Virus record (IMG/VR): IMGVR_UViG_3300030333_006531
Location: 1 to 33,654 of that record
Source of the DNA: a virus
Reading direction: 5' to 3' (one strand)
Length of the DNA stretch: 33,654 nt
The notes under the pieces were generated by a model, which had not been told where the DNA came from, made no database searches, and saw only the letters and a list, made by a program, of their open reading frames with translations. Both the position numbers and the translations under genes were made by a program. Every line of letters begins with the position of its first letter. The stretch's first letter is position 1. Of this stretch, positions 1 to 33,654 are shown in pieces.

Positions 1-1
1 T

Positions 2-34
2 AAAAAAAAGCTCCGCCTAATTAAAGACGGAGCT
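2..34 (-). terminator. Rho-independent terminator, leftward (copy 1)
   Basis: Read leftward, a 10-bp stem (one G-U pair; arms at 9-18 and 25-34) closes a TTAATT loop and is followed by eight T residues. It ends the transcript of the 52-429 gene. Rightward transcripts would form the hairpin without a U tract, so it is a weaker stop for the convergent nuclease gene. Confidence 0.85.
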
Positions 35-51
35 ATCGGCTTGGTTAAAGT

Positions 52-429
52 TTAGCAATCAAGAATTGAATGTAAATCTCCAAAAGTTTCTTTGAGATAT
101 TGAATTCCTTCTTGCGACCAAGATACTTGAACGATAGCGTCTAGTGGACATCCTTCGTTAAGAACAACTGCTTCAATAAATACTTTGCCTACTAGCGAAC
201 TCATTACGCCCGACCATTGTCTGCCTGTTCCTGAAAACCATTCGGGCTTTGTGATAACGTGTTGGTCATAACCTCTGCTGTTCCAACCTTTAGTTGGCTT
301 TGCCCAAAAGCTTGTCCAAACTTGGTCCTTGCCGTCGTGCATTAGTTCTGCGGCACCCCAAAGACCACCTTCATTTTTTACAATGTCATTTAAAGTTTCT
401 TGTTCTAGTTTAGTAAGAGTTAATTTCAT
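52..429 (-). CDS. Unknown 125-residue protein, possible winged helix (copy 1)
   Basis: I do not recognise this protein. The N-terminal helix (TKLEQETLNDIVKNEGG) and a C-terminal helix then strand (about residues 72-115, SGVMSSLVGKVF then VQVSWSQEGIQYL) resemble a winged helix-turn-helix, but only weakly. It is monocistronic, with its own promoter at 491-518 and a terminator right after it. The start follows an A-rich leader without Shine-Dalgarno. Against the second copy at 33132-33509 it differs at 13 of 125 residues, and about 20 of 22 base changes alter the protein. It has no signal peptide or membrane segment. A regulatory or host-interaction role is only a guess. Confidence 0.8.
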   Translation of the reverse strand: MKLTLTKLEQETLNDIVKNEGGLWGAAELMHDGKDQVWTSFWAKPTKGWNSRGYDQHVITKPEWFSGTGRQWSGVMSSLVGKVFIEAVVLNEGCPLDAIVQVSWSQEGIQYLKETFGDLHSILDC

Positions 430-490
430 TTGATTATTTAAGATTTTTAGTTTTTTGAGAAGCGTCGAGTGACGCTATCGAGTAGGACAC

Positions 491-518
491 ATTCTACACT
501 TTCACGGTAAGCGTGCAA
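491..518 (-). promoter_or_regulatory. Leftward promoter of the end gene (copy 1)
   Basis: Read leftward: -35 TTGCAC (513-518), a 16-bp spacer and -10 TAGAAT (491-496). The spacer is the word GCTTACCGTGAAAG (499-512), repeated almost exactly at 4651-4664 and in degenerate form at 26057-26069. A phage or host factor may read this word. Confidence 0.65.
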
Positions 519-598
519 GCGGGTAAATGATAAATATTTTCGACGCCCTAAAAGCCTGTTAAATCAACGTATTGGAATAATGCCTAGCCTAGCCTGCT

Positions 599-820
599 CT
601 AATTACGCTTATCCATTATCTCCATAATCGTCGCGTCGGACACATCGAGCTTTTTGCCGACCATTCGAATCCACGCCATGCGCTCTCTGTTCCAAGCAGT
701 TCTTTCTCCGTCGAACCTTAAACTTAGTTCTTCAATTTTACTTAACAACCAACGCTCTCTAATAATTGAATAAGCAACCCAAAGACCAAGCACTCCATAG
801 TCAGCAAGAATTTCATTCAT
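599..820 (-). CDS. Small protein with N-terminal hydrophobic helix and coiled coil
   Basis: The product has 73 residues. Residues 5-19 (LADYGVLGLWVAYSI) are hydrophobic and could form a short membrane helix. The rest is charged and helical (RERWLLSKIEELSLRF onward), consistent with a coiled coil. Small membrane-anchored coiled coils of this size are common near phage lysis genes, but nothing here proves a holin or spanin. Its start overlaps the end of the upstream lipoprotein gene by 8 bases, so the two are translated together. It is the last gene of the leftward accessory operon before the end gene. Confidence 0.65.
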   Translation of the reverse strand: MNEILADYGVLGLWVAYSIIRERWLLSKIEELSLRFDGERTAWNRERMAWIRMVGKKLDVSDATIMEIMDKRN

Positions 821-1328
821 CGCTTTCTAAGTATTCGTATTCTTCTTCCTCTTCACCAATTAAATTTTTAACTCGCTCGACTAAAGCTTGTTCTTGTTTT
901 TTATTTAATAAAACTTTAAAAAGAAAATATCCTATAGCGACAAGTATTACCCATTTAAAAATCGTCGAAAGAAAATCTTTTATCTCATCGATAACTGATT
1001 CGGATGAGTCGGCAACAATATCTAAAGCGTGAGCTTTTGCTTCGTCGCTCGACGCCTTGATTAAAGTTTCTATAACTTCGCGATTCATCTGTTCTACTTT
1101 TTCTGTTCTGTCTTCTTCTTCGATAAGACTTCCTGCAAGTGAACCGCCGACTGCGCCTGCCATCGCAACAGGTGGAGAAACCATTGCACCAATTCCTGCG
1201 CCAACACCTGCACCCGACGTCGACCATAAAGAAGAACAACTTAATAAAAATTGAGCAAATAAAACGAACAGTATTATCGAAATAAATCTAGCTATCTTTT
1301 GAGCTTTTTGAAAAGGGGAGTCGAACAT
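813..1328 (-). CDS. Putative lipoprotein with glycine-rich and membrane segments
   Basis: The product has 171 residues. A basic N-terminus and hydrophobic core end in a lipobox-like LLSC (Cys31), suggesting signal peptidase II processing. Residues 36-65 are rich in Gly, Ala and Val (SGAGVGAGIGAMV), as in glycine-zipper membrane segments. A charged helix follows, then a second transmembrane segment (about 127-145, KWVILVAIGYFLFKVLL) and a very acidic tail (EEEEEYEY). A lipoprotein beside small membrane genes suggests envelope disruption (spanin-like or holin-like) or superinfection exclusion. Which of these applies cannot be decided from sequence. It follows the zinc-finger gene at 1331 by 2 bases. 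Confidence 0.7.
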   Translation of the reverse strand: MFDSPFQKAQKIARFISIILFVLFAQFLLSCSSLWSTSGAGVGAGIGAMVSPPVAMAGAVGGSLAGSLIEEEDRTEKVEQMNREVIETLIKASSDEAKAHALDIVADSSESVIDEIKDFLSTIFKWVILVAIGYFLFKVLLNKKQEQALVERVKNLIGEEEEEYEYLESDE

Positions 1329-1330
1329 TC

Positions 1331-1639
1331 TTACAAGATATCGTCTTCGGAATTATTATCAAACTCGACGTCGGTAAAACTTATGACGCCGTTCCTTTCC
1401 AAAGACCTTGACCGACTCTCTCCCGTGTAATCGAAGTCGTACCAATTTCTATCTTGTTCCTCTTGAAGAGGAATCTTTCTTACGGTGCTGTGATTGATTA
1501 TTTTTAAAAGACCTGAGCCACCGCACTCGACGCAAGTCAGTGGTGCGGTGACTTCAAAAGTCTTGCCGTACCCGTTGCACTTTGAGCAAATTAAAATACT
1601 CACTCTCTTTGCAGGGGTCGGCTTGTTTGATTCGGTCAT
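1331..1639 (-). CDS. DnaJ-type zinc-finger small protein
   Basis: The product has 102 residues. Two CxxCxGxG-like knuckles (C18-x2-C21-N-G-Y-G and C36-x2-C39-G-G-S-G) match the cysteine-rich repeat of DnaJ and of small phage proteins that carry only that module. They would bind one zinc ion. No J domain is present, so a co-chaperone role is unlikely; a small DNA- or protein-binding factor is more probable. The C-terminal half is acidic. Its start overlaps the stop of the ribbon-helix-helix gene by 4 bases (ATGA type), showing translational coupling. Confidence 0.75.
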   Translation of the reverse strand: MTESNKPTPAKRVSILICSKCNGYGKTFEVTAPLTCVECGGSGLLKIINHSTVRKIPLQEEQDRNWYDFDYTGESRSRSLERNGVISFTDVEFDNNSEDDIL

Positions 1640-1836
1640 GGCTTAATAATTTCCTTAACCTTATCTAAGAACCAAGCTTGAACTGAGTCATGCTTTCCTG
1701 CGCCTGTAACGGACGCTCTCAACTTATCCCGCATTCCTTGCGGTAAGAAAAATTCAACGCGCTCTCGACTCGCTTTGTATCGCTTGACGTACTCTGCGTT
1801 TTTCCTTCTTCTTCTTTCTTCGGATGATTCAGTCAT
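1636..1836 (-). CDS. Ribbon-helix-helix type putative DNA-binding protein
   Basis: The product has 66 residues from the preferred start (MTESSEERRR). A longer form from 1860 would overlap the neighbour by 20 bases. The basic N-terminal region precedes a short strand (RVEFFLP), then helices (GMRDKLRASV and DSVQAWFLDKVKEII), the order found in CopG/Arc-like ribbon-helix-helix repressors. Such proteins bind operators as dimers, using the strand for base contacts. It could regulate the leftward accessory operon in which it sits. The assignment rests on the predicted layout only. Confidence 0.6.
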   Translation of the reverse strand: MTESSEERRRRKNAEYVKRYKASRERVEFFLPQGMRDKLRASVTGAGKHDSVQAWFLDKVKEIIKP

Positions 1837-1840
1837 GACT

Positions 1841-2068
1841 CTATGATACCAAGTTGGCAATGTAAAGTGCGGGCAAAACGATTACCCTGTAAATCAAGAT
1901 GCAGACTACGACGGTCAAAACTATCACCGCCCACAATCCAAGAATTTCCAAAATCCAATTAGCTATGAACCGTAAAAAATTATCGCGTTCACTTCGCTCT
2001 TCACTCGACGCGACTACGTCGAAAGTTGGATTGGGAATATTTTTTTCTTTGTTAAAAAATCCAAACAT
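1841..2068 (-). CDS. Small single-pass membrane protein
   Basis: The product has 75 residues. About 35 polar N-terminal residues are followed by a long hydrophobic stretch (about 36-72, including LGLWAVIVLTVVVCILIYRVIVLP). This suggests one or two membrane passes with the N-terminus in the cytoplasm. No family is recognised. Together with the small membrane genes at 2070-2204 and 813-1328 it forms a cluster that may work in lysis or at the envelope. The start codon immediately follows the stop of the upstream 44-residue gene. Confidence 0.6.
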   Translation of the reverse strand: MFGFFNKEKNIPNPTFDVVASSEERSERDNFLRFIANWILEILGLWAVIVLTVVVCILIYRVIVLPALYIANLVS

Positions 2069-2069
2069 G

Positions 2070-2204
2070 TTAAAACCTCCAAGACTCGTCCGTCGAGAAT
2101 ATTAGTATTATTGCGATAAGCATAAAAACCGATATCGCTATTGCGTGAATCAAGTCGCCTTTCGACGGCAAGAAATTTAAAATTGTTTTTAAGAATCTAT
2201 TCAT
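2070..2204 (-). CDS. 44-residue membrane peptide
   Basis: This short gene encodes 44 residues: a basic start (MNRFLKTILNFLPSKGD), one hydrophobic helix (IHAIAISVFMLIAIILIFS) and a short polar tail. Its ATG overlaps the stop of the winged-helix-like gene at 2201-2404 by 4 bases, and its stop lies one base before the next ATG (2068). That gap-free packing between two genes supports its being real. Size and topology would fit a class III holin or a small lysis regulator, but this is inference. Confidence 0.6.
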   Translation of the reverse strand: MNRFLKTILNFLPSKGDLIHAIAISVFMLIAIILIFSTDESWRF

Positions 2205-2404
2205 TGTTCTATTTTTTCTTTTCCTTTATTAGTTATTTGTGCGTACCACGTCGAACCATTTTTGTTCGGCACGGTTTCTATATATTTAAGCATCATTAGT
2301 CGAGCGTGAGTTTCTCGCCCGACCTTAGACCACCAACTGCGGACATCAATCTTTCCCATAGTCAGCAAGTCTAAGGCTTCCAATAATTTCTTCTCACTTG
2401 TCAA
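2201..2404 (-). CDS. Small winged-helix-like protein
   Basis: The product has 67 residues. The helix pattern (EKKLLEALDLLTMG, then RETHARLMMLKYIETV) followed by a beta-wing and helix (TWYAQITNKGKEKIEQ) resembles a winged helix-turn-helix domain of the transcription-factor type. Its start overlaps the end of the upstream putative hydrolase gene by 11 bases. No close family is recognised; a small regulator is the likeliest role. Confidence 0.55.
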   Translation of the reverse strand: MTSEKKLLEALDLLTMGKIDVRSWWSKVGRETHARLMMLKYIETVPNKNGSTWYAQITNKGKEKIEQ

Positions 2405-2837
2405 GGTGCCAATCCCCCCAATGACGGTGACGACCTAACATATTCATCGCCTCTCTTTTTGTGTAGCGTCGAATATCTTTCTCTTCTACCATCGACAATC
2501 TGTAGAACTCTTTCTTATCTAAAATCCTACATGGAATTCGCGTCGTCTCGATTACCTTATCTCCGACTTCGACCCAAGCATGACCACTTCCGTACTGAAC
2601 GCCCTTCGGACGACCATGCACTAAGAGCGCTTTGCTTAAATCTAAATCGCCACACTCTTTCTGCATTTCAATTCCGCCGTCGAACACTTCGCGTAGAACG
2701 AACGTGCAAGCATGTTGATAGCAAGAGTTGTGGGGCAATCTTGGTTTGGTATCTTCGCCGTTGCAATAGTCGATGTATTCCATCCAAGTCGGATTGTTAA
2801 TGCCGTCTATCATTTGTTCAAGAAGAGTGTTATTCAT
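2394..2837 (-). CDS. Putative Cys/His hydrolase, transglutaminase-like
   Basis: The product has 147 residues from the preferred start MNNTLLEQ, which overlaps the upstream stop (ATGAATAA); a longer reading would run far into the neighbour. It contains a Cys-bearing helix (NSCYQHACTFVL, Cys39), a later GSGHAWVEV (His86) and KVIETT (Glu97). That Cys...HAWVE...acidic order is typical of transglutaminase-like and papain-fold enzymes, where Cys, His and Asp/Glu form the active site. The substrate is unknown. Because no endolysin is recognised elsewhere, a lysis role, or cleavage of a host protein, is worth considering. A non-enzymatic member of the fold is also possible. Confidence 0.55.
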   Translation of the reverse strand: MNNTLLEQMIDGINNPTWMEYIDYCNGEDTKPRLPHNSCYQHACTFVLREVFDGGIEMQKECGDLDLSKALLVHGRPKGVQYGSGHAWVEVGDKVIETTRIPCRILDKKEFYRLSMVEEKDIRRYTKREAMNMLGRHRHWGDWHLDK

Positions 2838-3066
2838 CGCACTCCTCCCCAAGAATACGACCATCGTATTCTTTAACGTCTTTAATGCAGAGAAACATCT
2901 TCGCAAGTTTCGACATATCTTTTGCGTCGGCTTCGTCATTGTCTTTTTGCTTTCCCGATTGTAGCAATCTTGATGCAAGCTGTAATGCGAACCCCAAAAG
3001 ATACGAACCCCGCGTCGAGTCGAACAAAGCCTTGGCTTTTAGTTTTTGTTTTTGGTTGTAATTCAT
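2830..3066 (-). CDS. Unknown 78-residue protein
   Basis: The product has 78 residues starting MNYNQKQKLKAKALFD, three bases after the upstream stop; a longer frame to 3126 would overlap the zinc-protein gene. It is mainly helical, with a basic N-terminus, a moderately hydrophobic helix (GSYLLGFALQLASRLLQ) and an acidic C-terminus (GEECDE). I do not recognise it. It is coupled by overlap to the putative hydrolase gene downstream. Confidence 0.55.
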   Translation of the reverse strand: MNYNQKQKLKAKALFDSTRGSYLLGFALQLASRLLQSGKQKDNDEADAKDMSKLAKMFLCIKDVKEYDGRILGEECDE

Positions 3067-3068
3067 AG

Positions 3069-3290
3069 TTAGTTGTTGTCCCTTTTTGAGTAATTTAAAA
3101 GGTGGTCGGCACCTGAACCGTAACATTCAAAATGCCCTACTTTTCTTTTGTGAGAGAGAGCGCCACTAGGCGTTCTCTCTACACGAATCCAAGTTATAGA
3201 TTGCTTGGCTTTTGTTGGTCGACTGCAGAAACAACAATAGCTGTTGTAACGTGCGACTGTTAAGCCTTTGTCTTCTTGGTATCTAGTCAT
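3069..3290 (-). CDS. Small putative zinc-binding protein
   Basis: The product has 73 residues. A C-x2-C pair (Cys19/Cys22, within YCCFCSRPTKAKQ) and a later H-x2-C (His53/Cys56, GHFECYG) could hold one zinc ion. The middle is basic and beta-rich (ITWIRVERTP). Small zinc-ribbon proteins like this in phages are often nucleic-acid or host-protein binders; the role here is unknown. One base separates it from the upstream stop at 3292. Confidence 0.6.
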   Translation of the reverse strand: MTRYQEDKGLTVARYNSYCCFCSRPTKAKQSITWIRVERTPSGALSHKRKVGHFECYGSGADHLLNYSKRDNN

Positions 3291-3291
3291 G

Positions 3292-3915
3292 CTAGTTTAA
3301 GTCCTCCGCATCTACCGCTACCGACTTAATCAGCGACACTTTTTCTTCACCGCTATCTTCCTTCTTATCGAAGTCGTGATTGGCGTGATAAAGAACTACC
3401 TCGCCTCTGATTATTTTGTGGTCGCTTATTAGCGTCGCAATTAAATTTATATCATCCTGAGATTCTGAGTCGTACATAACGTAGACTTCTTCTTTCTCAT
3501 CTATGCCGTAGCTTGTAACGTCGACCTTCATTCTGCACGGGTCGCCCGTGTGTATCTCTTCGATGGTAAAAAGTTTTTCGGGTTTAGTTGGGAAGCCCTC
3601 ACCGTCGAGAACTGCGAAGCCAAATTTTGTCGCCAACTTTAAAGCGTCGTGACAGAAATTCTGCAGAGCAGAAACAGTAATAGAGCTGATGCCTAAGCTT
3701 CTTAAAATTGCTAATGCTTTATCGAAGCCATCGTTAAATTCTGAATTGGAATATTTCATTTCTTTAAGTTTTTGTTTAAGAGTATTATTTAGTTGTTTTC
3801 GTTGTTCCTCTGTTCGAGTAATTTGAGCAACGTATTTGTCATTGTCGCAGGGGCAATGTTCTCCTTGGAGAATCCTTGAACCCCTGCACAATATACATTC
3901 ATAAAAGTTTGTCAT
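3292..3915 (-). CDS. Unknown 207-residue Cys-rich N-terminus protein
   Basis: The first 25 residues carry C7-x2-C10 and C21-x-C23, a probable small zinc site. A charged coiled-coil-like segment follows (TRTEEQRKQLNNTLKQKLKEMK), then a mixed alpha/beta domain with an acidic C-terminus. I cannot assign a family. Its start overlaps the stop of the upstream gene at 3912 by 4 bases, so it is translationally coupled. No membrane segment is seen. Confidence 0.6.
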   Translation of the reverse strand: MTNFYECILCRGSRILQGEHCPCDNDKYVAQITRTEEQRKQLNNTLKQKLKEMKYSNSEFNDGFDKALAILRSLGISSITVSALQNFCHDALKLATKFGFAVLDGEGFPTKPEKLFTIEEIHTGDPCRMKVDVTSYGIDEKEEVYVMYDSESQDDINLIATLISDHKIIRGEVVLYHANHDFDKKEDSGEEKVSLIKSVAVDAEDLN

Positions 3916-4253
3916 TCGTTATCCTCTCTTTTGAGAACTCCGACGCAATGTGGTACTGTCGAATCGTCGCCACCTTCAAAGTAGATAATGTTTCCAAACT
4001 CTACTTGCGAACAGTTAGTTGGGTCGTTGCATAAACGACCGATACCTTCGTTCACATTTCCTGCGACGGGATGAACCATCACCCACATCAATTCTTTTGC
4101 TCCACTATCGGACGGGAAAATAACTTTAATCATTAAGTTGTCATCCTCGTCATGGAACATATAGTTCTTATTGTTAGCTCTTACGAATTCAGTTTCGGCA
4201 GTCCAAAATCTCATGTTGCCTTCTTCGTGTATTAAGTTTTCGTTAGTATTCAT
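3912..4253 (-). CDS. Unknown protein with faint DUF2314-like pattern
   Basis: The product has 113 residues from MNTNENL, chosen because the leader (AACAAAAAACTAAACAAATG) matches the A-rich leaders elsewhere here. The alternative start at 4304 would overlap the upstream gene by 47 bases. The segment ELMWVMVHPVAG through GIGRLCNDPTN and VEFGNIIYFEGG recalls small DUF2314-type domains, but weakly. No catalytic residues are evident. It lies 4 bases downstream of the zinc-protein gene 4258-4581. Confidence 0.55.
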   Translation of the reverse strand: MNTNENLIHEEGNMRFWTAETEFVRANNKNYMFHDEDDNLMIKVIFPSDSGAKELMWVMVHPVAGNVNEGIGRLCNDPTNCSQVEFGNIIYFEGGDDSTVPHCVGVLKREDNE

Positions 4254-4257
4254 TTGT

Positions 4258-4581
4258 TTAGTTTTTTGTTTTCTTAAGGAGAGGGCGAATTGTAAATTCG
4301 ACACCTACTGATTCTGCGCATTTAATAGAACAAAAAGTTATCTTGTTTTTATTATCAGCGTAGTCGCTAGTGAATCCTCTAGCGACCCAATCTTTAATGC
4401 AATGTTGTTGACCGTGTTTGTCGTGAGAAAGTTTTTTGCAACAAGCGCATTCGCCAAGAATGTTTCCGTGTTGCTCAATGTATTCTTCTTTTATATCTTT
4501 ATCTTTAAAAGATAAGCCTTTGAACTCTGTATCTTTTACCGAGTTCCACCAAGCTTTGATTATTGCGTTCTTTGATTTCAT
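4258..4581 (-). CDS. Putative treble-clef or TRASH-like zinc protein
   Basis: The product has 107 residues. The cysteines form two groups: C45-x-C47-C48 with C61, and C84-x3-C88 (TFCSIKCAESVG). A terminal FCSxxC helix is typical of treble-clef, MYM and TRASH zinc fingers. Charged helices occupy the N-terminal 40 residues. It is the first gene of the leftward accessory operon and lies just downstream of a promoter at 4642-4664, so it may be among the first proteins made from that unit. Function unknown. Confidence 0.6.
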   Translation of the reverse strand: MKSKNAIIKAWWNSVKDTEFKGLSFKDKDIKEEYIEQHGNILGECACCKKLSHDKHGQQHCIKDWVARGFTSDYADNKNKITFCSIKCAESVGVEFTIRPLLKKTKN

Positions 4582-4641
4582 AATAATGTTTTTAGTTTTA
4601 TGATTTTGTCTTGGGTCGACCTGACCCTGAAAGACCCCTAC

Positions 4642-4664
4642 AGTATATACCTTTTACGGTAAGC
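4642..4664 (-). promoter_or_regulatory. Leftward promoter of the accessory operon
   Basis: Read leftward, GCTTACCGTAAAAG (4651-4664) precedes a TATACT -10 (4642-4647) followed by GTA. The upstream word is 13 of 14 identical to the one at 499-512. The -35 position (GTTTTA) is poor, so the shared word may be bound by an activator. It lies about 60 bases upstream of the first accessory gene. Confidence 0.6.
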
Positions 4665-4722
4665 TAAAACAGGGAATTTCTAATTATTTTTTAAATGCCT
4701 AATAACGCGCTATTTCAGCGTA

Positions 4723-5016
4723 TTAGCTCGACGCTCCCATATATAACGCTACGGCGGCGGTCATCACCAACCAAAACAATCGCTCCGCGACGCGACTCAC
4801 GCCTTGCGTTTTTAATAAACCATCTTCAACATTGTCGAGCCTATCGCTATGTTTATTTAATCTTTTATTTATGTTTGCTTGGTCAGCCAACATTGTTGCT
4901 ATACGTTCTTCAACTCTTGCAACTGTTATTAAACTTTCTGCAAGTCTATCAACCTTATCTTCTATCCTTTCAAGTCGAGCGTTAAGAGTATCGATTTTAT
5001 TTTCGTTAGCATTCAT
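4723..5016 (-). CDS. Coiled-coil protein with C-terminal membrane anchor
   Basis: The product has 97 residues. Residues 5-70 show heptad-like Leu/Ile/Val spacing (NARLERIEDKVDRLAESL) and form a long coiled coil. Residues 77-94 (VAERLFWLVMTAAVALYM) make one transmembrane helix near the C-terminus. Proteins of this design often end phage tail operons, and have been proposed as holin-, spanin- or anti-holin-like. It is the last gene of the virion operon, 6 bases after the gene at 5023, and no strong terminator follows. Confidence 0.65.
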   Translation of the reverse strand: MNANENKIDTLNARLERIEDKVDRLAESLITVARVEERIATMLADQANINKRLNKHSDRLDNVEDGLLKTQGVSRVAERLFWLVMTAAVALYMGASS

Positions 5017-5022
5017 TTTTTT

Positions 5023-5637
5023 TTAATGTTGAAATCCGTCGAACGATATCCATTGAATAAGATAAAAATTGCTTTTGCCCGAAGACGGATTGCTTGCGTG
5101 AAAGTCAAAAGTAAAACCATATCTGTATCCACTAGAGTCGACCAAATGAGTAAAGCCTTCCGTACCATTGAAGTTATATAAATTCTCATTATCACTTAAG
5201 TCAAAGTTAGAAGTTGTTATAGAACCCGAAGTCTCATTGTTTATATACCAAACTCTAGTAAAAACAATCGGGTCAGCTCCCGACGCAAACAGTTGTGTCG
5301 AACCACCGTTCGTTGTGTATTGATAATTTACTGTAGTTGAAAAAGGCGTTGATGTTCCACTAGCGTGTTCGTAAAAAACCCAACCGTGTTCCATTCTGCT
5401 TCGACGCTTTAATACTGTTGCTAAATTTTTATCTGAAGAAGAAAGGCTTGTAAAAAAGTTTGCGCCCATATCGCTCATGTCAAAATGTAATTCATCTTGC
5501 GTTGCAACAATTTTTTCAGCAAGAAAATTTAAAAGCCTTGGCGACAAAGATGTTAACGGTTTATAAGTCGAGCCTGTGTCGGCAACTCTTCTTATAGTAA
5601 AAGCTTTGTCTAAATATTGTGGATAAGGTGAAGCCAT
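5023..5637 (-). CDS. Putative tail-tip or fibre protein
   Basis: The product has 204 residues, rich in Ser, Thr, Gly and Asn with beta-prone segments, as in adhesive tail proteins. A central DPIVFTRVWYIN followed by a C-terminal FYLIQWISFDG is echoed by PPIVFIKPNKPF and YYDFSWLAIQP in the protein at 6338-6955, so the two may share a C-terminal module. The ATG overlaps the upstream stop by one base. Position at the end of the tail genes suggests a role in receptor binding. No enzyme motif is seen. Confidence 0.6.
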   Translation of the reverse strand: MASPYPQYLDKAFTIRRVADTGSTYKPLTSLSPRLLNFLAEKIVATQDELHFDMSDMGANFFTSLSSSDKNLATVLKRRSRMEHGWVFYEHASGTSTPFSTTVNYQYTTNGGSTQLFASGADPIVFTRVWYINNETSGSITTSNFDLSDNENLYNFNGTEGFTHLVDSSGYRYGFTFDFHASNPSSGKSNFYLIQWISFDGFQH

Positions 5638-6332
5638 TAAAACGGTAACTCCATAATTGTTATATAAGTAAATATTTTATCACCTAAAGATTCGTCGAGC
5701 GGAACAAACTCGTCCGCAGTCGACCAATCAGTATCTTCTGCTAAGTAGCAATGAGCCGTAAGCGATGGAATATAAACACCACTAAGCTTTCCTCCCGAAC
5801 CACTAAAGTCATAAGCAAATTGTTGTCTAGTATATGAGCCTCTCATTAAAGGGCTTCCACCGTCGGTTGAATATTCATTCTCATCGACAGTTGTTATAAA
5901 CGTAAATAACGATTCGCTTCCATTGCTACCACTTCTATTTGTTAACGTAAAGTCGGGAGCGTCCGACGGCAAAGCCATAGCGCTTTGTGAGTTTGTGCCT
6001 AGCCACCAATTACCTTTGCTCTGAAAATACATAAGACCCACAGAAGATTGAGAGACATAGGCGTGGTCATTGTGAGCAACCTTAAAAGTATATATCATGC
6101 CACCTATAGAATATATTGCTTCAGCTATGCTCGACGGTGACCAAGAAGTATTTGGAGCAATGCCCGTTAAAGGGTCAACTCCTGCATGCCTGCAAACTTC
6201 CGACGCTCCTGAGTAAAGTTTCGACAACCAATCTGCGGTTACCTTATCCGAAGAAGTTATAGGAGAAAAATCGTCCATCTCTGTAGGATAGCTCGACGTT
6301 TTTTTATTGCTCGTGTCTTTAGATACTGCCAT
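5637..6332 (-). CDS. Putative tail-tip or fibre protein
   Basis: The product has 231 residues from MAVSKDTS, which lies 5 bases after the upstream stop; a start at 6353 would overlap that gene. It is Ser/Gly/Thr rich with many aromatic residues and beta-prone stretches (LMYFQSKGNWWLGTN), typical of virion surface proteins. No collagen repeat, chaperone domain or hydrolase motif is visible. It sits between two similarly sized tail proteins and probably builds the same tip structure. Confidence 0.6.
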   Translation of the reverse strand: MAVSKDTSNKKTSSYPTEMDDFSPITSSDKVTADWLSKLYSGASEVCRHAGVDPLTGIAPNTSWSPSSIAEAIYSIGGMIYTFKVAHNDHAYVSQSSVGLMYFQSKGNWWLGTNSQSAMALPSDAPDFTLTNRSGSNGSESLFTFITTVDENEYSTDGGSPLMRGSYTRQQFAYDFSGSGGKLSGVYIPSLTAHCYLAEDTDWSTADEFVPLDESLGDKIFTYITIMELPF

Positions 6333-6337
6333 GATAT

Positions 6338-6955
6338 TTATACTTCGTCCCAAGAGTCTCTATATTCTGTCGTCAAGTCGATGGCTCCACCTATGGGCTG
6401 TATAGCCAACCAACTAAAGTCGTAATAAATTGTTGTTCCTGAACTGCCTATTTGATTCGACATAGGAATAAAATAATTTCTTGTAGATTTTATAATACTT
6501 ACTTCAGTGATGTAAGAAGCGCTAACGCTTCCCGCAAAAGGCTTGTTTGGTTTAATAAAAACAATAGGCGGTTCAGTAAATAAATCATCGCCCTTGTCTG
6601 TTTGAAAATAAATCTTTAAACCCTTGAAGTAATGTTTCGAATAACGAGTGATGAAATTGGTGGAGCTGCCTAAAACGTTAGGGTGATTATAAGTCCAAGT
6701 GTTGCCGTTGACTGTTACAGAAACGTCGCCACTTGTTGTTGCAGGAAAGTTTCCCGTTTCTTGCCCTGTCGCTATCCTACAGTTTTGTTTTATATATTCC
6801 CCCATAGGAATTGTTTGCGTCGAGTCTCTAGTTCCTGCGGTTGTTTGCAATCCACTTATGTTCGACTCAACAAACTGCAAATCTAATCCCGTTAAAGAAT
6901 CTAACCCGTCGTGAAGTTCGGGAGTTATCGGTGGTAAGTCTGTAGGGTAAGTCAT
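6338..6955 (-). CDS. Putative tail-tip or fibre protein
   Basis: The product has 205 residues. The N-terminus is proline-rich (TYPTDLPPITPELHDGLD), which may dock it to the hub. The C-terminal half has a PPIVFIKPNKPF strand and an aromatic YYDFSWLAIQP strand, the pattern also seen in the protein at 5023-5637. It follows the large hub gene by 10 bases. A structural, receptor-facing role is inferred from composition and position only. Confidence 0.6.
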   Translation of the reverse strand: MTYPTDLPPITPELHDGLDSLTGLDLQFVESNISGLQTTAGTRDSTQTIPMGEYIKQNCRIATGQETGNFPATTSGDVSVTVNGNTWTYNHPNVLGSSTNFITRYSKHYFKGLKIYFQTDKGDDLFTEPPIVFIKPNKPFAGSVSASYITEVSIIKSTRNYFIPMSNQIGSSGTTIYYDFSWLAIQPIGGAIDLTTEYRDSWDEV

Positions 6956-6965
6956 GTCTTATTTA

Positions 6966-9494
6966 TTATAACGAACTATTGTTATCTCTTTCTGTTTGCT
7001 CAATTCTTTCCAAAGCTTCCGACGTCGACTTCGACAAAGAGTCAGTTGGGCTTCCACCCTTTACAGTTATCGAAAGCGGTGAATGTTTTCCTGCGTAATT
7101 AAATTTTATTTCGTTTGGAATTATCTCGACGCCGTCGCCTACAGTTATAGAAAAATCTCCTTCCGAACCAATCTTTGTTGTCGAGCTTCTTGACTCCGTT
7201 GCTTTGTCATACGTCGTGCTGTTCCACTGAGTGTCTGAAGTTATAGCGTCGCCAATAATTACACCGTCGCCACTTTGAGCGTAATAAAGTCTTGCGTGAA
7301 AACCGTCGTTGGAATGACCGTCGTACACTTGCGTTCCGCTTGCATTGTTTTGCGCTCTTGTCCACTTAACAAAATATCTTTCCGACGAATCTATTGTTTT
7401 ATTTATTGCAGGCTCTAGGCTCATCAAAAGCCCCGCACTATACTCGACTCTTGGCATAGGTCGACAAGCCTCACTTACTAAAAAACTATCTGAGTTATTT
7501 GCGCTTGTACCTTCCGCACTTAATCCTTTTGCATATTCAAATTTACTCGTCGAAGAATTTAATTCTCCTTCGTAACATCTTGCAAAATATATTTCAGTGT
7601 TGCCCGACGTCGAAGCAAGAGAGCTAACCCCATCGTCGTCAGTTCCCGAACCAATCAAAATATAATTTTCATTTTGTCCTGCTAAGTTGGCGTAAGCTAA
7701 ATGGTCGCTAACTGTTCCAAATCTTACGCCAACCGTACTCGACGTCGCGTGAAGATTAGTTTGCCAAGTTGGATTCCCGTCGCTGTTCATTGTCCACAAT
7801 CCGACCAATGGTGCGACTGAATTATTTCCGCTTAACTCTAACGCAACTTTACCTCCTCCACTAAGTGCCATATCCGACGGCGCCAAATGTTGTTGATGAC
7901 CATAAGTTGCAAGCTCGTCCACCCACCCGACGGAAGAACCTCTCCAAGTTTCTAAAGTAAAACCGAAGTTCGTATTGGCTCCGCCCGACTGAACAAATTT
8001 TAATCTCATAGTCTTCGACCATTCAATAAGCACTTGACCGTTAAGAGAATCTGAAGTTGCATTGTGAAGTCCAAAACCAACAGTCCATAACATAGAGCGC
8101 GTCGTCGAGAATTGCGCGTTACTTATTTCTTTGTTTGGATGACCAAAAGTATTTGCTCCCGCCCAAGACGTTCCATAAAAAGGAGCTTCAGTTGTGTCGA
8201 TATTTATTACAGGCGCGTTGCCACTCGACACCTTGCTAAGCTTTATCGCTCGATTTCTTGAGTCGATTCCTGCGTGTTCTTCGTAAGAGCCTGAAGTTAA
8301 TCTTTGAGAAGATTCGTTAGTGATATGAATTAAAGAGTTCATATCTCTCATGTAATGAACCAAGTCGTACGGCTTTGCTAACGTACTTGCTCCAACTCTT
8401 TGCGATTCGTTTAGAGTTTGGTCATCCGACCAAGAGACTAAAGTGTTTAGTTTTCTGCTCGACTTTCCTTTCAAATAAGCTATAGCATATTTTCTACAAG
8501 CTTCGTTCGACTTTAAATCTTTATTAGATATTGTTTGATGTCTCTTGCCATACTTTGAAATAGAAGTGTCGGCGGTAGCAGTTCCGTAATAAGAAACAGT
8601 CCCGTCTGTAATGGTGTCACCGTATACTTCGACGGAGTTTATTATGTTCGATGTGTCGTAATTTTTTTCAAGCTTAATCGCTTTGGTGTATGGGACGTGA
8701 GATACGACGTCGAGCGTTGAGCCGTCTTCTTGAAAATCTGCAGTCCAAGCTTCGCCCCTCCACTCCAACAAATATGCTTCGCCATAGTTGTCCGCCGTCG
8801 CGCCACACCTAACTCCAAAAGAAACGACGCCTTCTCCTCCCGCTTCATCTTGCAAGTCTTTTAATATTTTACTTACCTTTGCATTTTTATATTCCCTAGT
8901 TCCAATAACAACCTTATGCAAACAATTGTAACTTGCAGGAACCCCCGAAGAGATAGTTAAAGAATCGTTCGTGTAACTTTTAATCGGTTGGTTCGACCTA
9001 GAAATTACGTCGGTCATAACTGTCGTATAAATACTTCCAATAGAAGCGTCGGTAAATGTTCCCGTGTATTCCATCTCTTTCAAGAATGAGCCGTAACCTT
9101 TAAGCTTAAAAGAAACTATATCGCTGTTATTGCTCGACACTAAATTTTCTGCAACGCCTTGGAATAAAAAATAAGAACGCTCGTTGTTGTCGAAGTTTTG
9201 AGTAACGTCGACATAGCTAGAAGACAACGGCAACTCTGCTAAATGATTGCAACGATAAATGCTAACAACACCAAACCTGCTGTTGTCAAATTGTTTTCTT
9301 ATATTAGTCGAGCGAGCAAGTTTTAATTTTATACTCGCGTCTTTTAATCCGCCCGACGCGGGGTTGTACGTCCAATCGCAAGAAACAATGTTGTCCGAAA
9401 AGATTCCAATAACTCGACGCTTAGTTGAAACGAAAGGAGAATCATTTACTTCGTCAACAACTATCGCAATTCTACTCTTCGGATTGTAAGCCAT
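6966..9494 (-). CDS. Large tail hub protein with lectin-like C-terminal region
   Basis: The product has 842 residues. About the first 400 look like a baseplate-hub or tail-associated protein: beta-rich modules such as SRFGVVSIYRCN and YFLFQGVAENLVS, then a helical linker and KLEKNYDTSNIINSVEVYG. From about residue 450 to 700 it is beta-rich with Trp and Gly (MLWTVGFGLHNATS), as in concanavalin/LamG-like carbohydrate-binding folds. The end is a short helical segment with charged residues. It directly follows the distal tail protein, the usual place for the hub that carries the receptor-binding part. Domain names are inferred; I see no lytic-enzyme active site. Confidence 0.7.
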   Translation of the reverse strand: MAYNPKSRIAIVVDEVNDSPFVSTKRRVIGIFSDNIVSCDWTYNPASGGLKDASIKLKLARSTNIRKQFDNSRFGVVSIYRCNHLAELPLSSSYVDVTQNFDNNERSYFLFQGVAENLVSSNNSDIVSFKLKGYGSFLKEMEYTGTFTDASIGSIYTTVMTDVISRSNQPIKSYTNDSLTISSGVPASYNCLHKVVIGTREYKNAKVSKILKDLQDEAGGEGVVSFGVRCGATADNYGEAYLLEWRGEAWTADFQEDGSTLDVVSHVPYTKAIKLEKNYDTSNIINSVEVYGDTITDGTVSYYGTATADTSISKYGKRHQTISNKDLKSNEACRKYAIAYLKGKSSRKLNTLVSWSDDQTLNESQRVGASTLAKPYDLVHYMRDMNSLIHITNESSQRLTSGSYEEHAGIDSRNRAIKLSKVSSGNAPVINIDTTEAPFYGTSWAGANTFGHPNKEISNAQFSTTRSMLWTVGFGLHNATSDSLNGQVLIEWSKTMRLKFVQSGGANTNFGFTLETWRGSSVGWVDELATYGHQQHLAPSDMALSGGGKVALELSGNNSVAPLVGLWTMNSDGNPTWQTNLHATSSTVGVRFGTVSDHLAYANLAGQNENYILIGSGTDDDGVSSLASTSGNTEIYFARCYEGELNSSTSKFEYAKGLSAEGTSANNSDSFLVSEACRPMPRVEYSAGLLMSLEPAINKTIDSSERYFVKWTRAQNNASGTQVYDGHSNDGFHARLYYAQSGDGVIIGDAITSDTQWNSTTYDKATESRSSTTKIGSEGDFSITVGDGVEIIPNEIKFNYAGKHSPLSITVKGGSPTDSLSKSTSEALERIEQTERDNNSSL

Positions 9495-9496
9495 TG

Positions 9497-10312
9497 TTAA
9501 AAATTAGAAGAGTAATAGTTTGCCTTATAAACTAATGATACTGTTATGTGACCGCCCGTCGTGTGAGCATCTAAGAAAATAGTATTGCTTCCATTCTGCA
9601 ATCTAAAGAAAGCGCCGTCGATTCTTTTCGGTGGCTTTGTTGAAGACGAAGTATCGTTCTCCAAGTAAACGGATTCGTCCGTCGAGTCGAGAACAATTTT
9701 ATCTGTCGTGTTTCCCAAGGCGGCATTGCTTATTCTTATATATTCGGGAGAATCTAAAGTAACGTTTCCGACGCTAAGAGTTAGCGGGTCGCGAGCGCCA
9801 CTTGCAGAAGTGTGTTGTTGTATTTTTATAATTGGTCGAACGGGCGCTGTACCGTTATAAGTTATTGCCGACGTTGTTGCGTTAGTAGAACTCGACGACA
9901 AAGATATAGTTTCAGTTGTCGTTGCTGTCGCTCTCCAATACGGAGACTCTGTAAAAAAGTCAACGCCAAATTGCATAGCCAAGTTCGACGAACCTTTTAT
10001 AAGTTCTAAACTTCCAAGCTTTGGATAAGCATAAATTTCTCTATCTGATAATTTTAAAAGTCCGCCCGACGGATTAGAAAAAGATTCAATAACATTACTA
10101 ACTCTAGAATCCAAGTTCGAAGTTGAAGTTCCAATTATTGTTCCCGACATAGATATGCGTCGACCGCCTTTTGTGTATTGCTCTATCGCGGAGCCGTCCG
10201 ACAACAACGGCGACTCTTTCAACTTAACCATCGGTGAATCTTTTATTTTATCTATTGCGCACCCAATCGAATTGTCGAGAGTGTTGCCGTCATAAATTAC
10301 TGTCCAACTCAT
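9497..10312 (-). CDS. Distal tail protein (Dit-like)
   Basis: The product has 271 residues. Its N-terminal domain (SWTVIYDGNTLD, then KLKESPLLSDGS and GGRRISMSGTI) matches the layout of siphovirus distal tail proteins, which form the hexameric ring joining tube to hub. The segment VDFFTESPYWRA is typical of this family (target peptide-span-W). The C-terminal half is a galectin-like beta region. It sits between the tape measure and the large hub, the conserved position for Dit. The stop-to-start gap from the tape measure is 3 bases. Confidence 0.75.
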   Translation of the reverse strand: MSWTVIYDGNTLDNSIGCAIDKIKDSPMVKLKESPLLSDGSAIEQYTKGGRRISMSGTIIGTSTSNLDSRVSNVIESFSNPSGGLLKLSDREIYAYPKLGSLELIKGSSNLAMQFGVDFFTESPYWRATATTTETISLSSSSTNATTSAITYNGTAPVRPIIKIQQHTSASGARDPLTLSVGNVTLDSPEYIRISNAALGNTTDKIVLDSTDESVYLENDTSSSTKPPKRIDGAFFRLQNGSNTIFLDAHTTGGHITVSLVYKANYYSSNF

Positions 10313-10315
10313 TTT

Positions 10316-12715
10316 TTATATTCTCCTTCCTAGTATCTTGTCGACCTCATCTGCGATTCTTTCTGCGACCAAATCGCTATCGCCTGAACCACTGACGTTG
10401 ATGTTTATGTTATTGCTCGTCATGCTTGAAGCGGAGCCTTGTGAGACGTTAGAAAATAATTCGGGTCGTCTACTTGCTAAGTCTGAAAGAACGTCTCTCG
10501 CTCGACCCGTGCGTGTTTCGGGGATGATTGTTTCAGCACCCGCTTCACCAATAAGAGCAAGCGTAGGCGACGTCACTCGACCACCTTCAGCAAACGCCGC
10601 GAATGCCGCGCCTTGCGCCGCCGCCGCCGCTAACAAAGCAGGAAGTAATCCTGCATGAACTTGCGCACCACCTTGCGTCGCAATCAAAGCCGCCGACGCC
10701 GCCGCCGATAAGCTTGGCATTATTTGCGCAATCGCGTTGTTGGTTATTGCCGCGGCTTGCGTCGCGCTTGCAACGTGTATGTCTTGACTCTTCTGCGCGT
10801 CGGCAACTTCCAAGTCGTGCTTTGTTTCATACCAACCCGTAATCGCGTCTTGAAGTTTAGTGCTTAACTCTTCGCCCCAATCTGCAAGCTTATCAAACAA
10901 GTCGTCTAAGAAACTAGAAACTCCGTCGAGCGCAGGAGTCATTGAATTAGAAAACGTGTTTCCAAGTTCTCCAAAAATTCCTCTTAAGTTTACTGCTTGT
11001 TCGACGATGCTTATGAATAACCATTTGACGTTGTCTGTTTCATGAACAACCTTTTGAACTTCCTTTGCAGTTTCCGATATTGCAGGAATCATTCCGCCTG
11101 CTTTTGTTATCGTCTCTTTTGCTGAGTTAATATTTTCTTCGAACGTCGAGTAAGCTTGCGCAGTTTTCTCAACGCTCTTTTTGTTTTCTTCGACGGCATT
11201 GCTTGTTACTTTAAGTTGCTCTTCTAATCCCTTGCCCGATATCGTTGTTCTTTGAAAATTTAAAACTTCATTTTCTTCCGCCAAAAGTCTTGCTTTGTCC
11301 GCCGCGGTTTCTATCGTAACTGCCAACCTTTCAAACATGTTAGAAAGTGACTCAGTTGCTTTTGTTGCTAACTCTGCTCCGCTTCCGTCGCCTCCCAACC
11401 AAGGATGATTGAACACCGTCGAAAGCCCGCTAACAATTCCGCCTATAACTTCGACGAAAGTTTTAAGAACTCTAACCAACGCAGGAATTGTCGTCTCTAT
11501 AAACCCATCAATAATTCTTCCAAAATCTTCCGACGCAGTACCGCCTTCTTTTAATGACTCAATCGTTTCTTCAATTGCATTGCTTATGCCCTGCATTGTT
11601 CCACTTAAAACTTCGCTGTCCGCTATTAGTTCTCCATACCTAGTTCTTAAAGATGTAAACTGTTGAACCAACTGTTCCCACCTAAAAGAAAAAGTTGCTG
11701 TCATTTTTTGAAGAGCAGTTTCAGTCGCGCCGCTTGCGTTGTTTATGTCTCTAAGTATTTCGGGAACGTCGCCTTGTTGACCCGCCGAAGCAAGCGCCGC
11801 AGTCAACGCTCTAATGTTTGGAATAACTTGACCTAACGTTCCAACAGAGTCGCCCGCTTTTTCGTTTAACTGTTCTAGCACTTCGAACAATCCGCCCTGT
11901 CGAGCCAACGTTGCTTCGTTAAACATTGTCAATCCTAACTCGCTAATCGCGTCGCTCGCTTGCTTGGTTGGCTTAACAATAGACACAAGTAAAGAACGCA
12001 AAGACGTTGTTGCTTCATCCGTCGAAAGTCCTGCTCTAGTTAGCATAACCATTGCAGTCGACAAGTCTTCAAAAGAAACACCCGCCGCCGCGGCGATAGA
12101 AGTTATTCGACCCATAGAAGTCGACAGTTCTTCGCCTGTAGTTTTACCAAGTCTAATCGTGCTAAATAAAATATCCGACACCTTCGTTGCGTCGGACGCT
12201 TCCATGCCGTAAGAATTTAAAACTGTCGTCATTAAATCGACGGAAGTTGAAGCGTCGACCAAAGCCGCCTTGCCAAACTTAATCGCTTGACCCATAACTT
12301 CAAAAGCTTTTGTGCCACCGTTAGTCGCGTCGGTTCCTGCAGAGATTGTCATGTACAAAGCTTTCGCCGCTTCGTTAGCGTCGACCGCATACTCTCTTGA
12401 GAACCTTTGAACTTCGCTTCCCAAGTTCGCCATCTCTTCTGCGTTTAAACTTGTTATTGTTGCGACCTCTGCCATTCCTTTTTCGAATTGCATAAACTCG
12501 CCAACAGTTCCTTGAAGAGCAGTCGAAGCAGTTCTTCCTATCTTGCTAATAGCACGAGAAACTCCCGTACTTATAATCGTCAATTGAGAAAGCGTCGAAG
12601 TAAAGTTTCTGAAACTTTTTTGAGTCGTCTTAATATTCTTGCGCACCTTTCCAAGAACGGAAGACGTCGAGTCTTTCATTCTCAAGTTGTACTTAACACT
12701 TTTTTCTGTTGCCAT
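10316..12715 (-). CDS. Tail tape measure protein
   Basis: The product has 799 residues and sets tail length by spanning the tube lumen. The first 330 residues contain a TP901-type tape measure core, with QFEKGMAEVATITSL, VDANEAAKALYMTISAG and EDLSTAMVMLTRAGLS. A long helical region follows. A hydrophobic Ala-rich stretch lies near 690-725, then the family's FAEGGRV and LALIGEAGAETIIPE motif. At roughly 1.5 angstrom per residue the tail would be about 120 nm. It follows the frameshifted chaperone pair and precedes Dit, as in lambda-like tails. Confidence 0.93.
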   Translation of the reverse strand: MATEKSVKYNLRMKDSTSSVLGKVRKNIKTTQKSFRNFTSTLSQLTIISTGVSRAISKIGRTASTALQGTVGEFMQFEKGMAEVATITSLNAEEMANLGSEVQRFSREYAVDANEAAKALYMTISAGTDATNGGTKAFEVMGQAIKFGKAALVDASTSVDLMTTVLNSYGMEASDATKVSDILFSTIRLGKTTGEELSTSMGRITSIAAAAGVSFEDLSTAMVMLTRAGLSTDEATTSLRSLLVSIVKPTKQASDAISELGLTMFNEATLARQGGLFEVLEQLNEKAGDSVGTLGQVIPNIRALTAALASAGQQGDVPEILRDINNASGATETALQKMTATFSFRWEQLVQQFTSLRTRYGELIADSEVLSGTMQGISNAIEETIESLKEGGTASEDFGRIIDGFIETTIPALVRVLKTFVEVIGGIVSGLSTVFNHPWLGGDGSGAELATKATESLSNMFERLAVTIETAADKARLLAEENEVLNFQRTTISGKGLEEQLKVTSNAVEENKKSVEKTAQAYSTFEENINSAKETITKAGGMIPAISETAKEVQKVVHETDNVKWLFISIVEQAVNLRGIFGELGNTFSNSMTPALDGVSSFLDDLFDKLADWGEELSTKLQDAITGWYETKHDLEVADAQKSQDIHVASATQAAAITNNAIAQIMPSLSAAASAALIATQGGAQVHAGLLPALLAAAAAQGAAFAAFAEGGRVTSPTLALIGEAGAETIIPETRTGRARDVLSDLASRRPELFSNVSQGSASSMTSNNININVSGSGDSDLVAERIADEVDKILGRRI

Positions 12716-12724
12716 GAATATTTT

Positions 12725-12949
12725 TTAGTATGGGTTTCCTGCTGAAGAAATCTCAACAACAGGTTGAACGCCTCGACCCTTTGGCGATTTTAAAAATTTA
12801 GACAACTGCGCAGAGTCTTCGTCGCGTGTGTCTAAAATTATTTCAAGCAATGTTGCGGCGTCGTCGATGTCGAGCGATTGTAAATCACAAAGCCCGACAC
12901 CGTTGCGCAAAAGTATCAACAACCCACGCCCTCCACAGGTTCGATATCC
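12725..12949 (-). CDS. Tail assembly chaperone, C-terminal (T) frame reached by -1 frameshift
   Basis: This reading frame is open from just after 12949 to a stop at 12725 and lies in the -1 frame of the chaperone at 12916-13218. It lacks a plausible ATG of its own; the first candidate start is a TTG at 12922. Slippage at GGGAAAG (12949-12955) would fuse residues 1-90 of the first protein to 74 residues from this frame, giving a 164-residue G-T type chaperone. In lambda the minor G-T product bridges the tape measure and tube subunits during tail assembly. The extension ends just before the tape measure gene, as expected. Confidence 0.85.
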   Translation of the reverse strand, partial: GYRTCGGRGLLILLRNGVGLCDLQSLDIDDAATLLEIILDTRDEDSAQLSKFLKSPKGRGVQPVVEISSAGNPY

Positions 12950-13218
12950 TTTCCCAAGAAAGGCGCGGCGGCTAGTGATACTTCTTCCAATTTATCCATC
13001 GGCACGATGCGACAAAAATCTTCGAAGTCTCCTTCGAATCCTCCATGTCTTGCGGCTCTCCAAGAAAGAGCAAGGCTCGACTCAAAGCCGTCGGCTTTAT
13101 CAAGCGTTGTTCCGAGTTCTCTTTGAATTGCAATCATGTCCCAAGCAACAAGTCGACCAAACTTTAAAGTGTGTCCGTTGCCTAAGTCTAAAGTATTATT
13201 TTTTGTGTCTTCAGTCAT
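12916..13218 (-). CDS. Tail assembly chaperone (G-like)
   Basis: The product has 100 residues, starting MTEDTKNNTLDLGNGH. It lies between the tube and tape measure genes, where siphoviruses keep the major tail chaperone. The small mostly helical domain (LVAWDMIAIQRELG, LALSWRAARHGGFEG) fits these chaperones, which coat the tape measure before the tube polymerises. Normal termination occurs at 12916. A minority of ribosomes should shift at the slippery site near codon 89 and continue into the overlapping frame. Confidence 0.85.
   Translation of the reverse strand: MTEDTKNNTLDLGNGHTLKFGRLVAWDMIAIQRELGTTLDKADGFESSLALSWRAARHGGFEGDFEDFCRIVPMDKLEEVSLAAAPFLGKDIEPVEGVGC
12949..12955 (-). other. Programmed -1 frameshift site (GGGAAAG)
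   Basis: Read leftward the heptamer is G GGA AAG in the zero frame of the chaperone (codons 89-90), which satisfies the X XXY YYZ rule and equals the known lambda gpG/gpT slippery sequence. The -1 frame stays open from here to 12725. The last in-frame stop in the -1 frame lies upstream of the heptamer. Confidence 0.9.
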
Positions 13219-13235
13219 GCCGATATTTTAACAAA

Positions 13236-14303
13236 TTAAGCCGCAGTATAACCTTCGGCGTCGCTTGTAATTAAAGTCGCTGTACCAACTCCCGTCGAAG
13301 CAGTTCCCGAATAAGAAGCTTCCCATTCGACTGTTCTTAAAACAAGTCCTGCGTCGCTAACTTGAGGCTCGCCAACATTTGTAATTCTAACTTTTGGAAA
13401 GTCGAAAGAAAGTTTGGCGTTGTTGCCTGAAGTTAACTCAGCTCCTTCGACGGTCATTATTAAAGACTTCATGGTTGATGCTCTATAAGCATCGGTAAAA
13501 GCATCGAACGTTCCACTTGTTCCCATGTCGGGAGCTTCGATTTCGAACGAACCATTCACAATAAAGTTACCACCTGCGACGGGCTTTAATTGCGTAGCGT
13601 CTTCTAAAGTTCGACGCTCTGCGTGAGCCTGTTCAATATGGATTGTCATTGAGCGAACATCGTAGCCTGTTTCTGAACCATCGGTTCCATACTTAACAGA
13701 CTTAGTTAATGTTCCACTTCCTGCAGAAGGATGAGCGATGTAATCGTTCGTCGGTAAAGTTGCAGTTGGTATTGAAACTGCAGTGACATCTTTACCAATA
13801 AACTCCCAACTTGCTGTTGCAATTGAACCTTGTTCAAAAGTCATGTCGCAAGATACAGGACGCATTCCTTCATAACGCCAAGCCTTTGCACCGCTCGCGG
13901 CATTTTCGCCTTCACGGTTTACAAGAATACTTATGCCTCTATCTTGAGGGTCGGTTGTTCCTGCAGACAAGTCGCGACCAAGTTGTACGGTGTGAGTATA
14001 AGGAGAGCCTGAACCTGACTTAGCATACTTATGTCCTGTTAAGTGAGAAAGAAACATTAACCAACCTCCGCCAAAACGCAAGTCGTGTGTTATGTTGCCC
14101 GACACTCTTTTCATTCCTGTAATGAATTGAGCGGAATCACTTCCACGATAAGAAAGAGATTCGGGAGTGATATGGTCGACCTCTCCTTGAAGAGATTCCA
14201 TGCCGCCCCTTGGGTCGAGAAAATGACTAGCACTCGAAGCCGCGGTTCCCCAAGCAGATTCTTCTGCATAGCCGATAGAAAATCCTATTCCGATTTTAGC
14301 CAT
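13236..14303 (-). CDS. Major tail tube protein
   Basis: The product has 355 residues. The N-terminal YAEESAWGTAAS, SYRGSDSAQFITG and ITHDLRFGGGWLMFLSH motifs and the C-terminal beta-rich part (AGLVLRTVEWEASYSG) match the phage tail-tube family with two tube-like halves. It forms the stacked hexameric rings around the tape measure. It precedes the chaperone pair and follows a small connector gene. It is longer than lambda gpV; duplicated tube folds of about this size are known in other siphoviruses. It starts after an A-rich leader without Shine-Dalgarno. Confidence 0.85.
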   Translation of the reverse strand: MAKIGIGFSIGYAEESAWGTAASSASHFLDPRGGMESLQGEVDHITPESLSYRGSDSAQFITGMKRVSGNITHDLRFGGGWLMFLSHLTGHKYAKSGSGSPYTHTVQLGRDLSAGTTDPQDRGISILVNREGENAASGAKAWRYEGMRPVSCDMTFEQGSIATASWEFIGKDVTAVSIPTATLPTNDYIAHPSAGSGTLTKSVKYGTDGSETGYDVRSMTIHIEQAHAERRTLEDATQLKPVAGGNFIVNGSFEIEAPDMGTSGTFDAFTDAYRASTMKSLIMTVEGAELTSGNNAKLSFDFPKVRITNVGEPQVSDAGLVLRTVEWEASYSGTASTGVGTATLITSDAEGYTAA

Positions 14304-14311
14304 GTTATTAT

Positions 14312-14515
14312 TTAATTATTTTTTTTATTTGATGAAGTGAGATTCGATTCCTTTTTTTTCTTTGCGTCTGATAGAGAAGCCTTTTCAAAATTAGGAGTCG
14401 AGATGAGATTATCCGCTATGTTTTTTGGGACATCAATTACGTCGCCGAAATCAACCACACGCCCCTCAACTTGGAGTGGCGCTTCGAGCGGGTTTATGTT
14501 TTTTATGTTTACCAT
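14312..14515 (-). CDS. Small unknown protein of the neck/tail region
   Basis: The product has 67 residues: a short globular part (NINPLEAPLQVEGRVVDFGDV and IADNLISTP) and a Lys/Ser/Asn-rich disordered tail. It lies between the tail terminator and tube genes with the same orientation and close spacing. Its globular part resembles that of the small gene at 15243-15437, which also ends in a lysine-rich tail; both may be small virion or assembly proteins. No family is assigned. Confidence 0.6.
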   Translation of the reverse strand: MVNIKNINPLEAPLQVEGRVVDFGDVIDVPKNIADNLISTPNFEKASLSDAKKKKESNLTSSNKKNN

Positions 14516-14529
14516 TTTTGTAAATGTGG

Positions 14530-14952
14530 TTATGAGAAATCGTCGAGATATTCGACATCAAAGATTACGGTTCCGATAATTACAGGCGGGTCAGTATCGC
14601 CGTTAGTATCAAAGTCCGTCGAGTTATAAACTCTAAGAAGAGCGGTGCCGTCAACGTCGGGATAAGAATTTAATCTTTGCTCGACTTGACGACAAAGAGT
14701 ATCGCAAGCGTCGGTCGTTGTTACTTCATTATTCCCTGAAGCAAGACATTCAATTGCGATGCTAACTGTTCGATGAGCGGATGAGCCAAGCGACCTCCAC
14801 TCGACGAAAGAGTCGTCCCGCGCATAAACTCTAATCGCGGGAAGAGTTGTTATTGGTTGCGTTCTTGAATCATGAACACGAGTTCCTGCGTCTGTCTGTC
14901 CTGACAGTAAGGAAACAAACTTTTTTCTAATCGTCGAACGGGGATGTGCCAT
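14530..14952 (-). CDS. Tail terminator or completion protein (gpU-like)
   Basis: The product has 140 residues. The HPRSTIRKKFVSLLSG start, the central RTVSIAIECLASG, ACDTLCRQVEQRL helix and IIGTVIFDVEYLDD end fit the alpha/beta fold of tail-terminator proteins such as lambda gpU and its distant relatives. These cap the finished tube and provide the face that joins the head. Position between the head-tail joiner and tube genes supports this. It overlaps the upstream gene by one base. Confidence 0.65.
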   Translation of the reverse strand: MAHPRSTIRKKFVSLLSGQTDAGTRVHDSRTQPITTLPAIRVYARDDSFVEWRSLGSSAHRTVSIAIECLASGNNEVTTTDACDTLCRQVEQRLNSYPDVDGTALLRVYNSTDFDTNGDTDPPVIIGTVIFDVEYLDDFS

Positions 14953-15242
14953 TAAATACTTTTCTCCAAAACCAACATTGTTATTCCCGTTCCGTCGGGC
15001 TTCTTAACCCTGACTATATAGTTCGTAGAATTTATTGTGCATACTGCGTCCACTGCCAAGTTTGTAACATCGGATTCGACGCAAGTAAAAGTCGGGACTG
15101 TTCCGTTAACACTCAAGTCTTCCGAATAAAGATTATCAAATATTCCTTTTGCGGTATAAGCTGTTCCGCTAGAAGTAAACGAAGCTTCAACACCAAAGTC
15201 ATTAGTGTCGAAGTATTGCGTTAAGTCTTCAGTGAATGCCAT
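14952..15242 (-). CDS. Head-tail joining protein (gpFII-like)
   Basis: The product has 96 residues, beginning TEDLTQYFDTNDFGVEA. A beta-rich core (AYTAKGIFDN, YIVRVKKPDGTGITMLVL) matches the small lambda gpFII-type head-tail attachment family. Such a protein sits under the portal/gpW ring and receives the tail. Its location after the capsid gene and before the tail terminator is the conserved one. It starts 1 base after the upstream stop. Confidence 0.75.
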   Translation of the reverse strand: MAFTEDLTQYFDTNDFGVEASFTSSGTAYTAKGIFDNLYSEDLSVNGTVPTFTCVESDVTNLAVDAVCTINSTNYIVRVKKPDGTGITMLVLEKSI

Positions 15243-15437
15243 TTACTCTTTAGATTTTTTAGAAACTTTTTTGCTAGATTTCTTTTTTGCTTTTGCTTTT
15301 GGTTTTGCGTCGAGCATTTCAGCTTTACCCAAAGCGACAAGTTGGATTGCATCATCTGCGCCAACTTCGTATTCGTTATCGCGTTCCAAAAATAAACCGC
15401 CACAAAAAGTGTTTGAAAGAATTTTAATATAAGCCAT
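15243..15437 (-). CDS. Small lysine-rich-tailed protein after the capsid gene
   Basis: The product has 64 residues: a small globular part (FCGGLFLERDNEYEVGADDAIQLVALGKAEML) then a strongly basic tail of Lys/Ala/Ser repeats. Basic tails of this kind bind DNA or negatively charged partners; the protein may help packaging or the head-tail connection. No family is certain. It begins after the capsid terminator, so its transcripts must come from read-through or a separate start within 15437-15512. Confidence 0.6.
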   Translation of the reverse strand: MAYIKILSNTFCGGLFLERDNEYEVGADDAIQLVALGKAEMLDAKPKAKAKKKSSKKVSKKSKE

Positions 15438-15460
15438 TTTAATTATTTTTTTTAAAGAAA

Positions 15461-15486
15461 ATGAGGGCAGGCGAACCCGCCCTCAT
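15461..15486 (-). terminator. Strong rho-independent terminator after the capsid gene
   Basis: Read leftward, ATGAGGGCGGG pairs with CCTGCCCTCAT (11-bp stem, one G-U) around a TTCG tetraloop, then TTTCTTT. It lies 27 bases past the protease-capsid stop. Partial termination here would raise capsid mRNA relative to the downstream tail genes. Confidence 0.9.
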
Positions 15487-15512
15487 AGAAACAAAAACTA
15501 ACAAGATAAGAA

Positions 15513-17441
15513 TTAAGTGGTTATAGCATCTTGCATTGCCGCGAAAGATTCGGCATGGCGAAGAGCAATGTCGATATCTTGGAAAGCAACTACGCGAATA
15601 GTACCTTTTTCCGACTCACTGTAAGGGTCAACTGACAAGTCTAGTCCGCCCCACATACCAATCATCAAGTCGGCAAAGTTTGCAAATATAATTGCAGAAC
15701 AAACCGCACCTGAAGAACCTTTTACAAGATTGCTTGGTACTTGATTAGAAAGAACAAAGTCGTAACCGTTTACTGCACCGCCGTCGAGAATGTAATCTCC
15801 AACGCCTGATGTTTTTTGAGTTTGCTTTAACTTGCCTGCGACTTTATAGTTCGACAAGTAACCTAGGTCGCCATTAAGAGCATTGTCTACTGCTACCGCA
15901 GATTCTAGGTCAACAATATCAGCCCAATCGGGAGCGGCTCCGTTAGTACCGCCAACAACTGCGCCGATACCTGTAGTTTGAAGAATACCCGTTGGTTGAC
16001 CTGAAGAGCCACTGCCATTGATTGCGGCAGAGTCAATTGCAAGAGCAATTGTTCTCGACACATCATTACGAATTAAAGCTTCGACGTCAACGCTTGATTG
16101 CTTAGTAAGCTTGCGAGAAATCTGAACCATGCCACCAACAGTTTTCGGTGTCATTGTTACTTGACCAAAAGCCGCTTTCGATTCAGTAATCGCGGCTCCT
16201 TCAGTTACCCAATAAGCAGTCGAACCTCCACTTTGACGCGGGATTGCAACGTCGCCTACTAAGCCCGACATCATTGTCGCTCTTGGCATAACTGCAGATT
16301 GTGCAGTAAGCAAGTCGATAAATCCTTGAGTGTCGGTTCCAACTAAGTTACCACCGTCGGCGGCAGTGCCAACAGTTTGGTCACGTTGAAGAACTTCATT
16401 AGGAACGCGAATACCTCTTGACTCGACGCCCATCTTGTCACAAGCGGCGCGAGAAGCTTCGTATTCAAAAGCCGCTTCCTCTTGTGCTTGACGGTCGTAA
16501 GGATTAGCAAGTGCGTTGATTGCTTTACGGAAAGAGAATTGTTTTACTTCCTCTTTTGATAAGCCAACTTCTGCCGCATCAGTCGCGACAGGCTTTGCAA
16601 CTCTTTCGAGAAGTGCGCCTTTAAAATCGTCGACAGATTTTCCTTGAGATATAAACTCGCGAGCGAGTTCGACGTTGTTGTGTTGTGAGCCTAAAGACTC
16701 GATTGAATTGATGCGCTCTAGCTCTGCATTACGAACATCTTCGCGAAGAACGCGAACATCGTTCGGGCTTGGAGTAGAAGGAGCAACAGGAGATACGACT
16801 TCTTTGTTGTCGTTTATGTTGTTGTCGTTTTCTGACATAATTTCCTTTTGATTTTTTAAGAGTGAATCTGTTCTATGAACAGTAGTAATGATGTCGTTGT
16901 CTTGTTCTTCTTTTGAACGTCCGACGCCGACCGTGTTATCTGCGGGTATTGAAACTAAAGAAACTTCAATCGGTTCCCAATCGACTGCCCGAAAAGAGTC
17001 GATACCTTTATCGTTTTCAATTTTTTCTTGACGCATTTCGTGGATGATGTATCCGACGCTAACATTGCGTCGTATTCCATCTTGTACGTCTTGCCATACT
17101 TCCGACGCTCTTGCTGAATTGCCAAAGCGAACAGTTGCACGTCCTCGACGGTCGCCACTTATTGAAGCCGACTCAACAACGCCAACAACATCTGTTGCGT
17201 CATGGTCAACCAATAAAGCCCCACCGTTTTCAAGACGACCAAGTCTAACGTTTGCTTGGTCGTGACCAAGAATCTCATTACCGAAATATCTTTCGACAGG
17301 ATTCTCTGAAGAGAAAGCCAAAGATACAGTTCTGTTTTCGACGTCCATCTCTTCGCGATTAAAAACTAAATCACGATAAAAAGTTCCCGTCTTTATTTCT
17401 CTAGTATTTTCGACTTCTTTATTTTCGTTTTCTTTATTCAT
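15513..17441 (-). CDS. Fused HK97-type prohead protease and major capsid protein
   Basis: The product has 642 residues. Residues 15-175 are an HK97-family prohead protease (serine peptidase). His80 (LLVDHDATDVVG), Ser128 (RRNVSVGY) and Glu159 (IEVSLVSIP) match the catalytic order. Residues 200-330 are a charged, coiled-coil delta/scaffold-like domain. From about 350 to the end is an HK97-fold capsid: GTDTQGFIDLLTAQSAV, VTEGAAITESKAAF, NGSGSSGQPTGI and a terminal RVVAFQDIDIALRHAESFA. The protease must cut itself and the delta domain away during maturation. An internal Met202 preceded by AGGA may add unfused capsid. The gene follows portal by 6 bases. Confidence 0.92.
   Translation of the reverse strand: MNKENENKEVENTREIKTGTFYRDLVFNREEMDVENRTVSLAFSSENPVERYFGNEILGHDQANVRLGRLENGGALLVDHDATDVVGVVESASISGDRRGRATVRFGNSARASEVWQDVQDGIRRNVSVGYIIHEMRQEKIENDKGIDSFRAVDWEPIEVSLVSIPADNTVGVGRSKEEQDNDIITTVHRTDSLLKNQKEIMSENDNNINDNKEVVSPVAPSTPSPNDVRVLREDVRNAELERINSIESLGSQHNNVELAREFISQGKSVDDFKGALLERVAKPVATDAAEVGLSKEEVKQFSFRKAINALANPYDRQAQEEAAFEYEASRAACDKMGVESRGIRVPNEVLQRDQTVGTAADGGNLVGTDTQGFIDLLTAQSAVMPRATMMSGLVGDVAIPRQSGGSTAYWVTEGAAITESKAAFGQVTMTPKTVGGMVQISRKLTKQSSVDVEALIRNDVSRTIALAIDSAAINGSGSSGQPTGILQTTGIGAVVGGTNGAAPDWADIVDLESAVAVDNALNGDLGYLSNYKVAGKLKQTQKTSGVGDYILDGGAVNGYDFVLSNQVPSNLVKGSSGAVCSAIIFANFADLMIGMWGGLDLSVDPYSESEKGTIRVVAFQDIDIALRHAESFAAMQDAITT
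16836..16848 (-). promoter_or_regulatory. Candidate internal ribosome binding site and start in the protease-capsid gene
   Basis: Read leftward, AGGA precedes an in-frame ATG (16838) by 4-5 bases. It is one of the few Shine-Dalgarno-like sites in the window. Starting here would give a 441-residue scaffold-plus-capsid product lacking the protease, so protease copy number would be lower than capsid. Codon 202 begins the delta-like domain, a natural place for a separate start. Confidence 0.5.
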
Positions 17442-17447
17442 AATATG

Positions 17448-18971
17448 TTATTCCTCCGCCCCTGAATTTTCATCGGGGCTTTGTTCGACGTCTTCTACAC
17501 TAACGCCTAAATTGCTTGCAAGCAAGTTTTCTTCTGCAAGCTGATTAAATATATCTTCGTAATTTTTACCTTGCGAAGATGCAATTTCTTCTCGACTCGT
17601 TAAGCCCATCTCTATTCCAATCTTTGCGGCTTGTTGGTCCTTCAATGGGTCGACCCAACTCCAACCTCGCGGAGTCCATTCAACCTCTGCAAACTTGTTA
17701 TATTTCGACGCAGGCAATGGTCGAACAAAAGCATCTCTTAACAACGCTTCGCTTAACCAAGTTAAATAAACTCTTTCGCATAACGTGTCTATAAACCAAG
17801 ACTGAAGAAGTCGCCAAGATGCACGTTCTTCCAAAGCGCCCGACCTCATTGACGAATAAGAAGTTGATTCCAAATCGTTCGCTAAAGAGTTGTAAGAAAC
17901 TCCCAAGCCTGCGGCGGCGGAACGAAGAACGACTTTAACAAAATCAGTTGCATCTGTTTTAGGATATTGAGCGTCGAAAGTTTTAACATCAATTCCCGCA
18001 GGAAGTTTTTCAAAAGTTCCCGCAGTAACTTCAGTCACTAAAGTTCCGTCGTCATCCATGTCGTCGCCAACGTATGCGTCGGCTCCTTCGCCTTCAACAT
18101 AGAATCCCATTTTCGAAGCCGCGATTCTTGCTCCCGTCAATTCTGCTTCCAACCAACCGTCGAGCATTTTCAAAGAACGAATAGAAGTATTGAGCCAAGG
18201 AATGCCACGAGTTTGGTTTGGTCGAAAAGCCCGAAAGCCGTGAATGATTTCTTCGGCAGGAACTCTTTCATAAAGCCCCGTCGCAAACTCATAAGATGAA
18301 TGACCTGTTCTCGACTTTGTTTTAAAATAATAAGCGACAGGCTTTCCCCAAGAATCTTTTTCGATTCCTAAAGAAATATAATTTCCATTCTTTAAATTTT
18401 CTTGATTAAGATTAACGTCGAGAATATCTCCTTCGTAAACCTGAAGAGCGAATCCAAATTCATTGTCGTAATTTTTTATTAACCTAACTATGCACTCTCC
18501 ATCTCGTGCGACTGTTTCGACAAATAAGTTTTGAATATCCAACCAACTCAAAGTCTGCGACGCAGAGCAGTTTTCTTTTTTACCCCAACGCTTCCAAGCT
18601 TCAGCAATAACTCTGTTATCTTCTCTGTCTAACTCTGTATCGTTTGGAGTGCGTCGAGCTTTGGGCGTTAACTTTACTCCTGCATGACCAACGATGTTCG
18701 ACTTGCATAGCTCTAAATATTTTCTAGCGTAATCGGAGTCGTTGCATAGCTTTCTTGAACGACCTCGCATTCTTGAAAGGCTTGTAAAAATTTCTCCGTC
18801 GGCTGTTAAGTTTGTTCCCTTAAAGTTAATAAACAAATCATCATTGTCGCCTGCTAAAAATGAACGAACAGAATTAACTGCTCCTGAAAAATTTATTCGA
18901 CGCTTTGGTAAGCGAAGAAGTTTTTGCGGTTGTTCTTTACCGCCTCTTTTTAAAAAGTCGAATAGTCCCAT
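17448..18971 (-). CDS. Portal protein (lambda gpB family)
   Basis: The product has 507 residues. It has the family signatures SLSRMRGRSRKLCNDSDYARKYL cut short here as RKLCNDSDYA, then FVETVARDGECIVRL, YEGDILD, EEIIHGFRAFRPNQTRGIPWL and LADFVK-like RSAAAGLGVSYN, ending with a Trp-rich RGWSWVDPLKDQQA. Twelve copies form the ring through which DNA enters the head and onto which gpW/FII and tail attach. It lies between the gpW-like gene and the protease-capsid gene, the lambda order. Length is normal for the family. The C-terminus is acidic. Confidence 0.93.
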   Translation of the reverse strand: MGLFDFLKRGGKEQPQKLLRLPKRRINFSGAVNSVRSFLAGDNDDLFINFKGTNLTADGEIFTSLSRMRGRSRKLCNDSDYARKYLELCKSNIVGHAGVKLTPKARRTPNDTELDREDNRVIAEAWKRWGKKENCSASQTLSWLDIQNLFVETVARDGECIVRLIKNYDNEFGFALQVYEGDILDVNLNQENLKNGNYISLGIEKDSWGKPVAYYFKTKSRTGHSSYEFATGLYERVPAEEIIHGFRAFRPNQTRGIPWLNTSIRSLKMLDGWLEAELTGARIAASKMGFYVEGEGADAYVGDDMDDDGTLVTEVTAGTFEKLPAGIDVKTFDAQYPKTDATDFVKVVLRSAAAGLGVSYNSLANDLESTSYSSMRSGALEERASWRLLQSWFIDTLCERVYLTWLSEALLRDAFVRPLPASKYNKFAEVEWTPRGWSWVDPLKDQQAAKIGIEMGLTSREEIASSQGKNYEDIFNQLAEENLLASNLGVSVEDVEQSPDENSGAEE

Positions 18972-18979
18972 TTTTTTAC

Positions 18980-19552
18980 TTAATCAAGAAACCTAACTCG
19001 GATTCTTCCCCCTGTACTTTTACCATCTTCAATTCTATCCGCCCTCGCTTCAGCCCGAACTTCCCTTCTGTAATATTCTCTTAATCTTAATAAGTCATCA
19101 ATTGGTGTTCTTTCTAAAGTTCTTCCTGCGACTTCAAATTTCATTTGGTCAACTGTTGCGCGTGATTCTAAAACCGACTCGATAGCGTCGAGTGCAATTC
19201 TAGCATGAGTTCTTAAATCTTTATTTCCGCTTGTGCCTGCTAAATTATATTTTACTTTAAATCTTCCCGTGTCTGCAGTCCATCTATCTCCGCCACTATG
19301 TTCGAAGTAAGCATGGTAATCGTAATCGCCTTCATTCCAAGTTGCAGTCACGGATTCTTCAATAGTTATTTGGTGACTGTCTCCGTCTGCGCTAGAAGAA
19401 TAAACGCCATTACGATTGTCTTTATTTGTAAAAACGATTTTATATGTCCAACCATCCGACGCTTTGAAGTCGGTGTTGTCAATTTTAAATTTAAGAGTAT
19501 CGCCCGCAACAACTTTTGATGGGACGCTAGTTGGATTCGGTATGCCTGCCAT
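18980..19552 (-). CDS. gpW-like head-tail connector with N-terminal beta domain
   Basis: The product has 190 residues from MAGIPNPTSVP, the start usual for relatives; an upstream start at 19609 would add a hydrophobic stretch overlapping the terminase. Residues 1-120 are a beta-sandwich-like domain (DTLKFKIDNTDF, WTYKIVFTNKD). Residues 125-185 resemble lambda gpW: ALDAIESVLES, EVAGRTLERTPIDDLLRLREYYRREV. gpW plugs the portal after packaging. The gene lies between terminase and portal, as gpW does in lambda. It overlaps nothing if the shorter start is right, leaving 34 bases after the terminase stop. Confidence 0.75.
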   Translation of the reverse strand: MAGIPNPTSVPSKVVAGDTLKFKIDNTDFKASDGWTYKIVFTNKDNRNGVYSSSADGDSHQITIEESVTATWNEGDYDYHAYFEHSGGDRWTADTGRFKVKYNLAGTSGNKDLRTHARIALDAIESVLESRATVDQMKFEVAGRTLERTPIDDLLRLREYYRREVRAEARADRIEDGKSTGGRIRVRFLD

Positions 19553-19586
19553 GCCTCCGCAAGATAACAAAATAATTACATCATTG

Positions 19587-21431
19587 TCAAGGCTTCCAAG
19601 AATCAACAAAGCCTCCTCCTTTTGGACGTCGAGAAGTTATCTTTTTATAACGCCTTTTCTTTTTCTTTTTTGGAGCTTTAACTTCACCTCCTGATTTTCT
19701 TGCGACGCTTTGAGCAACCTTATCCAATCGCGCATTTAATAATCTCAAAGCCGCCATTGCATAAACCCTACAGTCGAGCGCTTCGTTCCTTTTTCTTATT
19801 TGAATATATTCTCTTTTCGGAACACCCTTAACATATCTAGTCGCAACTTTTTCCGCAGTTAACATTGCAAAGTATTCATCATCATAACTCGACGGAAAGT
19901 GACAATAACCTGAACCCGCTTCAGTTAATTTTAATCTAGCAAAAAGTAAATCCTTGGCGGCGATTGTGTTTAAAGGAATCAACGGAATCTTTCCTTTGTT
20001 TGTTCTTGATGGTCGACCGACCATCGGTTTTCCTGCAGAAGACATTCCTTTGATTGCGTATATTCGACGCGCAGTTTTACCTCGAACAAAATCATAAACC
20101 GACTGAGTGTGATGCCCGCCTGAATCTATACATGCAGATGTTATTGGCAACTCGACTCCGCTTGGCGTTACATAAGTTCTTCTTAATATTTCGTCGAGTT
20201 CTTTCCAAGTAGACTCCGCACCGCCGTCGCCGATTACTGTTAGATATTCTAGCGACCAAGTTTCTTCGCCTCGACCGATGCCCAATATCTCAACCTCAAG
20301 TCTGTCGTCCTGAACATCAACGCCTGCAGTTATTAAAACAACGCCGTCGGGTAAAACCTCGCTTGCATCATAAGATTCTTTTCTGTTTGCTAATTCGTGA
20401 GAGTCGACACCTTCATTAGCTTCGTCTTCCCAAGTTTCTCCGAGCGCAGTATTGACCCAAGTTTGTAAAGTTTCAACACCGCTTTCTTTTGCTTCCAAAA
20501 ACTCGACGGCAAGATGACCCCAAGTTGCGTTCGGCGAAAAAGAATACGCCGCCCAAATATGAAATCCTGCATGACCGTCGAAAGGTGCAGTCGCTCTCCA
20601 CTCGCCTCGCTCGACCATCTTTCTTTTTTTAGAATGCGGAATAAGTTTATCGCACTCTTCATTCTCGCATCTGTACTTTGCTTCTTTTGGTTTATCTTTT
20701 TCCCATTCAATTCTCGACCATTGCAAATATTGATAATGGTCGCAGAACGGACATGGAACAAAATATCTTCTCTTATCGCTTCGCTCAAATGAATCTTCAA
20801 TTCTTGAATAACCTTTTAACGTTGGCGTCGAACCCATTATTATTTTTCTATCGTGAAAATATTCTGTTCGACGAATGCCAAGTTTTATTTGGTCGCCTTC
20901 CGCGCCCGCCGTTGTTGGATAACCATCAACTTCATCGAAGCATAAAACTTTTACAGACACTCGACGGAATCCCGTTGCGGAGTTTGCGCCGACCAACATC
21001 AATTGACCGCCACTAAAGTTTTTTCTCAACATCGTATTCGAGTTGTCTCTGTTTTTAGAATCAGCAACTAAACCCTGCAAGCATGGAACGTCGCGAAGCA
21101 TTGGCATTATCTCGCTTGTTGAATAACCTTCAGCGTCGGATATTGTTGGTTGAACAACCATAACATTCGACGGAGTTTCAGCCATGCAAGAAGCGACGAT
21201 TATATTTAAGCATTTTGTATAACCGACACGCGCAGACTTCATTACTGAAATATATTCGACGTCGGAATCACTCATCGCATCCAAGATTCCTTTTTGATAT
21301 GGAAGCGTGTACCACTTACCTGCGGTCGCACTTGATTCGGGAGAAAGATAAAAGTATTCATCCGCCCATTCGGACAAAGTTAATTTTGGGTCGGGCTTTA
21401 TTCCACGAAGTAATGATGTGTCGAAACTCAT
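19587..21431 (-). CDS. Terminase large subunit (lambda gpA family)
   Basis: The product has 614 residues and is the ATP-driven DNA translocase and cutter. Walker A-like KSARVGYT is at 65-72 and Walker B VLCFDEVD at 162-169. A zinc finger follows (C227-x2-C230 and C255-x4-C260). The nuclease begins at GVDVQDDRLE (about 370-379) and continues to ACIDSGGHHTQ and the Arg/Lys-rich end. These are the marks of the gpA (GpA/TerL) family, which usually makes cohesive ends. It follows TerS after 1 base. The C-terminal KKKKKRRYKK is unusually basic. Confidence 0.95.
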   Translation of the reverse strand: MSFDTSLLRGIKPDPKLTLSEWADEYFYLSPESSATAGKWYTLPYQKGILDAMSDSDVEYISVMKSARVGYTKCLNIIVASCMAETPSNVMVVQPTISDAEGYSTSEIMPMLRDVPCLQGLVADSKNRDNSNTMLRKNFSGGQLMLVGANSATGFRRVSVKVLCFDEVDGYPTTAGAEGDQIKLGIRRTEYFHDRKIIMGSTPTLKGYSRIEDSFERSDKRRYFVPCPFCDHYQYLQWSRIEWEKDKPKEAKYRCENEECDKLIPHSKKRKMVERGEWRATAPFDGHAGFHIWAAYSFSPNATWGHLAVEFLEAKESGVETLQTWVNTALGETWEDEANEGVDSHELANRKESYDASEVLPDGVVLITAGVDVQDDRLEVEILGIGRGEETWSLEYLTVIGDGGAESTWKELDEILRRTYVTPSGVELPITSACIDSGGHHTQSVYDFVRGKTARRIYAIKGMSSAGKPMVGRPSRTNKGKIPLIPLNTIAAKDLLFARLKLTEAGSGYCHFPSSYDDEYFAMLTAEKVATRYVKGVPKREYIQIRKRNEALDCRVYAMAALRLLNARLDKVAQSVARKSGGEVKAPKKKKKRRYKKITSRRPKGGGFVDSWKP

Positions 21432-21432
21432 T

Positions 21433-21927
21433 TTATTTTTTATCTGTTTTTGCTAACTCGTCGAGCGCGTGAGTTATATCTTTCTCTAAAATTTTATGCA
21501 CTTCTTTCGCGTCGTCTTCGGCGGCGAGTATGTCTCGAAGCCTCGACGGTATTGCCAACATTGCATCACGCACAACTCGACCTATCGAATAAGCTTCGCG
21601 GTCAACTTGAGATTTTTCTATCAACTCCCCACGCGCTTGCTCATATCTAAGTCGAGCCAACTTTGCTTTGTATTCTTCATGCAATCTTTTTGCTTCCATT
21701 AAACCCAAGCCACTTTTTCCGTCGGGCAAATTTTTTTGGTCGCGCTCCTTCAACCCGTTGTTCGACCTAGTCGGGTCGATGTTTTTTTCTAGTTGCTTGT
21801 CGGCTAATTCCACGTCGACTTTTTTATCGACCAAAGTTAGCTTGCCGTTCTTCACCAACTTTGCGACGTAGGCTCTCGACCACCCGTTGCGACGGGCATA
21901 TTCTGCTTGTGATATCTTTTCGCTCAT
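21433..21927 (-). CDS. Terminase small subunit (Nu1-like)
   Basis: The product has 164 residues. The N-terminal YARRNGWSRAYVAKLVKNGKLTL is a winged helix-turn-helix of the Nu1/MerR type, which binds cos. A central basic/acidic helical region (LMEAKRLHEEYKAKLARLRYEQARGEL) and a C-terminal ERAL-like part bind the large subunit. It is the first gene of the virion operon. The promoter at 21935-21963 places the transcript start within a few bases of the ATG, so the message is nearly leaderless. Confidence 0.88.
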   Translation of the reverse strand: MSEKISQAEYARRNGWSRAYVAKLVKNGKLTLVDKKVDVELADKQLEKNIDPTRSNNGLKERDQKNLPDGKSGLGLMEAKRLHEEYKAKLARLRYEQARGELIEKSQVDREAYSIGRVVRDAMLAIPSRLRDILAAEDDAKEVHKILEKDITHALDELAKTDKK

Positions 21928-21934
21928 CCCCTAC

Positions 21935-21963
21935 ACTCTAAACTGTTGCTAACCGAGAGTCAA
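21935..21963 (-). promoter_or_regulatory. Leftward promoter of the virion operon
   Basis: Read leftward: -35 TTGACT (21958-21963), 17-bp spacer, -10 TAGAGT (21935-21940) followed by GTA. This is the best sigma-70-type match in the late region. The -35 sits inside the palindrome at 21959-21971, suggesting repression or activation by a dimeric protein. Confidence 0.65.
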
Positions 21964-21971
21964 CGGTTGAC
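21959..21971. promoter_or_regulatory. Palindromic operator candidate
   Basis: GTCAAC-G-GTTGAC is a perfect 6-bp inverted repeat around one base and overlaps the -35 of the virion promoter. A related GTTAACCGTT lies at 22081-22090. It may bind a phage regulator or the small terminase. Confidence 0.5.
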
Positions 21972-22167
21972 ATTCTGCGCCTGACGCATTCTAAGCGCCT
22001 GTATGCGACGCTTTCTATATAGGACAAGTATTCATGCCCGCTCGACGTGCGCCTCTCAGAACGCCTTAAAACGGCTCTCTGTTAACCGTTCAAATTTCAG
22101 AAAAAAGAGTCATTTTTCGCGCTTCCACGACCCGCATTTTTGGATTCGGCGCAAAGTACCTTCGATT

Positions 22168-22187
22168 TCGAGTCGAGTCGAGTCGAG
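22168..22187. repeat. Four tandem TCGAG units
   Basis: TCGAG is repeated four times without interruption, just downstream of the gpZ-like gene on the transcribed strand. The unit is a local amplification of the TCGA-type word enriched across the genome. Confidence 0.8.
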
Positions 22188-22195
22188 AAAAAAAT

Positions 22196-22837
22196 TTATC
22201 GAGAAGATTTTTTCAAAAGCTTCCCGACATAGAATTTCATATTCGAGTCGAGCTTCGCTTCGAATGTTTTTTGTTCTGTCGATTTGTTCCATATCTTCTC
22301 GACGACATCTTGCACCATCGCGTTCGGAACTGATGCGCCATAAGCTTGCTTGATTGGATAAGCTCCGACCTTACCCGACCGCGAACGTTGATGCTTATTG
22401 TTTGGCAATCTATAGAACGCGCCTTCGTATCCGTTCGACATCTTTGCTTTAAAGAATTTATACTTTCTTCTTTTGTTCATTACTGAAGCAGAGTATCCCA
22501 TCTTTCCTTTTTGCGAACGATGCTTTAATCCTTTACCTTTGAATGCTTTTAATGGCAAAGGCTTTGACCTACCTGTCCAAGTAAAAGATAAAGTTCTAAA
22601 CGTCGAAGGCGTTGTATGGAAATATCTTTTCTTTAAAGATTTTTTCTTAACGCCCATTGTCTTTGTTAACTCTCGCATTGTTGCAGTTCTTGCTTTCTTA
22701 CCTACATCGTTAACAGTTCTATTGATTGCTTGAGGAAATACTTTTCTTTCGTAATCGTTTAAGTCTTTTTCGAAATCAGCTAAGTCGAATCTTTTACTCG
22801 ACGTTGTCTCTTCAATTTTAATTATAAACCAACTCAT
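22196..22837 (-). CDS. Minor tail protein (lambda gpZ family)
   Basis: The product has 213 residues and is highly basic. AINRTVNDVGKKARTATMREL, the following GVKKKSLKKR, the basic middle, GAFYRLPNNKHQ and YPIKQAYGASVPNAM match lambda gpZ, which completes the tail at the head-proximal end and helps DNA ejection. In lambda, gpZ lies among the joining genes; here it is upstream of the small terminase in a separate unit with the phosphoesterase, which is unusual. It begins 2 bases after the phosphoesterase stop. Confidence 0.8.
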   Translation of the reverse strand: MSWFIIKIEETTSSKRFDLADFEKDLNDYERKVFPQAINRTVNDVGKKARTATMRELTKTMGVKKKSLKKRYFHTTPSTFRTLSFTWTGRSKPLPLKAFKGKGLKHRSQKGKMGYSASVMNKRRKYKFFKAKMSNGYEGAFYRLPNNKHQRSRSGKVGAYPIKQAYGASVPNAMVQDVVEKIWNKSTEQKTFEAKLDSNMKFYVGKLLKKSSR

Positions 22838-22839
22838 AG

Positions 22840-23571
22840 TTAATCGTTCGGCGCCATTATCATTTTAGGAAAAGGAGAAGTTTTATTTTTAGAATCATAA
22901 ACTGCAAACGCGACGCGCCAATCGGGTCGAGCGATTCCAATATACTTTGTTGCAGGTGAAGTCCAATCGCCAAGCCATCCACCTTCAACACCGAATAAAG
23001 TTTTACCGCCGACCGTCGCGCAAAGAACTCCAAGTCTATGCGTGTGTCCGCAGTGAACATTCTCGCCTAACTTTCTTGCGCAGTTAAGAGCATGATTGCC
23101 TGCGATGCGACTCGACCCTTTTACTTCGTGACCATGAAGGAATCGAACAGTTTGTCCCGCGCCTGCTTTAGTGCGCACTGCGCCCGACGCTAATTCAATT
23201 CCAAATTGTTCTAAAGCTAAATGACTCGACCAATGCGAATGTTGCAGGTCAGCTAAGTGTGGCGCTCTTTGTTCGACGTAACGATTCCACCTGTCTTCAT
23301 GATTACCTTCAATAAAAATAATCTCAGCGCTATTGCCTGCACTGCGTCGAATGGATTGCAAAAACTTTCGACCTGCACTTACTTCTTCTAATAATCTATC
23401 GCGCCAATCCTTTTGCTTGCGATGATAAGTTAAAGCATGAAAGTCGAGAACATCGCCAAGCATAACAATCTTCTTAGGCTTTTCTTCTTTTATGTATTTA
23501 AGCATTCGACGGACATGCGCCTTATGTTCAAAGGGAACATGCACGTCGGGAACAACAACAGTCTTGACCAT
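22840..23571 (-). CDS. Calcineurin-like metallophosphoesterase
   Basis: The product has 243 residues from MVKTVVVPDVH; an upstream start at 23646 would run through the terminator. The metal-binding motifs are complete: D9-x-H11, G39-D40-x2-D43, G89-N90-H91-E92, H146-G-H148 and G175-H176-T-H178. This gives a two-metal active site for phosphomonoester or phosphodiester hydrolysis (nucleotide, nucleic acid or protein). Substrate is unknown. Phages often carry such enzymes near replication or packaging genes. It lies with the gpZ-like gene, 2 bases apart. A regular GNHE and GHTH set means it should be active. Confidence 0.88.
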   Translation of the reverse strand: MVKTVVVPDVHVPFEHKAHVRRMLKYIKEEKPKKIVMLGDVLDFHALTYHRKQKDWRDRLLEEVSAGRKFLQSIRRSAGNSAEIIFIEGNHEDRWNRYVEQRAPHLADLQHSHWSSHLALEQFGIELASGAVRTKAGAGQTVRFLHGHEVKGSSRIAGNHALNCARKLGENVHCGHTHRLGVLCATVGGKTLFGVEGGWLGDWTSPATKYIGIARPDWRVAFAVYDSKNKTSPFPKMIMAPND

Positions 23572-23592
23572 AGTTTGCAAGATAACAAAAGA

Positions 23593-23619
23593 AAGCCCCC
23601 GCGTCGAGCGCGAGGACTT
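23593..23619 (-). terminator. Rho-independent terminator after the 299-residue gene
   Basis: Read leftward, an 11-bp stem with two G-U pairs (arms 23593-23603 and 23609-23619) closes a CTCGA loop and is followed by TCTTTTGTT. It ends the message of the 23662-24561 gene and separates it from the phosphoesterase/gpZ unit. Confidence 0.8.
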
Positions 23620-23661
23620 CCAATCATTAAAACTAAAAATCAACAAATAAATGATACTACT

Positions 23662-24561
23662 TCACTTACTGTCGAGTTCTTCACAAACTCGATTGATTTC
23701 TGCTATCGCATCTTCCATAGACAAGCATTGCTTTATAACGAATGAGTCTTCAGAAAATGGATTACCTTTTACAGAGTTAACCGCGACCTTAGTAAAGTCG
23801 TCAGTGCATCCCATACCTCTATCGATAGCAGTGTTAGCAGTCATCTTTGCGGCAAAGCCTAGTGTTCTAAATACGCCTGCTTCACAAAGTGCGCCTGCGA
23901 CAATATCAGTTCTTAATGGTTCGTCGAGTTCTTTAACCGCAACACTTGTCGCTGAGTAAACTCCGCCGTCTTGTTGTGAAGTATTACAACCAACAATCTC
24001 GACTCTATAACCTGCATTTTCTAAAACGTCAGATAAGATTATCGCTACTGCGCCCGACCAAAATAAATCGTCAGCTTCGACGTAAGCCAAGCCACCCCAA
24101 TTAACAATCAAACTACAGTGTGGAGTTTGACCTTTACCTTCGCGCTTAGTCGTGCGATACATTGTGTCTAACTCGCCACCCATTAACTTGTCGTAATCTA
24201 ACTCGTCGCCGTCGTCAGACCATACTTGCTTGCGACGAACATCTTTTGGTTCGGGCAAAGTGCACTTGGCATAAATATCAGATACAAAGCTTAGTGCTTT
24301 ATCAGCACCTTCGCGCCATCCTTCAGTTACATACTTTCTTGCGTCGTCGATTGTTTTACCTTGAAGCGTTCCATACCAAGAGTCGAACTTGCGGTTAGCT
24401 AGTCTTCTTTCCCAATAGTATCTTGCAGTAGCTTTGTTTTCTGCAGTCACGTCAGCGCGACTAATGTTTCCTAATTGTGAAAGAGTTAAGTGAGTACCCG
24501 CAACGCGTTTACCCGTTGAAGACTTACCTTCGTAAGTTACAGTTTTGTTTTTAGTAGTCAT
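23662..24561 (-). CDS. Unknown 299-residue protein, possible degenerate VWA partner of the AAA+ ATPase
   Basis: I do not recognise a definite family. The first 100 residues are basic and helical (KATARYYWERRLANRKFD). The centre (HCSLIVNWGGLAY then LFWSGAVAIILSDVLENAGYRVEIVGCN) has the strand-helix-strand pattern of von Willebrand A domains, but the DxSxS metal motif is replaced by NWGGLA. MoxR/CobS-type AAA+ ATPases commonly pair with VWA proteins, and one lies immediately upstream, so a functional pair is plausible. It has its own promoter (24632-24658) and terminator, so dosage can differ from the ATPase. It could instead be an unrelated Rossmann-like protein. Confidence 0.55.
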   Translation of the reverse strand: MTTKNKTVTYEGKSSTGKRVAGTHLTLSQLGNISRADVTAENKATARYYWERRLANRKFDSWYGTLQGKTIDDARKYVTEGWREGADKALSFVSDIYAKCTLPEPKDVRRKQVWSDDGDELDYDKLMGGELDTMYRTTKREGKGQTPHCSLIVNWGGLAYVEADDLFWSGAVAIILSDVLENAGYRVEIVGCNTSQQDGGVYSATSVAVKELDEPLRTDIVAGALCEAGVFRTLGFAAKMTANTAIDRGMGCTDDFTKVAVNSVKGNPFSEDSFVIKQCLSMEDAIAEINRVCEELDSK

Positions 24562-24631
24562 CGTTTTATTGATTATCGAGAAATTGAAATTTAGTTTTAT
24601 GAACGGGTGGCTTTAGCCTTGCCCTGAAAGC

Positions 24632-24658
24632 ATTATAGTCTTTTTTCGACTCGCGCAA
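24632..24658 (-). promoter_or_regulatory. Leftward promoter of the 299-residue gene
   Basis: Read leftward, a perfect -10 TATAAT (24632-24637) lies 15 bases after TTGCGC (24653-24658; the hexamer one base upstream, GTTGCG, gives 16). The spacer carries CGAAAAAAGAC, similar to the CG-n-GAAAG element of other leftward promoters. It lies 71 bases upstream of the start codon. Confidence 0.65.
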
Positions 24659-24714
24659 CCCCTATTTCCTAGAATATTTTGAGAACCCTAAAAAGCCCGC
24701 TTTCACGCCCGTAA

Positions 24715-24741
24715 GCCCGTGACGCGCTCGACGCCACGGGC
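24715..24741 (-). terminator. Hairpin after the AAA+ gene, possible terminator
   Basis: GCCCGTG pairs with CACGGGC across a 13-base loop that can form a further GCG/CGC pair. No T tract follows at once; a TTTTT appears about 20 bases later. It may be an attenuator between the ATPase and the 299-residue gene. Confidence 0.4.
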
Positions 24742-24759
24742 AGGGGGTGCTAGGGGTTT

Positions 24760-25971
24760 CTAGCGATTAGGAACCCCACACTTTGCTTTCTCGTCAGCTG
24801 TCCAATCCAAGGTCAATTGGTCGACACACTCCTCGACAGTCCAACCTGCGTTGTCCATCAAAGTCTTAGCGTTCAACATTGCTCTCATCGATACTACTCG
24901 ACGGACGCGAGCGCTGTTAGCTTTCTTGCGGATGCTTTGGAAAGCGCGACGCAATTCAGTATTAGGAACCAACTTGCGCTCCAAGCTTGGGTCGTAGTCA
25001 ACAACAACGCTTCCCATGCAAACTCGGTCAAGAGTAGCCGCGTCCATTTGGTTACGTCCGACGTATTGACGGTCAGCACCTGTTCCGAAAGTGTTAGCAG
25101 AGAATACCAATACGAAGTCGGGGTGAGCTTCGATGCTTGGCTCGTTAGGATTGTTTGGAAGTACCAAGCGACGGTTAGCAGATAGTTGGTTAAGAACCAA
25201 AGCAACGTTAGGGTCAGCCGCGTCGAACTCGTCAGCCAAGAAGATTCCGCCTTCCTTAACCATTCTTACTAATTCAGTAGGAACATATTCGAACTTGCCA
25301 CCTTCGCCGATTGGAAGAAGACGACCTGTTAATTGTGATTCGCTCATGCCACCTGTACAAGAGATAGTTGCGAATGGGCGACCAAGATATTCAGCGACTT
25401 GTTGTGCGATGAAAGTCTTGCCTGTACCTGCGTCGCCAACAAGCATTGTTGGAAGTTGACACTTGATACGGTTTACCAAGTCAGAGAAGATTGGGTGAGC
25501 GTGACCACTTAGTGGAGCGTGACGTTCGCCACGGTCATTCGACTTGCGGAATTCAGTTGCTGAAGTTTCAACGTGAGACTTCTTGCTTTTAGTTTTCATA
25601 ACTCTTTCGTCTTTCCAAGAAAAGTCAAGACGTGAGTCGCGAGTGTTTGGACAAGTGTTACATTCGATAACGTTGCCACCTAAAGTTGACTCAACGAATT
25701 TACCGTTGCGATGTTGACCTCTACAACGTGGGCAGTCGTCACCAACTGTAAGCTTGTTCATAAACTTGCCATAGTCGTCATCAGCAAAACGTTTTGCAGT
25801 TGCGCCACCGTAATAACTTTTAACGTTGACTTCCATGTTGTCAGTTGAGTTATAAGTTCCGTGCATTTTAGATGCACACTTCATCGCTTGAAAAGAATTG
25901 TTATGTGGCGTTGAGCAACATGCAGTTTTTTCTTGAGTTGATTTGTTAGTAAGGATTGCGAAGAATTTCAT
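24760..25971 (-). CDS. Zinc-ribbon AAA+ ATPase (MoxR/CobS type)
   Basis: The product has 403 residues. Residues 78-110 form a zinc ribbon (C80-x2-C83 and C104-x2-C107). From about 155 comes an AAA+ module: Walker A GDAGTGKT (179-186), the GMSESQLTGR loop typical of MoxR/dynein-like ATPases, Walker B IFLADEFD (243-250), sensor 1 SAN near 291-293 and an arginine-finger-like DRV at 315-317. Such ATPases remodel protein partners, often VWA-domain proteins; CobS-like copies occur in several marine phages, with unclear role. The word GTCG/CGAC is about half as dense here as in the tail genes. It begins after a long A-rich leader without Shine-Dalgarno. Confidence 0.85.
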   Translation of the reverse strand: MKFFAILTNKSTQEKTACCSTPHNNSFQAMKCASKMHGTYNSTDNMEVNVKSYYGGATAKRFADDDYGKFMNKLTVGDDCPRCRGQHRNGKFVESTLGGNVIECNTCPNTRDSRLDFSWKDERVMKTKSKKSHVETSATEFRKSNDRGERHAPLSGHAHPIFSDLVNRIKCQLPTMLVGDAGTGKTFIAQQVAEYLGRPFATISCTGGMSESQLTGRLLPIGEGGKFEYVPTELVRMVKEGGIFLADEFDAADPNVALVLNQLSANRRLVLPNNPNEPSIEAHPDFVLVFSANTFGTGADRQYVGRNQMDAATLDRVCMGSVVVDYDPSLERKLVPNTELRRAFQSIRKKANSARVRRVVSMRAMLNAKTLMDNAGWTVEECVDQLTLDWTADEKAKCGVPNR

Positions 25972-26046
25972 TTTAATTTTTAGTATTTGTAATTTTTAGT
26001 TTTTAAGATTTTGACCTCGGTAGTTTTACCGTTGTCGTGAGGATAC

Positions 26047-26069
26047 AGTGTACAGTCTTTCGCGTTAAG
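26047..26069 (-). promoter_or_regulatory. Leftward promoter of the AAA+ gene
   Basis: Read leftward, CTTAACGCGAAAG (26057-26069), a degenerate form of the word at 499-512 and 4651-4664, precedes TACACT (26047-26052) followed by GTA. The leader before the AAA+ start is about 70 bases. Confidence 0.55.
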
Positions 26070-26113
26070 ATAAACATTAAACCGTCGAGAAATTTAGCTA
26101 CAAGCCAAAATAT

Positions 26114-26137
26114 GCCCTCTACTATGCCTAGAAGGGC
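26114..26137 (-). terminator. Weak terminator candidate after the RusA operon
   Basis: Read leftward, GCCCTTCTA pairs with TAGAGGGC with one bulge around a 7-base loop, followed by ATATTTTGG. It would end the transcript of the genes at 26220-27033. Confidence 0.45.
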
Positions 26138-26219
26138 AGGAGAGCTTAAAAATAATTATAAGAAAAGCCTAGGAATACCGTCGAACGCGTCGCGCATATC
26201 AGCATTCTCGGCGCGCATC

Positions 26220-26624
26220 TTATTCTTCTGCGTCGCGTCGAAGCTTATAGCATTCTTCTAATTCTTTTAACTCTTGCTCATAGTTATAAATTAGTTCCTG
26301 CATTGCATCTAATATTTCATCCATATAAAACAAAGAAAAGTCTTTACCGTCGGATGCAATTAAACCTTCTTTTAACTTATCAAAAATTCTATAACTAACT
26401 CGACGCTCAACATCGTATCGTCTTCGTTTAATTATTATTGAGTTAACTAATTCTTCGGGACTTGGAAAGTCAGTAAACCTTAAATCATTATCGTAAACAT
26501 AAGCGGATATATTCATCGTCGAATAAGACTTCATAACTCTCGACGTTAATCCAAAGTCGAACCCCGTATCTGCAACAGTGTTTGCAACTGCTTCCAAAAT
26601 ATCGACCGCAATAAGTTTGACCAT
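26220..26624 (-). CDS. Unknown 134-residue helical protein
   Basis: The product has 134 residues from MVKLIAVDILEAV (ATG); a TTG three codons upstream is the alternative. The C-terminal 35 residues (IYNYEQELKELEECYKLRRDAEE region) form a probable coiled coil. A central basic helix (SIIIKRRRYDVERRVSYRIF) may bind nucleic acid. No family is recognised. It follows RusA by 13 bases and is probably co-transcribed, which suggests a role in recombination or replication. Confidence 0.6.
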   Translation of the reverse strand: MVKLIAVDILEAVANTVADTGFDFGLTSRVMKSYSTMNISAYVYDNDLRFTDFPSPEELVNSIIIKRRRYDVERRVSYRIFDKLKEGLIASDGKDFSLFYMDEILDAMQELIYNYEQELKELEECYKLRRDAEE

Positions 26625-26637
26625 AAAGGTCAAGATA

Positions 26638-27033
26638 CTACTCGTCAGTTAACGCGACAATAGTAACCATAATAAATCCATGAGGTGGATTGGTTTCTCT
26701 TCTTATAACTTCCAACCTGTCGAACTGTCCGTCGTCGATAAAAACTTTTCCTGTAGCTTCCAAAGAATCCAATACTGCTTTGACCCAATTATCTATGTCA
26801 CGCTTTCGACGGTCGGGAGCATAACCTTCAATTCTTACTGCAAGTCTTCCTGTCAAAGTTACGATTGGTAATTCAGATTCTTGTGCATGAAGTGCAGAGT
26901 GAACGTCGCGTCGATAATCTCTTCCAACTTTTGAAAGGATGACTCCACGTCGCGGGACAGTTCTCCAAAGTCGATTCAGACTTGGCGGAAAAGGAAGTCG
27001 AAGAGAATAAGAACGCTTAATAAGTTTAGACAT
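26638..27033 (-). CDS. rusA: RusA-like Holliday junction resolvase
   Basis: The product has 131 residues and cuts four-way DNA junctions with magnesium. The family signatures are FPPSLNRLWR near the start, then RRKRDIDNWVKAVLDSLE (76-91, with Asp79, Asp81 and Lys85) and VFIDDGQFDRLEV (Asp100/Asp101). These match the acidic residues and lysine known in E. coli RusA. Length is normal. It lies immediately beside the iteron region and would resolve replication or recombination intermediates before packaging. Confidence 0.9.
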   Translation of the reverse strand: MSKLIKRSYSLRLPFPPSLNRLWRTVPRRGVILSKVGRDYRRDVHSALHAQESELPIVTLTGRLAVRIEGYAPDRRKRDIDNWVKAVLDSLEATGKVFIDDGQFDRLEVIRRETNPPHGFIMVTIVALTDE

Positions 27034-27037
27034 TGAA

Positions 27038-27069
27038 TGACAAAAGTTTGACGAAAGTGTGACAAAAGT
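27038..27069 (+). repeat. Three 11-bp-spaced iterons
   Basis: TGACAAAAGT, TGACGAAAGT and TGACAAAAGT begin at 27038, 27049 and 27060. The 11-bp period puts them on one face of the helix. They begin 5 bases before the RusA start codon. Confidence 0.75.
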
Positions 27070-27160
27070 TCTCGTTCGTTATTTCGTTCGTTTAAGTACG
27101 TTTAATAGTGATAATATTATATGAATATATATTTCTTATTACTACTTCTGTCAGAGAATC

Positions 27161-27215
27161 AGAGACACACACCTGCTTGCTTTCTTTGGGCGCGAAGGGT
27201 GTGTCTCTTTTTCTT
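27161..27215 (+). terminator. Long hairpin with rightward T tract
   Basis: AGAGACACACACCT (27161-27174) pairs with AGGGTGTGTCTCT (27196-27208), one base bulged, and is followed by TTTTTCTT. It reads as a rightward terminator although no rightward gene precedes it. A small untranslated RNA or origin structure may be involved. Confidence 0.6.
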
Positions 27216-27263
27216 GACGAAAGTCGATTGATTTTTTGATAATCGCTTGCCAACAATGCTTTT

Positions 27264-27307
27264 ACTTTCGTCGAGCTTTCGTCATTCGTTTTGTCTTTCG
27301 TCATTCG
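27264..27307 (-). repeat. Inverted iterons and 13-bp direct repeat
   Basis: ACTTTCGTCG, GCTTTCGTCA and TCTTTCGTCA at 27264, 27275 and 27294 are the reverse of the iterons at 27038-27069. CTTTCGTCATTCG occurs twice (27276 and 27295), 19 bp apart. The last copy covers the stop codon of the primase gene. Confidence 0.7.
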
Positions 27308-29538
27308 GCTAATGCAACGTATGCAATTCGCGGTCGACCCGCAGTTTTTATTTGAACTCGCTCGACCTGCTCGGCGTCGCTGAGGGCGGTCAATGCTTCG
27401 AGCCGTTCTTTGGGCGTCAGTTTTGCGAACGCTCCATGGCGCCCCATCTCTCGCTCTGTCATGCCACGCTCTCCCGCGTTGGCGATTGCCCGCAAGCATT
27501 CCTTGGTTCGAGATTCGAACGGGCTGTCAGCGACGCGAGCGTTGACTTGATGGACTAGGCATTCGATGCTCCAATCGACGAAGGCTATTGCGAATTCAGC
27601 ATGGCGTTTTTCAACGACAGGCTCGACGGGATTTTCTGCCACTGCTAAAACCAAGGCGACTTTGTCGGCATGCTCCCAAGCTCGATTGTAAAGTGAGTCG
27701 AGTCCCGTGCCTGAAGTTTCCCGAATAGCGATATCAATCTTGTCATCGTATTCGTCGAACATTCTCGAAGCCTCTTGTGTTTTTACAACCATCAATGGCG
27801 TCGCAGGATTGACGCCGAGAAGATTACCACTGCCACTGCCTGAAGGATTCGACGCGATATGACACCACTCGATAATCGGATGAGGAATTTCCCTGTTGAC
27901 TTTCTTCCGATTCCTAGGCGGTCGGTCAACGTCAGTCTCGACAACCAACAGTCGATTCAGATATCCCGACAAGACATGCTTGGATTCTAGTGCGTCATAA
28001 AATGTTTCGCCTGTCGATGTCGCGTGAACATTGATGCAAGGATATTCGATTGTGACTCGCGGTCGCTTGTGATTATTTGCGTACTCAGTGCCGACATAAA
28101 TATCTCCTGCCGACGAAAATAATTTCATAAGTATCGAAAGAATCGACGCCAAGTGAGAACCTGCATTTGGATTTTGAACAGACTTCATGAACAATCCAAA
28201 CTCGTCGAGCTGAAATAAAACGTTCGGAGTTTCCGAAGCGCGTGATAATATCGATTGCCCCGACGCCAATTCTTCTCCGCCTAAATTATCTTTTAAATCT
28301 GCATGACTAAGAATTTTTTTAATGCAAGAGCGAGCATGATTCTTTCCGCACCCCGTCGCGCCAATTGAAACAAGATATAAGTTCGAACGCAATCCCGATT
28401 CTGTTTCATACTTTCGACCCATAACATTCGCGACTAATGACAACGCACCAACCAAAGAGAACAAAGGCTGAGGACGAACTGCAGTTCTAGTTATATAGTC
28501 AGCAACATCTGCGACAATACCAAGCGGTCGATTAAGAACGTCGGGCATTTTTGGAATTGATGTTTCCGCTAATTTTAAAACTTTACCTTTTGGATTTTTT
28601 GATATTGGAGTTTTATCTTTCATAGCGTCGAGTTCAATCGAAGCTTCGGGAGCCTTCCAACCAAGAGACTGCGCCAATCCAAAAAGAGTTGCGATAGTGA
28701 TGCCACCTGCGCCGAACGAAAACGAAGACCAAACTCTGCTTGCGTCTTCATAATTATATTTGTCAGAAGTCTTTGACCACTCGTCCCAAATTTCAAAAGC
28801 TTGTTCGCCTGCCATCGTCGAATGAATTGCCATACCAATATTCAACCACGTTTCTCTGTCGTCGGAATTTATTACTGCAAGCGCCGAACGAATCTCGTCG
28901 ACTTTTGTTTTGGACAACAACACTGAATTATCACCAACGTCGACGCCAAGAATTTTTGCAAAAGAAGAATTGGTTCCTTTTAAAATTTTAACAACCCAAG
29001 ATGGAGCGTCGACTGCTTCCATACTTTCGTCAGTCCATTCATAACTTTGTCCTGAAAGATGAATGCTTGGAGCGACAACAACATAACCGCCTGTAGATTT
29101 TACGTCGACGCCTGTTCCAAGTTTTCCATTACGAATGCCGTCCGACTTATTGAACTTAAAAAAATAATGTTCACCACCGCCACCTGTTTTTGCATGAAGA
29201 GTTTCGGGAAGTAAATCATTTTCAATTTCTAAATCGTTAAGAGTAATGTCGCCTCCGTTTCTTGGGTCAATATCTAGCGCCCAAATTCCCGACGCTTCTC
29301 CCAATGCAATTCCGATATTTGCTTTTGGATATTTCGACCACCAAGAACGAATCATTGCAGAGTTAGTCGAAGCGTCCTTAACTCCATTAACTGTTCTCGG
29401 ATGTTTTCCAATTGAATTGCAATTGCTAGAGCCACAAGAACATTTACCAAGATGCACTGAATGCAATGGTAAAACTGCGAATCCTTTTTCGGCATAACTT
29501 AAAGCAGAGTCGAGCAGTAGTTGTTCGTAATTTTTCAC
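27301..29538 (-). CDS. Primase-polymerase/helicase fusion
   Basis: The product has 745 residues with a GTG start that overlaps the upstream stop (GTGA). Residues 1-185 are an archaeo-eukaryotic-type primase-polymerase: a CSCGSSNCN..GKHPR Cys/His motif (33-47), the metal site DID (89-91), GGGEHYFF (His124) and DVKSTGGYVVVAPS. Residues 210-275 resemble the primase C-terminal helical domain (DDRETWLNIGMAIHS). Residues 340-600 are a DUF3987-like ATPase with GATGCGKN (393-400) and LDEFG (444-448). The Walker A ends in Asn rather than Ser/Thr. The last 80 residues form a winged helix. It would prime and unwind at the adjacent origin. Confidence 0.88.
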   Translation of the reverse strand: MKNYEQLLLDSALSYAEKGFAVLPLHSVHLGKCSCGSSNCNSIGKHPRTVNGVKDASTNSAMIRSWWSKYPKANIGIALGEASGIWALDIDPRNGGDITLNDLEIENDLLPETLHAKTGGGGEHYFFKFNKSDGIRNGKLGTGVDVKSTGGYVVVAPSIHLSGQSYEWTDESMEAVDAPSWVVKILKGTNSSFAKILGVDVGDNSVLLSKTKVDEIRSALAVINSDDRETWLNIGMAIHSTMAGEQAFEIWDEWSKTSDKYNYEDASRVWSSFSFGAGGITIATLFGLAQSLGWKAPEASIELDAMKDKTPISKNPKGKVLKLAETSIPKMPDVLNRPLGIVADVADYITRTAVRPQPLFSLVGALSLVANVMGRKYETESGLRSNLYLVSIGATGCGKNHARSCIKKILSHADLKDNLGGEELASGQSILSRASETPNVLFQLDEFGLFMKSVQNPNAGSHLASILSILMKLFSSAGDIYVGTEYANNHKRPRVTIEYPCINVHATSTGETFYDALESKHVLSGYLNRLLVVETDVDRPPRNRKKVNREIPHPIIEWCHIASNPSGSGSGNLLGVNPATPLMVVKTQEASRMFDEYDDKIDIAIRETSGTGLDSLYNRAWEHADKVALVLAVAENPVEPVVEKRHAEFAIAFVDWSIECLVHQVNARVADSPFESRTKECLRAIANAGERGMTEREMGRHGAFAKLTPKERLEALTALSDAEQVERVQIKTAGRPRIAYVALAE

Positions 29539-29768
29539 TCGTCAATCTCCTTTAATTTTTCGACTGTCTTCTTTGCGTTGTTATCTATGTAATCTAAAAG
29601 TCTAAATAACAATGAGGCTCTTGGGTCGACTATCTTTCCCTTTGCAAATCTTTGTAACCAAAAATATCCCAATCCTGTTTCGTCATGGATATCCATATAT
29701 TTTTTATGGTGGTTTAAAAAAGTTCGCGCTCTTTCTATATCTTTCTTATGTTTATTATTTTCTTTCAT
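29535..29768 (-). CDS. Cro-like helix-turn-helix protein
   Basis: The product has 77 residues from MKENNKHKKD; a start at 29804 would add 12 basic residues. The central HDETGLGYFWLQRFAKGKI is a helix-turn-helix of the lambda-repressor/Cro type, with the following VDPRASLLFRLLDYI helix usual in small phage Cro proteins. It lies at the divergent control region, the first leftward gene, so it probably represses one or both early promoters. No CI-like protease domain is present. Confidence 0.75.
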   Translation of the reverse strand: MKENNKHKKDIERARTFLNHHKKYMDIHDETGLGYFWLQRFAKGKIVDPRASLLFRLLDYIDNNAKKTVEKLKEIDE

Positions 29769-29811
29769 GGTAAGTATTTTGTTTTTGTTTGCTTTGATTA
29801 GCAAGGCGATT

Positions 29812-29841
29812 ATGTTAACAAAAATAAATATTAAAAATCAA
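29812..29841 (-). promoter_or_regulatory. Leftward early promoter candidate
   Basis: Read leftward: TTGATT (29836-29841), 18-bp spacer, TAACAT (29812-29817). The match is moderate. It would transcribe the Cro-like and primase-helicase genes. Confidence 0.35.
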
Positions 29842-29852
29842 GCGCACCCCAC

Positions 29853-29882
29853 TTGACTTTTTATACAGGGGGAAGTTATGCT
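29853..29882 (+). promoter_or_regulatory. Rightward early promoter candidate
   Basis: TTGACT (29853-29858), 18-bp spacer and TATGCT (29877-29882). The predicted transcript starts near 29890 and gives a leader of about 60 bases before the first gene at 29949. Confidence 0.5.
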
Positions 29883-29948
29883 TCAAACTTCGCGCCGAAT
29901 CCTAATCGAATCGGCATTCAAAAATTAACAACGAACAATAAAACAAAG

Positions 29949-30197
29949 ATGCAAACGCACGATGAATTATTAAGGGGCTTGCTAGGAAAAAATTATGACG
30001 GCGTCATGGCGTTATATAAAGCAATGCCAAAAGAATTAAAAGACATGATAATGAAGCACAAAGATTTCATTGATGATGCACAAACCGCAGGGCTTCACCC
30101 GTTACTGATTATTCAAATAATCGAGAACGAACAAGGAGTTGGTTATGATTACTTAATGTCTAAACATAAAGATATGCAGGGAATAAACAATGAATAG
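29949..30197 (+). CDS. Unknown 82-residue protein, first gene of the recombination operon
   Basis: The product has 82 residues. The ATG at 29949 (MQTHDELLRGLLG) is preferred; a TTG at 29853 would lie inside the promoter. It is mainly helical and acidic, with no motif I recognise (KNYDGVMALYKAMPKEL). It overlaps the next gene by 8 bases. As the first gene after the early promoter it may be made very early; function unknown. Confidence 0.65.
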   Translation: MQTHDELLRGLLGKNYDGVMALYKAMPKELKDMIMKHKDFIDDAQTAGLHPLLIIQIIENEQGVGYDYLMSKHKDMQGINNE

Positions 30198-30636
30198 TAT
30201 GCTCTCAAAAGAACAACAAGACGAAGCCTCTATTCTTTCTAAGCAATTACTTATTGCAAAGAATCAAGAGGCTTTGGCAAAAGCAAAACGAATTGCAATA
30301 GAAGAAAGTATTATAAATTTAATCGGCACAAAAACAGAAGGCGCTCATACCGTCGAGTCGAACGATTTTAAAATTACAACTACTGCAAAGATGACAAGAA
30401 CTGTTGACCAAAATTCAGCGGCAAGATTAAGAGAGAAATATGGGAACGCTTTGTTCGACATACTTCCCGTTAAATATTCAGTAAGTGTTAAGGCTTTAAA
30501 AAGTTTTTTGTATTCACTAGAGCAAGGCGGAGAGGGAGCGCGTAACGCTTATCCATTTGCCGACGAACTTATGAAAGCAATTACAACCAAGCCTGCAAAG
30601 ACTTCAGTGTCAGTAAAAGAAATGGAGATGAGCTAA
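30190..30636 (+). CDS. Unknown 148-residue helical protein of the Sak4 operon
   Basis: The product has 148 residues. The N-terminal helix is long and charged (EQQDEASILSKQLLIAKNQ), then a beta-rich middle (HTVESNDFKITTTAKMTRTVD) and a helical C-terminus. Small proteins of this kind commonly precede Sak4-like ATPases in siphoviruses, so it may assist strand annealing or protect ends. No catalytic motif is seen. It overlaps the Sak4 start by one base (TAATG). Confidence 0.65.
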   Translation: MNSMLSKEQQDEASILSKQLLIAKNQEALAKAKRIAIEESIINLIGTKTEGAHTVESNDFKITTTAKMTRTVDQNSAARLREKYGNALFDILPVKYSVSVKALKSFLYSLEQGGEGARNAYPFADELMKAITTKPAKTSVSVKEMEMS

Positions 30637-31412
30637 TGAGTATTAACCTCGACTCTATTTCAAAAACAGGAACGCCTGCTCCTCCAAGAATTATCGTTTA
30701 CGGAGTTCACGGAATCGGCAAGTCGACCTTTGCATCCGACGCAAAAAATCCTATCTTCATTCAAACAGAAGACGGATTGTCGGGAATAAAATCTAACGCA
30801 TTTCCTGTAGCTAAAAGTTTCGACGAAGTTATGGAAGCGTTAAGAATTTTATATAAAGAAAAACATTCTTTTGAAACTGTAGTTCTCGACTCTCTTGATT
30901 GGTTAGAACCTTTAGTTTGGCAACACGCCTCTAAGCTTCACGGCAAAACTAATATCGAAGATTTTGGTTACGGCAAAGGCTATGTTATTGCGCTCGACTA
31001 TTGGCGACAAATTATTGATGCGTTTAATGCACTGCGAAGGGACAGAAACATGACCGTCGTATTGACTGCGCATTGCGAAGTTAAAAAGTTCGACGCTCCT
31101 GATTCAGAACCTTACGACAGATACCAACCAAAGATGCACAAAGCATCGAGTGCAATGTTTCAAGAATGGGCTGATGTTTTAGGATTCGCAAACTACAAAG
31201 TCCACACAAAAGAAAGTGATACAGGCTTCGGACAAAAGCGCGTTCGCGCAATTGGTTCGGGCGAAAGATTACTTCACACAACCGAACGTCCGACGCACCT
31301 TGCGAAAAGTCGTTACAACATTCCTGAGACTTTACCTTTAGATTGGAAGTCTCTTTCACAATCAATCGCCGAAGCGTTAAGCGACGGCAACACTTCTACA
31401 AACGAAAGCTAA
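30636..31412 (+). CDS. Sak4-like RecA-fold ATPase (AAA_24), annealing recombinase
   Basis: The product has 258 residues. Walker A GVHGIGKST is at 23-31 and Walker B VVLDSLD at 82-88. Further family marks are IQTEDGLSGI, FGYGKGY, a TVVLTAH strand and YQPKMHKASSAMFQEWAD. These are typical of the phage Sak4 group, single-domain RecA-like proteins that promote single-strand annealing together with a single-strand-binding partner. The next gene is a DUF669-like protein, the usual partner, and a nuclease follows. The C-terminus is acidic. Confidence 0.9.
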   Translation: MSINLDSISKTGTPAPPRIIVYGVHGIGKSTFASDAKNPIFIQTEDGLSGIKSNAFPVAKSFDEVMEALRILYKEKHSFETVVLDSLDWLEPLVWQHASKLHGKTNIEDFGYGKGYVIALDYWRQIIDAFNALRRDRNMTVVLTAHCEVKKFDAPDSEPYDRYQPKMHKASSAMFQEWADVLGFANYKVHTKESDTGFGQKRVRAIGSGERLLHTTERPTHLAKSRYNIPETLPLDWKSLSQSIAEALSDGNTSTNES

Positions 31413-31420
31413 ATAACAAA

Positions 31421-31903
31421 ATGGCAAACTTAGAAAAAACTTATGATGTTAGCAATGCGCCCGCAACTAACGAAACCAATTACGAACTAATGCCCGACGG
31501 AGATTACGTCGTGATAATTAACGAGTCAGATATGAAGCCCACCAAAAAAGGAACAGGAAAATATCTACAGTTAACAATCGAAATAATCGAAGGCGACTAT
31601 ACAGGTCGAAGAGTTTGGTCGAGATTAAATTTAATAAACCCAAGTGCAACTGCAGTTGATATTGCAGAGCGAGACTTAGCAGATATCCAAAGAGCGGTCG
31701 GAAAAAATTCTGTATCCGACTCGACGGAACTGCACGACATCCCGTTCGTTGTTACTTTAAAAACTCGACCTGCAAGCAACGGTTACGAAGCATCGAATGA
31801 AGTGGCTTCTTATAAGCCATTGCGAAGCGCGGACGGAAGCAAAGCAGAGACTCCTTGGAGCGAAGGCGCCACTGAGGATGAAGGCGTCAAAACTCCTTTT
31901 TAG
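31421..31903 (+). CDS. DUF669-like single-strand DNA binding protein
   Basis: The product has 160 residues from MANLEKTYDVS; a start at 31343 would overlap the Sak4 gene by 70 bases. The LMPDGDYVVIINESDMKPTK, GTGKYLQLTIEIIEGDYTGRRVWSRL and VTLKTR segments match the DUF669 family, an OB-fold-like group found beside Sak4 and related recombinases. It probably coats or handles single-stranded DNA for the ATPase. The C-terminus is acidic (GATEDEGVKTPF), as in single-strand-binding proteins. A terminator follows at 31943-31981. Confidence 0.85.
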   Translation: MANLEKTYDVSNAPATNETNYELMPDGDYVVIINESDMKPTKKGTGKYLQLTIEIIEGDYTGRRVWSRLNLINPSATAVDIAERDLADIQRAVGKNSVSDSTELHDIPFVVTLKTRPASNGYEASNEVASYKPLRSADGSKAETPWSEGATEDEGVKTPF

Positions 31904-31942
31904 TAGTTGTTTTTATTAAGGCAAAAAAAACTTTGTTTTTTT

Positions 31943-31981
31943 CGGGCGCGGTTGTACTCCTAGGTCGCGCCCGTTTTTTTT
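31943..31981 (+). terminator. Rho-independent terminator between DUF669-like and nuclease genes
   Basis: CGGGCGCG (31943-31950) pairs with CGCGCCCG (31966-31973) around a 15-base loop and is followed by eight T residues. It ends or attenuates the rightward transcript, so the nuclease is probably expressed at a lower level by read-through. Confidence 0.9.
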
Positions 31982-31994
31982 AACGAAATAAATT

Positions 31995-33083
31995 ATGGCA
32001 AAACTACCAAACAAAAAAACTACCGTCGAACTTATTGACGAAATATTAGAAAAAGAAAACGACTCAAAACTTGAACCATATCGCGGACATCTTGGCGCGT
32101 CAGTAATTGGAAGAGAATGCGAGCGCGAACTTTGGTATTCATTCAGAGGCGTCGAACGAGTGCATCACGAAGGAAGGATTTTGAGATTGTTCGATAGAGG
32201 AAATCGAGAAGAGGAAAGTCTTGTCGAATACTTAAGGAAAGCAGGCGTTGTTGTCCACGACGTCGACAGTAAAGGCGCTCAGTTCACGTTCTCTAAAATC
32301 GGCGGTCACTTTGGGGGAAGCATGGATGGCGCAGGGAAAGGCTTCGCTGAGGCTCCTGCAACATGGCACGTTGTAGAGTTTAAAACTAGCGGTTCAAAAG
32401 CGTTTAAATCTTTAGTAAAGAATGGCGTAAAAAAATCAAAGCCTGAGCATTATATTCAGATGCAACTCTACATGAAATTTTCGGGAATGCGTCGAGCGTT
32501 TTACTTAGCAGTCAACAAAGACAACGACGAACTTTATAGCGAAAGAATTAAATATGATTCGAGTGTTGCAAAAGAAAATTTAGAAAAGGCTCGACGAATT
32601 ATTACGTCGCAAAATCCTCCCGCAAAAATAAGCGAAGACCCAAGTTGGTATCAATGCAAATTCTGCGACTATCCTGAAACTTGCCATCGTAAAAAAATGC
32701 CAACGCTAAGTTGCAGAACCTGTCTTCATGCGACGCCCGAAGTTGACGGCGAGAACGGTCGTTGGTCGTGCGCATATCGAGACATAAAAAACATCCCGAA
32801 AGAATTGCAGGCAAAGGGATGTTACGACCATCGATATATTCCGAAGCTGATTACGTTCGCCGAAGTCGTCGATGCGTCTAGTGAAAAAAATTATGTTGAG
32901 TATGAACTGCCCGACGGTAGACGTTTTCGAAACGGTTATATCGCAGACGGCGGTGGCTTTGAATCTTCTGCAATTCAAGGTGGCGAACTTTCAAAATGGA
33001 TTGACTCTTCTGTAGAAGAACGAGCGTCGAACGACTTGGTCAAAAATTTAGAAACTAATTTTGACGGAACGCTCGACGTATAA
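31995..33083 (+). CDS. Cas4-like PD-(D/E)XK nuclease with probable iron-sulfur cluster
   Basis: The product has 362 residues. The nuclease core has GSMD (Asp111), EFK (128-130) and HYIQMQLYM (Gln155/157), the PD-(D/E)XK set. An early Cys42 (GRECERELWY) plus C221, C224 and C230 match the Cas4/AddB-type 4Fe-4S cluster. A further Cys group (C240, C243, C259, C276) lies beyond and may form a second metal site. It is likely the 5'-3' exonuclease that resects ends for Sak4. The stop overlaps the A tract of the terminator at 33081. The last 90 residues are a separate small domain of unknown role. Confidence 0.88.
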   Translation: MAKLPNKKTTVELIDEILEKENDSKLEPYRGHLGASVIGRECERELWYSFRGVERVHHEGRILRLFDRGNREEESLVEYLRKAGVVVHDVDSKGAQFTFSKIGGHFGGSMDGAGKGFAEAPATWHVVEFKTSGSKAFKSLVKNGVKKSKPEHYIQMQLYMKFSGMRRAFYLAVNKDNDELYSERIKYDSSVAKENLEKARRIITSQNPPAKISEDPSWYQCKFCDYPETCHRKKMPTLSCRTCLHATPEVDGENGRWSCAYRDIKNIPKELQAKGCYDHRYIPKLITFAEVVDASSEKNYVEYELPDGRRFRNGYIADGGGFESSAIQGGELSKWIDSSVEERASNDLVKNLETNFDGTLDV

Positions 33084-33114
33084 AAAAAAGCTCCGCCTAA
33101 TTAAAGACGGAGCT
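33082..33114 (-). terminator. Rho-independent terminator at the junction (copy 2)
   Basis: The hairpin (arms 33089-33098 and 33105-33114) with eight leftward T residues is identical to copy 1. It separates the convergent nuclease and end genes. Confidence 0.85.
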
Positions 33115-33131
33115 ATCGGCTTGGTTAAAGT

Positions 33132-33509
33132 TTAGTATTCAAAAATTGAATGTAAATCTCCAAAAGTTTCTTTGAGATATTGAATTCCTTCTTGCGTCCA
33201 AGATACTTGAACGATAGCGTCTAGTGGACATCCTTCGTTAAGAACAGCTATGTCGAAAAATACTTTGCCTACTAGCGAACTCATTACGCCCGACCATTGT
33301 CTGCCTGTTCCTGAAAACCATTCGGGCTTTGTGATAACGTGTTGGTCATAACCTCTGCTGTTAAAACCTTTAGTTGGCTTTGCCCAAAAGCTTGTCCAAA
33401 CACAGTCTTTGCCGTCGGACATTAGTTCTGCAGAACCCCAACGACCACCTTCATTTTTTACAATGTCATTTAAAGTTTCTTGTTCTAGTTTAGTAAGAGT
33501 TAGTTTCAT
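33132..33509 (-). CDS. Unknown 125-residue protein, possible winged helix (copy 2)
   Basis: This is the second copy of the 52-429 gene, with no indel. Thirteen residues differ: L23R, A26S, H31S, Q36C, W49F, I85F, E86D, A87I, V88A, S105T, L123F, D124E and C125Y. Several codons change at two or three bases at once. The frame is intact, the length equal and the leader the same, so both forms should be functional. It is convergent with the nuclease gene and separated from it by the terminator. No function is assigned. Confidence 0.8.
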   Translation of the reverse strand: MKLTLTKLEQETLNDIVKNEGGRWGSAELMSDGKDCVWTSFWAKPTKGFNSRGYDQHVITKPEWFSGTGRQWSGVMSSLVGKVFFDIAVLNEGCPLDAIVQVSWTQEGIQYLKETFGDLHSIFEY

Positions 33510-33570
33510 TTGATTATTTAAGATTTTTAGTTTTTTGAGAAGCGTCGAGTGACGCTATCGAGTAGGACAC

Positions 33571-33598
33571 ATTCTACACTTTCACGGTAAGCATGCAA
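33571..33598 (-). promoter_or_regulatory. Leftward promoter of the end gene (copy 2)
   Basis: Same layout as at 491-518: -10 TAGAAT (33571-33576) and the intact GCTTACCGTGAAAG word (33579-33592), but the -35 is TTGCAT instead of TTGCAC. Confidence 0.6.
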
Positions 33599-33654
33599 GC
33601 GGGAAAATGATAAATATTTTCGACGCCCTAAAAGCCTGTTAAATCAACGTATTA

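Follow-up and report, generated by a model that had tools for sequence, protein, structure and literature searches.

What places two diverged copies of one block at the two ends of a viral sequence, and do the differences between them reflect selection on the gene that the block contains? The DNA analysed here, a stretch of 33,654 nucleotides referred to as the window, begins and ends with such copies. Positions 1–574 (copy A) and 33081–33654 (copy B) align from end to end without gaps over 574 bp, with 25 substitutions and no indels, corresponding to an identity of 95.6% (4.4% divergence). Direct alignment reproduced the original prediction in this respect: 22 of the 25 differences lie inside a 378-bp minus-strand gene (52–429 in copy A and 33132–33509 in copy B), and the flanking non-coding DNA upstream of the gene, for which about three differences had been claimed, holds the remaining three (positions 513, 524 and 574). 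The gene is more densely altered than the non-coding DNA (22/378 versus 3/196, P = 0.017), a modest contrast that is similar when the ends fixed by the assembly are removed (22/378 versus 2/144, P = 0.03). Neither the identity of the first 55 bases nor the difference at the last base is independent evidence, since both follow from the position at which the contig was cut. Random sequencing error is unlikely to account for the differences, because they include no indel and no stop codon and both reading frames are full length.

By its gene content, the window resembles a complete tailed phage. The minus strand encodes the small and large terminase subunits, the portal, a head–tail joining protein, a capsid protein with a protease, the tail terminator, the tape measure, Dit and tail proteins, with a RusA-like resolvase and a Prim-Pol primase at its far end, and the plus strand encodes Sak4, a single-strand binding protein and a Cas4-domain exonuclease. 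The gene for the large terminase, which is of the GpA kind (phrog_15, E = 9e-245), lies mid-window, with that for the small subunit at 21.4–21.9 kb; real packaged ends would therefore be expected there, rather than at the ends of the window. A genuine direct terminal repeat of the packaged genome was considered and rejected, given the 4.4% divergence between the copies and a longest exact overlap between the ends of 2 bases.

The variable gene comes last in the late operon on the minus strand and is located just before a hairpin that resembles an intrinsic terminator (positions 9–34, minus strand; ten pairs followed by a T run), an identical copy of which is found at 33089–33114. Its convergent neighbour is the Cas4-domain exonuclease (31995–33083, plus strand; phrog_1990, E = 4.7e-102), and the repeat block begins with the three bases of its stop codon; in related phages, the neighbours of this exonuclease are other genes, not the variable gene. 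Upstream, a non-coding gap of 169 nucleotides (430–598, minus strand), which contains weak matches to a promoter-like consensus and may hold a promoter of its own, separates the variable gene from the preceding gene of the late operon (599–820, minus strand), an open frame of 73 amino acids with no family match. No unusual fold was detected in the upstream region, and a search for RNA families and tRNAs found none. The variable gene, a lone gene with a wide upstream gap and a terminator-like hairpin of its own, is possibly, perhaps probably, accessory and moron-like. It shares with phage morons and accessory cassettes the arrangement of a single gene beside a terminator, the wide upstream gap, the orphan sequence and the position between the late operon and the early genes. 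It differs from them in that its G+C content (39–40%, compared with 42% for the genome) is well within the spread, its direction is that of the late operon and the promoter matches are only weak.

The geometry of the two copies offers an answer to the first part of the question. The first difference between them is at base 56, so that copy A starts exactly 55 bases before it, and the last is at base 574, the final base of the contig in copy B. A toy de Bruijn graph was built from two circles identical except for the end block; a k-mer size of 55 produces a fork exactly at base 1, whereas k values of 33, 77, 99 and 127 place the fork at 23, 33059, 33037 and 33009, respectively. The rejoining point at 575 was built into this graph as an assumption; what is observed is a contig whose final base is a difference. 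The value of 55 is the default top k of SPAdes and metaSPAdes, and metaSPAdes often collapses bubbles of this sort; other k-mer sizes or assemblers would also be possible sources of the contig. The k-mer that should rejoin the paths after base 574 is absent from the contig end, and a bubble model thus requires trimming.

Ten other contigs of the collection were examined for comparison. One of them, G012, has an end overlap of 254 bp (L185:1–254 and L186:2247–2500) in which base 127 is the only mismatch, the pattern that a one-SNP bubble would leave where a circle closes at a k of approximately 127; another, G017, has an exact end overlap of 123 bp. A screen that demands exact repeats at the ends would overlook or shorten complete genomes such as G012. 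The present overlap resembles a strain-variant bubble at the closure of a circular viral contig in being gapless and divergent, in beginning k bases ahead of its first variant and in ending on the last, as in G012. Unlike the one-SNP bubble of G012, it comprises 25 variants over 574 bp that mostly alter one protein, and its rejoining k-mer has been trimmed. The loops and bulges that strain variants create in de Bruijn graphs cannot be phased beyond k (PMC11443906), and assemblers collapse or fragment mixtures of strains (PMC8018248).

We conclude, with a probability of roughly 77%, that the window is the linear contig form of a circular genome of approximately 33,080 bp that belongs to a tailed phage, and that its ends are the two arms (A and B) of one unmerged assembly bubble formed by co-existing variants. 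In this explanation we infer the circularity, the k of 55 and the mixture of strains. Extension from the unbranched part of 32.5 kb would follow variant A backwards and variant B forwards, and each extension would halt on meeting the start of the path, yielding the observed contig minus the trimmed rejoining k-mer. The contig ends would then show, in two forms present in the population, the gene that closes the late (minus-strand) operon together with its upstream region. The co-existing variants that had been proposed for the two ends are accordingly the best reading, backed by the fork at base 1 for k = 55, the end of the contig on the last difference and the G012 control, and two co-existing alleles are likely. 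Three identical runs of at least 55 bases lie inside the end block (178–282, 363–422 and 424–512), and blocks of A and B may for this reason be wrongly phased. Elsewhere the assembly resolved the genome, a hint that variability is greater at this locus than at others; the hint is weak, because popped bubbles leave no trace.

Both alleles are intact open frames of 125 amino acids, and their products are 90% identical. Fifteen of the 125 codons differ, with an altered residue in 13 and a silent change in two (L3 and K34). The individual replacements that had been described were all found: Q36C (A versus B) involves three bases, H31S and W49F involve two bases each, and residues 85–88 change from IEAV in allele A to FDIA in allele B. 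The estimate of about 20 protein-changing differences holds in the sense that 20 of the 22 differences in the gene sit in codons with an altered residue; counted along Nei–Gojobori pathways, only 17.7 are replacement changes and 4.3 are silent.

These counts do not support the diversifying selection that the original prediction had proposed. With 295.5 replacement sites and 79.5 silent sites, dN/dS between A and B is 1.10, which is not significantly above 1 (Fisher P = 1) in a comparison of two sequences that has little power, and 18 replacement changes among 22 is the neutral expectation. Given these 18 replacements, dN/dS values of 0.1 and 0.2 are rejected (P = 1e-7 and 2e-4, respectively), 0.3 is unlikely (P = 0.005), 0.5 and 1 fit, and 4 is borderline (P = 0.046), leaving a compatible span from approximately 0.3–0.5 to approximately 4. 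Strong purifying selection on the gene is thereby rejected. In a neutral simulation, two or fewer silent codons occurred in 11% of the runs (P = 0.11). Codons hit more than once number six, compared with 1.2 expected under uniform placement (P = 0.0002); when the local clumps are kept and only the frame is randomised, the excess is not significant (P of approximately 0.1). The changes thus form clusters along the DNA and the gene is weakly constrained, and positive selection is not demonstrated.

If the window ends are the arms of a bubble, the gene may be under weak constraint or its alleles may have been exchanged by recombination. Import of tracts from a diverged homologue, an origin that is compatible with co-existing alleles and that we regard as possible if doubtful, would account for the clumping of the differences, with multi-base changes at residues 85–88, 23–36 and 123–125. 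It is also consistent with the silent and replacement divergence of the gene, both of approximately 6% and nominally above the 1.4% of the adjacent non-coding DNA, although no donor homologue was found in the collections searched. Taken by itself, the silent divergence (approximately 5.5%) is nominally higher than that of the non-coding DNA and the contrast is not significant (P = 0.19); such a contrast would be consistent either with recombination involving a diverged allele or with conservation of a promoter region.

Diversifying selection, which is likewise compatible with two alleles, would make the protein the target or ligand of a fast-changing partner, such as a host receptor, a defence protein or a superinfecting phage. 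The 13 replacements set against two silent codons, the six codons altered at more than one base and the rejection of dN/dS values of 0.1–0.2 argue for it. It is nevertheless unlikely: the ratio of 1.1 does not exceed 1, the silent sites of the gene differ as much as its replacement sites, the neutral simulation equals the low count of silent codons in about one run in nine, and only two sequences are compared, which were noticed because the contig broke there. The stronger proposal, that this orphan late-operon protein belongs to the fastest-diversifying loci of its genome and owes its linked multi-residue allele differences to an arms race with a partner in the host or a rival phage, driven without a retroelement, is quite unlikely. 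Were diversification to be real, studies of host interaction or superinfection would gain a candidate in this orphan phage gene.

The two copies might instead be tandem paralogues within one circle of 33,654 bp, in which a cassette of terminator, gene and upstream region was duplicated head to tail, cut at the duplication junction and allowed to diverge under relaxed selection. The repeated unit is indeed a whole cassette (the terminator at 9–34, the gene and the upstream gap), a graph of the 33,654-bp circle with k = 55 also forks at base 1, and homology stops at 573, one base short of the contig end. Against this stand the need to cut the circle exactly at the junction and to trim the closing overlap, when the exact overlap of the ends is only 2 bases, as well as the presence of Sak4- and Cas4-type recombination genes in the phage and the rarity and instability of near-identical tandem repeats in phages, and we consider the duplication decidedly unlikely.

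That the gene is the variable region of a diversity-generating retroelement can be dismissed within the limits of the window: the codon-level replacement in one small gene at the end of an operon, with multi-base codon changes concentrated there, recalls the target gene of such an element, but the changes are distributed along the whole gene and evenly among codon positions (8/7/7), no RVT_1 reverse transcriptase was found in the record at E values up to 10 while control genomes were positive, and the window holds no further similar copy of the end block that could act as a template repeat, all of which agrees with the claim that no such element is involved.

Among the readings weighed, the assembly bubble between co-existing strains best explains the locus. 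On this reading, a real sequence feature reflects ordinary variation between strains in an orphan phage gene, possibly an accessory one, revealed by the place at which the assembler cut the circle. Divergent contig ends of this kind can be read as captured strain variants, with the break point marking a polymorphic locus. They call for caution when selection is inferred from them, since the assembler picks the site because it is variable, and blocks separated by more than a k-mer may be misphased.

The 125-residue protein has no match above chance in phages and plasmids (tblastn), in viral and genome contigs or in 50 related phage records, and none in Pfam, PHROGs, NCBIfam, PADLOC or the PDB sequences. 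An exact 28-mer from an invariant part of the gene was likewise without a match in the collections searched. Weak similarities to DUF3855/TM0875 (E values of 0.016–0.18; PDB entry 1o22, E = 0.096) were treated as chance. The BFVD entry A0A516KXZ4 has the same length and is 100% identical to allele A over 125 residues, and the protein has therefore already been deposited as viral; the record from which the window derives is probably public too. The collections searched may omit near records, so that the lack of relatives carries limited weight. With a pLDDT of 56, the AlphaFold model is poor; its fold matches were left out and no fold is claimed.

Several other features of the genome were observed. 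Between the head and replication genes, the regions 22840–24561 and 24760–25971 encode a metallophosphoesterase, a DUF7192 protein and an AAA_5 (MoxR-like) ATPase. The ATPase matches phrog_249, which is labelled porphyrin biosynthesis, probably through its resemblance to the AAA domains of chelatases. Three consecutive proteins of 204–238 amino acids, encoded at 5023–6955 after the large tail protein, have no match in PHROGs and are candidates for host recognition by their position. A minus-strand frame of 135 amino acids (27092–27499) shares DNA with the 3′ end of the primase gene, which is read in a different frame, and it spans an inverted repeat (27035–27058 and 27264–27287) with 88% complementarity.
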